This document shows, piece by piece, positions 1 to 64,000 of a DNA stretch of 64,000 nt. Made by a program: the position numbers and the translations under genes. Under the pieces are notes generated by a model. The model saw nothing but the letters and a program-made list of their open reading frames with translations. It ran no database searches and had not been told where the DNA came from. Numbering within the stretch: the first letter of the stretch is position 1; every line of letters starts with the position of its first letter. Origin of the DNA: Dermabacter indicis (GTDB lineage Bacteria > Actinomycetota > Actinomycetes > Actinomycetales > Dermabacteraceae); contig CYUG01000011.1 in NCBI GenBank assembly GCA_001403775.1, positions 1 through 64,000 on the forward strand, written 5' to 3'.

Positions 1-90
1 CCCTGTAGATGACGGGGTTGATAGGCCAGATGTGGAAGCGTAGTAATGCGTTCAGCTGACTGGTACTAATTGGCCGATGACTTATCAACA
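1..90 (+). rRNA. 23S rRNA, 3' end (partial)
   Basis: The first bases match the conserved 3' end of bacterial 23S rRNA, including the GATAGGCCAG block near 20 and GGTACTAAT at 62-70. The end near 90 is set by comparison with the usual distance from GGTACTAAT to the mature 3' end, so it is approximate. The rest of the gene lies upstream of the window. The spacer 91-196 to the 5S gene is G/C-tract rich (a C run near 145 and a G run near 172) and may pair for RNase III processing. No tRNA is visible in it. Confidence 0.93.
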
Positions 91-196
91 CTCTTGTTTG
101 TTTGTTGTTGTTGTTCGCGTTCACTGTGTGGTTGACTCACCACACCCCCCGAATATGGCTCCCCTCGTGTGGGGGGGGTGGGGTTGTTGTTGATTT

Positions 197-314
197 GTTT
201 CGGTGGTCATTGCGTTGGGGAAACGCCCGGTTCCATTCCGAACCCGGAAGCTAAGCCCAACAGCGCCGATGGTACTGCACTCGGGAGGGTGTGGGAGAGT
301 AGGACACCGCCGAA
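197..314 (+). rRNA. 5S rRNA
   Basis: About 118 nt with the expected 5S landmarks: the CGAACCCGGAAGCTAAGCCC block in the middle, GCGCCGATGGTACTGC after it, and GGGAGAGTAGGACACCGCC near the end. The 5' segment GTTTCGGTGG can pair with the 3' segment ACCGCCGAAC as helix I. It follows the 23S gene in the normal rrn order. The ends are good to a few bases. Confidence 0.95.
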
Positions 315-330
315 CTCCTCGTTTCGGGTT

Positions 331-357
331 GAGCCCCGGCCGTCACGGCCGGGGCTC
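331..357 (+). terminator. rrn operon terminator hairpin
   Basis: A perfect 12-bp, very GC-rich stem (331-342 with 346-357) closes a TCA loop just after the 5S gene. The bases after it are only moderately T-rich, as is common for strong actinobacterial terminators. Its position marks the end of the rRNA operon. The next 230 bases (358-589) hold no gene. They contain a 12-bp palindrome CGTAGAACTACG at 482-493, possibly an operator of the next gene. Confidence 0.85.
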
Positions 358-589
358 CCCGCATTTAACACCGTCTTTTCTTCGCCTACTTCGTGGCGTC
401 CCTAAAACTCGGCTCCTTGCCAGTGTGAACTTGACCGGAAAACGAAGTCTACAAGGGCCCACCACGGCAGTAGTCCACTAGCGTAGAACTACGTTGTGTA
501 CCGTGCACCGGCGCGGGACCGCCAACGATGAGAGAGACCCGCGTGCTTGGCACCTACGCTGTGGCACGCCCCCTGTGAGGAGTTGCGGA

Positions 590-2059
590 TTGTCCGACAA
601 CGAAAGCTTTGAATCAGACTCGCGACCCACTCGCGACGAACGCCCGCGTGCAAGGGGCGAATACGGCTCGCGTAAACCGCGCGGCGCAACGCGAAATGAT
701 GACGGCCGGAAAATGTCCCGCGGCGACCGCGATCAGCACGGTGAAAAAGGGCGTGACAGCAAACGTCGCTCCTACGGTTCGGACCGTAGCTCGCGTTACA
801 CACGTGCGGGCCGCGATGACGAGTGGAAGGGTCGTCGTGGTAAGCGCGAGGACCGCAGCGGTGAGGGGCGCTGGGGTCGCGACGAGAAGCCGCGTCGTGA
901 TGGTGAGCGTCGCTGGAACCGTGAGGATAGGCCGCGTCGTGATGGTGAGCGTCGCAGGAACCGTGACGATAAGCCGCGCCGCGAAGGCTATCAGCGCCGC
1001 TCCGATTTCAAGGGCCGTGGCCGCCGTCCAGGTAAGGGAGAGCGCGGCTTCCGCGATGAGCGCGATCAGAGGCGCTTTGAACGGCGCGAACGCATGTCGA
1101 GCGCCGAAGGGTTCGAGGCGGATCGCCAGGAACGCCTGCGTGAGGGCCGGGAGCCCTTTGTCCCCGCCGATATCACCGGTAGCGAGCTTGCGCCCGAGCT
1201 ACGTGGCACGCTCAAGGCACTTACGAAGGAGCAAATGGAGCGCGTGTCGCGCCACCTCGTGGCGTGCGCGATGCTCACCGAAAGCGAACCCGAACGCGCC
1301 CTCGAACATGCCAAGTGGGCGGCACGATTTGGCGCGCGTGTTCCTTCGGTACGAGAGCTTTACGGTGCCTTGCTTTACGAAGCAGGTGACTATCGCGGTG
1401 CGATCCGCGAGATGCGCGCGGCGATGCGCATGAGCGGTAATGTTGATCTCTTGCCTATCGTGGCGGACTGTGAGCGCGGCCTCGGACGGCCGGAGAAGGC
1501 CTTCGATATCGCCCAGTCGGAAGAGGCAGCAAAGCTCACTAATGCTGAAACCATCGAGCTCATGATGGTCGTTGCGGGTGCCTACGCCGATCTTGGGGAT
1601 CTCGATACGGCGATTGCCACGCTCGAGATTCCGGCCCTCCGCTCGAAGGTCGATGGGAAGTGGCAGTTCAGGCTGTGGCTCGCCTATGCCGACCTTCTCG
1701 AGAAGGCGGGTAAGCCTGAAGAAGCCAAAAAGTGGATCACCCTCGCGGCCGATGCCGACGTGAACGAGGAAACCGACGCGTATGCACGTCTTGGACGCGC
1801 TCCGCGCCCGCGTGAAGCAGCCACCGAACGGACCGAGGAAGAAATAGGCGTGTTTGACGTCGAAGCCGATTTCGAGGAAGCCGAGCGCGAAGCCGCAAAA
1901 CTCGAGGCGATGGAGGCTGAGCAAGCGTCGGACCGCGAAGAATCCGGTGAGGCGGTTATCCCGGCCGAGCCTGGTGAGCCGGCCGAGCATGCTGCTGTTG
2001 CTGAAGATTCCGAGACCCTCGCGCCCGCCGGTACCGATCTCCCGCACGAGGAGGAATGA
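590..2059 (+). CDS. Arg/Asp-rich TPR-type protein
   Basis: A 489-residue protein of unknown exact function. Residues 1 to about 180 are highly charged and low in complexity (Arg, Asp, Gly, Glu), suggesting a disordered, possibly nucleic-acid-binding tail. Residues about 205-420 are helical, with Ala/Leu/Glu patterns typical of tetratricopeptide-like repeats, and the C-terminus is acidic. The start is taken as TTG at 590 because a GAGGAG ribosome site sits at 577-582; upstream in-frame codons have none. Proteins of this type commonly precede the NagD-like HAD phosphatase and tlyA in actinobacteria, as here. Adjacent gene and short spacing suggest co-transcription. It could act in translation or RNA binding, but nothing here proves it. 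Confidence 0.8.
   Translation: MSDNESFESDSRPTRDERPRARGEYGSRKPRGATRNDDGRKMSRGDRDQHGEKGRDSKRRSYGSDRSSRYTRAGRDDEWKGRRGKREDRSGEGRWGRDEKPRRDGERRWNREDRPRRDGERRRNRDDKPRREGYQRRSDFKGRGRRPGKGERGFRDERDQRRFERRERMSSAEGFEADRQERLREGREPFVPADITGSELAPELRGTLKALTKEQMERVSRHLVACAMLTESEPERALEHAKWAARFGARVPSVRELYGALLYEAGDYRGAIREMRAAMRMSGNVDLLPIVADCERGLGRPEKAFDIAQSEEAAKLTNAETIELMMVVAGAYADLGDLDTAIATLEIPALRSKVDGKWQFRLWLAYADLLEKAGKPEEAKKWITLAADADVNEETDAYARLGRAPRPREAATERTEEEIGVFDVEADFEEAEREAAKLEAMEAEQASDREESGEAVIPAEPGEPAEHAAVAEDSETLAPAGTDLPHEEE
891..974 (+). repeat. 42-bp in-frame tandem repeat (two copies)
   Basis: Bases 891-932 and 933-974 are tandem copies differing at about three positions. Each encodes 14 residues of the form RRDGERR-WNREDRP. 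A decayed third copy begins at 975. The period is a multiple of three, so copy-number change would keep frame and alter only the length of the charged tail. Confidence 0.85.
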
Positions 2060-2060
2060 C

Positions 2061-3074
2061 GTGAAGTTTCCTGACCCGACCTTCTTCGACCTGTTCGATG
2101 CGCTCCTGTTTGATATGGACGGGACGCTTATGAATGGCGCCACCGTGATTGACCACGGTGTTGAGGCTATGGCCGCTGCTCGTGCGAAGGGGCTGGCGAT
2201 CGCGTTTGCGACCAACAATGCCTCGCGCACCCCGGACATGGTGGTGGAACACCTGACTTCGCTCGGCTACGAGGCCCACGCTAACGAAGTGGTGAACTCG
2301 CCGATGGTCGCGATGAGCCTCGTGAAAGAGCACGTGGAGGCGGGCAGCACGATCCTCGTCGTGGGAGGCCGCGGCCTCGTCGAGGAGGTCGAGCGGTACG
2401 GCTACACCGTGACCCGAGAGGATCGCGAAGACGTCAAGGCTGTGATCCAGGGCTTTGCGCCGACCGTTGGCTGGGCTGACCTCGCGGAAGCGGCCTACGC
2501 CATTCGTCGCGGAGCGTTCTTTGTTGCCACCAATATCGATTCGACTCTGCCAACCGAGAAGGGGTTCGCTCCCGGCAACGGCGCGCTCGTGCACGCCCTC
2601 GAATTCTCGACGGGCGTCAAGGCCGTCGCGGCAGGGAAGCCCGAGCCCGCGATGTTTACGGTTGCCGCGCAGAACGCTCACTCGAGCCTGCCGCTCGCGA
2701 TCGGGGATCGCCTCGATACCGACCTCGAGGGCGGAAATCGCGCGGGCGTTCCCACGTTCCACACGCTCACGGGTGTCTCAAGCTGGCTCGATGCCGCACA
2801 CGCGCCTGCGATTCAGCGTCCCGTGTTCGTGCGCCCCAATCTTTCGTACCTGGCAAAGAGCGCCGCGCATCCCGTGATCGACGGCGAACGCGCGCACCTT
2901 GGAGGTACCTCGGCCCACCTTGAAGGCGGTGACATCATCGTGACGGGGGACGCGTCGAGTTGGCGTGCGGCACAGGTCGTGATGTCACTTGTGAACGCGC
3001 GTTTCCCCGAAAGCGCTTTCGAAGGTGAAATCCGCTCCGAGTCGGGCGAGCTCTTCGCGCCGTTCGGCGAGTAA
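2061..3074 (+). CDS. HAD-IIA family phosphatase (NagD-like)
   Basis: A 337-residue haloacid dehalogenase superfamily hydrolase, probably a cytosolic sugar- or nucleotide-phosphate phosphatase. Motif I is FDMDGT near residue 16, with the catalytic Asp pair. Motif II is ATNNAS near 52. The substrate Lys is in AAGKPEP, and motif IV is GDRLDTD near 214, binding Mg. The cap type and the NagD-like layout place it in subfamily IIA. The start is GTG at 2061, preceded by a strong GAGGAGG site at 2047-2053. A longer in-frame reading from 1854 would overlap the TPR gene and is rejected. The substrate cannot be told from sequence. Confidence 0.9.
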   Translation: MKFPDPTFFDLFDALLFDMDGTLMNGATVIDHGVEAMAAARAKGLAIAFATNNASRTPDMVVEHLTSLGYEAHANEVVNSPMVAMSLVKEHVEAGSTILVVGGRGLVEEVERYGYTVTREDREDVKAVIQGFAPTVGWADLAEAAYAIRRGAFFVATNIDSTLPTEKGFAPGNGALVHALEFSTGVKAVAAGKPEPAMFTVAAQNAHSSLPLAIGDRLDTDLEGGNRAGVPTFHTLTGVSSWLDAAHAPAIQRPVFVRPNLSYLAKSAAHPVIDGERAHLGGTSAHLEGGDIIVTGDASSWRAAQVVMSLVNARFPESAFEGEIRSESGELFAPFGE

Positions 3075-3081
3075 CGCTCCC

Positions 3082-3945
3082 GTGGTACCCCGCCTCGATG
3101 CCGCTCTTTTTGCGCGCGGCTTCGCATCGTCGCGCACGCATGCGCGTCGCATTGTTGAGGAGAAGCGTGCATTCGTCAATGGCCGAGTCGCGCGCAAACC
3201 GTCACTGAGCATCAGTGACGCTGACACGCTCGATGTACGCGGCGTTCCCGAAGGCGGAGAGTTCGCTTCTCGCGCCGCCCTCAAACTCGAGGGAACCCTG
3301 GAGCAGCTCGGCTCGCGGGCTCCGCGCATCGACGGGGCGCGGGTACTCGATCTGGGGGCGTCTACCGGGGGCTTTTCCGATGTTTGCCTTCGCCGCGGTG
3401 CCCGCCACGTGTGGGCGGTCGATGTGGGCCACGGCCAACTTCTTGCGCGCCTCGATCGCGAGGAGAAGCTCGCGAACCTCGAGGGTACCGATGCGCGTTC
3501 TCTTACGAGACCCATGCTCGCTGCGGCGGAACCGACCGGGGTGGGCATTCCCGATCTCGTTGTGACCGACGTTTCCTTCATTTCTCTTACGCACATCCTC
3601 GAGGTGGCGGCACGGCTTGTGGAGCCTGGTGCTCACCTCCTGTTCATGCTGAAGCCGCAGTTCGAGGTGGGGCGTTCTCGGCTTCCGAAGTCGGGCGTGG
3701 TGACGGATCCGGGCGCCTGGCGTGATGCGCTCATGCGCGTCGCCGAGTGCGCCCGAAGCGTCGGACTTTCCCTCCTTGCTGTGCACCCGAGCCCGCTTCC
3801 GGGTCAGGATGGGAATATCGAGTTTTTTCTTCTGTGCGAAAAATTGCCTCGCGGTGCGCGCGTAGCCGAGGGCGAGTATGGAATGATCGAGGGTGCCCTC
3901 GCCGAAGCCGAGGGCCGTCGTCGCGAGGCGCACGCCGGCTCGTGA
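3082..3945 (+). CDS. tlyA: TlyA family rRNA 2'-O-methyltransferase
   Basis: A 287-residue protein with an N-terminal S4 RNA-binding domain (about 1-60) followed by an FtsJ/RrmJ-type SAM methyltransferase fold. The SAM loop DLGASTGGFSD lies near residue 90 and the post-I acidic strand is AVDVGHGQL. KPQFEVG near 190 is typical of TlyA. Family members methylate cytidines in 16S and 23S rRNA and affect capreomycin sensitivity in mycobacteria. The GTG start at 3082 aligns the S4 domain with relatives, but its ribosome site is weak. Upstream ATG codons would overlap the HAD gene. It lies in the classic actinobacterial order tlyA-NAD kinase-recN. Confidence 0.93.
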   Translation: MVPRLDAALFARGFASSRTHARRIVEEKRAFVNGRVARKPSLSISDADTLDVRGVPEGGEFASRAALKLEGTLEQLGSRAPRIDGARVLDLGASTGGFSDVCLRRGARHVWAVDVGHGQLLARLDREEKLANLEGTDARSLTRPMLAAAEPTGVGIPDLVVTDVSFISLTHILEVAARLVEPGAHLLFMLKPQFEVGRSRLPKSGVVTDPGAWRDALMRVAECARSVGLSLLAVHPSPLPGQDGNIEFFLLCEKLPRGARVAEGEYGMIEGALAEAEGRRREAHAGS

Positions 3946-3983
3946 GAGTCGGGAGAGTCGCACGTTCCGGAAGGAGGAGAGCC

Positions 3984-4952
3984 CTGAGGCGTTTTTTACT
4001 GTACGTTCACACGGGCCGCGTCGTGGCTCTCAAAGCTGCGCGGAGAGTTGCCGAAGACCTGCATGCCGCCGGTGTGCGGCCAACGTTGACGCGTGCGCAG
4101 GCCGAAGAAATCTCTGCGCGGTCCGAGGATCCCGCCGCACGAGCGCTCGTCGAGACCATTGACGCGGGTCGCCTCGAAGTTCTCGACCACGTGGAACTGT
4201 CCGCGGAAACGGAACTGTGCATCGTGCTCGGTGGCGACGGCACGATTCTTCGCGCGCTTGAGCTGATTCGCCCCCTCAACATTCCCGTTCACGGCGTCAA
4301 CCTTGGGCACGTGGGCTTCCTCGCCGAGAGCGAAGTTGCGGAGCTCGGCGCGACCGTGCGTAGGCTTCTCGCGCGCGAGTATGTTCTCGAGGCGCGAAGC
4401 GTGATCCGCACGAAGGCTTTTGCTGCCGACGGTAGCCTCCTCCACGCTGATTGGGCGCTTAACGAGGCGAGCCTTGAGAAGAGCGATCGCGAACGCATGA
4501 TTTATGTCGTCGTGGGGATTGACGGGCGCCCCGTTTCGGAGTTTGGATGCGATGGCGTGCTCCTATCGAGTCCCACGGGCTCGACCGCGTACGCGTTCTC
4601 GGCTGGCGGCCCGGTGATGTGGCCCGAGGTCGATGCGATGCTTCTTGTTCCCCTGGCCGCGCACGCGCTTTTCGCGAGGCCGCTTGTCATGGGCCGCTCG
4701 TCCGTCGTGGAGATTGAGCTTTCGCCCGATTCGCCTTCGCCGGGCCTGCTGACCCTCGATGGTCGTCGCCAGGTGGAACTTCCACCCGGCTCGAGACTTG
4801 AGACTCATCTGTCGAAGAGCAGCGTCCATTTTGCGCGTTTCGCGGAAACTCCTTTTGCAGATCGCCTCGTCGAAAAATTCCAGCTTCCCGTGGAGGGCTG
4901 GCGTGGGGGTAACCCCGATGCGCGGTTTGACTCGGGCGCGGGGGAGAGCTGA
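3984..4952 (+). CDS. nadK: NAD kinase
   Basis: Phosphorylates NAD to NADP. The 322-residue protein carries the GGDGT motif (GGDGTILRAL near residue 83), GHVGFLAE, and the glycine-rich SSPTGSTAYAFSAGGPV block that binds NAD. Start choice is unusual. A consensus AAGGAGGA site at 3971-3978 is positioned for a CTG codon at 3984, which gives the family-standard N-terminus RRFLLYVHTGR. The alternative is GTG at 3942, overlapping the tlyA stop as GTGA, adding 14 basic residues with only a weak site before it. The stop abuts recN directly, so the genes are surely one operon. Confidence 0.95.
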   Translation: MRRFLLYVHTGRVVALKAARRVAEDLHAAGVRPTLTRAQAEEISARSEDPAARALVETIDAGRLEVLDHVELSAETELCIVLGGDGTILRALELIRPLNIPVHGVNLGHVGFLAESEVAELGATVRRLLAREYVLEARSVIRTKAFAADGSLLHADWALNEASLEKSDRERMIYVVVGIDGRPVSEFGCDGVLLSSPTGSTAYAFSAGGPVMWPEVDAMLLVPLAAHALFARPLVMGRSSVVEIELSPDSPSPGLLTLDGRRQVELPPGSRLETHLSKSSVHFARFAETPFADRLVEKFQLPVEGWRGGNPDARFDSGAGES

Positions 4953-6665
4953 ATGCTGCGATCGCTGTCGATTCGCCGCATCGGGGTCATCGACGATGCC
5001 TCGATCGATTTCGGGCCCGGCTTCACGGCACTCACGGGTGAGACCGGTGCGGGTAAGACTATGGTCATTACGGGGCTCGGCCTGCTCATGGGGCGCCGCC
5101 TGGATTCGCGGCGCGCGGGGGTCTCGAGCACGGTTTCGGGCCGCGTGGAGCTCGAGAAGGGTGCGCCCGTGCGTGAACGTCTCGATGAGCTGGGTGCGGA
5201 AGTGGAAGACGACGAAGTGCTCGTCGTTCGCCGCGTGACGAAAGAGGGGCGCTCGCGTGCGCACATCGGCGGTGCGCCGGTTCCCGTGGGTACGCTCGGC
5301 GAAGTCGTGGGCGGGGAAATCACGATCCACGGGCAAAGCGATCAGCTTCGCTTGCGTGAGCCCGCCGCGCAGCTCGAGGCGCTCGATTTGGTGCTCGGCG
5401 AAGAAGGCCGACGCTTGCTCGCCCGGCATCGCTCCCTCTTTGGGGAATTCGTTTCTCTTGACAGGGAAGTGAAGGAGCTTTCGGCGGCGCTTCGTGATCG
5501 CGAGCGGCGTGAGGCTGAGCTGAATGACGTTCTTCAAGCGATCGAGGCTGCTGGCACGTTCGAAGGTGAAGATGATGCCTTGCGCGAAGAGATCGAACGT
5601 CTGAGCGATGCGGCTGACTCGATCGCTGCTCTCGAGGGCGCGCTCATGCACCTGGCCGGGGATGAATCCTCGAGCGTGCTCACCCACGCGGATAGTGCGG
5701 CGGCGTCGCTGGGCTCAGCGCCAGGAACTTCGGACGTGTTGAACCGCATTCTCGCGCTGCGTGACGATGCGAGCGATATTGCGCGCGAAATTTCGCTTGT
5801 GCGCGACGGGTGGGAAGCCTCTCCCGGGAGACTCGAAGAGGCGCAAGAGCGCCTGCACGAACTGAGCGTTCTCGTGCGCGATCTCGGCCCCCGGCTCGGT
5901 GGCGCGGAGAACGTGAGCGCGCTTTTGGAGCATTCTCGCGAGGCCCTCGAGTCTCTTCACGAGCTCGAGGATGGCGTGAAGCGACTCGAGGAGTGCGAGG
6001 AGCGCCGCGGCGAGCTCGACGGCGAGCTTTCCGAGGTGGCGTTGGAACTGAGCGCGGAAAGGCGCGCGGCTGCGGCGAGGCTTGCTTCGGAAATCGAGAG
6101 TGAGCTCGCGGGCCTTGAGATGCCCGGTGCGGCCCTTCGAATCGAGGTTGAGCCGGCAGCTCGCGGTGCGAGTGGCAGCGATCAGGTCACGTTCACGATG
6201 CAGCCCCATCCCGGAGCGGAGTTCATGCCGGTTGCGACCGGAGCCTCGGGTGGTGAGCTCTCGCGCGTGATGCTCGCGCTCGAAGTCGCGATTGCTTCTC
6301 TTGCGGATGCTACGCGCGGCGGCGCCCATCCTGTTTTTGTGTTCGATGAGATCGATGCCGGCATCGGCGGGCGAGCTGCACGTGCCGTGGGGGAGCGGCT
6401 TGCGCGGCTCGCCGAAAGCGCCCAGGTCATTGTCGTCACGCACCTTCCGCAGGTGGCTTCGTGGGCGGGGTGTCACGTGCGAATCGTGAAAGAAACTCGA
6501 AGCGACGATGGCGAGGAGCGCACCATCTCGCGTCTTGAGCCGCTCGAGGGGGAGGCGCGCGTGCGCGAACTGGCGCGGATGCTTGCGGGAGATGCGGAAA
6601 GCGATACCGCGCTCGAGCACGCCGCTGAACTCCTCGCGACCTCGACGGGGGCTCACGGCGCGTGA
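4953..6665 (+). CDS. recN: DNA repair protein RecN
   Basis: A 570-residue SMC-like ATPase for recombinational double-strand break repair. The Walker A motif GETGAGKT is near residue 30. A long charged coiled coil occupies about 160-390. The ABC signature (ASGGELSRVMLAL) is near 428, and Walker B VFDEIDAGIGG is near 463, followed by VTHLPQVAS. Length matches the family. The ATG follows the nadK stop without a gap. Confidence 0.97.
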   Translation: MLRSLSIRRIGVIDDASIDFGPGFTALTGETGAGKTMVITGLGLLMGRRLDSRRAGVSSTVSGRVELEKGAPVRERLDELGAEVEDDEVLVVRRVTKEGRSRAHIGGAPVPVGTLGEVVGGEITIHGQSDQLRLREPAAQLEALDLVLGEEGRRLLARHRSLFGEFVSLDREVKELSAALRDRERREAELNDVLQAIEAAGTFEGEDDALREEIERLSDAADSIAALEGALMHLAGDESSSVLTHADSAAASLGSAPGTSDVLNRILALRDDASDIAREISLVRDGWEASPGRLEEAQERLHELSVLVRDLGPRLGGAENVSALLEHSREALESLHELEDGVKRLEECEERRGELDGELSEVALELSAERRAAAARLASEIESELAGLEMPGAALRIEVEPAARGASGSDQVTFTMQPHPGAEFMPVATGASGGELSRVMLALEVAIASLADATRGGAHPVFVFDEIDAGIGGRAARAVGERLARLAESAQVIVVTHLPQVASWAGCHVRIVKETRSDDGEERTISRLEPLEGEARVRELARMLAGDAESDTALEHAAELLATSTGAHGA

Positions 6666-7843
6666 ATAGTGAATTTCAATTCCCGATTGCTGGTCGGGCG
6701 AAGGCCGGCTCGCGCACGAAAGACCTCACGAAGCGCGTTGAGCCTGGTGACATTGTCGTGATTGATCACGAGGACATCGATCGCGTTGCCGCCGAGGCGC
6801 TCGTCGATAAGCACCCGGGTGCTGTACTCAACGCCTCCCCATCGATTTCGGGGCGCTACCCGAACGCCGGGCCGCAGATTCTCGTCGAGGCCGGTATTCC
6901 CGTGCTCGATGTGCTGGACCAGGATTTGTTTAACGTCGTGCGCGAAGGCCGTTTCGTGGAGATCGACGAGAGCGGTGTCGCGCTCAGCACCGGCGAGCGT
7001 CTTGAAGCGGAACTGTACACACTCGATGTCCTCCACGAGAAGCTCGAGAGGGCCCGTGAGGGACTCAGCGAGCAACTCGAGGCGTTCGCCTCCAACACCA
7101 TGGAATACATGCTGCGTGAACGCGAGCTCCTCATCAACGGCGTGGGCACGCCCGAAGTGCGAACCCGTTTCCAAGGGCGTCCTGTGCTGATCGTTGTTCG
7201 CGGCTACCACTACCGCGAGGACCTCGCGACCCTCATGCCTTTCATTCGCGAAAATAGGCCCGTCATCATCGGCGTGGACGGCGGCGCCGATGCCGTTCTC
7301 GATGCCGGGTACGGGCTCGACATGATTATCGGCGATATGGATTCGGTTTCGGATCGTGCCCTGAAAAGCGGTGCGGAGATCGTGGTGCACGCGTATCGCG
7401 ATGGCCGCGCCCCCGGCATGGAACGCGTCCGCAAGCTCGGCCTCGGGGAGGGCGCTGTGACGTTTCCAGCGTCGGGAACGAGCGAGGACATCGCGATGCT
7501 TCTCGCCGACGACCGCGGGGCCGATGTCATCGTCGCCGTTGGCACTCACGGGACGCTCGAGGAGTTTCTCGACAAGGGGCGTGCGGGCATGAGCTCAACG
7601 TTCCTGACGCGCCTTCGCGTGGGCTCGAAGCTTGTGGATGCGAAGGGAGTCTCGCGGCTGTATCGCCAGCGCATTTCCACTTTTCAGCTCGTCTTCCTCG
7701 TCATTGCGGGCTTGCTCGCGCTCGCCGTTGCTCTCTCGGTGACTGACGGCGGTCAGGCGCTCATTCAGATTCTTGGCGCGAGGCTCGATGATGCCTTGCG
7801 TTTCTTCACCGCTCTGTTTACCCAGGGAGGATCGATCCCATGA
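6662..7843 (+). CDS. steA: SteA-like cytokinetic ring protein
   Basis: 393 residues, related to Corynebacterium SteA (mycobacterial Rv1697). It has a nucleotide-binding thiamin-pyrophosphokinase-like core (GVDGGADAVLDAG and IIGDMDSVSD, residues about 200-230) and one C-terminal membrane helix near residue 350. SteA and SteB form a complex at the division site that affects cell separation, in part via peptidoglycan hydrolases. The GTG start overlaps the recN stop and the stop overlaps the next start (ATGA), so expression is coupled. Identification rests on motif pattern and gene order. Confidence 0.85.
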   Translation: MNSEFQFPIAGRAKAGSRTKDLTKRVEPGDIVVIDHEDIDRVAAEALVDKHPGAVLNASPSISGRYPNAGPQILVEAGIPVLDVLDQDLFNVVREGRFVEIDESGVALSTGERLEAELYTLDVLHEKLERAREGLSEQLEAFASNTMEYMLRERELLINGVGTPEVRTRFQGRPVLIVVRGYHYREDLATLMPFIRENRPVIIGVDGGADAVLDAGYGLDMIIGDMDSVSDRALKSGAEIVVHAYRDGRAPGMERVRKLGLGEGAVTFPASGTSEDIAMLLADDRGADVIVAVGTHGTLEEFLDKGRAGMSSTFLTRLRVGSKLVDAKGVSRLYRQRISTFQLVFLVIAGLLALAVALSVTDGGQALIQILGARLDDALRFFTALFTQGGSIP

Positions 7844-8913
7844 TCGACTTTCGCTATCACCTCGTCTCACTCGTGGCGGTATTTCTCGCCCTCGCGATCG
7901 GCATCGTTCTCGGTGCGGGCCCTCTCAGGGACGGCGTGGGGCAAACCCTGACCGCGCAGGTTGAGCAGCTCAGGGTCGAGCGTGACGAGATGCGCGCGTC
8001 GAATGACGCGGTCAAGGCTGAAAACGCCGACCTCGAGGGGTTTGTGGAGGCTTCCGGCGCGGGCCTCGTGACCGACACGATGCGTGGTGAGAAGGTCGCG
8101 ACGATTTCCGATCATTCCTCGCTTGGCAAGGAAGTGGAGGCGACGCGCGTGCTTGTCGACTCAGCCGGCGGTGAGAGCGGCCCGCACATCGAGCTTGGAC
8201 AAGCGTTGTGGGATCCGGCTTCGGAGGGGGAGCGTCGTTCCGCTCTCGCGTCGATCGCGAAGACTAGGCCGGGAGTGAAGCCGAGTGGAACATCGACGTC
8301 GGAGATGGTTGCTTCGGTGATTGCGCGTCTCCTTTCTCCGTCGGAGGATCTCGATGATGACGCGAGGCTCGAGATCGCCAAGGTTTTGAGCGCCAGTGGT
8401 CTCATCACGCTCCAGGGAGATATTTCGGCCGTCGATTCTGTGCTCGTGTTTTCGGGCGAAGGGTCGCTTTTCGCGGTCTCGAGTGATTCCCCTGAATCGG
8501 CCTCGACGCGGGCGGATAACCTGCAGAAGGCTCGTCTGTCGCTCGTGACGACTCTCGATAAGCGCGGTGTGTCGATGGCCGTTGGGGGGTCTCCAACGGG
8601 GCGCGGCGGTTCGGAAGGCATCGTGTCGGCTGTACGCTCGGGCGAGCTTCGAGACCGCGTCGCAAGCATTGACATGCTCACCTATGCGTCCGGCCCGGCG
8701 ACGCTCACGCTCGCACTTGCCGGGGCCCAGGTTGATATGCCCGGGGCCTATGGTTCGGCTTCCGATGCCAAGACTCTCGTGCCCGATGCACCGGCGATCC
8801 GCGAGCTCGCCTCCTCGCGCGCCGAGGAAAGCGGTGAGGGCGATTCTGCTGCCCCCCGCGGTGGCACGGACGATGCGGAAAATGTGCCCGCGAGTGACGG
8901 CGGTGGGCAGTGA
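7840..8913 (+). CDS. steB: SteB/MctB-like membrane protein
   Basis: 357 residues with one N-terminal membrane helix (about 8-27), then a coiled coil rich in Glu/Arg and an extracellular domain. The N-terminus IDFRYHLVSLVAVFLALAIG is diagnostic of the family annotated as copper transporter MctB (Rv1698), whose coryneform member is SteB, partner of SteA. It has no transporter-like set of helices, so a structural role with SteA fits better than transport. Translationally coupled at both ends. Confidence 0.85.
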   Translation: MIDFRYHLVSLVAVFLALAIGIVLGAGPLRDGVGQTLTAQVEQLRVERDEMRASNDAVKAENADLEGFVEASGAGLVTDTMRGEKVATISDHSSLGKEVEATRVLVDSAGGESGPHIELGQALWDPASEGERRSALASIAKTRPGVKPSGTSTSEMVASVIARLLSPSEDLDDDARLEIAKVLSASGLITLQGDISAVDSVLVFSGEGSLFAVSSDSPESASTRADNLQKARLSLVTTLDKRGVSMAVGGSPTGRGGSEGIVSAVRSGELRDRVASIDMLTYASGPATLTLALAGAQVDMPGAYGSASDAKTLVPDAPAIRELASSRAEESGEGDSAAPRGGTDDAENVPASDGGGQ

Positions 8914-9797
8914 TCGACATCGTTCGTGCCATAGGGGTCGGTGCTGGAGCGGCGACGCTCGCGTCGCGCGCATGTGCCGGTCTCGTTGACAGGGCGCCGG
9001 TCTCGCTTCGCGCGCAACTCGAGCGCACCAACTTTCGAGGCGAGCGCGTCACGCTCTTTGAAGGGATCGAGGTGGCGAGTGCTCTTGCCGCCGGCTGCCT
9101 CGTTGGGCTTGGTACGCCTTCGGCTGCCTCGATGGCCCTCGTGGGTGCCGTCGGGCTCGGCGACGACGTGCTCGAGCCGATCCTTATGCGCGGTGACGAA
9201 AAGCCGCCGAAAGGACTCAAGGGGCACCTCGGAGCGCTTGCGCGAGGTCGCCTCACGACCGGAAACGTGAAAATCCTCGGCATCGCGGCGGCGGCCGGCG
9301 TTCTCGCACGCGAGTGCGGGCGGGCGCGAGAAAGGGCAGGGTCCGACACTTCTTGCGCCTCGGTGGCTCTCTCGGTCGTGGATCGTGGCCTCGATACCGT
9401 GCTCATTGCCGCGAGTGCCAACCTCGCGAATCTCTTTGACCTGCGCCCGTCCCGCGCCCTCAAGGCGACGACGCTCGGCGCGCTTCTTGCCCTCGCGGGC
9501 CCGGCTACTACCGCTTCTGCGCCTTCGCGGGCAGCTCTCGCCTCCGCGCACGTGGCCGCGGTGATTCTCGCTGCGCCCCGCGACTTTGGTGCACGCGGCA
9601 TGCTTGGCGATGCCGGCGCCAATGCGCTTGGCGCGAACGTGGGAGTGTTGGCGGCGTTTTCCTCCTCGCGTGCTTTTCGTACGGCGGTCGCATCCGCGGC
9701 CGTCGGCCTTACGCTCGTTAGTGAGCGCGTGAGCTTCACACGCGTGATTGCCTCCTCTGAAATTCTGACCGCAATCGACGAATGTGGGAGGGAATGA
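8910..9797 (+). CDS. Small MraY/WecA-like membrane protein
   Basis: 295 residues, hydrophobic and Ala-rich, with about eight predicted membrane segments. Three islands resemble the polyprenyl-phosphate phosphosugar transferase family (MraY/WecA/TagO). These are GLGDDVLEP (the Asp-Asp motif) near residue 85, NLANLFDLRP (compare NxxNxxDG) near 172, and MLGDAGANALGANVG (compare GDxGSxxLG) near 231. It is shorter than MraY and the usual cytoplasmic His motif is absent, so activity is uncertain. The GTG start overlaps steB and the end overlaps the murJ ATG. Its place between SteB and the lipid II flippase suggests work on a lipid-linked cell-wall precursor, which is inference. Confidence 0.65.
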   Translation: MIDIVRAIGVGAGAATLASRACAGLVDRAPVSLRAQLERTNFRGERVTLFEGIEVASALAAGCLVGLGTPSAASMALVGAVGLGDDVLEPILMRGDEKPPKGLKGHLGALARGRLTTGNVKILGIAAAAGVLARECGRARERAGSDTSCASVALSVVDRGLDTVLIAASANLANLFDLRPSRALKATTLGALLALAGPATTASAPSRAALASAHVAAVILAAPRDFGARGMLGDAGANALGANVGVLAAFSSSRAFRTAVASAAVGLTLVSERVSFTRVIASSEILTAIDECGRE

Positions 9798-11464
9798 TGC
9801 CGACCTCCCGTGCCTCGTCCCTAATCCGCGCGACGGGGCTGATCGCCGCTATCACGGTGCTTGCGCGTCTTGCGGGCTTCGTGCGCTACCTCGTCTTTGG
9901 GGCGAGTGTCGGCGCGGGCGACATAGGAACCGCGTATGCGAGCGCGAATCTCGTACCGAGCGTCCTTTTCGAGGTCGCCGCGGGCGGCGCACTCGCGAGC
10001 ATGGTCATCCCGCTTATTGCGGGACTCCTTGATGAGCCCACCCGTGATCTCGAGGTGGGCAGTCGGGTCGCCCCTCGTGAGAGTGCGTCCGGGATCGTCT
10101 CGGCATTACTCACGTGGAGTGTGCTCGTGACGTGCGTTCTTGCTGCTCTCGTATGGGTTTTGGCTCCCACGCTCGCACGGGTCATCCTTGGAAGCGGGGC
10201 GCTCGCGGCGGAAGCACCCGCTATCGACCTCGGCGCTCGACTCATGCGTGTTTTCGCGCTTCAACTGCCGTTCTACGCGATCACTATCGTGCTCGGCGCC
10301 TATCTTCAGGCTCGACGCACGTTCTTGTGGCCCGCCCTCGCGCCGCTCGTCTCGAGTGTCGTGGTGATGGTGACGTACGGTCTCTACTCACTTACGATTC
10401 CCGTGGGGGTCACGCCCGCGACGCTCTCCAACCTTTCTGAAGCCGCACTCGGGTGGGGCACAACTCTCGGCGTCGTCGCGATGGCCCTGTGCGTGCTGAT
10501 CCCCGCCGTGCGTTCGGGCTTCCTCTACACGCCGCGCCTCGCCCTGTCCAGGGGCGTGTGCTCGCGCGCTCTTGGCCTTGCTGGCTCGGGCCTTGCCACC
10601 GTCGGAGCGCAGCAACTTACGACCGCACTCATTCTCGCCCTCGCGGTTCGTGCAGGTGGAACGGGCACCCTCCCGCTTTTCCAGTACGGCCAGGCCGTGT
10701 ACCTCTTGCCCTATGCCGTGCTCCTCGTGCCGGTCATGACGAGCGTGTTTCCCGAGCTTTCAGAGATTCGCACGCTCGGTGATCGCACGAGGTTCTCCGC
10801 GCTCACGCTGCGCTCGATTCAGACCGTGGTGGCGTTTGCCGCCGTGGGCGGGGCGGCGCTGTGGGGCGCGGGTGTCCCCCTCGACAATTTCTTTGTTGCG
10901 GTAGATCGTTCGGGTATTCGAGGTGTGGGGGCTGTGACGGCTGCGCTTGCTGTGGGTCTCATCGCCTACGGGATCGTCATGCTCACGACCAAAGTGCTCT
11001 ATGCGGGAATGAGGCCCGCCGAGGCGCTCGCTATCGGTGCGACGGGCTGGGGTATCGCGGGCGTGCTTATTCTCGTGACGGTTTTGACGTCGCCGCCGCG
11101 AACGACGGCAACCGCAGGTGCGCTTTTCGGATTGTGCATCTCGGTGGGCATGTGGATCGCAGCGATTGGGGCGCTTAATCTCCTTCGTGATCGTGTGATG
11201 GTGCGCGAGCACGTGCGCCCTCTCGTGAAAACGGTGCTCGCTTCGACTCTCGCCTCCGTGCTCGGGTCCCTCGCAGGGCTTGGAGTCGCCAAGCTCGTCG
11301 ATGACGTCTTACGTGGAGCGTGGGGCTCGCTCATGCTCGGCATTGCCACCGGCGTGGTGGGAGCCACGGTGTGCCTCTGCGTGCTGATGATTGCGGATCG
11401 CGCGCTTGCCGCGCCCGTCCTCGGGCTTTTCGCGCGCCTCGCGAGACCCTCGAAGAAGGCGTAG
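9797..11464 (+). CDS. murJ: Lipid II flippase MurJ (MviN family)
   Basis: A 555-residue polytopic membrane protein of the MOP superfamily with about 14 hydrophobic segments. The N-terminus contains GFVRYLVFGASVG and AYASANLVPSVLFEVAAGGAL, typical of MurJ. MurJ flips lipid II for peptidoglycan synthesis. ATG codons stand at 9794 and 9797. The GGAGGGA site at 9787-9793 favours 9797, while 9794 overlaps the preceding stop. Unlike mycobacterial MviN there is no C-terminal pseudokinase region. Confidence 0.92.
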   Translation: MPTSRASSLIRATGLIAAITVLARLAGFVRYLVFGASVGAGDIGTAYASANLVPSVLFEVAAGGALASMVIPLIAGLLDEPTRDLEVGSRVAPRESASGIVSALLTWSVLVTCVLAALVWVLAPTLARVILGSGALAAEAPAIDLGARLMRVFALQLPFYAITIVLGAYLQARRTFLWPALAPLVSSVVVMVTYGLYSLTIPVGVTPATLSNLSEAALGWGTTLGVVAMALCVLIPAVRSGFLYTPRLALSRGVCSRALGLAGSGLATVGAQQLTTALILALAVRAGGTGTLPLFQYGQAVYLLPYAVLLVPVMTSVFPELSEIRTLGDRTRFSALTLRSIQTVVAFAAVGGAALWGAGVPLDNFFVAVDRSGIRGVGAVTAALAVGLIAYGIVMLTTKVLYAGMRPAEALAIGATGWGIAGVLILVTVLTSPPRTTATAGALFGLCISVGMWIAAIGALNLLRDRVMVREHVRPLVKTVLASTLASVLGSLAGLGVAKLVDDVLRGAWGSLMLGIATGVVGATVCLCVLMIADRALAAPVLGLFARLARPSKKA

Positions 11465-11468
11465 CGGG

Positions 11469-12599
11469 ATGCGGCGTGTGATCCTTGTGCGGCCGCGTGC
11501 CGAAGGAGGCTTGCTTGTGCACGTACGTGAAGAAGCGCGGCTCCTCGCGCGTTCGGGAGTGCGCGTCGTCGATGCGGGGGAAAGTGCGCTTGTCGCGGGC
11601 GCTGACTCGCGCGCAGGCACATCCGGCATCCACTACCGACCTCTCGCAATCGCCTCGGGTGCCTCCCCTTTCGCCGCGTATGGCGCGCGGCGGGCGCTTC
11701 GCGCGATCGTGGGGGAGGAATTGCGGCGTGCCGAGGGCGAGCCGCTCACGGTTCACGCGCACGGTGCCCGAGCGGGGGCCATCGCCGCTCTTGCGCTCAC
11801 GCCGATGCTTCGCTCGCGTGTGCGCCTCGTGACGACGCTCCATAATCGCATGCCCCGCACAGGGCTCGGCGCGCTCATCGGCCGGTCGTTGTTCGCTTTC
11901 GCGTCGCGAAGAAGTGCTCTCGTGCTCGCAGTATCCCCGGATCTCGCGGATGCCGCGCGCACGAGTGGCGCGCGTGCCGTCGAGCGGGCGATCATCCCGG
12001 CGCCGAGCGCGGAGCATGTGGGCGAGTGTACGCCGAGAAGCAGCGACGTTCTCGAAGTCGTGTGCATCGCCCGTCTCGCACCCCAGAAGGACCTCGCATG
12101 CCTGTGCGAAGCCGTGCGTATCGTCAATGAGCGACACCCCGGCCAGCTTCGCGTGCGAATCGCGGGGGAGGGCCCGGAGCGCCAAAGTCTCGAGTCTCGC
12201 ATCGTCGCGGGGAGGCTCCCCATCGAACTTCTCGGCCGAGTGGCGGCACCTCGCGTGCTTATGGGCGAAGCCGACCTTGTAGTGCAAACAAGCTCGTGGG
12301 AGGGGCAGCCCGTGGCGCTTCAAGAAGCGATCGGGGAGGGCGCCGCCATCATTGCCACGGACGCCGGCGGAACGCGATGGGTCACGGGCGAACAGATCTC
12401 GCTCATTGAGCCGGGGAACTCGCGGGAGCTCGCGAAGCGGCTTACCGAGCTCCTTCCCCTCACGCCCGGAGCTCGCGCGCGTCTCGAGCACATGCGGGAG
12501 GCTTCGCGCGCGAGAGCCGCGGAATTGCCCACCGAGAGCGATCTTTTGGCGCAGCTCGAGAACGTTCTTTTCGCAGATCCACGCTTCGAGGAGAAATAG
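11469..12599 (+). CDS. GT4 family glycosyltransferase
   Basis: A 376-residue cytosolic or membrane-associated glycosyltransferase of GT-B fold. Donor-binding features of family GT4 are in the C-terminal half: VCIARLAPQKDL near residue 198, IAGEGPERQSLESRI near 230, and VQTSSWEGQPVALQEA near 274, with the second Glu of the EX7E pattern. The N-terminal half includes VHAHGARAGA. It starts four bases after the murJ stop, so it is part of the envelope operon. The sugar and acceptor are not predictable. Confidence 0.88.
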   Translation: MRRVILVRPRAEGGLLVHVREEARLLARSGVRVVDAGESALVAGADSRAGTSGIHYRPLAIASGASPFAAYGARRALRAIVGEELRRAEGEPLTVHAHGARAGAIAALALTPMLRSRVRLVTTLHNRMPRTGLGALIGRSLFAFASRRSALVLAVSPDLADAARTSGARAVERAIIPAPSAEHVGECTPRSSDVLEVVCIARLAPQKDLACLCEAVRIVNERHPGQLRVRIAGEGPERQSLESRIVAGRLPIELLGRVAAPRVLMGEADLVVQTSSWEGQPVALQEAIGEGAAIIATDAGGTRWVTGEQISLIEPGNSRELAKRLTELLPLTPGARARLEHMREASRARAAELPTESDLLAQLENVLFADPRFEEK

Positions 12600-12602
12600 C
12601 GC

Positions 12603-13220
12603 ATGAACACGCACGAGAACTTTCTTGCTGATGAGTTCCAAAAGCGATCCGTAGCCGAGAACCGCACCGTGTACGAGGGGCTTGTGTGGAATGTCGAGCG
12701 TGACGTCGTCGACTTCGCCCCGGGAGTGAGGTTTTCACGCGAATACGTTGCCCACACGGGGGCCGTCGCCATTTTCGCTTTCACGACCGAAGGGGAAGTC
12801 ATCGTGATCCGGCAATACCGGCACCCGGCGGGGGCCCACATGTGGGAGCTTCCCGCGGGTCTGCTTGACCACGATGGTGAAGATCCGGCGGAAGCGGCCG
12901 TGCGCGAGCTCGAGGAAGAAACTGGATACACCGCGGGCAGCGTTCAGCACCTTCTCGATTACTACCCGAGCGCCGGCGGTTCAAACGAAAAGATCAGCGT
13001 GTATGTGGCACACGAGTGCACGAAGGCCTCGCACGTCGACTTCACACGCGTCGACGAGGAAGCCGAGATCCTCACGCGCACGGTCCCGCTTGAGGAGCTC
13101 GAAGGCGCCGCGCTGTCGGGGCGCGTGCACAACAGCGCACTGCTGATCGCGACCCTTGCGTATACGGCGCGCGCACGCAGGGGAGAAGCCCCCGACGCTC
13201 AGCTGCTCGGTGGGGTGTAG
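12603..13220 (+). CDS. NUDIX hydrolase, ADP-ribose pyrophosphatase-like
   Basis: 205 residues. A full Nudix box lies at about 87-109 (GLLDHDGEDPAEAAVRELEE followed by ETGY). The flanking VIRQYRHPAGAHMWELPAG is typical of ADP-sugar pyrophosphatases such as mycobacterial Rv1700. It probably hydrolyses ADP-ribose to AMP and ribose-5-phosphate. It is the last gene of the steA-murJ operon, and its 3' end overlaps the convergent RNase D gene by 22 bases. Confidence 0.93.
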   Translation: MNTHENFLADEFQKRSVAENRTVYEGLVWNVERDVVDFAPGVRFSREYVAHTGAVAIFAFTTEGEVIVIRQYRHPAGAHMWELPAGLLDHDGEDPAEAAVRELEEETGYTAGSVQHLLDYYPSAGGSNEKISVYVAHECTKASHVDFTRVDEEAEILTRTVPLEELEGAALSGRVHNSALLIATLAYTARARRGEAPDAQLLGGV

Positions 13221-14449
13221 TCGCGCAGTGCCTCAATGATCGTGGGTGTGACTTGCGCGGCCTGCCACGGCCTCGCTCCCACCGCCTCGAGTTCGCGGAC
13301 GATCTGTTCGGGGCTTGCGTGTGGGATGCGGTGCTCCGCTTCCGCGTTAAAGTGATTCCACACCCAGTGGCGCACGTGCCCGGGGGAAATAAGGTTTTCG
13401 ACCGGCATGTGGAGTTCTTCGGCGTGGGCAAGGAGTCCCTCGCGAACCTTCTTGTAAGCGCCGAGGACCTCGGGAAAACGTCTCGGCCACGACCGATGGT
13501 TGGGATAGGGGCTCGTGGCACGGGTTGAGGGAAGGTGAACACGTGGCAGTTCGCGTGCTTCGCGCACGCAGCGCCACCACTTCTCGCGGTGCTTGAGGTC
13601 CTTTGGTGCAGCCTTGTCGAAGGCTTTGCGTCCTTGACTCGAGGCCTTCGCCATGGCTACGAGCGGTTTATCGCGCAGCACCATGAACGGTGCGATGTCG
13701 GCATTACGCGCGATAGAATCGCGGCGCTCCCACATGGAGCGCGCAACCGCGAGTTGAAGCGGGCTCTTGAGGTTGCCGAGACCGTGCAAGCCGCGCCACG
13801 GCTCCTCGAGCGCCTCGGGGTGGGAGAACGTCGCCTCGAAAGCGAACTCTTCACGGGCCCATGGCGTTTTCCCCGCGTCGTCGAGCATGCCCGAAAGCGA
13901 GGCTTTGAGTTCGGCGAGGTATTCGACATCGAGAGCGGCGTAGTCGAGCCACGATTCCGGCAGAGGCCGTTTCGACCAGTTCGCGCTCGAATGTTCTTTC
14001 GTGAGCCGCACCCCGAGTAATTCCTCGGTGAGGGCGCCCAAATTCACCTTGGGCAGACCGAGCAGCCGTGCGGCGACCTCGGTGTCGAAAAGCGCGGGAG
14101 GCTCGAGTTCGAGCATCGAGAGCGAGGGGAGATCCTGCCGAGCGGCATGAAGAATCCACGGATGCGAGTTCATGATGTCCGTGAACGTTCCCGGAAGTTT
14201 GCACGCGAGGGGATCGAGCAGCAGGATTCCCGCTGACTCGGTCTTGATCTGCACGAGGTAGGCCTTTGCGGAGTAGCGGTAGCTCGAGGCGCGTTCGACA
14301 TCGATCGCGAGGTCCTCGCCTTCTCGCACTTGTGCGCACCATTCGAGGATGCCCTGGACGTTTGTCACGAGAGTGGGGGTTCCTCCCGCGGGCTTCTGAA
14401 TGAGCGGTGCGGGATCGGTTTCCTGCACCTGATCGTGAGAATCAGTCAT
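13199..14449 (-). CDS. rnd: Ribonuclease D-like 3'-5' exonuclease with HRDC domain
   Basis: 416 residues. A DEDDy exonuclease domain fills about 30-215: AIDVERA (motif I DxE), HAARQDLPSL (motif II) and WLDYAALDVEYL (motif III with the Tyr). An HRDC domain follows at about 245-325, in the usual RNase D order. It would trim tRNA or other RNA 3' ends. The ATG at 14449 begins seven bases after the upstream DUF3000 stop, so the two form an operon, a pairing usual in actinobacteria. Confidence 0.92.
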   Translation of the reverse strand: MTDSHDQVQETDPAPLIQKPAGGTPTLVTNVQGILEWCAQVREGEDLAIDVERASSYRYSAKAYLVQIKTESAGILLLDPLACKLPGTFTDIMNSHPWILHAARQDLPSLSMLELEPPALFDTEVAARLLGLPKVNLGALTEELLGVRLTKEHSSANWSKRPLPESWLDYAALDVEYLAELKASLSGMLDDAGKTPWAREEFAFEATFSHPEALEEPWRGLHGLGNLKSPLQLAVARSMWERRDSIARNADIAPFMVLRDKPLVAMAKASSQGRKAFDKAAPKDLKHREKWWRCVREARELPRVHLPSTRATSPYPNHRSWPRRFPEVLGAYKKVREGLLAHAEELHMPVENLISPGHVRHWVWNHFNAEAEHRIPHASPEQIVRELEAVGARPWQAAQVTPTIIEALRDYTPPSS

Positions 14450-14456
14450 GGATCCG

Positions 14457-15065
14457 TTAGCGGTCCTTCGAAGCAGAAAGATGAGGCGCCCTCGCGTGGT
14501 GAGAGGGGTGAAGCGGGCTCACGGAAAGCGGCTGCGGCGGCAGACCGCCGGCTGCACACAAAATCGCGGACCACGCGCCGAAGTGATGGCCGAGGTCGAG
14601 CGAGTCGGGAGTCCACGAGGCTCGCATCTCCACGTCGACAGTCGTGGGGCGGGCGGCGAGTGCGCCGTAACTTTGGGACACCACACGCGTCACGGTGCAC
14701 CCGAGTTCGTGCGCTTCGGCTTGTGCAAGCTCAAGTGATTCGGTGACCCAGCTCCACGCAACATCGCCGAGCATCGATTCGAGGGCGAACTCGTGCTCGA
14801 GCTGCGCCTGGATGAGCGTCACGATGCGTGCGCGGCCGCTCCACTCATCCCTGCCGTTCGGGTCGTAGAGCACGATGAACTTCCCGCTCGCCAGATCCGC
14901 GTCGTGCATAACGACGTCGGCCTCGGCCGCCCACGAAAAAGGGGCGAGGCGGGACGGAGCGGGGATTTCTTCCCATTGAACTTCGTGGCGCAGGGGCGCG
15001 GTCGAGAGCGCGTCGATCGCGCTCACGAACTCTTCGCGCTCCTGGGGAAAGTGATGAATGGCCAC
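14457..15065 (-). CDS. DUF3000 family protein
   Basis: 202 residues of the actinobacterial DUF3000 family, function unknown. Conserved-looking parts include APFSWAAEADV, FIVLYDPNGRDEWSGR and DVAWSWVTESL. No signal peptide or membrane helix is seen. The start is GTG at 15065. Upstream on this strand, TAGGTT is followed by seven bases and the GTG, which suggests a leaderless transcript. The neighbour downstream is RNase D, the usual partner of this family. Confidence 0.88.
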   Translation of the reverse strand: MAIHHFPQEREEFVSAIDALSTAPLRHEVQWEEIPAPSRLAPFSWAAEADVVMHDADLASGKFIVLYDPNGRDEWSGRARIVTLIQAQLEHEFALESMLGDVAWSWVTESLELAQAEAHELGCTVTRVVSQSYGALAARPTTVDVEMRASWTPDSLDLGHHFGAWSAILCAAGGLPPQPLSVSPLHPSHHARAPHLSASKDR

Positions 15066-15072
15066 GGCTGTA

Positions 15073-15079
15073 AACCTAT
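15073..15079 (-). promoter_or_regulatory. Putative -10 element for DUF3000 (leaderless)
   Basis: On the minus strand a TAGGTT hexamer lies seven bases before the GTG at 15065. Transcription would begin about at the start codon. No ribosome site is present. See the finding on leaderless starts. Confidence 0.4.
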
Positions 15080-15121
15080 CGCCCCGTGTCGTGCATGCGG
15101 GGGAGGCGCGCCGCGCCCGGG

Positions 15122-15562
15122 TTACTTGGACGAAGCGTCCTCGTCATCGCTGTGGACGAGGCAAATGGAGTTGATGCAGTACCGTTCGTCGGTGGGTGTG
15201 GGGAATCCTTCACCCGCGAAAACGTGGCCGAGGTGTGACCCGCACGAAGCGCAGCGCACCTCGGTGCGAACCATCCCGAGGCTGCGGTCCTCGATGAGTT
15301 CAACACGGTCACTTTCGGAGGGAGCCCAGAACGCAGGCCACCCGCAGTGCGCGTTGAATTGCTCGCTTGCACGGAAAAGCTCTGCGCCGCATGCGCGGCA
15401 CGCGTAGGTTCCGGCTGCCCGCACCTCCTCGTATTCTCCCGTGAACGGCCGCTCGGTTCCGGCTTCGCGAAGCACATGGTATTCGTCAGCGGTCAGGCGC
15501 TCACGCCATTCATCTTGAGAAAGAGCAAACGGGTACTGGCCCTCACCGAAGGGTGTGGTCAT
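15122..15562 (-). CDS. msrB: Peptide methionine (R)-S-oxide reductase
   Basis: 146 residues. Reduces methionine-R-sulfoxide in proteins. Zinc-binding pairs are ACRACGAELF and RCASCGSHLGHVF, and the catalytic Cys is in RYCINSICL. The start is the ATG at 15562, with an AAGGAGGA site just upstream. The preceding reductase gene ends within this start (ATGA overlap), so the two are coupled. The final residues are acidic. Confidence 0.95.
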   Translation of the reverse strand: MTTPFGEGQYPFALSQDEWRERLTADEYHVLREAGTERPFTGEYEEVRAAGTYACRACGAELFRASEQFNAHCGWPAFWAPSESDRVELIEDRSLGMVRTEVRCASCGSHLGHVFAGEGFPTPTDERYCINSICLVHSDDEDASSK

Positions 15563-16344
15563 TGGTCCTCCTTGGACTTGACGGTTGTGTAGCGTTCGAT
15601 GCACGCGCCGGGGCTGTAGAAAAGGTCCGTGAGATGCCACGAGAGGCGGTGCGGTTTTCCGACGCTTGCCCGGGGTGCATCGCCTCCCACGGTGAGCGCG
15701 GAGCGTGTCCATACAAGTTCATCGAACGCCCCATCATCGAAAAACATTCCATTGACGCGAGGACCACCTTCAACCTGGATTCCGCGAAAACCGCGGTCCG
15801 CGAGCGCCGAAACAATCGCACGGGCGCCATCCGCTTCGATGATTGACTCGCGCGAAAAACCACTCGCGCGCGCGACTTCGGCGCCTTTTCCGGGAGGGCA
15901 CACGAGAAACGCCGGCCAGGCCTCATCGATGCTCGGCGGGATCTCGCCGCTTGTCGTAAGGATCGCAAGGGCAGGGAACTCCGCGCTGCACGGACGCAGC
16001 CTTTCGCCACGAAGATTCTTCCGGCCCGAGGGGCGGCGAAAGTCCTCGCTGCGCACCGTGGTCGCTCCGCACACGATGATGTCGGGAAGCGCGCGAAGAA
16101 CTGTGAGCGTGAAAAAATCCCACGGATTTGAGAGCGAAGCGGAGGAACCATCCTCACCGGCGATGGCCCCGTCGAGGCTCTGATTCATCATCGAGCGCAC
16201 GTGGACGCGATCGGGGGGAAATGCGAGCACGCCACCGAGACGAAGCGCCCCTTCATCATCGAGCGTGATGCGCTCGAATGCGGGAGCGCCGCCGCCCACG
16301 AGGCGGGAGAGCGGTGCGGTCGTGTCGGGGTCGATTTTCGCCAT
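15559..16344 (-). CDS. Pyrimidine reductase family protein (RibD C-terminal type)
   Basis: 261 residues with the RibD_C/DHFR-like reductase fold: MMNQSLDGAIAG near residue 47, CGATTVRSEDF near 85 and QVEGGPRVNGMFFDDG near 198. The family includes 5-amino-6-(5-phosphoribosylamino)uracil reductases of riboflavin synthesis, but no deaminase domain is attached. Actinobacterial stand-alone members are often of unknown substrate. The ATG at 16344 overlaps the treZ stop by one base, and its own stop overlaps the msrB start. It therefore sits in the trehalose operon, which is a surprising place. Confidence 0.85.
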   Translation of the reverse strand: MAKIDPDTTAPLSRLVGGGAPAFERITLDDEGALRLGGVLAFPPDRVHVRSMMNQSLDGAIAGEDGSSASLSNPWDFFTLTVLRALPDIIVCGATTVRSEDFRRPSGRKNLRGERLRPCSAEFPALAILTTSGEIPPSIDEAWPAFLVCPPGKGAEVARASGFSRESIIEADGARAIVSALADRGFRGIQVEGGPRVNGMFFDDGAFDELVWTRSALTVGGDAPRASVGKPHRLSWHLTDLFYSPGACIERYTTVKSKEDQ

Positions 16345-18125
16345 CAGGCGTCGGACCTTTCGCACACGAGCGCACCCGCCCCGTCGAGCGAGAGAGTGCC
16401 GTCTTCCGTGATGCTTCCCTCGCCGAAGGTGGCGAGAATGCGCACGGGAAGCCCAGCCTGCCACGTGACGCGCGCATCGCCCCGCGAGGCGAGCACGCTG
16501 ATGTTCCCGCGATGCATGAGAATTGCACCCTCGGCGAGAACGTCGACCCTGATGGAGGTGAAGTCACCGCGATGAAGTGCATCGCGCTCTCGCCGCAGGG
16601 CGAGGAGCGTGCGGTAAAACTCGAGGAGTGCGGCGTGTTCGCCGCTGTTTGCTTCGTTCCAATCGAGGAAAGAAGCCTCGAACGTGGTGCGTGCCTGGGG
16701 GTCGGGAACTGCATCGCCCCAGCCCATGCGCGCAAACTCTTCCTTCCGGCCCGTGCTCACGAGCGGGCCGATCTCGCTACCGTGGTCGCTGAAGAACGCG
16801 AACGGTGTACTCGCACCCCATTCCTCGCCCATGAAGAGCATGGGTGTCGTGGCAGCCAGAAGGTAGAGCGCGGCGATCGCGGCGTGCGTACCGACGCCGA
16901 TCGTTTCGGTGAGGCGGTCGCCCGCTGCCCGGTTTCCCACCTGATCGTGGTCCTGGATAAAGGCAACGAAGGCGCGCGCGTCGTAGTGTCCGCTCGCGGG
17001 ATCGATCTTGGCGCCCCAGGTTTTCTCTCTGAACGTCGAGTACGAGCCATCGTGTTCGAAGATCCGCTCGAGGGTTTTCTTGACGCCACGCGCGGCCCCG
17101 AAGTCCACGTAGTAACCGTCGCGTTCGCCGCTCGCCCACGCGTGAAGGTGATGGTGAATATCGTCGGCCCACTGCGCGTGCATGCCAAGCCCACCGCCGG
17201 CGACCGGCGTGACCATCGCAGGATCGTTGAGGTCGGACTCGGCGATAAGCGTCAGGGGACGGCCCGCCTCATCGCTCATGCCCTGCACGGCCGTGGCAAG
17301 CTCCGCGAGGATGTGCGTGGGGGAGTCGTCGCGCAAGGCGTGGACAGCGTCAAGGCGGAGCCCATCGATGTGGAAATCGAGGAGCCATTGGCGCGCGTTG
17401 TCGAGGAGGAAAGCTCGCACCTCGTGCGAACCGTGAGAATCGAGGTTGACCGCGGGGCCCCACGGCGTGGAATGTGCGTCCGTGAAGTACGGGCCAAATT
17501 GTCCGAGGTAGTTGCCATCAGGGCCGAAGTGGTTATAAACGACATCGAGGATCACGGCGAGACCGCGCTCGTGCGCCGCATCAACGAAACGCGCGAACGC
17601 TTCGGGCCCGCCGTAGGCCTCGTGCGTGGCGAACAGGCCGACGCCGTCATAGCCCCAGCCGCGCTCACCCGGGAAAGCCGCGACCGGCATGACCTCAATG
17701 GCATCGATGCCGAGCGCCTTGAGGTAGTCGAGACGCGCGATTGCCGAGTCAAAAGTACCGGCGGCACCGGTGTCGCGATCGGCCGCGAACGTGCCGACGT
17801 GCAGCTCGTAGATCGCCTTTCCTCGAACATCCATACCCTGCCACGGGGCCTTGAACGCGAACGAGCGTGGATCGACGACCTCGCTCAAGCCGTGCACTCC
17901 ACGCGGCTGAAAGAGCGAGCGCGGATCGGGGATTGGCGGTGCGAAACCATCGAGAAGAAAGCCGTAACGGTCGCCAGGCTGAGCCGACCGGTCGGGGGCA
18001 TGCCACCAGCCGCCCTCGCCCCGCTGCATCGCGACTTCGCGCCGGCGCCCACCCTGCGGCTCAAGAGTGAGCTCCACTTTGCGAGCGTTCGGCGCCCACA
18101 CCTCGAAGCGGGAATAATCCCTCAT
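16344..18125 (-). CDS. treZ: Malto-oligosyltrehalose trehalohydrolase
   Basis: 593 residues. Releases trehalose from maltooligosyl-trehalose. An N-terminal CBM48-like domain (about 1-90) precedes the GH13 barrel. The catalytic Asp is in GLRLDAVHAL, the acid Glu in LIAESDLNDP, and the third Asp in FIQDHDQVGNR. Length is normal for TreZ. The start at 18125 has a GGAAGGA site inside the end of treY, which ends four bases upstream. It acts after TreY in the same pathway. Confidence 0.96.
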   Translation of the reverse strand: MRDYSRFEVWAPNARKVELTLEPQGGRRREVAMQRGEGGWWHAPDRSAQPGDRYGFLLDGFAPPIPDPRSLFQPRGVHGLSEVVDPRSFAFKAPWQGMDVRGKAIYELHVGTFAADRDTGAAGTFDSAIARLDYLKALGIDAIEVMPVAAFPGERGWGYDGVGLFATHEAYGGPEAFARFVDAAHERGLAVILDVVYNHFGPDGNYLGQFGPYFTDAHSTPWGPAVNLDSHGSHEVRAFLLDNARQWLLDFHIDGLRLDAVHALRDDSPTHILAELATAVQGMSDEAGRPLTLIAESDLNDPAMVTPVAGGGLGMHAQWADDIHHHLHAWASGERDGYYVDFGAARGVKKTLERIFEHDGSYSTFREKTWGAKIDPASGHYDARAFVAFIQDHDQVGNRAAGDRLTETIGVGTHAAIAALYLLAATTPMLFMGEEWGASTPFAFFSDHGSEIGPLVSTGRKEEFARMGWGDAVPDPQARTTFEASFLDWNEANSGEHAALLEFYRTLLALRRERDALHRGDFTSIRVDVLAEGAILMHRGNISVLASRGDARVTWQAGLPVRILATFGEGSITEDGTLSLDGAGALVCERSDA

Positions 18126-18129
18126 CGAC

Positions 18130-20640
18130 TCATCCTTCCTCGTCTTCGGCCTCGTCGCGCACGAGGAGGGCGACCGGCCAGTCCGCGAGAAGTGCGCCGA
18201 GCTCGAGCGTTCCACCCGCGATTTTCTCGCCCGTAAGAGTGTTCGTGTAGTGGTCCTCGTCGAGCACGATCTTGGCACCATGCCAGCCCTTGCCGCGCGA
18301 TTCGAGAACGTGCGGGAGCCGTGCCGCCACCGCCACCACCTCGGCGTGCGCATCCCCGTGGCCGCGCGCAAAAGCAACGGCGTGGGATGTGGTCGTGGGC
18401 AGTGGAGTGTAGGTAGCGTCGGGGCCGACGAAGGCCTCTCGGTGGCTGCGGCGCACTTTGAGTGCGCGATGCACCAGAAGGAGTTTTTCATCGGCGATGC
18501 CTTCGGGAGTCTCCCCGGCGAGAAGTGTGTCGAGCCTGTTCGCATGAGCGTCGTGGTCCACCGGGCGCCGATTATCGGGGTCGACGAGGCTCAGGTCGAG
18601 CGTCTCATTACCCTGATAGACATCGGGGACGCCGGGAATCGTGAGCTGGAGGAGTTTCTGGCCAAGGATCGCCGTGCGCTGAGATTCAAACGTGAGTGTC
18701 GTCCACTCGCGAAGGATGCCGCTGACCTCTTCGCTTTCGAGAGCCCACAGCGCGAAGTCGAGCACCTCGCGCTCGTATTCCTCATTTCCATCGACCCACG
18801 CGGTGTGCACCTTCGCTTCGCGCATCGCCTTCTCGAGGTATCCCGTGAGACGCTCCTTCGTGAGCGGCGCGAGCCTCGAGCCGGGAAGTTCACCCATCGC
18901 CGCGAGAGTTTGCCACACGAAAAGCTCGAACTGAGGGTCGACGAGCGGTCCGCGGTGATCCGCGCTCGCGGTATGCAAGCGCGCAACGTGCTCGGCCCAT
19001 TCCGACGGATATTCGGTGAGCGCCGCCAGCCGTGCCCGGACGTCCTCGCTGCGCTTCGTATCGTGCGTCGAAAGGGTCGTCATCGACGCGGGGAACGATT
19101 CGAGCATCTGCTCGCAAAAGTTGTGAAGCGCCTCGGGGTCCACGCCGATGCGCCTAGGGTCCGACCCCACTTCGTTGACCGCGAGAAAGCGGTGGTAGCG
19201 GTAAAAAGCCGTATCCTCAAGAGACTTCGCGTGCACCGGCCCGCATGTTTGCGCGAACCGCGTGACGAACTCGCAGCGCAAGGGGTCGAGAGAGCCGTCG
19301 GACGCGAACTGGCCTTGCCCGCCCGCGAGTGCGGTGACGATCTCGAGCGCCGCGAGGTCGTCCTCATCGTCACCGATCTGGAGGGCCGCGCGATCGGCGG
19401 CATCGGCGAGCACGTCCCGTTCGGTGGCAGGAGCCTTCTCGCCTGGAACGATGTAGGCGCGGTAGCGATCCATCGCCAAAAGGAGTTCAATGATGGCCTT
19501 TTCAAGCCGGCGTGTGGTGGTATCCCGCAGCATGATGTCCGCATCGCAGATCCGATGCGCGAGGTGGACCAGGCGCGCGATCTCGGCCCACAGCGAGCCA
19601 TGGATAATCTCCTTCGCACTCTCGCGCGTGATCTGCTCGAACGAGCGTGTATCAGAGGTGAAGGTTTGCCACAGGTGCGTGAGTTCCGTGGCCCCAACGG
19701 GGTCGTGGAAGACGCCTTGGATGCGCCAGAGCGCGTCGTAGCCCGTCGTGCCGGCGACCGGAAAATCTTCCGGAAGTGTCTCGTCGCCCTCGAGAATCTT
19801 CTCGATAACGGTCCAAGCGCCACCTGTTGCGCCCGCGAGGCGACGGAGGTAACCGCGGGGATCCGCGAGGCCATCGGGGTGATCGATCCGGTAGCCGTCG
19901 ATGACTCCCTCGGATTGGAGCCGCATGAGTGTCTCGTGAGTCTTGTCGAAGACCGCGAGATCCTCGACCCGGACGGCGGCGAGCGTTTCGACGTCGAAGA
20001 ATCGACGATAGTTCAGCTCGTCGTTCGCGACGCGCCAATAGGCGAGGCGATAGTGCTGGGCCTCGAGCAATTCCACGAGTGGTAGCTCTTCGGTGCCCGT
20101 CGCAAGTGGGAACACGTGATCGTAGTAGCGAAGAACGCTTTCGATCCTTACTGAGCCGTCGGGCTGCGGTACTTCCGCTTCGCCACGTTCGAGTTTGCCC
20201 TCGAGGATTGTTTTTCCGATGGGGCGTCCGAGAACGGGGAGCAGAATCCCGTGTTGTGCATTCGGGTCGATATCAAACCACGAGGTATAGGGGCTTTCGT
20301 GCCCATCCCGGAGAACAGCCCACAGCGCGGGGTTGTGCCAGATGGGGGTGGGGATCGTCATGTGGTTCGGCACCACGTCAACGATGAGCCCCATGCCGCG
20401 CTCGTGCAGAGCGCCCGCGAAGGTGCGCAGCGCCTCCTCACCGCCGTTATCGGCGCTCACGCGCGAGTGATCCACGACGTCGTAGCCGTGCATCGAGCCG
20501 GGTGCCGCCTGGAGAATCGGTGAGACGAAGGCGTGAGTCACTCCGAGCCGCTCGAGATATGGCACGAGCTTTTCCGCGTCGTGGAAGGTGAACTCGGGCG
20601 TGATTTGCAGCCGGTAGGTGCTGATAGGTGCGTCGGTCAT
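18130..20640 (-). CDS. treY: Malto-oligosyltrehalose synthase
   Basis: 836 residues. Isomerises the reducing-end alpha-1,4 link of a glucan to an alpha,alpha-1,1 link. The GH13 catalytic Asp is in GYRIDHPDGLADP, and STYRLQI at the N-terminus and STHDTKRSEDVRARL are typical of TreY. The ATG at 20640 follows a GAAAGGAG site. In-frame codons upstream run back into glgX and lack one. It is the middle gene of glgX-treY-treZ. Confidence 0.96.
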   Translation of the reverse strand: MTDAPISTYRLQITPEFTFHDAEKLVPYLERLGVTHAFVSPILQAAPGSMHGYDVVDHSRVSADNGGEEALRTFAGALHERGMGLIVDVVPNHMTIPTPIWHNPALWAVLRDGHESPYTSWFDIDPNAQHGILLPVLGRPIGKTILEGKLERGEAEVPQPDGSVRIESVLRYYDHVFPLATGTEELPLVELLEAQHYRLAYWRVANDELNYRRFFDVETLAAVRVEDLAVFDKTHETLMRLQSEGVIDGYRIDHPDGLADPRGYLRRLAGATGGAWTVIEKILEGDETLPEDFPVAGTTGYDALWRIQGVFHDPVGATELTHLWQTFTSDTRSFEQITRESAKEIIHGSLWAEIARLVHLAHRICDADIMLRDTTTRRLEKAIIELLLAMDRYRAYIVPGEKAPATERDVLADAADRAALQIGDDEDDLAALEIVTALAGGQGQFASDGSLDPLRCEFVTRFAQTCGPVHAKSLEDTAFYRYHRFLAVNEVGSDPRRIGVDPEALHNFCEQMLESFPASMTTLSTHDTKRSEDVRARLAALTEYPSEWAEHVARLHTASADHRGPLVDPQFELFVWQTLAAMGELPGSRLAPLTKERLTGYLEKAMREAKVHTAWVDGNEEYEREVLDFALWALESEEVSGILREWTTLTFESQRTAILGQKLLQLTIPGVPDVYQGNETLDLSLVDPDNRRPVDHDAHANRLDTLLAGETPEGIADEKLLLVHRALKVRRSHREAFVGPDATYTPLPTTTSHAVAFARGHGDAHAEVVAVAARLPHVLESRGKGWHGAKIVLDEDHYTNTLTGEKIAGGTLELGALLADWPVALLVRDEAEDEEG

Positions 20641-20671
20641 GGGCGCTCCTTTCGCTCGAATGCGGAATGGC

Positions 20672-22903
20672 TCAGTATTTCTCCCAGTCGGCCTCACGGT
20701 TGTGTTCGCTCGGCCGTGCCGGAGTGAGCACCGACGTGTGCGGCGTGAGGGGAGTGGAAAGTGACGTCGAGTCGTCGTTTTCACCCGGGGGAGTGAGGGG
20801 GCCGCGACCGAGAACGAGTGTCGTGAACGCCGGGCGCGTGAGCACTTCACCGGCTTTGACGGTGTCGCCTGGGTTCAAGGTCGCGGACGTCGAGGCCGTG
20901 ACGCCCCACTCTGGGCCGTACTCCTCACTCGGGACGGTGAACTCCACATCGGTTTCGGAGGCGTTGAACATGAGAAGCGCCGAGTCGTCAACAATGTGTT
21001 CGCCGCGCTTGTTCGGCTCGGGGATTGCGTTCCCGTTGAAGAACACGGTGAGGCACTTCGCGACCGGGTCGTTCCACTCCTCATCGCTTATGGGGGTGCC
21101 GTCAACGCCAAGCCACGCGACGTCCGGAAGGCTCGACTCCGCGCCGTCTCGGACCTCGCCGATCAGGAATCGACGTCGACGGAAGATCGGGTGAGAGCGG
21201 CGCAGCTCGATGAGCATGCGCGTGAAGTTCAGCATCTCCTGCTGGCGTGGGCTGATTTCCCAATCCATCCAGGAGATTTCGTTGTCCTGGCAGTACACGT
21301 TGTTGTTGCCGTGCTGCGTGCGGCCGAGTTCATCACCGTGGAGGATCATGGGTACGCCTTGGCTGAGCAGCAGCGTGGCCATCATGTTCTTCGTGCGCTG
21401 AAGTCGAAGGTCGAGGATCGCCTCGTCATCTGTCGGCCCCTCCGCGCCCGAGTTCCACGAACGGTTATTCGATTCGCCGTCTTTCCCGTCCTCGCCGTTG
21501 TCGTCGTTATGTCGCTCGTTGTAGCTCACGAGATCACGCATTGTGAAGCCATCGTGCGCGGTAAGGAAGTTGACCGAGGCGATCGGGGTGCGCCCCGTGT
21601 GCTGGTACAGGTCACTCGAGCCCGCAAAGCGATTCGCGAACTTCGCGAGCATTCCCGGCTCGCCGCGATGAAAATCGCGCATGGCATCGCGATACTTGCC
21701 GTTCCATTCGGACCACAGGGGAGGGAACCCACCGACCTGATATCCGCCTTCGCCGAGATCCCACGGCTCCGCGATGAGCTTGACCTGCGAAATGATCGGA
21801 TCCTGCTGGATGATGTCGAAGAAGCTCGAGAGTCGATCCACTTCGTGCAGTTCGCGCGCGAGAGTGGAAGCAAGGTCGAACCGGAAGCCGTCGACGTGCA
21901 TTTCGGTAATCCAGTATCGAAGCGAGTCCATGATGAGCTGCAGCACATGTGGCGTGCGCATGCGCAGGCTATTGCCCGTTCCGGTCGTGTCGTAATAGTG
22001 CGTCGGGTCCTCATCCACGAGGCGGTAGTAGTTCGCGTTGTCGATCCCGCGGAAACACAGGGTGGGGCCGAGGTGATTACCTTCGGCTGTGTGGTTGTAG
22101 ACGACGTCGAGAATGACCTCGATGCCCGCCGCGTGCAGGTTCTTCACCATTTGCTTGAACTCTTGAACCTGCTGGCCCGCGTCACCCGCATACGCGTACT
22201 CGTTGTGCGGCGCGAAGAAGCCGATGGTGTTGTATCCCCAGTAGTTGCGAAGCCCGCGGTCCTGGAGGTGACCGTCCTGAACAAACTGGTGAAGGGGCAA
22301 GAACTCGACCGCCGTCACGCCGAGCGACTTGAGGTAGCCGATCGCAACGGGGTGGCCCATTGCCACGTATGTTCCGCGGATGCTTTCGGGAATGTCCGGA
22401 TGCGTGGCCGTGAAGCCCTTGAGGTGGGCCTCGTAAATGATGGAGTCGTGGTACTCGTGTGCCGGCGGATGGTCGTTGCCCCAGTCGAAATAGGGGGACA
22501 CCACGACCGAGTGCATCGTGTGGTCTTTTGAGTCGAGGTTGCTGAGCTGGTCCGGGTTCTCGAGGTCATAGCTGAGCAGGCTCGCGTCCGTATCGGGCAT
22601 CCCCGCGATCGCACGCGCGTACGGGTCAAGCAGCAGCTTCGAGGGGTCGCATCGATGCCCTGCCGCCGGGTCGTAGGGGCCGTGCACCCGGAAGCCGTAG
22701 CGTTGCCCCGGCTGAACAGCGGGGAGGTACACGTGCCACACGAATGCGTCGACTTCGGTCATTTCAACACGGCGTTCCGCGAGATCTTCGCCAATCAGGC
22801 ACAACTCGACTTTCTCGGCAACCTCCGAATAAAGAGCGAAATTGGTGCCGCTGCCGTCGAAAGTCGCGCCGAGCGGATAGGGGGAGCCTGGCCAAATCTG
22901 CAC
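20672..22903 (-). CDS. glgX: Glycogen debranching enzyme (TreX/GlgX type)
   Basis: 743 residues. Removes alpha-1,6 branches to feed TreY. A CBM48-like domain precedes the GH13 barrel with FRFDLASTL (nucleophile), LIAEPWDLG (acid) and LTAHDGFT. The GTG at 22903 gives the family-standard beginning QIWPGSPYPLGATFDG and has AAGGAA upstream. An ATG at 22966 would add 21 residues and is the alternative. It heads the trehalose operon. Bases 22967-23023 contain no gene. Confidence 0.95.
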   Translation of the reverse strand: MQIWPGSPYPLGATFDGSGTNFALYSEVAEKVELCLIGEDLAERRVEMTEVDAFVWHVYLPAVQPGQRYGFRVHGPYDPAAGHRCDPSKLLLDPYARAIAGMPDTDASLLSYDLENPDQLSNLDSKDHTMHSVVVSPYFDWGNDHPPAHEYHDSIIYEAHLKGFTATHPDIPESIRGTYVAMGHPVAIGYLKSLGVTAVEFLPLHQFVQDGHLQDRGLRNYWGYNTIGFFAPHNEYAYAGDAGQQVQEFKQMVKNLHAAGIEVILDVVYNHTAEGNHLGPTLCFRGIDNANYYRLVDEDPTHYYDTTGTGNSLRMRTPHVLQLIMDSLRYWITEMHVDGFRFDLASTLARELHEVDRLSSFFDIIQQDPIISQVKLIAEPWDLGEGGYQVGGFPPLWSEWNGKYRDAMRDFHRGEPGMLAKFANRFAGSSDLYQHTGRTPIASVNFLTAHDGFTMRDLVSYNERHNDDNGEDGKDGESNNRSWNSGAEGPTDDEAILDLRLQRTKNMMATLLLSQGVPMILHGDELGRTQHGNNNVYCQDNEISWMDWEISPRQQEMLNFTRMLIELRRSHPIFRRRRFLIGEVRDGAESSLPDVAWLGVDGTPISDEEWNDPVAKCLTVFFNGNAIPEPNKRGEHIVDDSALLMFNASETDVEFTVPSEEYGPEWGVTASTSATLNPGDTVKAGEVLTRPAFTTLVLGRGPLTPPGENDDSTSLSTPLTPHTSVLTPARPSEHNREADWEKY

Positions 22904-23023
22904 TGTCGAAAGATTCCTTGCGCTGAGGCAGCGAGTGGCTGCACGTGAACAGGTCTGCGCAGACATTGTGCCCCGCTGCCCTGGCAGAAAACCGAAGTGT
23001 GACGGCAGGACAACGGTATGAAA

Positions 23024-23053
23024 GAAGGCCCCGTGCGTGTGCACGAGGCCTTC
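23024..23053 (-). terminator. Terminator of the minus-strand tRNA pair
   Basis: Read on the minus strand, GAAGGCC and its complement GGCCTTC enclose an inner CGTGC/GCACG stem and an ACAC loop, followed by TTTC. It lies directly after tRNA-Gly and separates the tRNA unit from glgX. Confidence 0.75.
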
Positions 23054-23060
23054 TCGTTGG

Positions 23061-23133
23061 AGCGGATGACGGGACTCGAACCCGCGACCCTCACCTTGGC
23101 AAGGTGATGCTCTACCAACTGAGCCACATCCGC
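23061..23133 (-). tRNA. tRNA-Gly (anticodon GCC)
   Basis: A 73-nt cloverleaf. The acceptor stem GCGGATG pairs with CATCCGC, the T-loop is GGTTCGAGTC, and the anticodon arm reads CACCTTGCCAAGGTG with anticodon GCC. No CCA is encoded. It is base-for-base identical to the tRNA-Gly at 23526-23598 on the other strand. Confidence 0.97.
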
Positions 23134-23134
23134 G

Positions 23135-23206
23135 TGGGCGATACTGGGATCGAACCAGTGACCTCTTCCGTGTGAAGGAAGCGCGCTACCACTACGCCAA
23201 TCGCCC
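23135..23206 (-). tRNA. tRNA-Val (anticodon CAC)
   Basis: A 72-nt cloverleaf with acceptor GGGCGAT/ATCGCCC and the T-loop sequence GGTTCGATCC. The anticodon loop TTCACAC lies within the stem CTTCC/GGAAG, giving CAC (Val, GTG codons). It is first in the minus-strand pair, one base before tRNA-Gly. Confidence 0.96.
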
Positions 23207-23462
23207 GCATGAGAGAGGGGAACTTTTCCTTTTCGCTCCCAGCGACTAGACAACACTACACCACGCAAGCGCGCCCCCAAACTTCAGAGGGGTCCGCACA
23301 CGACTTTTGTGGTGAGGCTCGCAAGTGCCCGGTGCGCTCGCCGAAATGTTGTGTGCGTGCGAGGAGAGTGTGGAGTGCGTGTCTTGCGGCGGATGTTCCT
23401 ACCCCGAAAGGTAGCGTTGATGCAGGCGAGAGGTGATCTGGATCAAAAGTGCGCCGTTCGCT
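23207..23462. other. Divergent tRNA intergenic region, no gene
   Basis: About 320 bases separate the two tRNA clusters (23207-23525). No convincing coding sequence is seen; short open frames here lack ribosome sites and family signals. On the minus side a TAGTGT or TAGTCG hexamer around 23246-23257 may be the -10 of the tRNA-Val unit. The plus-side promoter is listed separately. Confidence 0.5.
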
Positions 23463-23491
23463 TTGCACCGGGCGCGTTCCTGACGTAATGT
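23463..23491 (+). promoter_or_regulatory. Sigma-70-type promoter of tRNA Gly-Cys-Val
   Basis: TTGCAC at 23463-23468 and TAATGT at 23486-23491 are separated by 17 bases, close to the vegetative consensus. Transcription would start about 23498, some 28 bases before tRNA-Gly. Confidence 0.75.
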
Positions 23492-23525
23492 ATCTACTCG
23501 TTGGTCCGAGCGATCGGCCAAAAAT

Positions 23526-23598
23526 GCGGATGTGGCTCAGTTGGTAGAGCATCACCTTGCCAAGGTGAGGGTCGCGGGTTCGAGTCCCGTCATCCGCT
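23526..23598 (+). tRNA. tRNA-Gly (anticodon GCC)
   Basis: Identical over 73 bases to the minus-strand tRNA-Gly at 23061-23133, with anticodon GCC. It is first in a three-tRNA plus-strand unit. Confidence 0.97.
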
Positions 23599-23620
23599 CT
23601 GGAATCTCAGGTTTCCACGT

Positions 23621-23691
23621 GGTGGGTTGGCCGAGAGGCGAGGCAGCGGCCTGCAAAGCCGTATACACGGGTTCGAATCCCGTACCCACCT
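23621..23691 (+). tRNA. tRNA-Cys (anticodon GCA)
   Basis: A 71-nt cloverleaf with acceptor GGTGGGT/ACCCACC. The anticodon arm CGGCCTGCAAAGCCG gives GCA, and the T-loop is GGTTCGAATC. No CCA is encoded. Confidence 0.96.
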
Positions 23692-23738
23692 CTCGTGTGG
23701 CTCACGACCACGCATAAAAAGACCGCACGGTCTCATAA

Positions 23739-23812
23739 GGGCGATTGGCGCAGTTGGTTAGCGCGTTTCCTTGACACGGAAGAGGTCGCTGGTTCGAGTC
23801 CAGTATCGCCCA
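23739..23812 (+). tRNA. tRNA-Val (anticodon GAC)
   Basis: A 74-nt cloverleaf with acceptor GGGCGAT/ATCGCCC. The anticodon loop TTGACAC gives GAC (Val, GTC codons) and the T-loop is GGTTCGAGTC. Last tRNA of the unit. The CAC isoacceptor is on the opposite strand. Confidence 0.96.
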
Positions 23813-23817
23813 CTGAT

Positions 23818-23844
23818 GAAGGCGCCCCGAGGGGTGCCTTTTTG
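23818..23844 (+). terminator. Intrinsic terminator after tRNA-Val
   Basis: AAGGCGCCCC and GGGGTGCCTT pair across a GA loop and are followed by TTTTT. It is a classic rho-independent terminator for the plus-strand tRNA unit. Confidence 0.88.
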
Positions 23845-23898
23845 CTGTCGCGTTCTTGCTTTCACCCCGAGTTCTCTTTCGCGTGAGAGGGTGGGGCC

Positions 23899-24753
23899 AT
23901 GAGCGAAAAACACGCACTCTTTCTCGACTTCGATGGCACCCTCGCCGACCACGGCATCGTCCCCAAAGCCCACGTCGAGGCCTTGAAGCGGGTGCGAAAG
24001 GCCGGCCACCTCGCCTTCCTGTGCACAGGCCGTCCCCATTCCCTCATTCCGCATGACGTCGAGGCAGCACTCGATGGCGTGATCGGCTCCGCGGGCGCCT
24101 ATGTGAAAATCGGCGACACGATTCTTGAGGATTCGCGATTCCCTGACGAGCTCGCCGAGCGCACACTGCGCGTTCTTGAGGAAGCGGGCACCTTTCCCTT
24201 CGTACTCGAGTCTCCCGAGGCGACCGTCGGAAAGAGCAATGCCGAACGGTATATTCGTGAGCGCCTCACGCGTTCCTTCCAAAAATCAGGGAAGCTGCCC
24301 GTAAAACAAGAGGGGACTCTCGGCGGGGGAGCGTCGGAGCTGCTCGATGCCTTCGTTCTGCGCGAAGACCTCGCAGGCACCTCCTTCGCCAAGGTCGTCG
24401 CGTGGCAAATCCCCGTGAGCGTCACCGAGCTTGCTCAGAAGATCGGCCCTGAAGTGCGCGACATGCCGTACTCGATCGGTGACGATAAAGAAACCTCCGG
24501 CGAACTCCAGCTCGCGGCGATCGACAAGATTGACGGCGTGAAGCGCGTGCTTGAGCACGTAGGTATCCCGCTCGAACGGGCCGTGGGATTTGGTGATGGG
24601 ATGAACGATGTCGGGATGCTCAGAGGTGTGGGCCTGCCCGTGCCGGTTGAAGGGTCCGTCGCCTCCCGCGCGATTACCGATCCCGCATTTGTCATGAAAG
24701 GCCCGCGTAAGGGCGGCATCGCCGATGCCATCGAAGAACTGGGGCTCGTGTAG
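23899..24753 (+). CDS. Cof-type HAD-IIB phosphatase
   Basis: 284 residues. The N-terminal DFDGTLADHG is motif I, CTGRPHSL near residue 41 is motif II, and GFGDGMNDVGML near 232 is motif IV with the GDxxND pattern of the IIB (Cof) subfamily. It is likely a soluble sugar- or cofactor-phosphate phosphatase; substrate unknown. It has its own G-rich ribosome site and is followed by the convergent WYL regulator, with a CCCCTAGGGG palindrome between them. Confidence 0.92.
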   Translation: MSEKHALFLDFDGTLADHGIVPKAHVEALKRVRKAGHLAFLCTGRPHSLIPHDVEAALDGVIGSAGAYVKIGDTILEDSRFPDELAERTLRVLEEAGTFPFVLESPEATVGKSNAERYIRERLTRSFQKSGKLPVKQEGTLGGGASELLDAFVLREDLAGTSFAKVVAWQIPVSVTELAQKIGPEVRDMPYSIGDDKETSGELQLAAIDKIDGVKRVLEHVGIPLERAVGFGDGMNDVGMLRGVGLPVPVEGSVASRAITDPAFVMKGPRKGGIADAIEELGLV

Positions 24754-24766
24754 CCCCTAGGGGGAC

Positions 24767-25717
24767 TTAGCCCTCGGCATGAGTGGCAACGAGCTGTGCC
24801 GCGAGTTCATGGATGCGGTTGCGTGCTTCACGTGGATGGAGCACTTCGATGTGGTCGCCGAACTGCAAGAGTTGGCGCACAGACTCGATGTCGGGGTAGA
24901 AGATGGTCACTGTGCTCCAGCCATCGTGCCCCTTTGTCGCTGAAGTCAGCCGGGTCCCGAGAATGCGCGATGCAAGATCGAGACGGTTTGACCGTAGCCG
25001 AGCCCTTACGGTGACAGCGGCGCGACTGGTGAAGCTGTGAACGAGTTCTTTCCACACGAGGCTCAACGTGCAGCCCTCACGCAATTGTGCGGGGGAGTCG
25101 AGAACTTTTACCTCTAAGAGGCGCGCAGTATTAAACATCCGGGCTTTGCCTTCGACGTCTCCGACCAAGTACCAGTGTGCTTGCTTGCAGGCCAAGCCGT
25201 AGGGGTCGAGAGTGTAGGTTCTAGCCGAGTCTGCGCCGCTATGACGGTACTCGATGATGAGGCGCTTTTCGCTCCGTACCGCAGACAGCAACTCTGAAAG
25301 ATCAAATGTCTCTGGGGCGGTAAACCAGCGCGAATGGTCAATCACGATGACATCGTCGAGCAAAGGAGCTTTAGGCTCGAAGTGACGAGATCGTGCATGA
25401 AGCTTTTCGAGTGTGCTTTGTCCTAAGGCGCGCAGTCCAATCTGAGAAAGATGATCAGCGTCGGGCCCCATTGCTCGAAGTAATTCCCGCTCGTTCGGTT
25501 CTAACTTCGTGAGATCCAGCCGCAAGGACTGGTCTAATACGATCGCTCCATGACGGCCGCGCTCAGCATAGACGGGGAGACCAGCTGACGATAGGGCCTC
25601 GATGTCGCGCAGGATGGTGCGCGTGGACACCTCAAAACGTGAAGCGAGTTTCTTCGTTGTCAACCGGCCGTGGGTGTGAAGCGCGAGAGCGATCGAGAGG
25701 AGCCGTGATGCTTTCAT
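24767..25717 (-). CDS. WYL-domain transcriptional regulator (YafY-like)
   Basis: 316 residues. An N-terminal winged helix-turn-helix (about 1-60, with RFEVSTRTILRDIEAL as the recognition part) is followed by a WYL ligand-sensing domain (KQAHWYLVGDVEGKARMF near 190) and a C-terminal extension. It probably controls the divergent VOC gene and itself. The ATG at 25717 is preceded on its strand by TAAAAT and six bases, with no ribosome site, which suggests a leaderless mRNA. Codon use looks less GC-biased than in neighbours, which may mean later acquisition. Confidence 0.9.
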   Translation of the reverse strand: MKASRLLSIALALHTHGRLTTKKLASRFEVSTRTILRDIEALSSAGLPVYAERGRHGAIVLDQSLRLDLTKLEPNERELLRAMGPDADHLSQIGLRALGQSTLEKLHARSRHFEPKAPLLDDVIVIDHSRWFTAPETFDLSELLSAVRSEKRLIIEYRHSGADSARTYTLDPYGLACKQAHWYLVGDVEGKARMFNTARLLEVKVLDSPAQLREGCTLSLVWKELVHSFTSRAAVTVRARLRSNRLDLASRILGTRLTSATKGHDGWSTVTIFYPDIESVRQLLQFGDHIEVLHPREARNRIHELAAQLVATHAEG

Positions 25718-25723
25718 GCATGC

Positions 25724-25729
25724 ATTTTA
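25724..25729 (-). promoter_or_regulatory. Putative -10 element of the WYL regulator gene
   Basis: TAAAAT on the minus strand, six bases before the ATG at 25717. This predicts transcription starting at the start codon. Confidence 0.5.
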
Positions 25730-25735
25730 AAAAAC

Positions 25736-25771
25736 ATGACACAAGATGTCGTGTATCTCGTGCAGTGTCAT
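25736..25771. promoter_or_regulatory. Inverted repeat, possible WYL operator
   Basis: ATGACAC at 25736-25742 and GTGTCAT at 25765-25771 are perfect inverted 7-mers spaced by 22 bases, with further GTGT/ACAC halves between. They lie between the divergent regulator and VOC genes, where autoregulation is common in this family. Binding is inferred. Confidence 0.45.
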
Positions 25772-25803
25772 CCTTGCCAACGCGTTTTCTAGAAGGAGGC
25801 ACC

Positions 25804-26175
25804 ATGCCGGTACCCAATTTGTTCATCGTTTACGTAAGCGACCTTGCACGAGCTCAAGCGTTCTACAGTGATCTCTTCGAGATGGCGCCACGGTTCGCGA
25901 GCCCTAGGTTCGTGGAATTCGAAGTTGCGCCTGGGGTTGGATTGGCTCTGTGGACGGGGCACGCAGAAACGCTTGACTCTACTGAAGTTCACAGGGGAGA
26001 GATTTGCGTGAACGTTGACAATGCCCCGCAGAGTATCGACGACTATTTCCGCACATGGGAAGCGAAAGGGGTGACGATTGTCGAAAAGCCTCACGACGAT
26101 ATTTTTGGCCGGACCTTTGTCGCTCAGGATCCCGACGGCAATCTCCTGAGGGTCGCTCCCGTCGATCCCTCTTAA
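25804..26175 (+). CDS. VOC (glyoxalase/dioxygenase fold) family protein
   Basis: A 123-residue single-domain vicinal-oxygen-chelate protein. IVYVSDLARAQAFYSDLFEM is the typical first beta-alpha unit, and FVAQDPDGNLLRV the typical last strand. Members include glyoxalases, antibiotic-binding proteins and dioxygenases, and the ligand here is unknown. The ATG at 25804 has an AGAAGGAGG site, and upstream codons do not. Pairing with a divergent WYL regulator suggests induction by a small molecule. Confidence 0.88.
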   Translation: MPVPNLFIVYVSDLARAQAFYSDLFEMAPRFASPRFVEFEVAPGVGLALWTGHAETLDSTEVHRGEICVNVDNAPQSIDDYFRTWEAKGVTIVEKPHDDIFGRTFVAQDPDGNLLRVAPVDPS

Positions 26176-26216
26176 AAACAAACGGGGTTGCCGCCGCCTC
26201 TAGCTGCCCCTGTGCA

Positions 26217-27206
26217 CTACTCGAGCTCGAGACCCAGCTTCTCCTGGGTCGCGCTGAGCTGGCCCGCCGAAGCGCGGAACTGCTGAGTCTCGCGTTCATC
26301 GAGCGGGATGTCGAGCACGCGTTCCACACCGTTTCGGCCGACGACGCTCGGAACGCTCATTGCGACGCCGCTTACGCCTCGATAGTCATCGAGCACGGTG
26401 GAAACGGTGAGCACAGCCTTTTCGTCGTTGAGGATCGCCTCGCAAATGCGTGCGGCCGAGACGCCGATGCCGAGGTTCGTTGCACCCTTGCCTTGAATGA
26501 TGGAGTACGCCGAGTTTGCGACTTCGTCGCGCACCGCGTCCAAGTCGGCTTCGGTGAAGGCAAGGGAATCGTCGGAATTTTTCCACTCGCGAAGCGGAAT
26601 TCCGCCAACGTTCGCGTTCGACCACACAGCAAACTCGCTATCGCCGTGCTCACCCATGATGCGGGCGTGCACGCTAAGGGGGTTCACACCAATCTTCTTG
26701 CTCAGGAGGAACTTGAGGCGGCTCGAATCCAGCACGGTTCCGGAGCTAAAGACACGCGACGTGTCAAGACCGGTGATCTGCTGCGCCGCGACCGTGAGCA
26801 CGTCACAGGGGTTCGTGACGAGCATGAACATGGCCTCGGGTGCCTGCTCAAGAAGCTGCGGCATGAGTAAGCGGAGAATCTTGACGTTCGTGCCGGCAAG
26901 GTCAAGGCGCGATTGGCCCGGCTTTTGGCGAGCCCCCGCGGTGATCACCACGACGTCGGCGCCCGCGACGCAGGAGATGTCACCCCCACCGATCACGGTT
27001 GCGCCCGAACTGAACTGAGAACCGTGTGCGATATCGAGCGCCTCGGCCTCCGCCTTCTCGGCGGAGAGGTCGTACAGGGCGATCGTCTGCGCGCTGCCTC
27101 GAAGCATCGCGGCGTAGGCCACAGAGGATCCGACGCTGCCGGCGCCGATCACGGCGATCTTGGTGGGACGGGGAGAAAACGAAGCGGAACCATACTGAGT
27201 AGTCAT
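26217..27206 (-). CDS. ldh: L-lactate dehydrogenase
   Basis: 329 residues. Converts pyruvate to L-lactate with NADH. The Rossmann motif IAVIGAGSVGSSVAY is near residue 18. Family signatures include TAGARQKPGQSR, VTNPCDVLT and the catalytic His in GEHGDSEFAVW. Arg and Asp active-site residues appear in place. The ATG at 27206 lacks a strong ribosome site. It is monocistronic, divergent from thrS and convergent with the VOC gene. Presence suggests fermentative capacity. Confidence 0.95.
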   Translation of the reverse strand: MTTQYGSASFSPRPTKIAVIGAGSVGSSVAYAAMLRGSAQTIALYDLSAEKAEAEALDIAHGSQFSSGATVIGGGDISCVAGADVVVITAGARQKPGQSRLDLAGTNVKILRLLMPQLLEQAPEAMFMLVTNPCDVLTVAAQQITGLDTSRVFSSGTVLDSSRLKFLLSKKIGVNPLSVHARIMGEHGDSEFAVWSNANVGGIPLREWKNSDDSLAFTEADLDAVRDEVANSAYSIIQGKGATNLGIGVSAARICEAILNDEKAVLTVSTVLDDYRGVSGVAMSVPSVVGRNGVERVLDIPLDERETQQFRASAGQLSATQEKLGLELE

Positions 27207-27373
27207 GTTTTTATCGTTTGTCTTCGTGGGAACTTTTTGCAAGCCAGTGATCCTCTTTTCACACACGAGGCAAACAACGGGCGGGCGCAGAAACGACCGG
27301 CACACACTCGTTAGACTGTGCGGTGGAGCCGGCAGCGTAGGTCGGTTCGCCCCCGAGATTAAAGGAGTTACCC

Positions 27374-29374
27374 GTGTCCCAACTTTCCATCGTCCTTGAC
27401 GGCTCTCCCACCACGATCGAGCAGGGGACCACGGGTGAAACACTTTTCGAAGGCCGCCGCGAAATTGTCGCGCTTCGTATCAATGGCGAATTGAAGGATC
27501 TCTACATCGCCCCCGCTGAAGGTGACGATGTTGAAGGCGTCGACATCGCAAGCGAAGACGGCCTCAACATTCTCCGTCACTCGTGCGCGCACGTGCTCGC
27601 GCAGGCCGTGCAGCGCCGCGATAAGGACGCAAAGCTCGGCATCGGACCGTTCATTACCGACGGTTTCTACTACGACTTCGATGTCGCTGAGCCCTTCACT
27701 CCTGAAGATCTCAAGGCTATTGAGAAAGATATGCAGCGCATCGTCAAGGAGGGGCAGCGATTCCAGCGCCGCGATATCGACGATGCCGATGCACGCGAAG
27801 AAGAGAAAAACGAGCCCTACAAGCTCGAGCTCATCGGTCTCAAGTCGAACGCGGACACCGCAGCCGAAGGCGCGAGCGTGGAAGTGGGCGACGGTGGCCT
27901 CACGATGTACGACAACATCAACAAAAAGGGCGAGGTCGTGTGGACGGACCTGTGCCGCGGCCCGCACCTGCCCTCGACGCGCCTAATCGGCAACGGTTTC
28001 TCCCTCATGCGCTCGGCGGCGGCGTACTGGCGAGGCAGCGAAAAGAACCCCATGCTCCAGCGCATTTATGGAACCGCGTGGGCGACGAAGGACGACCTGA
28101 AGGCGTACAAATTCCGCCTTGAGGAAGCGCAAAAGCGCGATCACCGCAAGCTCGGCAGCGAACTCGACCTGTTCAGCTTCCCCGATGAAATCGGATCCGG
28201 CCTCGCCGTTTTCCACCCCAGGGGGGCCATGGTGCGCATGGAAATGGAAAACTATTCGCGCCAGCGCCACGTCGAGGCGGGTTACGAATTCGTGTACACC
28301 CCTCACGCGACCAAAGGGCAGCTCTTCGAAACCTCCGGGCACCTCGACTGGTATCGCGACGGCATGTACCCCCCGATGCATCTCGATGAAGAGCGCGATG
28401 CCGAAGGCAACGTCACGAAGCAGGGCCAGGATTACTACCTCAAGCCCATGAACTGCCCGATGCACAACCTCGTGTTTGCGGCGCGCGGCCGTTCCTACCG
28501 CGAGCTACCTTTGCGACTGTTTGAATTCGGCACCGTGTACCGCAACGAAAAGAGCGGCGTGATCCACGGTCTCACACGTGCACGTGGGTTCACCCAGGAC
28601 GACGCTCACATCTACTGCACGCGCGAGCAGATGCGCGAGGAGCTCACAACGCTCCTCACGTTCGTGCTCGACCTGCTCAAGGATTACGGTCTCGACGACT
28701 TCTATCTCGAACTGTCGACGAAGAACCCAGAGAAGTTCGTGGGGAGCGACGACGTGTGGGAGGAAGCGACCCGCACGCTCGAAGAGGTCGCGACCGCTTC
28801 GGGTCTCGATCTCGTGCCCGATCCGGGCGGCGCCGCATTCTACGGCCCAAAAATCTCCATCCAAGCGAAGGACGCGATCGGCCGCACGTGGCAGATGTCG
28901 ACCATCCAGCTCGACTTCAACCTCCCCGAGCGCTTCGACCTCGAATACACGGCACCCGACGGCTCACGCCAGCGCCCCGTCATGATCCACCGCGCGCTGT
29001 TCGGTTCGATCGAGCGTTTCTTCGGGGTGCTCACCGAGCACTACGCGGGTGCCTTCCCCGTGTGGCTCGCGCCGGTTCAGGTCGTGGGGATCCCCGTGGC
29101 TGGCGAATTCGTGCCGTACCTTGAAGAGGTTGCCGCGAAGCTTCGCGCTCACGGCGTGCGCGTCGAAGTCGATGCGTCTGACGACCGCATGCAGAAGAAG
29201 ATCCGCAATCACACCAAGGAGAAGGTGCCGTACATGCTCATTGCGGGTGGCGAGGATCGCGATGCGGGCGCCGTGAGCTTCCGCATGCGCGACGGCAGCC
29301 AGGACAACGGCATCCCGGTGGACGATGCAGTCGAGCGCATCCTCGAAGCGATCCGCACGAAAGTGCAGGTGTGA
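27374..29374 (+). CDS. thrS: Threonine-tRNA ligase
   Basis: 666 residues. It has a TGS domain (about 1-60) and an editing domain with [11 protein letters not shown] near 73. The class II core includes MNCPMH (zinc Cys) and [11 protein letters not shown], and a C-terminal anticodon-binding domain begins near 565. Length matches the family. The GTG start has an AAAGGAG site. A TAGACT hexamer near 27311 may be its -10 element. No T-box-like leader is evident in the short upstream region. Confidence 0.97.
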
Positions 29375-29379
29375 GACAC

Positions 29380-29982
29380 ATGAGCGCTGAGCAGGAGGGG
29401 CAGGTCGGGGAGGCCTTTGAGAGCGCCCACGCGTTTGCTGGCACCCCCGACGCCCTCCAGCGACTGTGGACGCCCCACCGCGTGGCATACATCCAGGGCG
29501 AGGGCAAACCTTCGAGTCCGGACGCCACAGATGAATGCCCCTTTTGCGCGGGGCCGAAGAAGACAGATGAGGATGCCCTCATCGTCTATCGCGGAGAAAC
29601 AGCCTTCGTCATTCTCAATCTGTTTCCCTACAACTCGGGGCACCTGCTCGTATGCCCGTACCGTCACGTGAGTGATTACACCGAGCTTATGCGTGAGGAG
29701 TTCACGGAGATCGCGGAACTCACACGCACGGCCATGCACGTGGTGCGCACCGTTTCGAAGCCTGCGGGCTTCAACCTCGGCATGAACCAGGGAGAAGTCG
29801 CAGGCGCTGGTATTGCCGCACACCTCCACCAGCACGTTGTGCCCAGGTGGCTCGGCGATGCAAACTTCCTTCCGATTGTAGGACGCACGAGGGCCCTGCC
29901 CTTCCTGCTTTCGCAGACCCGGGACATGTTTGCCGCCGCGTGGCCCGCGGCGGGGGAGAAAGGCACGAAGGAGCGCACGTGA
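29380..29982 (+). CDS. HIT family hydrolase/phosphorylase
   Basis: About 200 residues. The histidine triad HLHQHVVPRW is near residue 150, and ECPFCAGP near 50 resembles the metal-linked Cys pair of actinobacterial AP4A-type HIT proteins (mycobacterial Rv2613c). It likely acts on dinucleoside polyphosphates. ATG at 29380 is chosen; a GTG at 29371 overlaps the thrS stop as GTGA and is also possible. The thrS-HIT order is conserved in actinobacteria. Confidence 0.9.
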   Translation: MSAEQEGQVGEAFESAHAFAGTPDALQRLWTPHRVAYIQGEGKPSSPDATDECPFCAGPKKTDEDALIVYRGETAFVILNLFPYNSGHLLVCPYRHVSDYTELMREEFTEIAELTRTAMHVVRTVSKPAGFNLGMNQGEVAGAGIAAHLHQHVVPRWLGDANFLPIVGRTRALPFLLSQTRDMFAAAWPAAGEKGTKERT

Positions 29983-31256
29983 GCACTACTGGTGAGCCGT
30001 TCGGCTACGGATATGACGTGCGCCGCGAGGCCCCTGCGGATATCGCCCACGTCGCACCGTCCTTTGCTGAGCGAGCGAAAAAGAAGCCTCGCGGGAAGCT
30101 CGTGACGTGGATAATTTTCTCGCTCGCCTTTATCGGCCTCGCCATTACCTCGATACTCCTCTTTTACTTCGTGATCCTCCCGCAGGGCATCGGTACGAGC
30201 CTCGTGTCGCTCACGGCGGCTCTCGTACCGTTCGGCATCGTCCTATTTGCGGTCTGGTGGCTTGACCGCACCACCCCGCAGCCGCGCTTCACGATGGCCT
30301 ACGCCTTTTTGTGGGGTGCGATCGGGTCGATCGCGATGACGCTCATATTCGGCTACGCCGTTGAGCTCATGATTGCACTCCAAGCCAAGGATGCGACCGC
30401 GCACCAGTTCCTCTCGGTGGCATTCCAAGCACCCGTGGTCGAGGAAACGACGAAGGCCTTTGGTCTCGTGCTGCTCCTCCTCTTCGGGAGGCGCTACATC
30501 TCCGGAACGATCGATGGCGTGATCTACGCGATGCTGATCGCGGCCGGTTTCGCCTTTACCGAGAACATCACCTACTTCGCGCGCTCGTTTGCCGAGGCGC
30601 AGGTCGTGGGCAACTCCACGGTGTTTTGGCAAACATTCTTCATGCGCGGTTTGCTTTCGCCGTTTGCGCACGCGAGTTTTACCTCGCTCGTGGGGCTCGG
30701 AATCGGCATCGCGGCGGAGCGCCGTAGTCTCCCACTCTACTTTTTTCTGGGAGCCGGCGGCCTTGGTCTTGGGATGGGCCTTCACGCACTGTGGAACGGT
30801 GGCTCCATGCTTCTAGCGCTCAACGGTGTCACGAGCCTCAAGGGGCTGCTGTTCTGGTATGCCGTGATCGAGGTACCAATCTTCCTCACGCTCGTCCTGA
30901 TTCTCGTGTTCCTGCGGTGGCGCGAGCGGCGAATACTGCGAAGGCGGCTCTCGGACTACGGCCGCGCAGGATGGTTCACGCCGGGGGAAGTGGACATGCT
31001 CGTGAAATTGCGCGGACGGCGCCGCGCGAAAGCGTGGGCGGCGAGTTTCGGCGCGGTGGCGGCATGGACGATGAGGGACTTTCAGCGCCTTGCGCTCCTC
31101 CTCGCGGCCCAGAGGCAGGCGGCCCTTGCGGGACACACGTCCTCGAGGATCAAACAATCCGAGACCATGTTGCTTTCGCAACTCACCGAAACGCGTCGCG
31201 TGCTTGCCGCGCTTACGAATCCGGTCGTGCCGGCGCGTACAATGGTTCAGCGATAA
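29979..31256 (+). CDS. PrsW family intramembrane metalloprotease
   Basis: 425 residues with about eight membrane helices. Putative catalytic motifs are EETTK near residue 153, FTENITYFAR near 193, HASFT near 233 and GMGLHALWNGG near 266, as in PrsW/CAAX-type glutamic proteases. In Bacillus, PrsW cleaves an anti-sigma factor; the target here is unknown. The C-terminal ~100 residues are basic and cytosolic. The GTG overlaps the HIT stop. In many actinobacteria this place between HIT and yebC holds phospholipid and pyridoxal genes instead. Confidence 0.88.
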   Translation: MSTTGEPFGYGYDVRREAPADIAHVAPSFAERAKKKPRGKLVTWIIFSLAFIGLAITSILLFYFVILPQGIGTSLVSLTAALVPFGIVLFAVWWLDRTTPQPRFTMAYAFLWGAIGSIAMTLIFGYAVELMIALQAKDATAHQFLSVAFQAPVVEETTKAFGLVLLLLFGRRYISGTIDGVIYAMLIAAGFAFTENITYFARSFAEAQVVGNSTVFWQTFFMRGLLSPFAHASFTSLVGLGIGIAAERRSLPLYFFLGAGGLGLGMGLHALWNGGSMLLALNGVTSLKGLLFWYAVIEVPIFLTLVLILVFLRWRERRILRRRLSDYGRAGWFTPGEVDMLVKLRGRRRAKAWAASFGAVAAWTMRDFQRLALLLAAQRQAALAGHTSSRIKQSETMLLSQLTETRRVLAALTNPVVPARTMVQR

Positions 31257-31279
31257 TTGACGACGAATGAGGGAAACCG

Positions 31280-32035
31280 ATGTCAGGTCACTCTAAATGG
31301 GCAACCACGAAGCACAAGAAAGCGGCGATTGACGCCAAGCGTTCGAAGCTCTTCGCGAAGCTCATCAAGAATATTGAAGTTGCGGCACGCGTAGGCGGGC
31401 CCGACCCCGCCGGCAACCCCACGCTCTACGACGCGATCCAGAAGGCGAAGAAGAGCTCCGTGCCGAACGACAACATCGATCGTGCGGTCAAGCGCGGCGG
31501 TGGTCTCGACGGCGCGGGTGTCGACTACGAAACTCTCATGTATGAAGGTTATGCACCCGGCGGCGTCGCTCTCCTCGTGGAGTGCCTCACCGACAACAAG
31601 AACCGCGCAGTCTCGGAGGTCCGTGTGGCCTTCTCCCGTAACGGCGGCAACATGGCTGATTCGGGTTCCGTGTCCTACCTCTTCAACCGCAAGGGCGTCG
31701 TGACCGTTGCGAAGACCGGCCACACCGAAGACGAGCTGCTCGAGATCGTGCTCGATGCCGGTGCGGAGGAAATCAACGACGAGGGCGAGGTTTTCGAGAT
31801 CATCTCGGAGGCGACCGACTTCGTGAACGTCCGTAAGGCTCTTCAGGAGGCTGGGGTCGATTACGAGAGTGCGGAAGCATCATTCGTGCCGACCATGCGT
31901 ACGGCTGTTGATCTCGAGGGGGCCCACAAGGTGCTCCGACTCATCGATGCGCTTGAGGACAGCGACGACGTGCAAAACGTCTACTCGAACCTCGACATTC
32001 CCGAGGACGTGGCCGCACAGCTCGCGGCCGAGTAG
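31280..32035 (+). CDS. YebC/PmpR family protein
   Basis: 251 residues. The N-terminus [20 protein letters not shown] is diagnostic. Members are DNA-binding regulators or, by recent work, aid translation of proline stretches. The ATG follows a GAGGGAAA site. A TACAAT hexamer near 31240, inside the prsW end, may start the yebC-ruvC transcript. It lies before ruvC as in most actinobacteria. Confidence 0.95.
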
Positions 32036-32055
32036 TCACCCCGCTCAGGGAATTC

Positions 32056-32640
32056 ATGCGAGTTCTGGGCATCGATCCCGGTCTCACGCGGTGCGGTTTT
32101 GGGGTCGTCGATGGCGGCCCCGCCCGCTCCGCTCGCCTCGAGGGTGTGGGCGTGATCACCTCGCAGAGGGATCAGGGCGTAGACATGCGCCTCCTCGAGA
32201 TCTACCGGGGGCTCACGCACGTGATCGAACGGTATGCCCCCGACATGGTTGCCATCGAGCGCGTGTTCTCTCAGAACAACGTCTCGACGGTTATGGGTAC
32301 AGCGCAGGTTTCGGGCCTTGCGATCGTGCTTGCCGCCGAGCGGCGGATTCCGGTGGCGATGCATACGCCCTCGGAGGTCAAGCGGGCGATCACGGGGAAC
32401 GGTCGCGCCGATAAGGCGCAGATCCAGAACATGGTGCAGAAGCTCTTGCACCTCGATGCGCCTCCGAAACCGGCGGATGCCGCCGATGCCGTGGCGATTG
32501 CCATTACGCAGCTTTGGCGCGGCTCTGGCCCGGTCAAGTTAGGGTCCGACGGCGCCCGGCGCACGAGTGCCCAAGCTCAGTGGGCCGAAGCCGAGCGGAA
32601 AGCTCGACGCGCCCAGGAGAACTCAACCTCCCGTTTGTAG
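32056..32640 (+). CDS. ruvC: Holliday junction resolvase RuvC
   Basis: 194 residues. It cleaves four-way junctions. Catalytic acids are visible in LGIDPGLTRCG (first Asp), AIERVFSQNN (Glu) and KPADAADAVAIA (Asp pair). Length is normal, with a charged tail. It starts 20 bases after yebC. Confidence 0.97.
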   Translation: MRVLGIDPGLTRCGFGVVDGGPARSARLEGVGVITSQRDQGVDMRLLEIYRGLTHVIERYAPDMVAIERVFSQNNVSTVMGTAQVSGLAIVLAAERRIPVAMHTPSEVKRAITGNGRADKAQIQNMVQKLLHLDAPPKPADAADAVAIAITQLWRGSGPVKLGSDGARRTSAQAQWAEAERKARRAQENSTSRL

Positions 32641-32654
32641 TCGTACGCGTGTTC

Positions 32655-32660
32655 TAAAAT
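32655..32660 (+). promoter_or_regulatory. Putative -10 element of ruvA (leaderless)
   Basis: TAAAAT followed by exactly six bases and the ruvA GTG at 32667, with no ribosome site. Transcription would start at the GTG. A promoter here would let ruvAB be made separately from ruvC. Confidence 0.5.
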
Positions 32661-32666
32661 CAAGGC

Positions 32667-33323
32667 GTGATTGCTTCCCTTCGAGGCGCCGTGAGCGCCA
32701 TTGCTCTCGATTCCTTTGTGCTCGATGTCGGCGGGGTTGGCTATTTGGTCAACACGTCGCCGCAAACCCTTTCGGCTGTGCGTACGGGGCAAGAGCTTCT
32801 CGTGCACACCGAACTCGTGGTGCGCGAAGATTCGATGACGGTGTATGGCTTCCTCACCAAAGACGAAACCGACCTTTTCCGCACGATTCAATCGGTTTCC
32901 GGAATCGGGCCACGCATCGCGATTGCCGTGCTTGCGGTGATGGACCCCGCGCGCTTTGCGCGGGCGGTGCTCGAAGAGGATTTGAAGACCCTCACGTCGG
33001 TGCCGGGGATCGGGAAGAAGGGCGCGCAGCGCATGACCTTGGAGTTGAAAGATAAGGTCGCCCCGTTTGCCGCGAGCACCGCAGAAGGAGAAGTGCCGGC
33101 CCCCGCGGAAATTGAAACCGCAGAAGAGTCAATTCTCGATACTCGCGCAGCGAAAGACGTCGTCCAGGGGCTCCAGGGACTCGGCTGGCCTGAGAAGGGC
33201 GCCCGCGAGGCGGTTGAGGCGGTTCTGGCGAACTATGAAGAAAACGAGAAGGGCTCGAGCGCGAACCTCGATTCGGGCGTGCTTTTGCGCCTCGCACTAC
33301 GACACCTTGGTGGGCGTGCATGA
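32667..33323 (+). CDS. ruvA: Holliday junction branch migration protein RuvA
   Basis: 218 residues with an OB fold (about 1-62), paired helix-hairpin-helix motifs ([12 protein letters not shown] near 76 and [15 protein letters not shown] near 113) and a C-terminal RuvB-binding domain. It binds the junction as a tetramer. The GTG start gives the standard N-terminus IASLRGAV. The stop overlaps the ruvB start. Confidence 0.97.
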
Positions 33324-34429
33324 TCGAGCATTCGAATGTGAGCGGCGAGCGCGAAGAATCCAATGAGACCCTTCAGCGGATCATCGGAGCCGAAGCCGGC
33401 GCGCTTGATCGCGCAGCCGAAGGCGCGCTCAGGCCGCGCGAGCTTGCCGATTTCGTAGGGCAGAAGAAGGTACGCGAGCAGCTTTCGCTCGTTCTCGACG
33501 CCGCCTCTATGCGTGGAACGCCGCCCGAGCACATGCTGCTTTCGGGCCCACCCGGGCTCGGAAAAACAACTCTCGCGATGATCATTGCGCACGAGCTCGG
33601 CTCCCCGCTCAAGATCACGTCCGGCCCGGCCGTGCAGCACGCTGGCGATCTCGCGGCCATTCTCTCCTCTCTCGAAGAAGGAGAGGTGCTTTTTATCGAC
33701 GAAATCCACCGTCTCGCTCGCCCCGCAGAAGAGATGCTCTACATGGCGATGGAGGATTTTCGCGTCGATGTCGTTGTGGGCAAGGGCGTTGGTGCGACAG
33801 CCATTCCGCTCGAGCTTCCGCCATTTACCGCAGTAGGAGCGACGACGCGCGCGGGGATGCTGCCCTCGCCGCTTCGTGATCGCTTCGGCTTCACAGGACA
33901 CCTTGACTACTACACGGCTGACGAGCTTGCGCGCGTGATCGCGAGGAGCGCCGCGCGTCTCGACATCGATATTGATGCCAAGAGCGCCCACGAGATTTCC
34001 TCGCGCTCGCGAGGAACGCCCCGCATCGCCAACCGCTTGCTGAGGCGTGTGCGCGACTATGCGCAAGTGCGAGGGGGCGGAACGATCACGATGGACTCTA
34101 CTCTCGAAGCGCTCACCGTGTACGAGGTGGATCCCCGAGGTCTTGATCGGCTCGATCGTGCTGTTCTTCAGGCCTTGTGTACGAAGTTCGGCGGCGGTCC
34201 CGTTGGTCTTTCCACCCTTGCCATTGCCGTAGGGGAGGAGACCGAAACCGTCGAAACCGTTGTTGAACCGTTCCTCGTGCGCGAGGGCCTGCTCGGACGT
34301 ACACCACGGGGCCGCATTGCTACGCGCGCCGCGTGGGAGCATCTCGGGCTCGAATCACCGTCGCCGGATTCCGCGCACGGCGCCACTCTCTTTGAGGATC
34401 CCGGACGTGAGGACGGTCGCTTTAGCTGA
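33320..34429 (+). CDS. ruvB: Holliday junction branch migration helicase RuvB
   Basis: A 369-residue AAA+ motor with Walker [10 protein letters not shown] near residue 75, Walker [10 protein letters not shown] near 125, sensor region [18 protein letters not shown], and a C-terminal winged helix. The ATG overlaps the ruvA stop. It has a short extended N-terminal tail. Confidence 0.98.
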
Positions 34430-34496
34430 ATAGGGGTCAGAGCCGCCCCCGCGGGTAGAGTGGAAAAGATCGTTACTTCAACGGAAGGCATCTCCC

Positions 34497-34868
34497 GTGG
34501 ATCCCATGATTCTCATGATCGTATTCCTCGTCGTCATGGCCGTGCCCATGTTCCTCATGTCGCGTGGCCAGCGTAAGAGGGTGCAGCAGCATCAGGAGCT
34601 CGTAAAGTCCCTCGGCGTTGGCGATGAGGTTCGCACGCACTCCGGCTTCTACGGCATGATTGTCGAAGAGGATGGCGACACGGTCATTCTCGAGACCGAA
34701 GACGGCTCGCAGCTCAAGTGGAATCGCAATGCGATCGCCGAGCGTGTCGAAAGCTTCGGTGAGGAACCAGCAGGTTCCGTGGCGAGCGAGGCTTCTGCTT
34801 CTGGCGCTGATCTTCGCTCCGACGAGGAGAAGAGCTCGGACTTCCTCGCGGACGACACCAAAAACTGA
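34497..34868 (+). CDS. yajC: Preprotein translocase subunit YajC
   Basis: 123 residues with one N-terminal membrane helix (about 4-20), then the YajC core RKRVQQHQELVKSLGVGDEV and TVILETEDGSQLKW, and an acidic Ser-rich tail. It associates with SecDF. The start is GTG at 34497 after a GGAAGG site. A TAGAGT hexamer near 34457 may be its -10 element. Confidence 0.92.
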   Translation: MDPMILMIVFLVVMAVPMFLMSRGQRKRVQQHQELVKSLGVGDEVRTHSGFYGMIVEEDGDTVILETEDGSQLKWNRNAIAERVESFGEEPAGSVASEASASGADLRSDEEKSSDFLADDTKN

Positions 34869-34874
34869 ACCAAG

Positions 34875-34906
34875 GAAGGCGACGCGCATTTCCGCGCGTC
34901 GCCTTC
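34875..34906 (+). other. Perfect 13-bp hairpin between yajC and secD
   Basis: Bases 34875-34887 pair perfectly with 34894-34906 across a six-base loop. No T-run follows, so it may slow or partly stop transcription, or protect mRNA ends, rather than end the operon. secD begins 22 bases later with an AAAGGA site. Confidence 0.7.
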
Positions 34907-34927
34907 GTGTGACATAAAGGACCGTTC

Positions 34928-36799
34928 ATGCCAGCACGACGCATAGCGCTTACGGCGCTCACCGTCCTGATTCTCGCCCTCGGGGGCATCCTTGGCTTCG
35001 GCGTAGCGAACAATGGGTGGAAAGCCGCCCCGAAGCTTGCGCTGGACCTCGAGGGCGGAACCCAGGTGATCCTCCAAGCCAAATCTCATAGCGGCGAGGA
35101 CATTACGCCCGAGCAGATGGAGCAGGCGCGCCAGATCATCTCCCAGCGTGTCAATGCCATGGGCGTCGCGGAAACCGAGATCTCGGTCCAGGGCGGGACA
35201 AACATCGTCGTGAATGTTCCCGGCAAGATCGACGAAGCCACGAGCGACGCTTTGCGCCGCACCGCGACGATGAGCTTCAGGCCCGTTTTGCTCCAGGTTG
35301 AGCCCAACGCGGGAGTTTCCGACGCTGGCGGTGCGAGTGATGGATCCTCAGTGGAGGACGCGGAATCGCTCGGGCCCGTCGCCCAAGACGTTGCCCAGGC
35401 CTCAGACGGTGGGTCAGAGAAATCCTCGTCGTCCAGTAAAGGCGTGAACGCTTACGAAGGTGAGAAGGCCTGGAGCCAATCGTGGTTGAACACGGTCGAC
35501 CAGGAAGAGTTCGCGAAGCTCGACTGCACCGACCCCGATACCCTCAACGACCACTCGATCACGGGTCGCGACGATGAGGCAGTCGTGGCGTGTGGTGCGG
35601 GCGGGACGTCCAAGCTCATTCTCGGCCCCGTCGTTGTCACGGGCGAGGCAATCGAGGATGCGAACGCCGGAGCGGACCAGAACCAGACCGGGCAGGCCAC
35701 GGGCTACTACGCGGTGAACCTCACGTTCAACGACGCAGCGGGCAAGGTCTTTGGTGAGATGAGCTCGGCGCTCTACAGCGGTCAGGGGGCGACTCAGCAA
35801 TTCGCCATTGTGCTCGATTCGCTCGTGATCTCCGCCCCTCAGGTGCAAGCGGTCACGACCACTCAGTCGTCGATCACGGGCAACTTTACGGCCGAGCAGG
35901 CCAAGGAACTCGCAAGCCAGTTGAAGTTCGGTGCGCTTCCGCTCGAGTTCACGGTGCAGTCCGAGCAGCAGATCTCTGCGACCCTCGGCTCCGACCAGCT
36001 GACGTCGGGCCTCATTGCTGGTCTGATCGGCCTCATTCTCGTCGTGATCTACGCGGCCTTCCAGTACCGCGTTCTGTCAATCGTGACAACCGCTTCGCTC
36101 GCCATCATGGGTGTGCTCGCGTACCTGATCATCACGCTCATGTCGAACATGCCGGAGATCGGCTATCGCCTCTCTCTCGCGGGAGTTGCGGGCCTCATCG
36201 TGTCGATCGCCTTTACAGCCGACTCCTTCATTGTCTACTTCGAACGCGTTCGCGACGAGATCCGTGAAGGTCGCGGCATCGTCGCAGCAATCGACCATGG
36301 CTGGGACCGCGCGAAGCGCACGATCCTCGCCTCCGATGCCGTGAACGTTATCGCCGCGGTCGTGCTGTACCTCGTGAGTGCGGGCAGCGTGCGTGGCTTT
36401 GCCTTCACGCTCGGCCTCACCACGATCCTTGACCTGCTCGTGGTTTTCCTGTTCACTCACCCGCTCCTTCAGAGTCTCGGTCGCACGAACTTCTTCGGTA
36501 AGGGGCACCCCGCCTCCGGACTCGACCCGGCAACGCTCGGTCGAAACGTTCCCGCGTATGCGGGACGTGCGCGCTTCCGCAGCCCCGACGAGCGCCGAAA
36601 GGTCGCCAAGAAGAAGGGCAACGGTAAGGACCAGGCAAGCATCGGAACTGAAACCCTCGCCGAGCGGAAGGCACGCCTTGCGCGCGAAGCCGCAGAGGGC
36701 TCGCATACCACTGAAGCCGCGACAAAGCCCGCCGGCTCGCACGCAGCGACGAGCGAGGAAACCTCCGCTCACAAGACGACCCCGAAGGAGGACCGCTGA
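34928..36799 (+). CDS. secD: Protein translocase subunit SecD
   Basis: 623 residues with six membrane helices and a large extracytoplasmic domain. LDLEGGTQVIL near residue 40 and VNVPGKID near 97 are SecD signatures, and helices 2-6 carry AFQYRVLSIVTTASL and TADSFIVYFERVRDE. It uses proton motive force to help export. A Ser/Gly/Asp-rich insert lies at about 135-175, and the C-terminal ~80 residues are a charged cytosolic tail, longer than in E. coli. Confidence 0.96.
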   Translation: MPARRIALTALTVLILALGGILGFGVANNGWKAAPKLALDLEGGTQVILQAKSHSGEDITPEQMEQARQIISQRVNAMGVAETEISVQGGTNIVVNVPGKIDEATSDALRRTATMSFRPVLLQVEPNAGVSDAGGASDGSSVEDAESLGPVAQDVAQASDGGSEKSSSSSKGVNAYEGEKAWSQSWLNTVDQEEFAKLDCTDPDTLNDHSITGRDDEAVVACGAGGTSKLILGPVVVTGEAIEDANAGADQNQTGQATGYYAVNLTFNDAAGKVFGEMSSALYSGQGATQQFAIVLDSLVISAPQVQAVTTTQSSITGNFTAEQAKELASQLKFGALPLEFTVQSEQQISATLGSDQLTSGLIAGLIGLILVVIYAAFQYRVLSIVTTASLAIMGVLAYLIITLMSNMPEIGYRLSLAGVAGLIVSIAFTADSFIVYFERVRDEIREGRGIVAAIDHGWDRAKRTILASDAVNVIAAVVLYLVSAGSVRGFAFTLGLTTILDLLVVFLFTHPLLQSLGRTNFFGKGHPASGLDPATLGRNVPAYAGRARFRSPDERRKVAKKKGNGKDQASIGTETLAERKARLAREAAEGSHTTEAATKPAGSHAATSEETSAHKTTPKEDR

Positions 36800-37788
36800 T
36801 GTCGCGCTTTTCCACATTCGGAAACGAACTGCACTCCGGTGAGCGCTCGCTTCCCATCGTGCCCCGCCGCAGATGGTGGTACATCGCTTCCGCACTCATC
36901 CTCGTGATCCTCGCGGTGATTACGGGAGTGCGAGGGGTCAACTGGGGCATCGAGTTCACGGGCGGAAGCGAGTTCCAGATCTCGCACGTGCAAAACCCCG
37001 ACCAGACGCTCGCCCGTGACGTCGTTCGCGAGCACGTCCCCACGAATGAACCGCGCATTTCGCAGGTCGGCGGGAACGTCCTGCGCGTGCAAACCGAAGA
37101 GCTGTCGACCGAAGCCACCAAGGCACTCGGCGCTGACCTTGCCAAGGCCTACAGCGTCCCGCCGGAAGACGTGTCGAGCTCCTTCGTAGGGCCGAACTGG
37201 GGCGGTGATGTCACCGCGAAAGCCATCCAGGGCATCGTGATCTTCATGCTTCTCGTGACCATCGTGATGGCGCTCTATTTCCGCAACGTTAAGTCGTCAA
37301 TTGCGGCGATGGCAGCGCTTGCCCACGACCTGCTCTTCACGGTCGTGGCGTACGGCGCGATCGGTTTCGAGGTCACTCCAGCGACGGTGATCGGCTTCCT
37401 CACGGTTCTCGGCTACTCGCTTTACGACACGGTCGTGGTGTTTGACAAGGTGCGCGAGAATACCGAGGGCTTCCTCGAACGCTCGGATTCGACTTTCGCC
37501 TCGCTCGTCAACCGCGCCACGAACCAGACGCTCGTACGCTCGATCAATACGTCGGTCGTAGCGCTCCTTCCCGTCGGGTCGATCCTCATCATCGGCGCGT
37601 TCATTCTCGGTGCCGGCACACTCAAGGACATCTCGCTCGCGCTCTTCGTGGGCATCATCGCCGGCACCTATTCCTCCATCTTCCTTGCGCCGAGTTTCCT
37701 CGTGGACCTGCGCAAGGGCGAAAAAGCTATCAAAGACCACACCGCGCGCGTTGAGCGCACACATAAAAAGGACGTTGCTACGGCATGA
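36799..37788 (+). CDS. secF: Protein translocase subunit SecF
   Basis: 329 residues with six membrane helices. GIEFTGGSEFQI near 50 is the signature of the first periplasmic domain, and LGYSLYDTVVVFDKVREN near 210 that of the core. The ATG overlaps the secD stop by one base. Partner of SecD. Confidence 0.97.
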   Translation: MSRFSTFGNELHSGERSLPIVPRRRWWYIASALILVILAVITGVRGVNWGIEFTGGSEFQISHVQNPDQTLARDVVREHVPTNEPRISQVGGNVLRVQTEELSTEATKALGADLAKAYSVPPEDVSSSFVGPNWGGDVTAKAIQGIVIFMLLVTIVMALYFRNVKSSIAAMAALAHDLLFTVVAYGAIGFEVTPATVIGFLTVLGYSLYDTVVVFDKVRENTEGFLERSDSTFASLVNRATNQTLVRSINTSVVALLPVGSILIIGAFILGAGTLKDISLALFVGIIAGTYSSIFLAPSFLVDLRKGEKAIKDHTARVERTHKKDVATA

Positions 37789-38333
37789 CCACCACGCCAG
37801 TGCCCCCCGAAATCGCCGAACTCGAGCGCACCCACATCGGGCTCTACCAGGATTTCCCGCAACCCGGCGTTCTGTTTCGCGACATCACTCCGCTTCTGCG
37901 CGACCCCAAGGCAATGAAGACCGTCATCAAGTACTGGGCGAGTACCGTTCCCGACGAGATTGACCTGATCGTCGGTACCGAAGCCCGCGGCTTCGTTTTC
38001 GGTGCCCCTCTTGCCTACGAAATGGATCGCGGCTTCGTGCCCGTGCGCAAGGCCGGGAAGCTTCCCGGCAAGCCCACCTCCCTCACGTACGACCTCGAGT
38101 ACGGCAATGCGACGATCGAGATTGCCGAGAATGCCGTGCCAAAGGGGGCGCGCGTGCTCGTTCTCGATGACCTCCTCGCGACCGGTGGCACGGCCGCCGC
38201 GACGATTCAACTTGTGGAGTCGCTCGGCGCGGAGGTTGTTGCGGCGAGCTTCCTCATCGAACTTCTTGGGCTTGGCGGCCGTGACAAGCTTGGCGACACT
38301 CCTGTTCACGCGGTGTGGAGCATCGAAAACTAG
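37785..38333 (+). CDS. apt: Adenine phosphoribosyltransferase
   Basis: 182 residues. Salvages adenine to AMP. The PRPP-binding motif VLVLDDLLATGGTAAA is near residue 124, and GLYQDFPQPGVLFRDITPLL near 18 is typical. The ATG overlaps secF. The order secF-apt-rel is conserved in actinobacteria. Confidence 0.97.
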   Translation: MTTTPVPPEIAELERTHIGLYQDFPQPGVLFRDITPLLRDPKAMKTVIKYWASTVPDEIDLIVGTEARGFVFGAPLAYEMDRGFVPVRKAGKLPGKPTSLTYDLEYGNATIEIAENAVPKGARVLVLDDLLATGGTAAATIQLVESLGAEVVAASFLIELLGLGGRDKLGDTPVHAVWSIEN

Positions 38334-38405
38334 CGAGTTGTTTCCCGGTGCCGAGCGCGGGCAATTAACGGTCTAAACTGGGATGATTCCACAACGAGGA
38401 AGGCG

Positions 38406-40697
38406 GTGAGCGGCATGGACGCGGATCGTGATGACCTCCGCCCGCGCAGCGTGTGGGGAACGAAAGACGATCCTCTGCTCGTACCGCTCATCGAGGCGAT
38501 CAGGGAACTTCACCCTGACGCCGACCTTTCGCTCGTCTACCGCGCTTACGAAACTGCCGAGTATTGGCATCGATCGCAGTTTCGCAAGAGCGGTGAGCCG
38601 TACATCATCCACCCGATCGCGGTCGCGACAATTCTCGCGGGCATGGGGTCTCCGCCCGATGTGCTCGCCGCTGCGCTCCTTCACGACACCGTTGAAGACA
38701 CGGATTACACGCTCGAGGAGCTGACAGCCGATTTCGGCGAGACCGTGGCGGTCATGGTCGATGGTGTCACGAAGCTCGACAAGGTGCGCTACGGTGAGGC
38801 CGCCCAGGCCGAGACCGTGCGCAAGATGATCATTGCGATGAGCCGCGACATTCGCGTGCTTCTCATAAAGCTTTCCGATCGACTCCACAATGCGCGCACG
38901 TGGAAGTACGTGTCGAGCTCGAGCGCGGAGCGCAAGGCGAAAGAGACGCTCGAGATCTACGCTCCGCTCGCGCATCGGCTCGGTCTCAACGCGATCAAGT
39001 GGGAGCTCGAAAACCTGAGCTTCCAGGTGCTTTACCCGAAGCTCTACGACGAAGTGGTCGCGCTCGTCGCTGAACATGCCCCGGCACGCGAAGAGTATCT
39101 CGCGGGCGTGATCGGCACGATCCAAGAGGACATTAAGTCCGCGCACATTGACGGCACCGTGACGGGCCGCCCCAAGCACTACTACTCGGTCTACCAGAAG
39201 ATGATCGTGCGTGGGCGCTCCTTCAGCGACATCTACGACCTTGTGGGTATTCGCGTGCTTGTCAACACGGTACGCGATTGCTACGCGGTGCTTGGCATCC
39301 TCCACGCACGCTGGAGCCCTATGCCGGGGCGCTTCAAGGACTACATTGCGCTCCCGAAGTTCAATCTGTATCAGTCGCTCCATACGACCGTGATCGGTCC
39401 GGGTGGCAAGCCGGTCGAAATTCAGATTCGCACGTGGGACATGCACCGCCGTGCCGAATACGGCGTTGCCGCGCACTGGAAGTACAAAGCGGCAACTGCG
39501 AGGGGCGAGAAGATCGACGACTCACCCCAGAGCTCCGCCGTGGGTGGAGATATGTCGTGGCTTCGCCAGCTCCTCGACTGGCAAAAGGACACGACCGACT
39601 CCGACGAGTTCCTCGATTCGCTGCGCTATGAGATGGCCTCGAACGAGGTGTACGTGTTTACTCCGAAGGGTGACGTGGTGGCCCTCCCGCAGGGGGCAAC
39701 GCCCGTGGATTTCGCGTATGCGGTCCACACGGAGGTCGGTCACCGCACGATGAGTGCCCGCGTGAACGGCAAGATCGTGTCGCTCAAATCCGAGCTTCAC
39801 ACGGGTGACGTGGTCGAGGTCTTTACGTCGAAGGCCGAGGGGGCCGGTCCGAGCCAAGACTGGCTCAACTTCGTTGCCTCGACGCGCGCTCGCACAAAGA
39901 TCCGCCAGTGGTTCTCGAAGGAGCGTCGCGAGGAGGCCCTTGAGCGTGGGCGCGATGAGCTTGCGCTTCAGCTGCGCAAGCAGAATCTGCCACTTCGCCG
40001 CATGTTAACGCACGAGATGCTCACGAATGTCGCGGCGGACCTCAATTACGACTCGGTTGATGGCCTGTACACGGCCATCGGCGAGCACCACGTGAGTGCT
40101 GAGAACATCGTGAGTCGCCTCATTGCTGAGGTGGGCGGTGCCGAGGGCGCCCAGGACGACATCGTTGAGTCAGTTGTGCCTTCGAAGGTGCTCGCGAAGC
40201 CGCGCCGTGCCGCGCGCGCCGATCAGGGTGTCGTCGTTGACGGCCAGCGGGACCTCTGGGTGAAGCTTGCGAAGTGTTGCGCGCCCGTGCCCGGCGACAA
40301 GATCGCGGGCTTCGTGACCCGCGGTAATGGCGTGAGCGTGCACCATGCGGCGTGCGCGAATGCGGTGCAGATGCGCGAGCAGCAAGCCGATCGTTTCGTG
40401 CCTGTCAGGTGGTCGGGCGCGACGAACCAGGCGTATCTCGTGCACATCAAGGTTGAGGCGCTTGATCGCGCGCGGCTCTTGACGGATCTCGCAGATGTGA
40501 TTTCCGAGCTTGAGGTCAACATCCTTTCTGCGTCGGCGCATTCGCTTCCCGACCAGATTGGCGTCGCGCTGTTCTCGTTTGAGCTTGCCGACCCGTCGCA
40601 TTTGCGCACCGTCCTCACACAGGTTCGGCAGGTCTCGGGAGTCTTCGATGCCTATCGTGTGACGAGCGATGGCAAACCGATGAGCACCACTCTCTAA
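38406..40697 (+). CDS. rel: Bifunctional (p)ppGpp synthetase/hydrolase Rel
   Basis: 763 residues. It has an HD hydrolase domain (LLHDTVEDTDYT near residue 98, with the metal ligands intact), then a synthetase domain (YDLVGIRVLV and YQSLHTTVIG near 278-325), then TGS (about 415-475), a zinc-finger/helical part, and a C-terminal ACT domain. Both activities therefore look intact. Start GTG at 38406 with a GAGGAAGG site; TAAACT near 38374 is a likely -10. Convergent with the next gene, overlapping it by four bases. Confidence 0.97.
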   Translation: MSGMDADRDDLRPRSVWGTKDDPLLVPLIEAIRELHPDADLSLVYRAYETAEYWHRSQFRKSGEPYIIHPIAVATILAGMGSPPDVLAAALLHDTVEDTDYTLEELTADFGETVAVMVDGVTKLDKVRYGEAAQAETVRKMIIAMSRDIRVLLIKLSDRLHNARTWKYVSSSSAERKAKETLEIYAPLAHRLGLNAIKWELENLSFQVLYPKLYDEVVALVAEHAPAREEYLAGVIGTIQEDIKSAHIDGTVTGRPKHYYSVYQKMIVRGRSFSDIYDLVGIRVLVNTVRDCYAVLGILHARWSPMPGRFKDYIALPKFNLYQSLHTTVIGPGGKPVEIQIRTWDMHRRAEYGVAAHWKYKAATARGEKIDDSPQSSAVGGDMSWLRQLLDWQKDTTDSDEFLDSLRYEMASNEVYVFTPKGDVVALPQGATPVDFAYAVHTEVGHRTMSARVNGKIVSLKSELHTGDVVEVFTSKAEGAGPSQDWLNFVASTRARTKIRQWFSKERREEALERGRDELALQLRKQNLPLRRMLTHEMLTNVAADLNYDSVDGLYTAIGEHHVSAENIVSRLIAEVGGAEGAQDDIVESVVPSKVLAKPRRAARADQGVVVDGQRDLWVKLAKCCAPVPGDKIAGFVTRGNGVSVHHAACANAVQMREQQADRFVPVRWSGATNQAYLVHIKVEALDRARLLTDLADVISELEVNILSASAHSLPDQIGVALFSFELADPSHLRTVLTQVRQVSGVFDAYRVTSDGKPMSTTL

Positions 40698-41392
40698 GCG
40701 ACTTGTTCAATGCTGGTTGCAGGGCCGCCATCCTCGAGTCGATCCTCAATGGCCCGCGCGAGCGCGGCGAGCCTCTTGTAGTGCGCCCGCCCTGTGCGCG
40801 GTCCTGAATAGCCGGTGCCTCGGCCCGATCGGCGAGCGCGCATAGCGATTCTTTCGAGCTCGATGCTCGTCACCCAGCCCTGTGCGACGAGTCTTTCGGC
40901 GAATTCGCGGGCCCCCTCCGGTGCGTTCGCGCGAGTAAGTTCGGCAAAGGCACGGTGGGGCGCGAGAATAGGAACTCCCGACGGGTAGGCGACGTCGCCC
41001 TCGGTGAGTGTGATTTTTCGCATGGAAAGCGTGCCATGCGTTTCGGTGTGCCGCTGGGACGCTACAACCAGGCGATCGTGTGGCTCGCCACCGCACCAGA
41101 CCCAGGCGGCCGTGTGGTCTGCGATGACTGCGCCGGGAGCCGTGGCGGCTCGGGGCGAGCGCTCGAGGGCAATTCCGACGGCGGCTGCTCTTTCCCGCAC
41201 CCCCATGTCGCGTGTGAGGGCGAGGGCGAATCCCGAACCTATCGATGCGAGCGGGACGTCGCGTGCGAAAAACGGCAGGGAGGCGCCAGCCGAAACGAGA
41301 AGGTCGTTTCCCACTTCGAACGCGAACGGCGAGCGAGCTGCCTTACGTAGCGGGGGAGCAAGGGCCACGGTGGCGTGAGAGTGCCGAGTCAT
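40694..41392 (-). CDS. AbiEi-antitoxin-like protein, unpaired
   Basis: 232 residues. VIADHTAAWVWCGG near 86, VAYPSGVPILAPHRAFAELT near 135 and the Arg-rich C-terminal third resemble the AbiEi-like proteins (type IV antitoxin fold), which are common as unpaired genes in actinobacteria. No nucleotidyltransferase toxin is beside it. Another possibility is a general DUF559-type associated protein. I do not know its role. It overlaps the end of rel by four bases and has its own promoter side near 41393. Confidence 0.55.
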   Translation of the reverse strand: MTRHSHATVALAPPLRKAARSPFAFEVGNDLLVSAGASLPFFARDVPLASIGSGFALALTRDMGVRERAAAVGIALERSPRAATAPGAVIADHTAAWVWCGGEPHDRLVVASQRHTETHGTLSMRKITLTEGDVAYPSGVPILAPHRAFAELTRANAPEGAREFAERLVAQGWVTSIELERIAMRARRSGRGTGYSGPRTGRAHYKRLAALARAIEDRLEDGGPATSIEQVA

Positions 41393-41408
41393 GACTCAAG
41401 GTTTACAT

Positions 41409-41441
41409 GAAAGGCGGGGGCCCGCTGGACCCCCGCCTTTC
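41409..41441 (-). terminator. Terminator of the DUF349 gene
   Basis: A perfect 12-bp stem, GAAAGGCGGGGG with CCCCCGCCTTTC, around a nine-base loop. Bordered by T-rich bases on the minus side. It sits between the AbiEi-like gene start and the DUF349 gene stop. Confidence 0.82.
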
Positions 41442-41479
41442 ATTGTGGAGAACTCGTACTGTGGAGCTCGATACGCGCC

Positions 41480-43093
41480 TTAGCCGAGATCCTTCGCGCT
41501 TCGCTCGATCACTTCGAGCCATTCGCGCCTTGCATCGAGAGCGGCCTGGGCCTTCTCGATCTTTTTGGCATCTCCGGTGGCCTTGGCCTTTTCGAGGTCC
41601 TCTTCGTAGCTCGCGATTGCGGCGTGCAGCTGCGACGATGCGCCCTCGACGCGGGCCTTTGTGCGAGGATCGGTGCGGCGCCACTCGTCGTCCTCGGCCT
41701 TCTGAAATGCGGCACGCACGGCGCGGATGCGCTCGTCAACACGGCGCATGGCGTTGCGCGGAACGCGGCCCGCGGCATCGAAACGATCCTCGATCGACCG
41801 GAATTGCTCCTTCGCCTTCTCGAGATCGGTGATGGGTAGGAGCGCCTCCGCTTCGGCAAGGAGGCCTTCCTTGACCTTGAGGTTTTCCGACTGCTCAGCG
41901 TCGATTTTCTTGAGGTCCGCGTTGCGGCGCTCAAAGAACGAATCCTGCGCAGCTTTAAACTTCGCCCACTGGGCGTCGTCCTTCTTGCGGTTACCGCGAG
42001 GGGCGGCGCGCCACTGGTCCATGAGCGAGCGGAACTCTCGCGCGGTGGGGCCGAAGTCTTCAGAGTCCTGGATGGCCTCAGCCTGTTCGATGAGACGCGC
42101 CTTGATCTTTTCAGCCTCGGCGTGCTGTTCATCGAGTTCGCTGAAGTGGGCGCGGCGCTTGCGATCGAATTCGCTGCGCGCGGCCGAGAGGCGCTTCCAG
42201 AGCTTGTCTTCGACCTCGCGTTCGAGGGACACCTCGTTCTTCTGCATCTCTTTCCAGTCCGGAACCATCGAGCGCATACGCTCGGCGGCCTTCTTCCAGG
42301 AGATGCGGTGTGAATCTGTCGCGACGAGCTCCTCGATGCCCTCGACAAACGCGGTGCGCTTCTTGGTCGACTCTTCGCGCGCGGCGAGGCGGGCCTTCTC
42401 GAGTTCGCCAATGAGCTCTTTTGCCTTTTCGCGGAGTTCGTGCGCGCGCTCCCGCAGAGCGGGGATATCGCCGACGACCTTCGGCTCCTTCATGTTTTTG
42501 CGCATGTGCTCGAGGATGCGGTTGAGATCGGCCTGCGTGAGACCAGGAACCTGGAGCTTTTGCTCGACGACGTCGAGGAATGCGCTCAGATCGAGGTAGG
42601 CGTGGGCGAAAGGCGTGAGCGCTTTCTCGCGCTCGGTGCCCATTTCCACGGTGCCGATCTCACGGATCTGCGTGCCGTCCTTGACGGTGACGGTGCCCTC
42701 GTCGTTGACGTCGCCGAAGGCCAGCGCCTCGGTGACCTTTGCGTCGTCGTAGCTTGTTGCGGTGGGAACGATCGGAACGAGAGGCGTGCGCGGCGCCTTG
42801 CCCTTGAGCTGCGCGGGGGACCCGGGCTTCGGAGCGCCAGGCTTAGGGGCATGGGGCTTTGGTGCACCGGGTTTCGGGGCGCCGGGCTTGGGGGTTGTGT
42901 CCGACGCTTCCTGAGCCTTTGACGCTTCTTCGGTTGCAGGTGCTGCTTCCGAGCCCTTGTGCTCGGACTCTGGGGCCTGCGGGGCCGTAGTGGAGTCGGC
43001 AGCCTCGGAGGTTGCGGTCGTTCCGGCTTTTTCTGCGGCTTGGGGAGCCTCGGGCGCGGGGGTCTCGGGGATGTTCTGGTCGTTCTCGTTCAC
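41480..43093 (-). CDS. DUF349 domain protein with Pro-rich linker
   Basis: 537 residues. The first ~65 are acidic/Ala-rich. Residues about 68-97 are a repeated Gly-Ala-Pro-Lys-Pro linker. The remainder is long, charged and helical with several DUF349 units (for example KRLSAARSEFDRKRRAHFSE and EFRSLMDQWRAAPRGNRKKD). Function is unknown; cytosolic. The start is GTG at 43093 with an AGGAGAAG site. It shares a short divergent promoter region (43094-43228) with the MBL gene. Confidence 0.88.
   Translation of the reverse strand: MNENDQNIPETPAPEAPQAAEKAGTTATSEAADSTTAPQAPESEHKGSEAAPATEEASKAQEASDTTPKPGAPKPGAPKPHAPKPGAPKPGSPAQLKGKAPRTPLVPIVPTATSYDDAKVTEALAFGDVNDEGTVTVKDGTQIREIGTVEMGTEREKALTPFAHAYLDLSAFLDVVEQKLQVPGLTQADLNRILEHMRKNMKEPKVVGDIPALRERAHELREKAKELIGELEKARLAAREESTKKRTAFVEGIEELVATDSHRISWKKAAERMRSMVPDWKEMQKNEVSLEREVEDKLWKRLSAARSEFDRKRRAHFSELDEQHAEAEKIKARLIEQAEAIQDSEDFGPTAREFRSLMDQWRAAPRGNRKKDDAQWAKFKAAQDSFFERRNADLKKIDAEQSENLKVKEGLLAEAEALLPITDLEKAKEQFRSIEDRFDAAGRVPRNAMRRVDERIRAVRAAFQKAEDDEWRRTDPRTKARVEGASSQLHAAIASYEEDLEKAKATGDAKKIEKAQAALDARREWLEVIERSAKDLG
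42819..42894 (-). repeat. 15-bp in-frame repeats (Gly-Ala-Pro-Lys-Pro)
   Basis: About five imperfect 15-base units inside the DUF349 gene encode GAPKP or a variant (HAPKP, TPKPG). The period keeps the reading frame. Probably a flexible spacer. Confidence 0.75.
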
Positions 43094-43228
43094 GAGCTTC
43101 TCCTAGGATTCGAGGGCACCGGGGTGCCTCGGACAGGGGGCGGGGCGTATTGCCTCGCACCAACGGCGGCGCTTCGGCCACGGCATCACGTAAAACTGTA
43201 TCGCGGATAACACTGCGAACGGAATTTC

Positions 43229-43996
43229 ATGTCTCCTTCTGGGAAAAGCGGCACGATGGTGGGTATGACTGAAGAGCGCGCCACCCTCGATTTTGTTGTC
43301 TCCCCGTACCTCAGCGCGACCTGCTCGCTGCTTCACAGCGACCGCGACGCACTCCTCGTCGATCCTGGTCTCGAAGTCGCGACCGATGTGAGCGCGCTCC
43401 TTGAGAAGAACGCGCTTGAGCTTCGTGCAATCCTCATCTCCCACGGGCATCTTGATCACGTCGCCGACGTTTCGTTGCTCGCTGATAAGTACGGGGTTCC
43501 CGTGTACGTGGGCGGGGCAGACGAATACAGGCTTGAGGACCCCATGGGCCAGCTGCCGTCGGCTTTTACCAACCAGATCCGCCCTCGCTGGGATGCGCGC
43601 GGCTGGACCAAGCCCGCGAACGTGCACGCTCTCGGTGACGGCGACGTTCTCGAGGCGGGGGTCCTACGTCTCGTCGCGCATTCCTATCCCGGTCACACCG
43701 AAGGCTCAACGCTCTACTTCTACGACGGCGATGTTCAGGTGAGTCCACTCGTGGGCATCACCCCGCGCGCCCTTGAGGCGCCCGCGCTTGCCTTCACGGG
43801 CGACGTGCTGTTCAGGGGCACGATCGGCCGTACCGACCTTCCGGGTGGCAATGCCGAGGATATGAAAGCCTCGCTCACGAAACTTCGCGCCTTTGCGCTC
43901 GAGCACGCTGAGGCGTTGATCGTGCCGGGCCACGGCCCCCTCAGCACTTTCCGCGACGAACTCGCAGATAATGGATACCTGCGCACGGCCTTTTAG
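43229..43996 (+). CDS. MBL-fold metallohydrolase (glyoxalase II-like)
   Basis: 255 residues at most. Metal-binding HGHLDHVAD near residue 72 is the HxHxDH motif. Further ligands are in AHSYPGHTEGS, FTGDVLF and VPGHGP. Similar to small hydroxyacylglutathione-hydrolase-like proteins found before hisS in actinobacteria. Start is uncertain: ATG at 43229 with GGAA nearby, or 43256/43265, which give the conserved core directly. Confidence 0.9.
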   Translation: MSPSGKSGTMVGMTEERATLDFVVSPYLSATCSLLHSDRDALLVDPGLEVATDVSALLEKNALELRAILISHGHLDHVADVSLLADKYGVPVYVGGADEYRLEDPMGQLPSAFTNQIRPRWDARGWTKPANVHALGDGDVLEAGVLRLVAHSYPGHTEGSTLYFYDGDVQVSPLVGITPRALEAPALAFTGDVLFRGTIGRTDLPGGNAEDMKASLTKLRAFALEHAEALIVPGHGPLSTFRDELADNGYLRTAF

Positions 43997-44044
43997 CACG
44001 AGGTTCACGCACAAGACACCACGACCCAATAAGGAGAAGTGCCC

Positions 44045-45391
44045 ATGGCGAAAGTGACACCACTTTCCGGATTCCCCGAATGGCTCCCCGCCGAACGACG
44101 CATCGAGCAGCATGTGATGGATACGTTCCGCGAGGTCGCCGAGTTGCACGGCTTCTCCAACATTGAAACGCGTGCGGTTGAGCCGCTCGACCAGCTCCTT
44201 CGCAAGGGGGAGACGAGCAAGGAGGTGTACGTGATCTCGCGCCTTCAAGCGGAGGGCGAGGATCACGAGAAGGAGGGCCAGAAACTCGGACTCCACTTCG
44301 ACCTGACGGTTCCCCTCGCGCGCTACGTTCTCGAGCACCAGAATGACCTCGCATTCCCGTTCCGCCGCTACCAGATTCAGAAGGTCTGGCGCGGTGAGCG
44401 CCCTCAGGACGGTCGTTTCCGCGAGTTCTATCAGGCGGATATTGACATCATCGGGCAGGACACGCTGCCCTCGCACATGGATGCTGACGTCGCTATCGTC
44501 ATGGCCGAAGTGCTTGGCAAGCTCCCGATTCCAGGTTTCACGATCTCCATTAACAACCGAAAGCTTTCGCAGAGCGTTTTTGAGGCGCTCGGCCTGAGAG
44601 ATATCGAAGGCGTTTTGCGTCAGCTCGACAAGCTCGCCAAAGTCGGTGAGGCGGAGGTCCGCAAGCTCCTCATCGAGCAGGTGGGGGCGAGCGAAAAGCA
44701 GGCCGACGGCTGCCTTGCCTTCGCGAGTATCAAGGCCTCGCACGAGGACCTCGCCGAGAAGGTCGAGGCGCTCGGTGTTTCGAGCGAAGAGATCACGAAC
44801 GCACTCGAGGAGCTGAGCTTCGTGATCCGCACCGTCAACTCTTCGGTGCCGGGTGCATGCGTCGCCGATCTTTCGATCGCACGCGGTCTCGACTACTACA
44901 CGGGCACTGTTTTTGAAACGTTCGTGGAGGGCCACGAAGATCTCGGCTCGATCTGCTCGGGAGGCCGTTACGACACGCTCGCGACCGACAACCGTCACTC
45001 GTACCCGGGCGTTGGCCTCTCGATTGGGCTCTCACGCCTCGTGTCGAGGCTCGTCACGCGTGCGCTCGTGACGTCGACGCGAGCTGTGCCGACCGTCGCG
45101 CTCGTGGCCGTGATGGACGAGGAGCACCGAGACGCGAGCGTCGAAGTGGCACGCGTGCTTCGCTCGCGAGGTATCGCCGCGGAGGTCGCGCCGAGCGCGG
45201 CGAAATTCGGGAAGCAGATCAAGTACGCGGATCGTCGCGGCATCCCGTTCGTGTTCTTCCCCTCCGCGGAAGGTGAGGGCGAAGTGAAGGACATCCGCAG
45301 TGGTGAACAGGTTGCCGCGGATGCACACACGTGGCAGCCCACTGAGGACGACATGACCGTCCGTGTGGTGGCGGCCACGCCGGGTAAATAA
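44045..45391 (+). CDS. hisS: Histidine-tRNA ligase
   Basis: 448 residues. Class II core with motif 2 FRRYQIQKVWRGERPQDGR near 112, the histidine-specific ARGLDYYTGTVFE near 281, and GGRYD near 306. A C-terminal anticodon domain follows. The ATG at 44045 has AAGGAG eight bases upstream; a GTG at 44039 is less likely. It may be co-transcribed with the MBL gene and thioredoxin. Confidence 0.96.
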   Translation: MAKVTPLSGFPEWLPAERRIEQHVMDTFREVAELHGFSNIETRAVEPLDQLLRKGETSKEVYVISRLQAEGEDHEKEGQKLGLHFDLTVPLARYVLEHQNDLAFPFRRYQIQKVWRGERPQDGRFREFYQADIDIIGQDTLPSHMDADVAIVMAEVLGKLPIPGFTISINNRKLSQSVFEALGLRDIEGVLRQLDKLAKVGEAEVRKLLIEQVGASEKQADGCLAFASIKASHEDLAEKVEALGVSSEEITNALEELSFVIRTVNSSVPGACVADLSIARGLDYYTGTVFETFVEGHEDLGSICSGGRYDTLATDNRHSYPGVGLSIGLSRLVSRLVTRALVTSTRAVPTVALVAVMDEEHRDASVEVARVLRSRGIAAEVAPSAAKFGKQIKYADRRGIPFVFFPSAEGEGEVKDIRSGEQVAADAHTWQPTEDDMTVRVVAATPGK

Positions 45392-45428
45392 GCGGAAATA
45401 AGAGCACCGTCAAGGGAGTTGGAAAAGT

Positions 45429-45800
45429 ATGGCTACCGTAGAAATGACCAAAGACAACCACGACGAACTCGTCAAGGACGGGATCGTTTTCATCGACTTC
45501 TGGGCGGAGTGGTGCGGCCCCTGCCAGCGCTTCGCCCCGATCTTCGAGAAGGCCTCGGAGGAAAACCCCGACCTGACCTTTGCGAAGGTCGACACCGAGG
45601 ATCAGACCGAACTCCAAATGCAGTACGGTGCGACCTCGATCCCCACGATCGTGGCTTATCGCGATGGAATCCCCGTTTTCGGCCAGCCCGGTGCACTTCG
45701 CCAGGCTGATCTCGATTCGCTCATCTCGCAGGTGCGCGGCCTCAACATGGACGAGGTTCGCAAGGCCTACGAGGAGCAGCAGGCGAAGCAGGGCAAGTAA
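45429..45800 (+). CDS. Thioredoxin
   Basis: 123 residues. The redox site WAEWCGPCQRF is near residue 28 and the cis-Pro is in TSIPTIVAYRDG. Slightly longer than E. coli thioredoxin, with a polar C-terminal tail. It follows hisS by 37 bases with a CAAGGGAG site, and a strong terminator ends the unit. Confidence 0.95.
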   Translation: MATVEMTKDNHDELVKDGIVFIDFWAEWCGPCQRFAPIFEKASEENPDLTFAKVDTEDQTELQMQYGATSIPTIVAYRDGIPVFGQPGALRQADLDSLISQVRGLNMDEVRKAYEEQQAKQGK

Positions 45801-45819
45801 GCACTCGCTCTTCGTTCGA

Positions 45820-45862
45820 GGGAAGGGGCGCGCCGGGAGGGGCGAGCCCCTTCCCCTTTTTT
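45820..45862 (+). terminator. Intrinsic terminator after thioredoxin
   Basis: GGGAAGGGGC pairs with GCCCCTTCCC, with an inner GC-rich part, followed by six T. It ends the hisS-thioredoxin unit. Confidence 0.88.
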
Positions 45863-45876
45863 GAAAGTGTGCGGTT

Positions 45877-45903
45877 TTGAAAATGGGGAGCTGTCGGTAT
45901 AGT
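45877..45903 (+). promoter_or_regulatory. Putative promoter of the SIP gene (leaderless)
   Basis: TTGAAA at 45877-45882 and TATAGT at 45898-45903 are spaced 15 bases apart. TATAGT precedes the ATG at 45911 by seven bases, so the transcript would begin at the start codon. Confidence 0.5.
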
Positions 45904-45910
45904 GCTGCGC

Positions 45911-46765
45911 ATGACATCGGAAAGCTCCCAAGACCCTCCCCGTAGCAAGCCCAAGCGCCAGCAGGCCGTGCTCACCGTCCAGGGCAAGACACAGGTGAGC
46001 AAGAACCTCGTGAGGCTCTGCCTCGGCGGCTCCGACTACGCAAAGCTCAACCGCAATGTGTGCACGGACGCATACGTCAAGCTCCTTTTGCTGCAGCCGG
46101 GGAGCGGTCTTGCCGCACCTTTCGACATGGAACGGCTGCGCGACGAAGCCCCCGAGCTTCTGCCCGCACGCCGCACGTATACGGTCCGCCAATGGGACGA
46201 TGCGAACGAACGGCTGTGGATTGACGTTGTTGTGCACAACGCTCCGGGGCAGCACGGCCTTGCATCCGACTGGGCCGCACGTGCACAAGAAGGTGACCGG
46301 ATCGCGCTCATGGGAGCTGGCGGCGGATATTCACCGAAGCCGGATGCCGATTTTCACGTCCTCGTGGGTGATCACGCAACCGTCCCGGCCATCGCCGCCG
46401 CACTGGAGGCAATGCCATCGAGCGCGCGGGGCTACGCCGTCATCCACGTCGAGGACGAAGCCGATGTCCTTGCCCTCGCTCACCCGGAAGGCATTTCGCT
46501 CGAATGGGTCGTGGGAGCGCGTGAGGGGCTGCTCGTGGCTGTCGAAACGCTTGATGTTCCGCGCGGCATCATCGAGAGGCGCGGTGTCCAGGTCTTTTGC
46601 CACGCCGAACGTGGCCTTACGAAGCAGTTGCGCGCGCATTTCGTGAAAGAGCGCGGCATTGCGCGCGAAGACATCTCGATCTCGGCGTATTGGGCGCTCG
46701 GCCGAGTAGAAGATCGCTTCCAGGCGGAAAAACGCGAAGCGATTGGTCGCATCGACCCCGATTGA
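45911..46765 (+). CDS. Siderophore-interacting (SIP) family flavoprotein
   Basis: 284 residues from the ATG at 45911, or 287 from a GTG at 45902. The FAD-binding RRTYTVRQWD is near residue 92, followed by a NADPH-binding SIP domain (HVLVGDHATVPAIAAALEAM). A C-terminal SAYWALGRVEDRFQAEKR is characteristic. It would reduce ferric siderophores in the cytosol. No siderophore transporter lies next to it; the FetB-like gene is 7.5 kb away. Confidence 0.9.
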   Translation: MTSESSQDPPRSKPKRQQAVLTVQGKTQVSKNLVRLCLGGSDYAKLNRNVCTDAYVKLLLLQPGSGLAAPFDMERLRDEAPELLPARRTYTVRQWDDANERLWIDVVVHNAPGQHGLASDWAARAQEGDRIALMGAGGGYSPKPDADFHVLVGDHATVPAIAAALEAMPSSARGYAVIHVEDEADVLALAHPEGISLEWVVGAREGLLVAVETLDVPRGIIERRGVQVFCHAERGLTKQLRAHFVKERGIAREDISISAYWALGRVEDRFQAEKREAIGRIDPD

Positions 46766-46851
46766 GGGCGGTCGGGGCGCGGCTCGCGCTCCACACCTTG
46801 GTGTTTTCCATGTCCTTGCACTGCCGAGAACATGCTGCGAAGAACAGTCGC

Positions 46852-46857
46852 TAGTCT
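46852..46857 (+). promoter_or_regulatory. Putative -10 element of the glycosylase gene
   Basis: TAGTCT, then six bases, then the ATG at 46864, with no ribosome site. Predicts a leaderless mRNA. Confidence 0.45.
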
Positions 46858-46863
46858 CGAAGC

Positions 46864-47475
46864 ATGAACAGCACAGTCACGCAGTTGCCGAGCTGGGCGA
46901 TCTCGAGCCCGCTCATGGAGAGCTACTACCTCACGGAATGGGGTGTCCCTGTAACCGATGAGACCGGCGTTTTTGAGCGTGTGAGTCTCGAGGTCTTCCA
47001 ATGCGGGCTCTCGTGGTCCACGATTCTCGGGCGCCGCGAGGCCTTCCGCGAGGTTTTTCACACCTTCGAGGTGGATCGAGTCGCAGCGATGGAGGAGAGC
47101 GACGTTGAGCGCCTCATGGGGGACCGACGGATCATTCGCAACCGTCGGAAAATCGAAGCGACCATCGGCAATGCTCGCGCCGCGCAGGCGCTTCGCGAGG
47201 AAGATACCGACCTCGCCGCACTGATCTGGAGTTACGTTCCCGAAAAGACGTACATCCCGCAGGCGCAAGAAGATATACCCTCACGCGATGAGACTTCGAC
47301 GCGGATGTCGAAGGACCTCAAAGCGCGAGGGTTCTCTTTCGTGGGGCCCACGACCTGCTTCGCACTCATGGAAGCGATAGGGGTCGTGGACACGCACCTC
47401 GTGTCGTCGCCACGGCGAGGGAGCTCAGGAGTTTTTGATTCCGACGGTTACCGTGCTCACGACGTGGCGCGATAG
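46864..47475 (+). CDS. tag: DNA-3-methyladenine glycosylase I family protein
   Basis: 203 residues. YYLTEWGVPV near residue 21, VFQCGLSWSTIL near 44, RRIIRNRRKIEA near 84 and FVGPTTCFALMEAIG near 162 match the Tag family, which removes 3-methyladenine from DNA. The His of the usual YHDxEWG is replaced by Tyr, and the C-terminal Cys of the zinc site is Ser, so the zinc clasp of E. coli Tag is missing. It may therefore be a divergent Tag relative. Confidence 0.85.
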   Translation: MNSTVTQLPSWAISSPLMESYYLTEWGVPVTDETGVFERVSLEVFQCGLSWSTILGRREAFREVFHTFEVDRVAAMEESDVERLMGDRRIIRNRRKIEATIGNARAAQALREEDTDLAALIWSYVPEKTYIPQAQEDIPSRDETSTRMSKDLKARGFSFVGPTTCFALMEAIGVVDTHLVSSPRRGSSGVFDSDGYRAHDVAR

Positions 47476-47487
47476 GGAAAGGTGAGC

Positions 47488-47841
47488 TCAGGCGGGATTC
47501 TTCGAATCGAGATCAACCTCGATGACGCCGTCGGTCACGCGCGAGGCGTACACGGGCAGGGCATACTCATCATTCGCGTAGCACTTGCCGGTTTCGAGGT
47601 CGTAGACCTCTTTGTAGATCGGGCTCGCAAGAGTCGGTCGATGGGTACCGTCGACCTCGCGATCGCCCACAATCCCGCGCGACATGACGCCCTGCTGAGT
47701 GCGCGGATCCACATTCGAGACAACGTAGATCTTGCCATCCCACGCTTTCACCACGGCGACCTGCTCGGTGCCGAAAAGTGCCGCTTCGGGCAGATCCTGG
47801 TTGATGTCGGTCTCCTTGCAGATGCTCTGCCAGTTGCTCAT
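47488..47841 (-). CDS. nirD: Nitrite reductase small subunit NirD
   Basis: 117 residues with a Rieske-like fold lacking the cluster ligands, as is normal for NirD. Matches include VDPRTQQGVMSRGIVGD near 44 and LASPIYKEVYDLETGKC near 71. It pairs with NirB in the cytosolic NADH-nitrite reductase that makes ammonium. It is on the opposite strand to nirB, unlike the usual nirBD operon. The ATG has a GAGG site. Confidence 0.93.
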   Translation of the reverse strand: MSNWQSICKETDINQDLPEAALFGTEQVAVVKAWDGKIYVVSNVDPRTQQGVMSRGIVGDREVDGTHRPTLASPIYKEVYDLETGKCYANDEYALPVYASRVTDGVIEVDLDSKNPA

Positions 47842-47927
47842 GGGGTGTCCTCGCTTGTCGGGTCAAGTGGCGGGCAAAATTGTTGGCGGGGGAGTGTGAC
47901 CAATACGGTGCCTGGCCTGCGGCTTCA

Positions 47928-47941
47928 CGGACCAAAGTCCC
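47928..47941. promoter_or_regulatory. DosR-box-like palindrome in the nirD-nirB spacer
   Basis: CGGACCAAAGTCCC matches the known mycobacterial DosR/DevR core GGGACTWWAGTCCC at 12 of 14 positions. It is 87 bases upstream of nirD and 132 upstream of nirB. A second GGGACT half-site follows at 47945-47950. A regulator of this type is not in the window, so the link is inference. Confidence 0.4.
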
Positions 47942-48072
47942 TCCCGGGACTCGTGTGGGTGGGCGCGAAATACCCCTCGCTCGTGTCCCTCCACTGTACT
48001 CGAAAACGGGGCCCGATTTTGTGTAGGGTGAGAGCTACGTCTACACCCCTAAGCCTTGAAGTAGGAGCTGCC

Positions 48073-50781
48073 GTGAGCACTACCGACGTTGCCCCCAACT
48101 CTGAAGCCGCTAGCGAGGACACTCTCGTCAAGCACGTCGTTGTCGTAGGTGGCGGCCCCGCCGCCCAGCGCTTCGCCGAAACGATGCAGGCGCGCGATAA
48201 AGCCGGCGCCTACAAGATCACCGTGATCTCCGAAGAAAAGGTCGAACCCTACGATCGTGTCAACCTCGCGAAGCGCTGGGACAAGAGCTACGACCTGACC
48301 CTCGGCGACCGCTCGCTTTGGGAGGATCCGCATATCGACCTGCGCCTCGGCGATCGCGTGAATTCGATTGATACCGAATCGAAGCTCGTGCGCACATCCA
48401 CCGGCACCGTGTACGGCTACGACGAGCTCGTGCTTGCGACCGGCTCAAACGCCTTCACTCCGCCGATTAACGGTTGGGACACCAAGGGTGTGTTCGTGTA
48501 CCGCACCGTTGACGACGTCGACGGCATGAGCGCGACCGTCGAGGGGCTCAAGAACGATGAGAAGCGCACGGGCAAGGCGGTCGTTCTCGGTGGCGGTCTA
48601 CTCGGCCTCGAGGCCGCCGGTGGTCTCGCGGCCGAAGGCTACGAAGTGCACCTCGTTGAGCTTGCGGGCTGGCTCATGCCCTCGCAGCTTGACGAAGGCG
48701 GCGGCAACCTTCTCAACCGCCTCATTGAACAGCGCGGCATCGTGCTGCACACGGGCGTGAGCCTCGAGCAGGTGCTGCCCCGCGTCGAATACCGCAAGGG
48801 CAATACCGCTGACGAAGAGGCGATTAATGCCGCCGCCTCCAACGTGCGTGGCGTCAAGCTTTCCGACGGCACCGAACTCGACGCCGACCTCGTGTGCCTC
48901 GCCGTCGGTATCCGCCCCCGCGACGAGCTCGGCAAGGTCAACGGCTTCGAAATGGGCCCGCGCGGCGGCATTATGGTCGGCCAGGATTGCCGCACCTCGG
49001 TTGAACACGTCTGGGCAATCGGCGAATGTGCCGCCATGGAAGGCCGCACGATCGGCCTCGTGGCCCCCGCCAACACGATGGCCGAGGTCGTTGCCGACCA
49101 GCTCCTCGGCGGCGAGAAGCTCTTCGGCGAAATCGACGGATCGACCAAGCTCAAGCTTTCGGGCATCGATGTCGCAAGCTTCGGCGATGCGAAGGGCGCC
49201 GAGAAGGACTCGCTCGACGTGGTGTACGCCGATCCCACGCGTGGCATCTATCAGCGCCTCGTGATGAGCCCCGATGCAGCCGTTCTCCGCGGCGGCATCC
49301 TCGTGGGCGACGCTTCGAACTACTCGACGCTTCGCGCGTACATCGGCCGTGAGCTTCCGGGAGATCCGGCGGCGTACCTTGCAGCCGGCGGCGGCGAAGT
49401 TCCCGATTCCGGCGACATGCCCGACGACGTCATCGTCTGCTCGTGCAACAACATCTCCGCGGGCACCATCAAGGCAGCGATCAACGGTGAGGGAGAATTC
49501 GCCGAAGCGTGCCACGATATTCCGTCGATCAAGGCCTCGACGACCGCCGGCACGCAGTGCGGCTCGTGCGTCCCGCTTTTGACCAAGATTCTCGGCAACG
49601 AGCTCGCGAAGTCCGGTATCGCAATGTCGCGCGGCCTCTGCGAGCACTTCTCGATGCCGCGTGCCGAGCTGTTCCAGATCGTGAAGGAGCATGACCTCAA
49701 GAGCTTCCCCGAGGTCATTGGCCGCTACGGCAAGGGCAACGGTTGTGACGTGTGTAAGCCCGTCGTCGCCTCGATTCTTGCGTCGCTCCGCGACGACTAC
49801 ATCCTCGGCAAGGGCCTCCAGGAACTGCAGGACACGAACGATCGCTTCATCGCGAACATGCAGAAGGACGGCACCTACTCGGTGATCCCGCGCATGCCCG
49901 GCGGCGAAGTGAAGCCCGAAGCCCTCGTGGTGCTCGCTGAAGTCGCACGCGACTTCAACCTCTACACGAAGATCACGGGTGCACAGCGCATCGGTCTTTT
50001 CGGCGCACGTCTCGAGCAGCTCCCGAATATTTGGACCCGCCTCGTCGAGGCCGGCTTTGAATCGGGCCAGGCCTACGGCAAGAGCCTCCGCGCCGTCAAG
50101 AGCTGCGTGGGTACGGATTGGTGCCGCTTCGGCCAGCAGGACTCGGTGGGCATGGCCGTGCTCCTCGAGAACCGCTACAAAGGTCTTCGCTCACCACACA
50201 AGTTCAAGCTGGGCGTTTCGGGCTGCGCACGCGAATGTGCGGAGGCCCGCGGCAAGGACATCGGCGTGATCGCGACCGACAAGGGCTGGAACCTCTACGT
50301 TGGCGGCAACGGCGGCTTCACGCCGCGCCACGCGGACGAGTTCGCGCACGACCTGAGCGACGAAGAGCTCGTGAAGTACGTTGACCGCTTCCTCATGTAC
50401 TACATCTCGGATGCCGACAAGCTCCAGCGCACGGCGTCGTGGGTGGACGCACGCGGCATCGACCACGTCAAGGAAGCCGTGCTCGAGGATTCGCTCGGCA
50501 TGGGCGAGCAGTGGGAACACGAGATGCAGAAGTTCGTGGACAACCACAAGGACGAGTGGGTCGAGGCCGTCAAGGATCCCGAGAAGCTCTCGCGCTTCCG
50601 CTCGTTCATCAACGCTCCCGAGACTCCGGATCCGCTGTTTGCGCGTATGCCGATGCGCGACCAGAACCGTCCGGCGACGCTAGAGGAGCGCGAGCAGGTG
50701 CTCATCTCCGGCCCGGTGATTTCCTTCCGCGACGCGCACGGCCAGGAGGTTCCCGCCGAGCAGGTCCTCGAGCGCCAGTAA
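48073..50781 (+). CDS. nirB: Nitrite reductase large subunit NirB
   Basis: 902 residues. FAD/NADH-binding domains come first (VVVVGGGPAAQRFAETM near 22 and AVVLGGGLLGLEAAGG near 172). BFD-type [2Fe-2S] regions follow (VIVCSCNNISAG near 454 with TQCGSC, then CDVCKP near 558). The siroheme/[4Fe-4S] domain has CVGTDWC near 678 and SGCAREC near 715, giving the CX5C and CX3C ligands. Reduces nitrite to ammonium in the cytosol. The GTG at 48073 has GGAG upstream; a longer frame back to 47482 runs antisense to nirD and is rejected. Confidence 0.96.
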   Translation: MSTTDVAPNSEAASEDTLVKHVVVVGGGPAAQRFAETMQARDKAGAYKITVISEEKVEPYDRVNLAKRWDKSYDLTLGDRSLWEDPHIDLRLGDRVNSIDTESKLVRTSTGTVYGYDELVLATGSNAFTPPINGWDTKGVFVYRTVDDVDGMSATVEGLKNDEKRTGKAVVLGGGLLGLEAAGGLAAEGYEVHLVELAGWLMPSQLDEGGGNLLNRLIEQRGIVLHTGVSLEQVLPRVEYRKGNTADEEAINAAASNVRGVKLSDGTELDADLVCLAVGIRPRDELGKVNGFEMGPRGGIMVGQDCRTSVEHVWAIGECAAMEGRTIGLVAPANTMAEVVADQLLGGEKLFGEIDGSTKLKLSGIDVASFGDAKGAEKDSLDVVYADPTRGIYQRLVMSPDAAVLRGGILVGDASNYSTLRAYIGRELPGDPAAYLAAGGGEVPDSGDMPDDVIVCSCNNISAGTIKAAINGEGEFAEACHDIPSIKASTTAGTQCGSCVPLLTKILGNELAKSGIAMSRGLCEHFSMPRAELFQIVKEHDLKSFPEVIGRYGKGNGCDVCKPVVASILASLRDDYILGKGLQELQDTNDRFIANMQKDGTYSVIPRMPGGEVKPEALVVLAEVARDFNLYTKITGAQRIGLFGARLEQLPNIWTRLVEAGFESGQAYGKSLRAVKSCVGTDWCRFGQQDSVGMAVLLENRYKGLRSPHKFKLGVSGCARECAEARGKDIGVIATDKGWNLYVGGNGGFTPRHADEFAHDLSDEELVKYVDRFLMYYISDADKLQRTASWVDARGIDHVKEAVLEDSLGMGEQWEHEMQKFVDNHKDEWVEAVKDPEKLSRFRSFINAPETPDPLFARMPMRDQNRPATLEEREQVLISGPVISFRDAHGQEVPAEQVLERQ

Positions 50782-50785
50782 CTTC

Positions 50786-51874
50786 GTGAAGGCTTCCGAC
50801 CTCTCAGTTGCACACCGGTGGCGGGGCCGTGTCGTTGATCTTACTGATCACCGCGGCCCCGCCTGCTGGCGTGCGGCGCAAGCGCTTGCGCTCGAGGGTG
50901 CGACGGCATACGTAGGGAGTGCGGACCCTCAGAACCGCGTGCGATCTTTCGATGAGCTTGCGAAAGAGCGCGGCCTCGAGCACCTTGCCCTCCAATGGGC
51001 GGCGGAGCCTCGTGGGGAGATCAGTTCCGACGCTTGCCCGCCACACGCCGAAAAGATCGAGCTCAATGATGGCGAGGAACCGTCGGGTACGAGCGAGAAC
51101 CCTACCGGTGATGTGACGCTCGTGGGCGGTGGTCCCGGTGACCCAAACCTGCTCACCGTCGCCGCTCTCACGGCGATTGCGCATGCCGATGTTGTTCTTC
51201 TCGACCGGCTTGGCATCGCGCTCAACGTCGTTGATCTCGCCCCCGGCGCGCTCGTGATCGATGTGGGGAAGGCCCCCGGGCGCCACAAGATGTCCCAGGG
51301 CGCGATTAACGAGACGATGCTCGCGTTCGCGCGCGCAGGGGCACGGGTTGTGCGGCTCAAAGGCGGAGACCCGTTCATTTTTGGCCGCGGCGGTGAAGAA
51401 TGGCGTTTCCTCGCCGAACGCGGCATTCGCGTGAGCGTTGTTCCGGGCCTTACGAGTGCCTTGAGCGTTCCCGCACGCGCCGGAGTCTCCGCAACCTATC
51501 GCGAGGTCACGCGCGCGGTCACGATCATTTCGGGCCACCAGCCATTCAACCAGGCAGAGCTCTCAGCTCTCGTTGCTCTCGGAAGCACAATCGTGATCCT
51601 CATGGGAGTCGCGACCTTCCCCTCAACCGTCGCGGGGCTCCGCGAGGCTGGCCTCCCCGATTCCACGGGCGTCGCGCTCCTCGAGCAGGGATACACCGCA
51701 CATGAGCGGCACACCTTTGCGACCCTCGGCACCGCGATCGAAGACGCCCGCTCGAGAGGCGTATCGAATCCCGCGATCATCGTGATTGGCGACGTCGTGA
51801 ATGTCAGGGAAGTATCGGCAGAAATCACCAACGTCCACGCGGGTAGCCCCGGCGAAAGAGAGAAACTCCCGTGA
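50786..51874 (+). CDS. cobA: Uroporphyrinogen-III C-methyltransferase with odd N-terminus
   Basis: 362 residues. Makes precorrin-2 for siroheme. Residues about 110-345 are the SUMT domain: VGGGPGDPNLLTVAALTAIA near 112, RLKGGDPFIFGRGGEE near 191 and VPGLTSALSVPARAGV near 218. The first ~100 residues are extra. They resemble the start of a CysG-type NAD-binding domain, but the glycine motif is lost. It begins five bases after nirB, so it is in the nirB operon and would supply siroheme to NirB. Confidence 0.92.
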   Translation: MKASDLSVAHRWRGRVVDLTDHRGPACWRAAQALALEGATAYVGSADPQNRVRSFDELAKERGLEHLALQWAAEPRGEISSDACPPHAEKIELNDGEEPSGTSENPTGDVTLVGGGPGDPNLLTVAALTAIAHADVVLLDRLGIALNVVDLAPGALVIDVGKAPGRHKMSQGAINETMLAFARAGARVVRLKGGDPFIFGRGGEEWRFLAERGIRVSVVPGLTSALSVPARAGVSATYREVTRAVTIISGHQPFNQAELSALVALGSTIVILMGVATFPSTVAGLREAGLPDSTGVALLEQGYTAHERHTFATLGTAIEDARSRGVSNPAIIVIGDVVNVREVSAEITNVHAGSPGEREKLP

Positions 51875-52716
51875 ACACTCCTGATCCGACCAAGGCGACC
51901 GCATCGCACGAGCGCCCGCTCCAGGGCCTACGTGTGGCGGTGACCGCCCAACGCCGCGCCGACGATCAAATCGCCGCCCTTGAGCGCGCAGGTGCGAGCG
52001 CAGTGCATGCCGCGACGATGCGGATCGTCCCGGTCGAAGATGATGCCGCACTGATCGACGAAACACGCGCGTTGCTCGACGCTGCCCCGCCAACCTTTTT
52101 CGTGACGACCGGGCAGGGCATCAACTCGTGGCTCCAGATCCTCGAGGAGCCTCTCAAGCAGCAGGTCCTCGACTACCTCGCCTCAACAAAGATCATTTGT
52201 CGCGGCGCCAAGGGCCGCGGCGCCGTGCGCAAGTGGGGGCTCCCCGACGCGCCGAGCAGCGAGAAGGAAACGAGTACCTCGATGGTGAAGCTCGCGCTCG
52301 GTCTGGGTATTGCCGATGGCCCCGTAGGTCTGCAGCGCCACGGCTATGTCCCCGAAAAGGCACTCGCGCCGCTCGGCGAACGCGACGTTTACGTTGTCGC
52401 GCCGTATCGATGGGAACTCGCGGAAGATCTCACGCCCGTATCCAACCTTGTCACCAGCATCATCGCTCGTGAGGTCGATGCCGTGACGTTCACGGCAGCG
52501 CCAGCAGTCGTTGCCCTGTTCGAGGTCGCGAACGAGATGGGTGTTCGCACGCAACTCCTCGAGGCACTCGGAAACGAGGTGCGCCCGGTTGCCGTCGGAC
52601 ACGTGACCGCCGAGCCGCTCGAAGATGAAGGTCTCGCGCCGCTTTACCCCGAGCGCGAAAGGCTCGGGGCGATGGTCAAGCTCATGGGGGAGAAGCTCAA
52701 CCCTCGCGAGAACTGA
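51871..52716 (+). CDS. hemD: Uroporphyrinogen-III synthase family protein
   Basis: 281 residues of the HemD (HEM4) type, with a two-lobed fold inferred from RVAVTAQRRADDQIAALERAGA near 22 and VDAVTFTAAPAVVALFEVA near 203. It cyclises hydroxymethylbilane to uroporphyrinogen III, the substrate of CobA. The GTG overlaps the cobA stop. Its 3' end overlaps sirB by 20 bases on the other strand. A second hemD for heme may exist elsewhere. Confidence 0.88.
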   Translation: MNTPDPTKATASHERPLQGLRVAVTAQRRADDQIAALERAGASAVHAATMRIVPVEDDAALIDETRALLDAAPPTFFVTTGQGINSWLQILEEPLKQQVLDYLASTKIICRGAKGRGAVRKWGLPDAPSSEKETSTSMVKLALGLGIADGPVGLQRHGYVPEKALAPLGERDVYVVAPYRWELAEDLTPVSNLVTSIIAREVDAVTFTAAPAVVALFEVANEMGVRTQLLEALGNEVRPVAVGHVTAEPLEDEGLAPLYPERERLGAMVKLMGEKLNPREN

Positions 52717-53419
52717 GCGTTCTCAGCGCGCTTTCGTAACGAGCCGCGACGAGCGGGGCGAGGGCGTCGCCCAGATGGTCGAGCACGACCCAGCCCGCAT
52801 GCTCCGCGCGCTCACGAGCCTTATCGAGCAAAAGCCCCGGCGCAGCGAACAGGGGGAGAACCGTGCCCGGCGCTTCGGCGCTCTCGAGTCGGTCATTCAG
52901 GCGTGGGGCGCACGTCGCGAATCGCGCATGCACATCCCTGCCTATACGCGCCGCAAGGGTCGTGGCGAGCGACTCAACGGCGTCGTTCGCTCCGGGACGC
53001 GAGGAACCCACCGCGAGAAGAACGATCTCGCCGTGCGATTTTTCGTTTTCGCCACGCCTAAGGTGGGAGGCGAGCACCTCCGCAAGGTCCTCGCCCGTAC
53101 CGATCACGCCAGCCTGCGTAAACGCGAGGCCATGGGCGCCCTTTGCCTCACGAAGCACGTTCGGGGCGTCCTCGGTGGCGTGGTAGGCCTCGGTGAAAAG
53201 CAGCGGCACGGCGATCGCGCAGGAGTGGCCCAGGTCAGCAAGCATTCCCGCCACCTCGGAGATCGACGGCGAAGCGAAATCCTCAAGGTAGGCCGCATGG
53301 GCCTCGACCCCAAGCATTGCGCCGGCAGCTGCCACGAGGGATTCGGTTGCCGCTGCGGCGGCAGGGTTACGGCTTCCGTGGGCAATGCCCACAAGGGCGG
53401 GGGCGGCACTTTTTGTCAT
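52697..53419 (-). CDS. sirB: Sirohydrochlorin chelatase family protein
   Basis: 240 residues of the CbiX/SirB class. LVGIAHGSRNPAA at the N-terminus carries the metal-binding His, IAVPLLFTEAYHATEDAP has a second His, and a repeated half begins at LLAVGSSRPGAND. It would insert Fe into sirohydrochlorin to give siroheme for NirB. The ATG is preceded by TAGGGT and six bases, so it may be leaderless. It is convergent with hemD. Confidence 0.9.
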   Translation of the reverse strand: MTKSAAPALVGIAHGSRNPAAAAATESLVAAAGAMLGVEAHAAYLEDFASPSISEVAGMLADLGHSCAIAVPLLFTEAYHATEDAPNVLREAKGAHGLAFTQAGVIGTGEDLAEVLASHLRRGENEKSHGEIVLLAVGSSRPGANDAVESLATTLAARIGRDVHARFATCAPRLNDRLESAEAPGTVLPLFAAPGLLLDKARERAEHAGWVVLDHLGDALAPLVAARYESALRTLSSREG

Positions 53420-53425
53420 GCAAAA

Positions 53426-53431
53426 ACCCTA
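53426..53431 (-). promoter_or_regulatory. Putative -10 element of sirB (leaderless)
   Basis: On the minus strand TAGGGT is followed by six bases (TTTTGC) and the ATG at 53419. No ribosome site is present. Confidence 0.45.
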
Positions 53432-53440
53432 CCCGAGGTG

Positions 53441-54202
53441 CTATTTCTTCTCGCTTTCGGCACGCGCAGGTCGGCCATTCGCTACGGGGTCCGAGCCCCA
53501 CATCACGAGGGCCGCGGCGATCGTGCCCGTTGCCATGATGCCCGCGAGCACGAGGAGCTGGAACCGCCCAGCCTCGAGTGGCGAAGCCCCAGCGAATACC
53601 GCACCGACGAATGCCCCGGGCATCGTCACGATACCCGTCACGCGCGTTTGATCGACGTTAGGGATGAGCGCCTCGCTCATGGCTCTCGAGGCAATCGGGC
53701 GCACCGCCCGGCGATTTGTCGCACCGAGCGCGAGCCACCCCTCAATCTCGCCCCAGTGTTCAGCCGAATCTTGCGCGAGGCGGCGACCTGAGAGCGTCAC
53801 GATGCTCATCGCGTTTCCCGTAATGATGCCGCCGAACGCGAGCAGGTTTTGGCCCGTGAACTCCAGCGCCCTCGTGAGAAACACGGCGAGAACGGAAACT
53901 GCAACTGCGGCTGCCATTGACACCGCCACGAGAAGAACCGTGTGCCTGTCGGCGCCGAGACGTTTCGAGGAGGTCCAAATCCCGAAGCCAAGCATCACGA
54001 GGAGCGCAAGAAACACATAGCCGATATGGGTAATCGCGAGGCTAAGAACGCTCGCGAGGATCGCGAGCTGCACAAGCGCTCGCAAAAGCGCGACGGCGGG
54101 ATCAGCCCACTGGTCCACTCCCCACACGCGCCTGAGCACGAGCGTGAGGGCGAGGCACAGTGCGAGAGCCAGCGCGGTCGTGATGAGAGCCGATGTGCTC
54201 AT
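53441..54202 (-). CDS. FetB-like (UPF0014) ABC-type permease
   Basis: 253 residues with about seven membrane helices. ALLRALVQLAILASVLSLA near 43, MAAAVAVSVLAVFLTRALEF and NAMSIVTLSGRRLAQD near 130 match the UPF0014/FetB family, the permease of an iron exporter. No ATPase gene (FetA) is adjacent. It begins 15 bases after metG, so it is probably transcribed with it. Substrate is not shown by sequence. Confidence 0.85.
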   Translation of the reverse strand: MSTSALITTALALALCLALTLVLRRVWGVDQWADPAVALLRALVQLAILASVLSLAITHIGYVFLALLVMLGFGIWTSSKRLGADRHTVLLVAVSMAAAVAVSVLAVFLTRALEFTGQNLLAFGGIITGNAMSIVTLSGRRLAQDSAEHWGEIEGWLALGATNRRAVRPIASRAMSEALIPNVDQTRVTGIVTMPGAFVGAVFAGASPLEAGRFQLLVLAGIMATGTIAAALVMWGSDPVANGRPARAESEKK

Positions 54203-54217
54203 GCGGCGCCCTCGACA

Positions 54218-56014
54218 CTATTCACTTGCGATACCGAGACGCTCAAGTTCCTCTTCGATGATGCTCGGATCGAGCTTCTGGAAAATCGGCTTCGGCTTTG
54301 CGACCGGAGCGCCCACGACGACTTCGCGATGCCCCCAAGCGGGCACGTTCGTGTAATCACCCGTGATGATGGGGTAGGTGCCGTCGGCATCAAGATCCTC
54401 GACCTCTTCGATGCGCGGCATAGGTGCAATCTCGCGTGTGCCACCCAGGACCTTTTCGACCTGGTTCGCGGAGAACGGCAGGAACGGCGAGAGCATGGTG
54501 TTGAGATCCGTGACCGCCTGCGCGAGCACGTGCAGAATCGTCAGCAGGCGCGGGCGCTCCTCCTCGGCCTTGAGCTTGAACGGCTCGGTCGCCGAGACGT
54601 ACGCGTTTGCTTCACCCACGAGATGCATAATCTCCGCGATCGCCTGACGCTGGTGGTGGGTGCGAATGCGTTTTCCGACGGTGTCAAAGCCCTCGGTGAT
54701 CTTCGTCAGCAGGGCGGTGTCGGCATCCGTCAGCTCACCGGCGGCAGGCACCTCACCCACATTCTTCGCGATCATGGCGGCGGTGCGGTTCACGAGGTTG
54801 CCCCATCCCGCGACGAGCTCATTGTTCGTGCGCGATACGAACTCGCTCCACGTGAAGTCCGCGTCCTGGTTTTCTGGGCCCGCGGCGGAAATAAAGTAGC
54901 GCAGGGCATCGGCCTGGTAGCGCTCGAGAACGTCGCGCACGTAGATGACAACGCCCTTCGAACTTGAGAACTTCTTCCCCTCCATCGTGAGGAACTCCGA
55001 GCTCACGACCTCCGTCGGAAGATTGAGCGTACCGAGCCTGCCCGGCTCACCGCCCTTGCTGCCGCCGCCATTGTGCGCAATAAGCTCGGCCGGCCAAATC
55101 TGCGAATGGAAGACGATGTTGTCCTTGCCCATGAAGTAGTAGGAGAGGGCCTCCGGGTCGTTCCACCACTTACGCCACGCTTCCGGGTCGCCCGTACGTC
55201 GCGCCCACTCAATCGAAGCGGAGAGGTAGCCGATCACGGCGTCGAACCACACGTACAGGCGTTTCGTGGGCTGATCCTCCCACCCCGGAACCGGAATGCC
55301 CCAGTCGATATCGCGGGTCATCGCACGCGGCTTGATGTCCTTGAGGATGTTCTGGCTAAAGCGGATGACGTTCGGGCGCCACAGTCCCGTCGCCTCACGT
55401 TCGTTGAGCCACTCGCCGAGTGCATCGGCGAGTGCGGGAAGGTCGAGGAAGTAGTGGGTCGTCTCAATGAACTTCGGGGTTTCGCCGTTGATCTTTGAGA
55501 CCGGATCAATGAGGTCCGTTGGGTCGAGCTGGTTGCCGCACGCATCGCACTGATCGCCGCGAGCACCCGGCGTTTTACACAGAGGGCACGTGCCCTCGAT
55601 GTAGCGGTCGGGGAGAGTGCGGCCGGTCGAGGGCGAAATTGCGCCGCGGGTGACCTGCTCGATCATGTAGCCGTTGTCCCGCACGGTCGTGAACATTTCC
55701 TGCACGATCGCGTAGTGGTTGCCCGAGGTCGTGCGAGTAAAAAGATCGTAGGAAAGGCCCAAATTGACGAGGTCCTCGACGATCACGCGGTTGTTGCGGT
55801 CCGCGAGTTCGCGCGCCGTGATGCCCTCCTGATCAGCGGCCACGAGAATTGGGGTGCCGTGTTCGTCGGTTCCCGAGACCATGAGCACGTCGTGCCCGGC
55901 CATTCGCATGTAGCGCGAGAACACATCGGAAGGGACACCGAATCCGGCAACGTGGCCGATGTGGCGGGGTCCATTTGCATAGGGCCAGGCAACAGCAGAA
56001 AGCACAGTACTCAT
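54218..56014 (-). CDS. metG: Methionine-tRNA ligase
   Basis: 598 residues. The class I HIGH motif is in [11 protein letters not shown] near residue 18. A zinc knuckle CPLC/CDAC is near 142-157, the KMSKS-like [10 protein letters not shown] near 348, and a helical anticodon domain follows. No C-terminal tRNA-binding extension. A TAGAAT hexamer nine bases before the ATG implies a very short leader. Confidence 0.96.
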
Positions 56015-56053
56015 AGGGCACCAATTCTACGACGTTTTATGAGGGAAGCGCCT

Positions 56054-56059
56054 TATCCT
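56054..56059 (+). promoter_or_regulatory. Putative -10 element of the UGPase gene
   Basis: TATCCT, then six bases, then the ATG at 56066, without a ribosome site. It shares a 51-base divergent region with metG. Confidence 0.45.
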
Positions 56060-56065
56060 GGACTC

Positions 56066-57439
56066 ATGAGTTACGACAACGACACGAATGCCACCGGACT
56101 CACGCTCGCTCAGCAGAAAATGCGCGAGGCGGGCGTGGCGGAAGCTGCCATTAACGTCTTCAGCGACTTTTACCACCAGCTTGAGCAGGGCGTGACCGGG
56201 TCGATCCCGGAAGAGACGATCTCGCCGCTCACCGAGGTAGATCGACTCGCCGATGTCGAGGTTGATCCCGAGGTTGCGAAGGATGCTTTCTCGAAGCTCG
56301 TTGTCATCAACCTCAATGGTGGGCTTGGCACCTCGATGGGCATGGATCGCGCGAAGTCTCTGCTCCCTGTCCGCGACGGAAAGAGCTTCCTCGAGATCAT
56401 CGTCGAGCAAGTGCTCGCCGCTCGAACGAAGACTGGCGCCCGCCTCCCGCTTCTGTTTATGAACTCGTTCCGCACGCGCGAGGACACCCTCGAGGTGCTC
56501 GCTAAATATCCCGACCTCCAGGTGGGGGATCTGCCGCTCGACTTCCTCCAGAACAAGGAGCCGAAGCTCCGCCGCGACGATCTCACGCCCGTCGAATTCC
56601 CCGAGAACCCGGAGCTGGAATGGTGCCCGCCGGGCCACGGCGATATTTACACGGCCCTTCTCACCTCGGGCGTGCTCGATGCGCTTCTTGAGCAGGGTTT
56701 TCGTTACGCATCGATCTCGAACTCGGACAACCTCGGCACGGTTCCTTCGCCCGAGATTGCCGGGTGGTTTGCCGCCTCGGGTGCCCCGTACGCCGCGGAG
56801 CTGTGCCGCCGCACGGCCGCAGACCGCAAGGGCGGGCACCTTGCGATCCGCAAATCCGACTCCCGCCTCATCCTGCGTGATACCGCCCAAACCCCGGCGG
56901 AGCAGATGGAGTACTTCACCGATGAACACCGCCACCCGTTCTTCCACACGAACAACCTGTGGTTTGATCTCGTGAAGCTCAAGGAGATCCTCACCGAGCG
57001 TGAGGGTGTCATGGGCCTTCCACTCATCCGCAACGAAAAGACTGTTGATCCTTCCGATAAGTCAAGCACCCCCGTCTACCAGATTGAATCGGCGATGGGA
57101 GCGGCTATCGAGGTGTTCGAGGGCGCGACCGCGATTGTGGTGGACCGCTCGCGTTTCTTGCCTGTGAAAACGACGAGCGATCTGCTGCTCGTGCGCTCCG
57201 ACGTGTATGCACTCAGCGACGAATTCGCACTCGAAAAGGTCGTGGACAAGGCGCCACTCGTCAAGCTCGCCGATGGCCCCTACAAGCTCGTGGGTGACTT
57301 CGAGAAGCGTTTCCCGGGTGGTGCGCCGAGCCTTAAAGACGCGTCTTCCCTGACCGTTGAGGGGGATTGGACGTTCAATGAGGGCGCCCGGATTGAAGGT
57401 GACGTGACCCTCGGAGCTGAGGGCGGAATCCTCCCGTAG
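56066..57439 (+). CDS. UTP-glucose-1-phosphate uridylyltransferase (eukaryote-type fold)
   Basis: 457 residues of the UDPGP family. The nucleotide-binding loop LNGGLGTSMGMDRAKS near residue 75 is diagnostic. FMNSFRTREDT near 131 and SNSDNLGTV near 220 are further signatures, and a C-terminal beta-helix part ends the protein. It makes UDP-glucose for glycans or glycogen-linked trehalose paths. This type differs from bacterial GalU. The ATG at 56066 is chosen over a much longer frame that runs antisense to metG. Confidence 0.93.
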   Translation: MSYDNDTNATGLTLAQQKMREAGVAEAAINVFSDFYHQLEQGVTGSIPEETISPLTEVDRLADVEVDPEVAKDAFSKLVVINLNGGLGTSMGMDRAKSLLPVRDGKSFLEIIVEQVLAARTKTGARLPLLFMNSFRTREDTLEVLAKYPDLQVGDLPLDFLQNKEPKLRRDDLTPVEFPENPELEWCPPGHGDIYTALLTSGVLDALLEQGFRYASISNSDNLGTVPSPEIAGWFAASGAPYAAELCRRTAADRKGGHLAIRKSDSRLILRDTAQTPAEQMEYFTDEHRHPFFHTNNLWFDLVKLKEILTEREGVMGLPLIRNEKTVDPSDKSSTPVYQIESAMGAAIEVFEGATAIVVDRSRFLPVKTTSDLLLVRSDVYALSDEFALEKVVDKAPLVKLADGPYKLVGDFEKRFPGGAPSLKDASSLTVEGDWTFNEGARIEGDVTLGAEGGILP

Positions 57440-57440
57440 T

Positions 57441-57480
57441 TCCCCTCCTCGAATTGCATAGAGGACGCGGGGGTTTGGTG
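57441..57480 (+). repeat. Short repeat, left copy (inverted)
   Basis: Right after the UGPase stop. Its reverse complement contains AAACCCCCG, eight bases, then CTATGCAATTC. It matches the two copies near 59762-59845 at about 22 of 26 core positions, in inverted orientation to them. All three lie just downstream of a gene end. See findings. Confidence 0.75.
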
Positions 57481-57553
57481 CGGTGCATGTGGCCCGCCCA
57501 GGCCCCCGATTCCATGCTACGCTGCCTGCCAATCACCATTGAGGCGCTAGGCC

Positions 57554-57595
57554 TTGGCGAGACTCCGCTAAGTCGAGCGTATGCCGGCTCGCCAA
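57554..57595. repeat. 8-bp inverted repeat in intergenic stretch
   Basis: TTGGCGAG at 57554-57561 and CTCGCCAA at 57588-57595 can form a hairpin with a 26-base loop. It lies in the 247 bases between the left repeat and the lipoprotein gene, which contain no evident gene. Purpose unknown. Confidence 0.45.
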
Positions 57596-57726
57596 ACTCT
57601 CTTCGCTTATGAAGACTTTCCACATTCTCCAAACACCCGTTGCGCGGGTCCTAACGTTCTGGTTGGCTATGTGACATGGGCCTCGCTCGGGGGAGTGGGG
57701 TTGCGGTGACCTGGATGGGGGAGTGC

Positions 57727-58410
57727 ATGAAAAGTAGGCCGGCACAGATTTTTGGTGCGTTTAGTGTCGCGGTTGTGATGGCGGCTGGGTTAGTGGGCTG
57801 CGGTGGGAGTGGGGCTGCTGGCGGTCCGACGCCTGTCGCGCAGTCATCCAGCTCTCCGCTGAGCAGTGATGCCGGCGGTTCAGATTCGGGTGGTGGCAGT
57901 GATGGCGGCGGTGAAGCCTCCGGCCGCACGCCGAATCTTCCTCCAGAGAATGCCGCGTTGGAGGCTCCTGACTTCAAGGACTATACGGGCATCAAATATG
58001 AGACCGATCAGGGTGCACAGGAGACGGTTCGGTTCTTCTTCGATGCGATGTATTACGGGTATGCCACCGGCGATATCTCGCCCTTCCAACGCGTTGTCGA
58101 TGAGTCTGGATGCGAAGGATGCGCAAAGATTATCAACGATGTCGGAGCATGGAGAACGTCGGGAAGTTACCTCACACCTTCTAAAAATACGACTCTTTCA
58201 CTTGAGCGCATGAAGGATGAAGACTCTTATCGCGGGCGCACTCCGATCTATTACAGCTTTGAACGGAGTGCGGCGGTCAAAAAAACTGTAGACGGGAAGT
58301 CAGAAAACTTCCCACAGCAAAATTATGAAGCGTCGGCACTGCTGGCTTGGCAGAACGATCACTGGGAAGTAGTAGCCGTGTCGTGGCGAAAGAAGGCTAC
58401 CGATGAATAG
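57727..58410 (+). CDS. DUF6318-type lipoprotein
   Basis: 227 residues. The signal peptide ends in a lipobox (LVGC near residue 25), so the protein should be lipid-anchored outside. A Gly/Ser-rich linker (about 26-75) precedes a C-terminal domain with ETVRFFFDAMYYGYATGD and a Cys pair in SGCEGCAKI. This resembles DUF6318 of Micrococcales, function unknown. ATG at 57727 has a GGGGGAG site; an upstream ATG at 57676 gives no proper signal. Base composition looks less GC-biased than neighbours. Confidence 0.8.
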   Translation: MKSRPAQIFGAFSVAVVMAAGLVGCGGSGAAGGPTPVAQSSSSPLSSDAGGSDSGGGSDGGGEASGRTPNLPPENAALEAPDFKDYTGIKYETDQGAQETVRFFFDAMYYGYATGDISPFQRVVDESGCEGCAKIINDVGAWRTSGSYLTPSKNTTLSLERMKDEDSYRGRTPIYYSFERSAAVKKTVDGKSENFPQQNYEASALLAWQNDHWEVVAVSWRKKATDE

Positions 58411-59416
58411 CCGCTTTTCGTGGCCATCCTTGATCGCTTTGCTCGTCTTGATAAGTATGTCCTCACCGGCGAATCTGGCGAGAGCTGAAGATTCGGATAG
58501 TCAATTCGATGCAGGCTTTACAGATGGCGCTATCAGAATAGATGGCCACAAGCGTGGTCGTGGTGATTCTGTTGAGCGGCCGGTGGATATGTCGCCGGGG
58601 AAGCGTGATGCGGTGACGGATGCCCCGCGGCGGGTGTGGGTGTCGGCGAATGATCGGGATTTGGGTTGCCGAAGCGGTGGGCCTGATGCGTTCCAAACGA
58701 TTGCTGTAACGTCGTTGTGTCGCTCCGTGCGGGCAGCATGTCCTTTAGTTTTTCCAGAGGCGTCAGTAGTGGTGGGGCGTGAGGTGGAGGCGTCGACGGG
58801 TGCGCCGATTTTTGGGACGGAGCGTTTGTCGGGGTGTTCGTCGTCTTCGGGTTCGGGTAGCGGGGGACCTGTGATGCCAGTCGTGTCACAGGAGGATTTT
58901 CGTTCGCTTGGGGTGCGTCCTTTGGTGGCGCATTTGGGTCCGCCTGGACAGTGGATTCCGGTGGGCATCGACATGATTGTGTGGGCCGAGTCGGATGTAC
59001 AGGTGTTTGAGGTGGAGATGTTTGGGCAGCCGGTGCGGGTGCGGGCGACGCCGGTGAAGTATGTGTGGGATTTTGGTGATGGGACGGTGTTGACGACGTC
59101 GTTTCCGGGTCGGCCACATCCATCGAGGGATGTGTCAATGCGGTATGTGGGGCAGGGGTGGTATGAGGTTTCGCTTGTGACGGTGTTTAGTGGGGAGTTT
59201 TCGGTGGCTGGTGGTCCGTGGCAGCCGATTCGAGGGACGGTTGAGGTGGCTTCGGAGAAGAAGTGGATTTATTCGGACGTCCGGCAGTCGCGTCTTGTGG
59301 GGGACGAAGTGCCCAAGGAGTATGTGGACATTCCTGAGCGAGGCGCCGACACGCTCGGCCCAATAAACCCGGAAGCCAAAAAAGAGACATTGACAAAGCC
59401 GCGGAAGAAACACTGA
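58403..59416 (+). CDS. Secreted protein with PKD-like motif
   Basis: 337 residues. An N-terminal signal peptide (about 1-28, ending ANLARA) is followed by a polar region with several Cys and a Gly/Ser stretch. A beta-rich part with KYVWDFGDGT near 225 recalls the PKD fold's WDFGDG. The end is basic. Function unknown. The ATG overlaps the lipoprotein stop, so the two form a coupled pair, an arrangement I associate with Micrococcales. Codon use is G/T-rich and unlike the surrounding core genes. Confidence 0.78.
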   Translation: MNSRFSWPSLIALLVLISMSSPANLARAEDSDSQFDAGFTDGAIRIDGHKRGRGDSVERPVDMSPGKRDAVTDAPRRVWVSANDRDLGCRSGGPDAFQTIAVTSLCRSVRAACPLVFPEASVVVGREVEASTGAPIFGTERLSGCSSSSGSGSGGPVMPVVSQEDFRSLGVRPLVAHLGPPGQWIPVGIDMIVWAESDVQVFEVEMFGQPVRVRATPVKYVWDFGDGTVLTTSFPGRPHPSRDVSMRYVGQGWYEVSLVTVFSGEFSVAGGPWQPIRGTVEVASEKKWIYSDVRQSRLVGDEVPKEYVDIPERGADTLGPINPEAKKETLTKPRKKH

Positions 59417-59761
59417 TTGATTGCTGGTTTTCGCCACCCTGATTCTCATGGATGCTGGGTACCTCAATTAGCGCTTCGTGCGGTGAACTGCTTCACGTCG
59501 GTTGGGGAAGGCGAGAGAGGCTGGAGAAGAGGGGGAGGTCGGGGCCCCTTGCTGAACAGGCGAGCCTAGGTGAGGTTGGGAAATCCAAGAAGCGGAGCCA
59601 GCTGAACAAGTACGGCGGAATGAGACCGAAGCTACCGTCGGACCTGGGCTGCGAAGCCAGTGACCACAGGCCTTAGACCCACTCCCTTGAGCCGTCTCGC
59701 ATCACGATCGGATGACGCAGAGAAGAGGAGGGGGGAAGGCACCGCTACCGGTGATCTCTAG
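59417..59761. other. Non-coding stretch with possible structured RNA
   Basis: No convincing gene is seen in about 345 bases. From 59478 the sequence begins GTGCGG and contains short self-complementary runs, for example GGCTGCGAAGCC, a stem closed by a GNRA-type GCGA loop, near 59648-59659. This resembles in a general way the 5' part (domain I) of a bacterial group II intron, but I cannot confirm it. It could also be another structured RNA or decayed DNA. Confidence 0.3.
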
Positions 59762-59795
59762 GCCTCCCAAACCCCCGCAGCGCCTATGCAATGCG
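59762..59795 (-). repeat. Short repeat, right copy 1
   Basis: Contains AAACCCCCGCAGCGCCTATG followed by CAATGC, matching copy 2 at about 22 of 26 positions. Direct repeat with copy 2, inverted relative to the left copy. Confidence 0.75.
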
Positions 59796-59803
59796 AAGTG
59801 GAT

Positions 59804-59845
59804 GCCTCCAAACCCCCACAACCCCTATGCAATTCAAGGGAGGGG
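59804..59845 (-). repeat. Short repeat, right copy 2
   Basis: Contains AAACCCCCACAACCCCTATG followed by CAATTC and a G-rich end. It covers the pdxY stop codon (59834-59836). It shares CTATGCAATTC exactly with the reverse complement of the left copy. Confidence 0.75.
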
Positions 59846-60691
59846 GAGAGGGTGGGCCTTGAATTTCGTGTCCGGATTGACGAACGCCTCCTGACTTTCC
59901 ACGATCAAAAGTTCGCGCGCATCGACCTTGAGAGTGCGATCGATCAGCTCGAACACCGAGGCGGCCGTCTTCTCGAGAGCTTCGATGGGGCCGGCGCCAC
60001 CGAGTAAGTGCGCCGTGAAAAGCGCCGTCGTCACATCTCCACTGCCATGAACCTTGCGCTTGAGGCGCGGGGTCGAAATGAGGTACGCGCCGGAAGAATC
60101 GGCGACGAGAAGCTCGAGGGTGCCGGACTCAGTCACGTCAGTGAGCACGCTCGTGACGAGAACGGTTTCCGGGCCCTTTGCTCGTAGCTGTTCGACCGCC
60201 TTGACAGTGCCCTCGAGCGTAGAAACATCGACGCCCGTGAGCACACCGAGCTCGAAGTGATTCGGGGTGAGAACATCCGCTGCCGGAACAACCTTGTTCG
60301 CCATGAGCGGCGGAATATCGGAATCGACATAGAACCCTTCGCCTGCATTGCCCATGACAGGATCGGCGATATACATAGCGTGTGGATTGTGCTTCTTCAC
60401 GCGCTTCACGGCATCGAGGATGACGTCGGTGACGGCAGCGGAGCCCTGATAGCCACTGAGGATAGCGTCGGCCTCGCCGAGAACGCCGAGTTCCTCGAGA
60501 CCAAGCACAACGTCGTGCACGTCTTTTGCGTCGATGACCGGGCCGCGGAACGTGGCGTGGCCCGTGTGGTTGGAAAAGAGGACGGTGTTGACCGGCCACA
60601 CCTCGTGTCCGAGTCGCTGGAGCGGGAACACCGCTGCGGAGTTGCCCGCGTGGCCGTAAGCGACGGCGGATTGAATCGACAGAATTTTCAT
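59834..60691 (-). CDS. pdxY: Pyridoxal kinase
   Basis: 285 residues of the ribokinase-like family. VAYGHAGNSAAVFPLQRLG near residue 10, ILSGYQGSA near 77, ADPVMGNAGEGFYV near 109 and the phosphate site HGSGDVTTALFTAHLLGG near 219 identify PdxY. It makes pyridoxal 5'-phosphate by salvage. The ATG has a GGAGTGA site. Its last codons lie within the short repeat. Confidence 0.94.
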   Translation of the reverse strand: MKILSIQSAVAYGHAGNSAAVFPLQRLGHEVWPVNTVLFSNHTGHATFRGPVIDAKDVHDVVLGLEELGVLGEADAILSGYQGSAAVTDVILDAVKRVKKHNPHAMYIADPVMGNAGEGFYVDSDIPPLMANKVVPAADVLTPNHFELGVLTGVDVSTLEGTVKAVEQLRAKGPETVLVTSVLTDVTESGTLELLVADSSGAYLISTPRLKRKVHGSGDVTTALFTAHLLGGAGPIEALEKTAASVFELIDRTLKVDARELLIVESQEAFVNPDTKFKAHPLPLP

Positions 60692-60731
60692 GCGTCACTC
60701 CTTGACGACGTGTGGACGATACACATGGTGA

Positions 60732-61343
60732 TTAGAACAGGGAAGGGCCGAGTGCCTTGGCTTTCTCGGCGAGGTAGCACGTGCCGCATAGCGACTCGTA
60801 GGTCACGCGACCGGCGCCATCAATGGCCACCTGATCCCCCTCGAACACGAACACGCCATTCACGCTGCGGCAATTGAACTCAGCCTGCGATCCACAGCGG
60901 CACATCGTGGGGAGCTTCTCGAAGTTGTCGGCAAGCTCAAACAGACGCGAAGACCCGGGAAACTGGCAAGCGAGAAAGTCGGTGCGAAGGCCGTAGCAGA
61001 TGACGGAGATCTGGTCGTTCTTGGCGACGAGGAACAACTGATCGATCTGGTCACGATCGAGGAACTGGCTCTCATCAACGAGAACGACGTGAAAATCGCG
61101 ATCAGGTCGCTCGGCGATGAACGCTTTGATTTCTTCGCGTAGGTCGTGGCCCGACTCGATGAGGACATCGACTCGCCGCTTCGCGCCGCCACGGGCGAGA
61201 ACCCAGTCTTCGCCCTTCGTGTCCACAGCGGGCTTCACGGTAATGGTGCCGAGGCCGCGCTCTTCGTAGTTGTAGGCGGTCTTGATGAGGGTGTCGGATT
61301 TTCCCGAGTTCATCGCGCCGTATTTGAAGTGGAGCTTGGCCAT
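60732..61343 (-). CDS. tdk: Thymidine kinase (type II)
   Basis: 203 residues. Walker A GAMNSGKSDT near residue 9, Walker B VVLVDESQFLDR near 86, and a zinc site formed by CRCG near 147 and CGTC near 186. It phosphorylates thymidine for salvage. The ATG has a GGAGGAA site. pdxY begins 40 bases downstream with its own site. Confidence 0.96.
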   Translation of the reverse strand: MAKLHFKYGAMNSGKSDTLIKTAYNYEERGLGTITVKPAVDTKGEDWVLARGGAKRRVDVLIESGHDLREEIKAFIAERPDRDFHVVLVDESQFLDRDQIDQLFLVAKNDQISVICYGLRTDFLACQFPGSSRLFELADNFEKLPTMCRCGSQAEFNCRSVNGVFVFEGDQVAIDGAGRVTYESLCGTCYLAEKAKALGPSLF

Positions 61344-61413
61344 CGATTCCTCCTGAGCTTCCCTTCATCGTGCGCGAATAGGTCCTCCACAACCTTAGTG
61401 CACCTGGCCTTGC

Positions 61414-61419
61414 TAGCGT
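61414..61419 (+). promoter_or_regulatory. Putative -10 element before the isomerase-like gene
   Basis: TAGCGT, then six bases, then the GTG at 61426, with no ribosome site. The best reason to prefer that start. Confidence 0.4.
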
Positions 61420-61425
61420 GAAGCG

Positions 61426-62397
61426 GTGATGACAAGCGACGAAAGCAGCGGCGGCCGAAAGGTTTTCACCCGGAAGAATCAGGCGAGGAAAAACTCGAGA
61501 GCGTGGCGCGAGAGAAGCCGGGCAGGCGTCGGACCCCACGGTTCCGAACCCACCGGCGGGAGAAACCGAACCGAAACGGGCCAAGCCACACGACCCGAAA
61601 CCCGCGCTGGCCGAGTGATTCCCGTGGGGCTTTCCACCTCCTCACTGTTCCCGCTCGGCCTCGAGGAGACGTTCCAGGCTGCGCGGCACACGGGCTACGA
61701 CGGCGTCGAGGTCATGTGTTCGCTCGACCCTGCAACCCGCGACGCGATGCGCCTCGAGACTCTCAGGCGCGTATACGACCTGCCGATCTTGTCGCTTCAT
61801 GCCCCGACCCTCTTCTTCTTGCAGTTCGCGGGCGGTCTCGACCCGAAGAAGAAGCTCGAGGATACGATGCGCCTTGCCGTGGATCTTGGAGTTCCGACGG
61901 TTGTGGCCCACCCGCCGTTTCGATGGCAGGGGCGTTATGCCCGGGATTTCGTCGATATCGTTGCCGAACTTGAAGAGCGCTACGGGATCGCGCTTGCCGT
62001 GGAGAACATGTACCCGTGGCGGCTCGGTGTGCGCGAGGCACTCCCGTACTACCCGGACCACGACCCGACTGACGAAGATTACGCGCACCTCACGATCGAC
62101 CTCTCTCATGCGTCGACCGCGGGTGATGATGCCCTTGCGATGATCGAGCGTGTGGGCGACAGGCTGAGTCACCTTCACCTCACTGATGGTTCCGGACACA
62201 CGCTTCGCGATGAGCATCTCGTGCCCGGGGATGGCGATCAGCCGGTGACCGAAATTCTTCGCACCCTTGCGCGCGCCAACTGGGGTGGGTCGGTAGTCGT
62301 GGAAATCGCGACGGGTGCGAGCCGGAAGTTTGAGGCGAAGCTTCCCGCTATTGAACGTTCCCTCGCCCTCGCGCGCCGAGAACTCAGTCACGTTTGA
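61426..62397 (+). CDS. Sugar phosphate isomerase/epimerase-like TIM barrel
   Basis: 323 residues from GTG 61426. The first ~63 are Arg/Gly-rich and look disordered. The rest is a xylose-isomerase-like (AP endonuclease 2 family) barrel: GYDGVEVM near 90, ILSLHAPTLF near 121, VVAHPPFRWQG near 157, AVENMYPW near 190, IDLSHAS near 223 and LSHLHLTDGSG near 246. Metal-ligand-type Glu, His and Asp are present. Substrate unknown. A GTG at 61615 begins just at the barrel but lacks a ribosome site. Confidence 0.82.
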   Translation: MMTSDESSGGRKVFTRKNQARKNSRAWRERSRAGVGPHGSEPTGGRNRTETGQATRPETRAGRVIPVGLSTSSLFPLGLEETFQAARHTGYDGVEVMCSLDPATRDAMRLETLRRVYDLPILSLHAPTLFFLQFAGGLDPKKKLEDTMRLAVDLGVPTVVAHPPFRWQGRYARDFVDIVAELEERYGIALAVENMYPWRLGVREALPYYPDHDPTDEDYAHLTIDLSHASTAGDDALAMIERVGDRLSHLHLTDGSGHTLRDEHLVPGDGDQPVTEILRTLARANWGGSVVVEIATGASRKFEAKLPAIERSLALARRELSHV

Positions 62398-62508
62398 GGC
62401 CTCCAGGGCCCTTAACTGGTCACTTTTTCATCGAATCTCCAGTGCTTCGGTGGACAATAATGGGGCGCTTTGAGAGGCGCGAACCGAGACTGAAAGCGAT
62501 TAGTAGTA

Positions 62509-63537
62509 GTGATCCCCAACACCGCGTTTGACCATAAAAACGCCGCCATCCTCTCCGTTTCCGCCGTGGAAGCTCAGGTTCCCGTCACCTCTGACTCGAT
62601 CGACGAGATGCTTTCACCGGCCCGCAAGCGCCTTCGACTTCCGAAGGGCACACTTCAGCGCGTCGCCGGGGTGTTCGAGCGTCGATGGTGGAAGGACCCG
62701 GAAAACGGCTGGAAGCAAGGCGCAGTGATTGCCGCCGAGCGTGCGATGGCGAGTGCCGGCATTACGCGTGAGGACGTCGGCGTTCTCATCAATGCCTCCG
62801 TGTCGCGTCAGCACCTTGAACCGGCGATGAGCACGCACATTCATGCGGCGCTCGGCATGCCGGCCTCGTGCATGAACTTCGACATTACGAACGCGTGCCT
62901 GGGGTTCGTGAATGCGATGACTCTTGCCTCGGGCCTCATCGACGCGGGTCAGATTGACTACGCCCTCATCGTGGGCGCTGAGGATGTTGAAGAGGTGCAG
63001 CGACGCACCATCGCGCGCCTCAATGACAAAAACTCGACCCGCCAAGACTTCAACAACCAGTTCGCGTCACTCACGCTTGGCTCGGGTGCCGCCGCCGCGG
63101 TCGTGGGGCGCTTCGACAAGCACCCCGAGGGGCACAGGATTCTCCACACGCAAACGCGTGCGGGCACCGAGCACCACGAACTGTGCATCGGCGACATGGA
63201 CGACATGCGTACCGACACGGCGGGCCTGCTGGAGAACGGCCTGGAGCTTGTGACGCAGACGTGGCGCGCCGCGGAGGAGAGCGGCCGCACCTATTCGAAC
63301 AAGCAGTGGTACATCACTCACCAGGTGTCGATGGTGTACACGCGTGCCTTCGCGAAAGCCATGGGAATCGATCCGGAGATCATCCCCGTGACCTTCCCCG
63401 AGCTCGGAAACATCGCTGCCGAAGCCGTTCCGCTTACGCTTGCCCTCAACCAGGATCGCTTCAAGAAGGGCGATGACCTGCTTCTTCTCGGCGTGGGGTC
63501 GGGCTTGAATACCGCGATGATGGAGGTGCAGTGGTGA
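62509..63537 (+). CDS. oleA: OleA-type thiolase-fold 3-oxoacyl synthase
   Basis: 342 residues of the FabH-like thiolase superfamily. The nucleophile Cys is in FDITNACLGFVNAM near residue 129, His is in YITHQVSMVY near 268, and Asn in PELGNIAAEAVP near 303. Joint occurrence with the next gene suggests OleA, which joins two fatty acyl-CoAs head to head to start long-chain olefin synthesis. FabH for normal fatty acids is the alternative, but the partner makes OleA likelier. The GTG start has no strong site; AATAAT near 62455 may be a -10. Confidence 0.82.
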   Translation: MIPNTAFDHKNAAILSVSAVEAQVPVTSDSIDEMLSPARKRLRLPKGTLQRVAGVFERRWWKDPENGWKQGAVIAAERAMASAGITREDVGVLINASVSRQHLEPAMSTHIHAALGMPASCMNFDITNACLGFVNAMTLASGLIDAGQIDYALIVGAEDVEEVQRRTIARLNDKNSTRQDFNNQFASLTLGSGAAAAVVGRFDKHPEGHRILHTQTRAGTEHHELCIGDMDDMRTDTAGLLENGLELVTQTWRAAEESGRTYSNKQWYITHQVSMVYTRAFAKAMGIDPEIIPVTFPELGNIAAEAVPLTLALNQDRFKKGDDLLLLGVGSGLNTAMMEVQW

Positions 63538-64000
63538 GTGCAAAGAGCTTTAAGGACGTGCAGGAAGTCCCCGATCTCGCCGGCGTGGATCCGGAGCTGA
63601 ATCACACCCTCGAGGTGCGTGATTCGTTTGGCGATGTGCGCCGCTGGCACTATCTCGACAATGCCCGCCAGCTCGAAGAACGGGGTGTCAGCCCCCGCGG
63701 CACGCTCCTGTGCGTGCACGGCAACCCCACCTCTTCGTTCCTATACCGCAGCCTCTTCACCGACGAGATGCTTGAGGCAGGTTGGCGCGTGGTTGCAGTG
63801 GATCAGCTTGAGATGGGTTACTCGGAGCGCACGGGCCGCGAGCGTCGTTTGCAGGACCGCATCACGGATCTCTCGCTCTTCACGGACGCGCTCGGTCTCG
63901 TGGGCAATGTTGTCACGGTGGGGCACGACTGGGGCGGGATCGTTTCCATCGGGTGGGCACTCGATAACCGGCATGACGTGATCGGCATGATCCTCACCAA
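63534..64000 (+). CDS. oleB: OleB-like alpha/beta hydrolase, partial at the window edge
   Basis: At least 155 residues, continuing beyond 64000. The GTG overlaps the oleA stop (GTGA). VHGNPTSSFLYR near residue 64 is the oxyanion-hole region, and TVGHDWGGIVSIGWAL near 129 contains the nucleophile elbow HDWGG with Asp, as in haloalkane-dehalogenase-like proteins and OleB beta-lactone decarboxylases. In several actinobacteria OleB is fused to OleC; whether it is here cannot be seen. Confidence 0.82.
   Translation, partial: MSAKSFKDVQEVPDLAGVDPELNHTLEVRDSFGDVRRWHYLDNARQLEERGVSPRGTLLCVHGNPTSSFLYRSLFTDEMLEAGWRVVAVDQLEMGYSERTGRERRLQDRITDLSLFTDALGLVGNVVTVGHDWGGIVSIGWALDNRHDVIGMILT

Follow-up and report, generated by a model that had tools for sequence, protein, structure and literature searches.

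Which role can a short MraY-like membrane protein play in a gene run that also encodes the cell-separation proteins SteA and SteB, a MurJ paralogue and a glycosyltransferase? The question is raised by a locus of Dermabacter indicis, within a stretch of 64,000 nucleotides that was analyzed as a whole (contig CYUG01000011.1, positions 1–64,000, hereafter the window). We call the protein MML, for "mini MraY-like".

Gene organization of the locus

A preliminary description had placed a five-gene envelope module at 6662–12599. All five genes were found there, on the + strand, and family models match four of them. The first, steA (6662–7843), encodes a cell-separation protein in which a TPK-like domain is combined with a SteA-like domain at the C-terminus. 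It passes the NF040608 cut-off (483.6 bits vs. 150) and matches Pfam SteA-like_C, and its TPK_catalytic match reaches 30.2 bits for a cut-off of 30.7. It is followed by steB (7840–8913), named MctB in Pfam, which passes the PF11382 cut-off (E 1.4e-57, 196.2 bits vs. 25.6). The MML gene (8910–9797, 295 aa) has a GTG start. Downstream are murJ2 (9794–11464; PF03023, E 1.9e-35), which encodes a paralogue of the lipid II flippase MurJ, and the gene of a GT4 (GT-B) glycosyltransferase (11469–12599; Glyco_trans_1_4, E 1.8e-20, and Glycos_transf_1). The murJ2 reading frame can open at 9782; 9794 or 9797 is preferred, given an ATGA overlap and a GGGAGG just upstream. For GT4, the ATG at 11469 is preferred over a TTG at 11391, which lies inside murJ2.

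The gene order RecN-SteA-SteB-MML-MurJ2-GT4 was confirmed, with small overlaps between genes (4 nt at each of the RecN/SteA, SteA/SteB and SteB/MML junctions). The run begins upstream of the described interval, with NadK and RecN immediately before SteA; recN itself (4953–6665, + strand) just misses the TIGR00634 cut-off (E 1.2e-119, 400.9 bits vs. 407.85). A Nudix hydrolase gene (12603–13220, + strand; PF00293, E 2.7e-18) flanks the module downstream and is outside it. The five genes therefore stand as described, but the module was drawn too narrowly, both in its extent and in its partners, of which other genomes show a wider set.

MML has the fold of MraY and DPAGT1 and forms a clade of its own

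Neither Pfam nor NCBIfam has a model that matches the window MML at E ≤ 1, and PDB sequence searches did not find MraY, neither with the single sequence nor with 25 rows. Among 25 members of the MML alignment, PF00953 (Glycos_transf_4) gives weak matches to 10 (best E 3.1e-4) and TIGR00445 to 2 (best E 0.12). The MML of G051 stays under the PF00953 cut-off, with 21.5 bits vs. 27. The AlphaFold2 model (pLDDT 90.3) aligned by VIA-align with MraY at Z 19.6 over 258 residues and with DPAGT1 at Z 17.9 (255–259 residues aligned in these matches); the next, unrelated row scored 5.1. Foldseek gave a best E of 0.0097 with a probability of 1.00. A single pairwise hhalign comparison of MML with MraY/WecA returned a probability of 98.0 (E 1.3e-12, 272 columns) and placed the DD, K, NxxNxxD and GD of MML on the MraY motifs. 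It replaces an earlier two-row profile comparison with a probability of 58; the same method gave 0.6 for MML against SEDS and 0.1 against MurJ.

Our results showed that MML, far from having an unrelated fold, belongs to the PNPT (MraY/WecA/GPT) superfamily, by its fold, its profile similarity, its acidic pair and its GDxG aspartate. In a tree, 42 MML, 9 MraY rows (the genome's own MraY probably counted twice) and 23 WecA sequences separate cleanly, with a support of 0.998 for MML. On sequence grounds, MML is a third clade beside MraY and WecA, outside the curated families, and a widespread unnamed branch of putative enzymes that would charge membrane lipids with sugars. That MML is itself a canonical MraY or WecA was ruled out by its motifs, by the tree and by the canonical MraY and the WecA-like protein encoded elsewhere in the same genome. 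Judged by titles and the openings of abstracts, none of the matches listed from the open-licence literature was a paper on this family.

Conserved and altered motifs

Motif conservation was counted in two sets. The 109 phylum-wide sequences correspond to 114 regions minus L175–L177 (cut at profile position 254) and L188 and L288 (no hit). The 146-row set, for which a 110-sequence alignment was thinned to one in three of its 108 remaining sequences, omits the decayed L189, L110 and L051 and the cut L175–L177, so its counts are the cleaner ones.

The DD, NxxNxxD and GDxGxxxLG islands noted in the preliminary description are present in MML as D85-D86, N171xxN174xxD177 and G233–G241. All motif positions below are on the + strand. 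D85-D86 (9162–9167) align with the DD pair of the genome's own MraY and are kept in 109/109 and 146/146 sequences, and K121 (9270–9272; 109/109) aligns with the lysine before GQ in MraY/WecA. In place of NxxNxxDGxDGL, MML carries N171xxN174xxD177xxP180xR182xxK185 (9420–9464), with N171 in 107 of the 109, N174, D177 and P180 in 108 each, and R182 and K185 in all. The segment D225...M231-L-G-D234-x-G-A-N-x-L-G241 (9582–9632) aligns with the GDxGSLxLG motif, and its island reads G233-D234-A-G-A-N-A-L-G241; D234 is found in 108/109, the remaining sequence having a gap, so the acidic residues are not lost across homologues. All nine key residues (D85, D86, K121, N171, N174, D177, R182, K185 and D234) are intact in 107 of the 109 sequences. 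In the 110-sequence alignment, which includes the window MML, D85, D86, N171, N174, D177, G233, D234, G236 and G241 are invariant and L240 is kept in 101; with such invariance the islands are not due to chance.

The described shortness of MML and its missing histidine motif are both real. MML shares with MraY the fold over model residues 1–295, the DD/Lys/NxxNxxD/GDxG motifs and a loop-E-like C-terminal tail, E272...S275...L286xxxD290xxG293R294 (9723–9791), which keeps an acidic residue and a glycine (D290 and G293 109/109; R294 102/109). It differs from MraY by the absence of the second DGxDG aspartate, of the loop-E histidine pair and of TM10. The position of the second aspartate is a proline in 146/146 sequences, and the loop-E histidine columns 287–288 read R 99 and N 19 in the first, and W 45, A 36, R 26 and H 5 in the second. 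MML also adds a stretch before the K121 helix, which bears a near-invariant H106 (9225–9227; 107/109 and 145/146) and to which no part of MraY is aligned. The WecA/TagO-type polyprenyl-phosphate GlcNAc-1-phosphate transferases and DPAGT1 (GPT) likewise share fold and motif order with MML, which, in contrast to them, lacks the His motif and is matched by PF00953 weakly or not at all. Because the loop-E histidines and the second DGxDG aspartate are absent, the reading of a UDP-sugar donor cannot be transferred from MraY/WecA to MML.

MML travels with SteA and SteB

Among 296 genomes, 114 carry MML, 126 SteA and 110 both (raw counts, shared ancestry included), and the pairing is broken in 20. Only MML matches of at least 69 bits were counted, which kept 114 of the 120 genomes with E ≤ 0.001 and dropped G114, G290, G302, G111, G095 and G120. 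Of the two SteA copies in G320, we counted the one that shares a contig with MML and not the one on another contig; for G277, the longer SteA piece was counted, which is on another contig. Of the 99 pairs that share a contig, 98 have MML downstream of SteA, in the same orientation and no more than 15 kb away; one region (L179) has it upstream. The SteAB-MML block was also found in a clostridium (one record, from a plasmid collection). MML thus travels with the SteA-SteB genes in many Actinomycetota and in at least one clostridium, an association that hints at a second lipid-linked sugar pathway at the division site. The conserved block RecN-SteA-SteB-...-PyrG also contains unrelated housekeeping genes (PyrG, Nudix and RecN).

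Eight Streptomyces-like genomes lack SteA; MML is absent in five of them and damaged in three (L175–L177), where N171 and K185 are lost and the profile match ends at position 254, with RecN and NadK still adjoining.

By family models, the window SteA and SteB, which follow RecN, are orthologues of the Corynebacterium/Mycobacterium proteins. The systems differ in that all eight sampled f22 genomes (probably Mycobacteriales) have SteA without MML. SteA functions in Mycobacteriales without MML, which is therefore not required for SteA function in general. Passages of published work report that C. glutamicum SteA is stabilized by GDP or UDP (PMC12977500), a result from a lineage without MML, and that SteB is dispensable for separation in mycobacteria (PMC12338722). 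The passages of the SteAB papers make no mention of an MML-like or glycosyltransferase neighbor.

Glycosyltransferase and MurJ partners

Across 101 SteAB-MML regions, a GT2 is present in 69, a GT4 with a distinct MurJ paralogue in 21, and no GT2, GT4 or MurJ match in 7. The GT2 gene ends at most 400 nt upstream of MML in 53 regions and is fused to it in one frame in 4. The closest named relatives of this GT2 are AglJ, GpgS, dolichol-phosphate-mannose synthase and ArnC (TIGR04182, E 2.9e-29; PDB matches). It differs from these families in being far under their cut-offs (102.4 vs. 325 bits at best) and in being fused to or adjoining MML. The suggestion that MML and a glycosyltransferase may work together on a lipid-linked sugar gains from these neighbors and fusions, but the partner is not restricted to GT4.

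The MurJ neighbor had been taken for a lipid II flippase, a label that we do not retain. MurJ2 falls within the Pfam MurJ family but under the TIGR01695 equivalog cut-off (127.3 bits vs. 235.55), and a second MurJ elsewhere in the genome (G000:C17) scores higher with PF03023 (192.9 bits vs. 120.8). In addition, 102 of the 106 MurJ proteins from the clusters fall into one clade (support 0.997), separate from 31 sampled high-scoring others; the genes of L081, L183, L199 and L201, on the opposite strand, are outside it. At the second arginine of LLRRIF (7waw reference), MurJ2 rows are acidic, with E/D in 78/79 and 26/27 and one gap each. Among the essential cavity arginines of E. coli MurJ, the positions of R18 and R24 are mostly kept in MurJ2. 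Other cavity positions vary, also in the comparison MurJ proteins, and the cavity arginines were for that reason set aside as proof of a new flippase substrate.

Proposed function and alternatives

The fold of MML, its motif conservation, its status as a clade and its gene coupling to SteA-SteB and glycosyltransferases are established here. We consider it reasonably probable that MML is catalytically active, as a non-canonical polyprenyl-phosphate sugar-1-phosphate transferase, and that it would start a lipid-linked glycan with a link to cell separation by SteAB. MML would move a sugar-1-phosphate, or a similar phospho-group, onto undecaprenyl phosphate at the cytoplasmic face, presumably from a nucleotide donor that differs from those of MraY and WecA. 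Catalysis would rely on a D85-D86/D234 metal centre and K121, with the set R182/K185/H106/R294 replacing the lost DGxDG aspartate and loop-E histidines. GT4 in the window, or GT2 in most of the other regions sampled in the phylum, may then add a sugar or supply a lipid-phosphate sugar, and MurJ2 may flip the product. As the resulting lipid-linked glycan would be made beside the SteA-SteB complex, SteA could sense the nucleotide released by these steps and thereby link the supply of the glycan to the activation of peptidoglycan hydrolases and to cell separation; this coupling through SteA is the least certain step.

MML could instead be a pseudo-enzyme or sensor, with a PNPT fold that serves to bind a lipid (undecaprenyl phosphate or a lipid-linked sugar) and to report it to SteA-SteB without catalysis. 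The loss of the loop-E histidines, the second DGxDG aspartate and TM10, together with the coupling to a regulatory pair, would suit such a sensor. We nevertheless regard it as unlikely, because the acidic pair, GD, K and Arg/Lys are jointly kept in 107 of 109 distant sequences, beyond the usual needs of binding, and fusion or adjacency with a glycosyltransferase points to a pathway enzyme. The kept metal-site acids, the changed donor-recognition motifs and the fixed Arg/Lys/His would also fit another reaction with these lipids. MML might, for instance, hydrolyze or exchange a polyprenyl-diphosphate sugar, or transfer a non-sugar phospho-group. The glycosyltransferase partners speak more for an initial transfer step, and we give this variant still less weight. 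It is very improbable that MML is a housekeeping paralogue held by ordinary synteny in an ancient block, with no functional tie to SteAB. The housekeeping genes of the block and a co-occurrence inflated by shared descent speak for it, but MML decayed in the SteA-less L175–L177 despite RecN and NadK beside it, and it stays with SteA where spacing and partner order vary, even upstream of it in L179.

In a bolder reading, many Gram-positives might have, beside the lipid II pathway, a second one for a lipid-linked glycan that is built on the same logic from paralogous or analogous parts, with MML for MraY, GT4/GT2 for MurG, MurJ2 for MurJ and APX as an outer-face enzyme. It would be physically and functionally tied to SteA-SteB, its glycan would license septal cell separation, and Mycobacteriales would have dropped the glycan branch and kept SteAB. 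We propose this tentatively and think it doubtful as a whole. The window's genome has one each of the components. The window itself encodes SteA, SteB, MML, MurJ2 and GT4; a GT2 and an APX relative are encoded elsewhere, adjoining and convergent. APX consists of an exported domain of the alkaline-phosphatase fold and about ten membrane helices that carry it. Its Pfam matches are weak (best E 0.023), Foldseek found no match at E ≤ 0.001, the top rows being unrelated membrane proteins, and A4 matched PDB sequences by a short iPGM/sulfatase motif alone (E 0.06). A relation of its membrane part to SEDS proteins was rejected, as the VIA-align scores (FtsW Z 9.7, RodA Z 9.2) are under the level trusted for helical bundles; hhalign against 30 SEDS sequences gave a probability of 3.0.

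Enzymes with the MraY/WecA fold are a class of antibiotic targets, and the synthesis of many bacterial cell-wall glycans begins with them. A further bacterial clade of this fold whose catalytic motifs have changed would amount to a new enzyme family; its biochemistry could be approached with the GT2-MML fusions as single-chain constructs. For SteAB, studied mainly in mycobacteria and corynebacteria, the linkage to MML offers a candidate metabolic input, namely lipid-linked sugar synthesis beside the nucleotide-binding SteA, and what SteA senses becomes directly testable in organisms with MML.

MML is a separate clade of the MraY/WecA fold

The mini MraY-like protein (MML; 8910-9797, + strand, 295 aa) lies in the gene order NadK (named by likeness), RecN, SteA, SteB, MML, MurJ paralogue (murJ2), glycosyltransferase GT4 and Nudix hydrolase, with 4-nt overlaps between SteA and SteB and between SteB and MML. 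The best start sites are 9794 or 9797 for MurJ and 11469 for GT4. The nearest named locus is that of Dermabacter hominis, whose MML is 72% identical. Elsewhere, the same genome encodes a canonical MraY adjoining a MurF-like ORF (named by eye), a WecA-like protein and a second, higher-scoring MurJ. The MraY-like and MurJ-like genes of the window are therefore not the sole members of their classes.

No Pfam or NCBIfam model matched the window MML at E<=1, and PF00953 weakly matched 10 of 25 members of the MML alignment (best E 3.1e-4). We built an AlphaFold2 model from 25 sequences (mean pLDDT 90.3), and its top matches among solved structures were MraY and DPAGT1. Foldseek returned a probability of 1.00, yet a best E of only 0.0097. 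With VIA-align, the model gave Z scores of 19.6 for MraY and 17.9 for DPAGT1 over about 258 residues, while the next unrelated fold reached 5.1. When a profile built from 146 MML sequences was compared against 32 MraY/WecA rows, the probability was 98.0 over 272 columns, with an E of 1.3e-12 that applies to one single comparison; by the same method, the controls scored 0.6 (SEDS) and 0.1 (MurJ). In a tree of 42 MML, 9 MraY and 23 WecA rows the three groups separate, with a support of 0.998 for MML. The literature passages on these enzymes that were available to us do not mention a further bacterial clade.

The putative catalytic centre of MML is conserved

When MML is aligned to the MraY of its own genome, the DD pair corresponds to D85-D86, the Lys preceding GQ to K121, NxxNxxD to N171/N174/D177 and the GDxG aspartate to D234. 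In MraY, the aspartates of DD and GDxG are metal-site residues. All nine residues D85, D86, K121, N171, N174, D177, R182, K185 and D234 are intact in 107 of 109 phylum-wide sequences, a set found with a profile built from the named loci, which were chosen by peptide patterns including some motifs. Only L189, apparently decayed, and L265, with N171H, deviate. Also fixed in MML are H106 (145/146) and both R182 and K185 (146/146).

MML differs from MraY at several places. The second Asp of DGxDG is replaced by Pro in 146/146 MML sequences. Loop E of MraY has its counterpart in the C-terminal tail of MML: D290 corresponds to the loop Glu and G293 to the loop Gly, but there the histidines of the pair are not retained. 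MraY has ten helices, and the last helix of the MML model consists of 11 residues at the TM10 position.

MML is coupled to SteA and SteB at the gene level

We searched a phylum sample of 296 genomes, some of them incomplete. The MML profile matched at E<=0.001 in 120/296 genomes, and SteA was above its cut-off in 126/296. Strong MML matches were found in 114 genomes, 110 of which also carry SteA (Fisher p 1e-57, with no ancestry correction). Where both are on the same contig, MML lies downstream of SteA, on the same strand and within 15 kb, in 98 of 99 pairs, the sole upstream MML being that of G347. Among 58 close relatives, MML, counted alone, is present in 48. SteA occurs without MML in 16 genomes, including all eight of family f22, which we take to fit Mycobacteriales, partly from the Mtb gene order.

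Four genomes have MML without SteA, namely the incomplete G232 and three of family f21 (tentatively labelled "Streptomyces-like"). The three f21 copies (L175, L176 and L177) are flanked by RecN and GT4, with neither SteA nor SteB at the locus. They have all lost N171 and K185 and kept DD, and their tail is cut in L175 and L177 and diverged in L176. Such motif-damaged MML at loci devoid of SteA and SteB is ongoing gene decay. MML and SteA are both absent from the remaining five f21 genomes. In another genome, G290 (L188-L189), SteA is more than 20 kb from GT2 and a damaged MML with broken motifs.

Glycosyltransferase and MurJ partners of MML

Using profiles for GT2 (the glycosyltransferase of other SteAB clusters), GT4, MurJ and APX that were built from these same loci, we analyzed 114 fetched regions (L175-L288). 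MML was seen in 112 of them, 101 of which also have SteA or SteB. GT2 is present in 69 of these 101 regions, either alone (57), with GT4 (9) or with MurJ (3); the rest have GT4 and MurJ (21), MurJ without a glycosyltransferase (4) or none of these (7). Only in those three regions do GT2 and MurJ co-occur, and both genes then lie on the opposite strand, as does one further GT2, in L214. In L194, L279, L282, L283, L285, L286 and L287 (f50, f58), no GT2, GT4 or MurJ match was detected near SteA-SteB-MML-PyrG, and the partner genes may lie at other loci. Among the 79 named loci with SteA or SteB, MurJ was found in at least 77 and GT4 in at least 67, as flanks there extend to 7 kb at most.

In 53 regions, no more than 400 nt separate the end of GT2 from the downstream MML, and the two share a single reading frame in four: L190 (G165, f62), L193 (G074, f40), L237 (G089, f40) and L266 (G066, f33). 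These natural GT2-MML fusions are suitable single-chain constructs for biochemistry. The cluster GT2 is similar to AglJ, GpgS, dolichol-P-mannose synthase and ArnC, with scores below the cut-offs for those. Mycobacterial WecA and WbbL provide a precedent for a GT2 working on the product of a polyprenyl-phosphate sugar-1-phosphate transferase.

Of 106 cluster MurJ proteins, 102 form a split (support 0.997) from 31 others, a sample limited to the genome's own second copy and 30 loci from the best PF03023 matches. Compared with the MurJ reference 7waw, the second Arg of LLRRIF is an acid in the cluster proteins: E or D occupies it in 78/79 and 26/27 rows, with one gap each.

APX as a probable further member of the gene set

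APX, our provisional name for a protein of about 700-750 aa with an exported domain and about ten membrane helices, was found in 39/114 phylum-wide regions and 11/80 named loci (L033-L112). It has no Pfam match below E 0.02. In a structural model of mean pLDDT 71.7, the exported domain matches alkaline-phosphatase superfamily members, with Z scores of 14.0 for nucleotide pyrophosphatase/phosphodiesterase (221 residues) and 11.0 for LtaS; Foldseek by itself placed other folds first. In a phylum search that scored up to 3 candidates per genome, APX was detected at E<=1e-10 in 103/296 genomes, 94 of which have MML; 20 MML genomes lack APX, 9 APX genomes lack MML, and none of the eight f22 genomes has APX.

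The window's genome carries an APX relative at another locus (G000:C17:263984-265789), where it is convergent with a GT2 of the SteAB-cluster type (L321:10798-11652, - strand; 229 bits with the cluster GT2 profile). The five genes of the window are thus probably members of a larger set. ORFs that by eye resemble seryl-tRNA synthetase and diacylglycerol kinase lie close to this second locus. In L184 (G327), GT2 and APX are fused in a single 802-aa open reading frame directly upstream of MML.

Clostridial occurrence and record labels

A clostridial record, Acetoanaerobium noterae NZ_CP154629.1 (L289), shows the order ArgR-RecN-SteA-SteB-GT2-MML-DUF3866-Nudix. Its SteA scores 521.5 bits; SteB and MML, which match no NCBIfam model, were named by position and likeness (MML additionally by a tblastn match and alignment), and ArgR, RecN, DUF3866 and Nudix by likeness. 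In some Clostridia, SteAB is located downstream of Spo0A (PMC12977500); the passages of that paper available to us do not mention the GT2-MML pair.

NZ_CP154629.1 is a 2.63-Mb circle listed in PLSDB as plasmid pTPELB2, yet it carries RecN-, Dxs-, XerD-like and other chromosomal genes, and is probably a mislabelled chromosome. The title of L071, Tissierella sp. Marseille-P2918, may also be wrong: its MML shares 62% identity with the Varibaculum cambriense protein (L083), and its gene order is actinobacterial.

Proposed mechanism

The fold, conserved centre, clade, gene coupling and partner set of MML are established here. In the passages available to us, SteA of C. glutamicum is described as stabilised by GDP or UDP, with carbohydrate binding predicted, and results with M. 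tuberculosis SteA as inconclusive (PMC12977500). These C. glutamicum features suit a sensor of sugar-nucleotide turnover, although we place that species in the MML-less group. We propose that MML would begin a lipid-linked glycan on undecaprenyl phosphate, which GT4 or GT2 would elongate or supply and MurJ2 would export. SteA-SteB may then tie this glycan to the activation of septal hydrolases.

Follow-up and report, generated by a model that had tools for sequence, protein, structure and literature searches.

A conserved 26-nucleotide motif behind Dermabacter genes is probably a clade-specific 3'-end module

Three Dermabacter genomes carry, behind stop codons and also behind two tRNA genes, copies of a 26-nt motif, AAACCCCC-N7-CTATGCAATTC, which reads GAATTGCATAG..GGGGGTTT in the direction of the preceding gene. 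The copies have a characteristic position and orientation, they are conserved between species, and many of them, not all, have hairpin potential. Based on these sequence features we propose, with a probability of roughly 0.6, that the motif is a 3'-end module of transcription units which is specific to this clade and conserved in sequence; a transcription terminator would be its most likely form. The starting point was the window, i.e. the 64,000-nucleotide stretch of Dermabacter indicis DNA analysed here, in which three copies surround an accessory pocket between the genes for UTP-glucose-1-phosphate uridylyltransferase (UGPase) and a pdxY-type pyridoxal kinase. The first-pass annotation had allowed two readings of these copies, ends of a mobile or recombined segment or a family of 3'-end elements. 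The latter is now strongly supported by the fixed sense orientation next to stop codons and tRNA genes. The former is not supported as a property of this pocket; what weakly survives is a gain and loss of whole-gene cassettes in the gaps that facing copies border. Below, G000 is the genome of the window, G001 and G003 are the related motif-bearing Dermabacter genomes and G002 is a fourth Dermabacter genome.

The three copies were located slightly inside the positions originally assigned to them (Table 1). The C-rich strand is minus, plus and plus, respectively, i.e. one inverted copy follows the UGPase stop and two direct copies lie at the pdxY end, as first described. The 26-base core was real, yet its spacer of eight variable bases was one base too long. 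Identities of about 22/26 apply to two pairs of copies; the third pair matches at 21/26. In shuffled sequence 0.02 matches were expected as compared to the three found, and the window contains no further copies. Copy 1 lies 11 nt from the UGPase stop behind a pyrimidine-rich leader, and such leaders are typical of the motif family (column composition of 127 copies). Copies 2 and 3 are 41 nt apart. The former is 39 nt from the pdxY stop; the latter, the best profile match in G000, overlaps the pdxY stop codon by 2 nt. Both genes in the pocket had been correctly called as exported proteins; Pfam identified a DUF6318 lipoprotein, for which 57727 is the likelier start, and an exported PKD-like protein. 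Sequence homologous to the adjacent non-coding stretch adjoins pdxY in G003.

Table 1. Features at the UGPase-pdxY junction of the window.
Feature	Position	Strand	Basis
UGPase, upstream gene of copy 1	56027..57439	+	aa identity to the window's UGPase: G001 97%, G003 96%, G002 77%
Pyrimidine-rich leader TTCCCCTCCTC, UGPase stop to copy 1	57440..57450	+	sequence
Motif copy 1	57451..57476	+	sense strand GAATTGCATAGAGGACGCGGGGGTTT; profile match 30.3 bits, E 6.7e-7
Predicted hairpin, 5' arm = 3' half of copy 1 (CGGGGGUUUGG...CCAGGCCCCCG)	57468..57508	+	MFE fold
DUF6318 lipoprotein gene, pocket cassette gene 1	57676..58410	+	Pfam PF19843 E 1.8e-11
Exported PKD-domain-like protein, pocket cassette gene 2	58403..59416	+	Pfam PKD E 6.4e-5, just short of the curated Pfam cut-off
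Non-coding stretch, PKD gene to copies 2 and 3	59417..59768	.	82% identity block, L045:3422-5401 vs L080
Motif copy 2	59769..59794	-	sense strand GCATTGCATAGGCGCTGCGGGGGTTT; profile match 27.7 bits, E 4.5e-6
Motif copy 3	59810..59835	-	sense strand GAATTGCATAGGGGTTGTGGGGGTTT; profile match 42 bits, E 1.4e-10
pdxY-type pyridoxal kinase, precedes copies 2 and 3	59834..60691	-	Pfam Phos_pyr_kin E 8.3e-22

The motif is not private to the pocket. With up to 3 mismatches 37 copies were found in G000. A sequence-only profile built from 61 copies detected 39 (G000), 47 (G001) and 43 (G003) copies at E < 1e-3, with a sharp gap to the background and almost no tail of degenerate copies; inspection by eye reveals one decayed copy in G000 (L097). 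The search of genome and relatives suggested at the outset thus showed that the motif recurs genome-wide in three Dermabacter and has no clear copy in G002, where no profile match fell below E 0.8. Another 43 genomes of the family were free of the motif at 3 mismatches, and 149 genomes sampled from the order gave, outside G000, marginal partial matches only. An Rfam search of the window and the motif loci returned rRNA and tRNA only; no known RNA family covers the motif. In open-licence papers we found no description of a Dermabacter repeat of this kind. Within 300 kb of G002 no similar gene-end repeat was detected, only short G+C-rich palindromic k-mers which look like ordinary hairpins, and the pdxY end of G002 has a very strong hairpin of its own.

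Placement was analysed with 127 distinct copies from the three motif-bearing genomes, grouped into 75 clusters; because genes were predicted by a simple codon-score caller, the figures are approximate. A same-sense stop codon was present -12 to 30 nt upstream of 64/127 copies, as against 7/127 in the mirrored orientation (chance 0.0174), and 59/75 clusters contained at least one such gene-end copy. In about one fifth of the clusters no copy immediately follows the predicted end of a protein gene; some of these clusters are preceded by tRNAs. A copy begins 10-12 nt after the end of two tRNA genes, namely tRNA-Gly(CCC), seen in G001, and tRNA-Gly(TCC), which all three genomes have close to the trigger-factor gene. 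G000, unlike G001 and G003, has an rve-type transposase gene (L171:613-1818) that separates dcd from the tRNA-Gly(CCC)/motif region. At some genes the stop codon falls inside the motif, and some antisense copies extend into the beginning of the following gene (L096). The upstream genes, named from sequence, include UGPase, pdxY, qcrB, gnd, gpmA, purM, clpB, leuS and map. These are unrelated housekeeping genes without a common function, and a regulon was therefore rejected. With only 22-28 clusters per genome, most transcription units must end without the motif. Tandem and inverted arrays occur. Adjacent copies of opposite orientation face each other in 23/23 pairs, with 0 diverging, and the commonest start-to-start distance of facing copies is 38 nt, i.e. 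a 12-nt loop.

A comparable placement is known from REP families and BIMEs, which are intergenic, are found between convergent genes and no more than 20 bp from 3' ends, occur singly or in inverted and direct arrays and form RNA hairpins (PMC3733652). The motif resembles them in placement, including the closeness to the 3' ends of genes documented by the counts above, in its arrays and in the RNA hairpins predicted at many copies, and might be a selfish repeat which spread by insertion next to gene ends and was tolerated there. We consider such an origin quite improbable. The unit is not a palindrome and lacks a GTAG or CGTC end tag (consensus of 127 copies). The RAYT tyrosine transposase domain Y1_Tnp (PF01797), found in 5 control genomes, was absent from all four Dermabacter genomes. 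The orientation of the motif is locked to the upstream gene, degenerate copies are almost missing, and the sites are orthologous: every site in G000 has a counterpart at the orthologous place in G001 or G003. In 33 orthologous pairs the motif was 93% identical compared to 76% and 80% for the preceding and the following 40 nt, respectively. At one intergenic place the motif in G000 (L093) is opposite in orientation to that in G001 and G003 (L069, L049); no tRNA or Rfam RNA precedes it there. A 2-kb stretch around another copy is 98% identical between G001 and G003 (L061, L085), with most other sites at 80-93%; no counterpart of this stretch was seen in G000.

Can the motif RNA fold? The UGPase end (57437-57525) has an MFE of -42.1 kcal/mol (z -3.05), and the hairpin arms are also present in G001 and G003. 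Copy 1 would find its partner within the sequence that extends to 57508, so the copies at pdxY, at a distance of 2.3 kb, are not needed. Paired facing copies gave fold z-scores of -7.9, -5.9 and -6.6, single copies with partial partners -5.1, -3.2, -3.6 and -5.3. For 68 copies with no other copy, inverted or in sense, within 70 nt, the sequence downstream was more complementary to the G-rich half than shuffles were (mean z -1.05, 22% below -2), as compared to +0.19 upstream. The ends of pdxY in the window (z -0.35) and of tRNA-Gly(TCC) (z +0.24) gave no convincing hairpin. At none of the three window copies did a consensus scan identify a T-run terminator, and short T-runs exist at a few other motif sites only. 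The motif resembles intrinsic, Rho-independent terminators in that a G+C-rich hairpin is predicted directly after the stop codon at many sites, not all; it differs by the missing T-run at the window copies and by a conserved 26-nt primary sequence which includes an unpaired part. The two ends without a convincing hairpin and the missing T-run indicate that it is not a plain intrinsic terminator. Two further ideas were dismissed: pairing of the upstream pyrimidine tract with G-runs showed no covariation, and for a promoter on the C-rich strand no sigma-70-like site was found in 57300-60000.

Conservation of an asymmetric 26-nt sequence outside any hairpin would also be expected of a double-stranded DNA site for a putative protein with a role in blocking RNA polymerase or in chromosome organisation; the RNA hairpin would then be incidental. 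In addition, direct copies in arrays are spaced at about 33-34, 41-44, 53-56 and 63-66 nt, which is close to whole helical turns. The Rayleigh R was 0.64 at 10.5 (n = 26; the copies are not independent), and 0.58 (p ~0.002) in a rough, hand-chosen set with one spacing per site. However, the spacing data are few and from related copies, the long complementary partners downstream would be superfluous, and no candidate protein was found. We judge a pure DNA site to be decidedly unlikely.

Termination or 3'-end formation would be the most economical account of the gene-end position, the fixed sense orientation, the use behind protein and tRNA genes alike, the facing pairs and the hairpin potential. 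The proposed 3'-end module might operate as follows. Behind the stop codon or the mature tRNA end a pyrimidine-rich leader is followed by GRATTSCATAGRGGTTGTGGGGGTTW. The G-rich half may form the ascending arm when the RNA folds into a hairpin, and a second, inverted copy, often exactly 12 nt away, or a partial partner would provide the descending arm. With the inverted copy at this distance a single hairpin could serve both directions. The GAATTGCATAG half is conserved even where unpaired, hence it is probably the sequence itself that is read, by a putative factor or by RNA polymerase. A stricter version, in which a clade-specific factor binds the 26-base DNA or the nascent RNA behind selected protein and tRNA genes and stops RNA polymerase as a directional terminator, is conceivable, if rather doubtful. 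Factor-bound terminators exist in the TTF-I and Reb1 sites; the motif would be a bacterial counterpart, sometimes doubled as facing pairs.

In this scheme the pocket is probably a separate matter, i.e. gaps between facing gene ends would collect small cassettes. UGPase and pdxY run towards each other in G000, G001 and G002, separated by a variable space. This space harbors DUF6318-PKD genes in G000, G001 and G003, where the contigs break inside the pocket. In G002, unrelated genes are located there, among others a proline dehydrogenase/aldehyde dehydrogenase fusion and a GAPDH-like gene, and the motif is absent. In the G001 pocket (L042:3358-5447) the PKD gene is split by genes for a TetR-like regulator and a 499-aa MFS-type transporter, both named from sequence. 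The conserved genes UGPase and pdxY retain their motif copies in all three motif-bearing genomes, and elsewhere most motif sites flank no cassette. Both observations speak against mobile ends of the pocket. So do the copies scattered genome-wide behind unrelated genes, an outcome which the first-pass annotation had named in advance as contradicting mobile ends.

What supports a remnant of the mobile reading are cassettes at other junctions. Paralogues of the PKD-like gene exist at 3 places in G001, where two further DUF6318-PKD pairs are each located between facing motif copies. Between the G001 cassettes at UGPase-pdxY (L042) and at L056 homology extends from outer motif edge to outer motif edge and not beyond; 27 nt of homology past the motif at the right end proved to be a purine-rich chance similarity, not a copied pdxY end. 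A cassette in G001 (L052) is missing at the same site in G003 (L076) and G000 (L097). Accessory DUF6318 cassettes are located in motif pockets in all cases in G000 and G001 and in 2/3 in G003. The copC pocket is almost empty in G001; in G000 and G003 it contains an epimerase gene which is 94.5% identical between the two, as compared to 82-85% for the flanks. Furthermore, the 12-nt loop between two facing copies in G000 (L092) is the reverse complement of that in G001 and G003 (L066, L068), so a short segment has flipped between species. Possibly then the motif is a recombination or integration site in its own right, at which facing copies dock cassettes in a dRS3-like manner and a putative recombinase or homologous recombination swaps the DNA in between. 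Yet DUF6318-PKD genes spread in G002 without the motif, the motif is missing to the left of one G003 cassette, which adjoins an aconitase-like gene, and the majority of motif sites contain no cassette. The loops between paired copies vary from site to site, i.e. the pairs are not copies of one element, and alignment edges can coincide with the motif simply because the motif is conserved. The placement at gene ends, the orientation and the tRNA ends would need another reason. Plasmid and phage collections that were searched gave no match; an isolated one in a viral contig is likely due to chance. We therefore consider a dedicated recombination site unlikely. The spread without the motif, the missing left copy and the many empty sites rather suggest that facing-copy junctions exchange cassettes as a side effect of repeated sequence and permissive gene-end space; the repeated copies probably give recombination a short common anchor.

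Two observations on pockets are added. At clpB-leuS (L161:1259-2754) a 1.4-kb pocket with a weak DUF559-like gene is located between facing copies in G000, G001 and G003; in G002 clpB and leuS nearly abut. G002 has 10 DUF6318 matches (L142-L145), several paired with PKD-like genes which share the C-terminus PKAKKTTLKYPGQNTKKKRR. This set is a separate lineage-specific expansion.

Among known repeats the motif works most like the DUS pairs of Neisseria, a short conserved sequence found singly and also as inverted pairs which face each other and fold into terminator hairpins (PMC3898611). In contrast to DUS with ~1900 copies of 10-12 nt, it has ~40 copies of 26 nt, which are placed at gene ends and oriented in sense. 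At 39-47 copies per genome it is far from the hundreds to thousands of an uptake sequence, which is bound in DNA uptake. Neisseria dRS3/NIME arrays and minimal mobile elements consist of short repeats flanking intergenic gaps with strain-variable gene content (PMC3898611). Similarly, the motif flanks gaps of variable gene content, and one pair of conserved genes can enclose different whole-gene cassettes, in this case when species rather than strains are compared. dRS3, however, is targeted by phage, has terminal inverted repeats of 6 bp and numbers ~700 copies. MITEs or transposons with terminal inverted repeats would have a common internal sequence; the loops differ by locus, and in the pocket comparison only the DUF6318-PKD cassettes share interior sequence between copies.

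In Streptomyces avermitilis Rho-independent termination was reported not to be prevalent, and a U-rich motif is located at about a quarter of the mapped ends (PMC8780764). Transcript ends in high-G+C actinobacteria are poorly understood, and a 26-base gene-end sequence would offer a defined and testable entry point, with the sister species G002, which lacks the motif, as a natural comparison. Inverted repeats around an accessory pocket, finally, need not be the ends of a mobile element.
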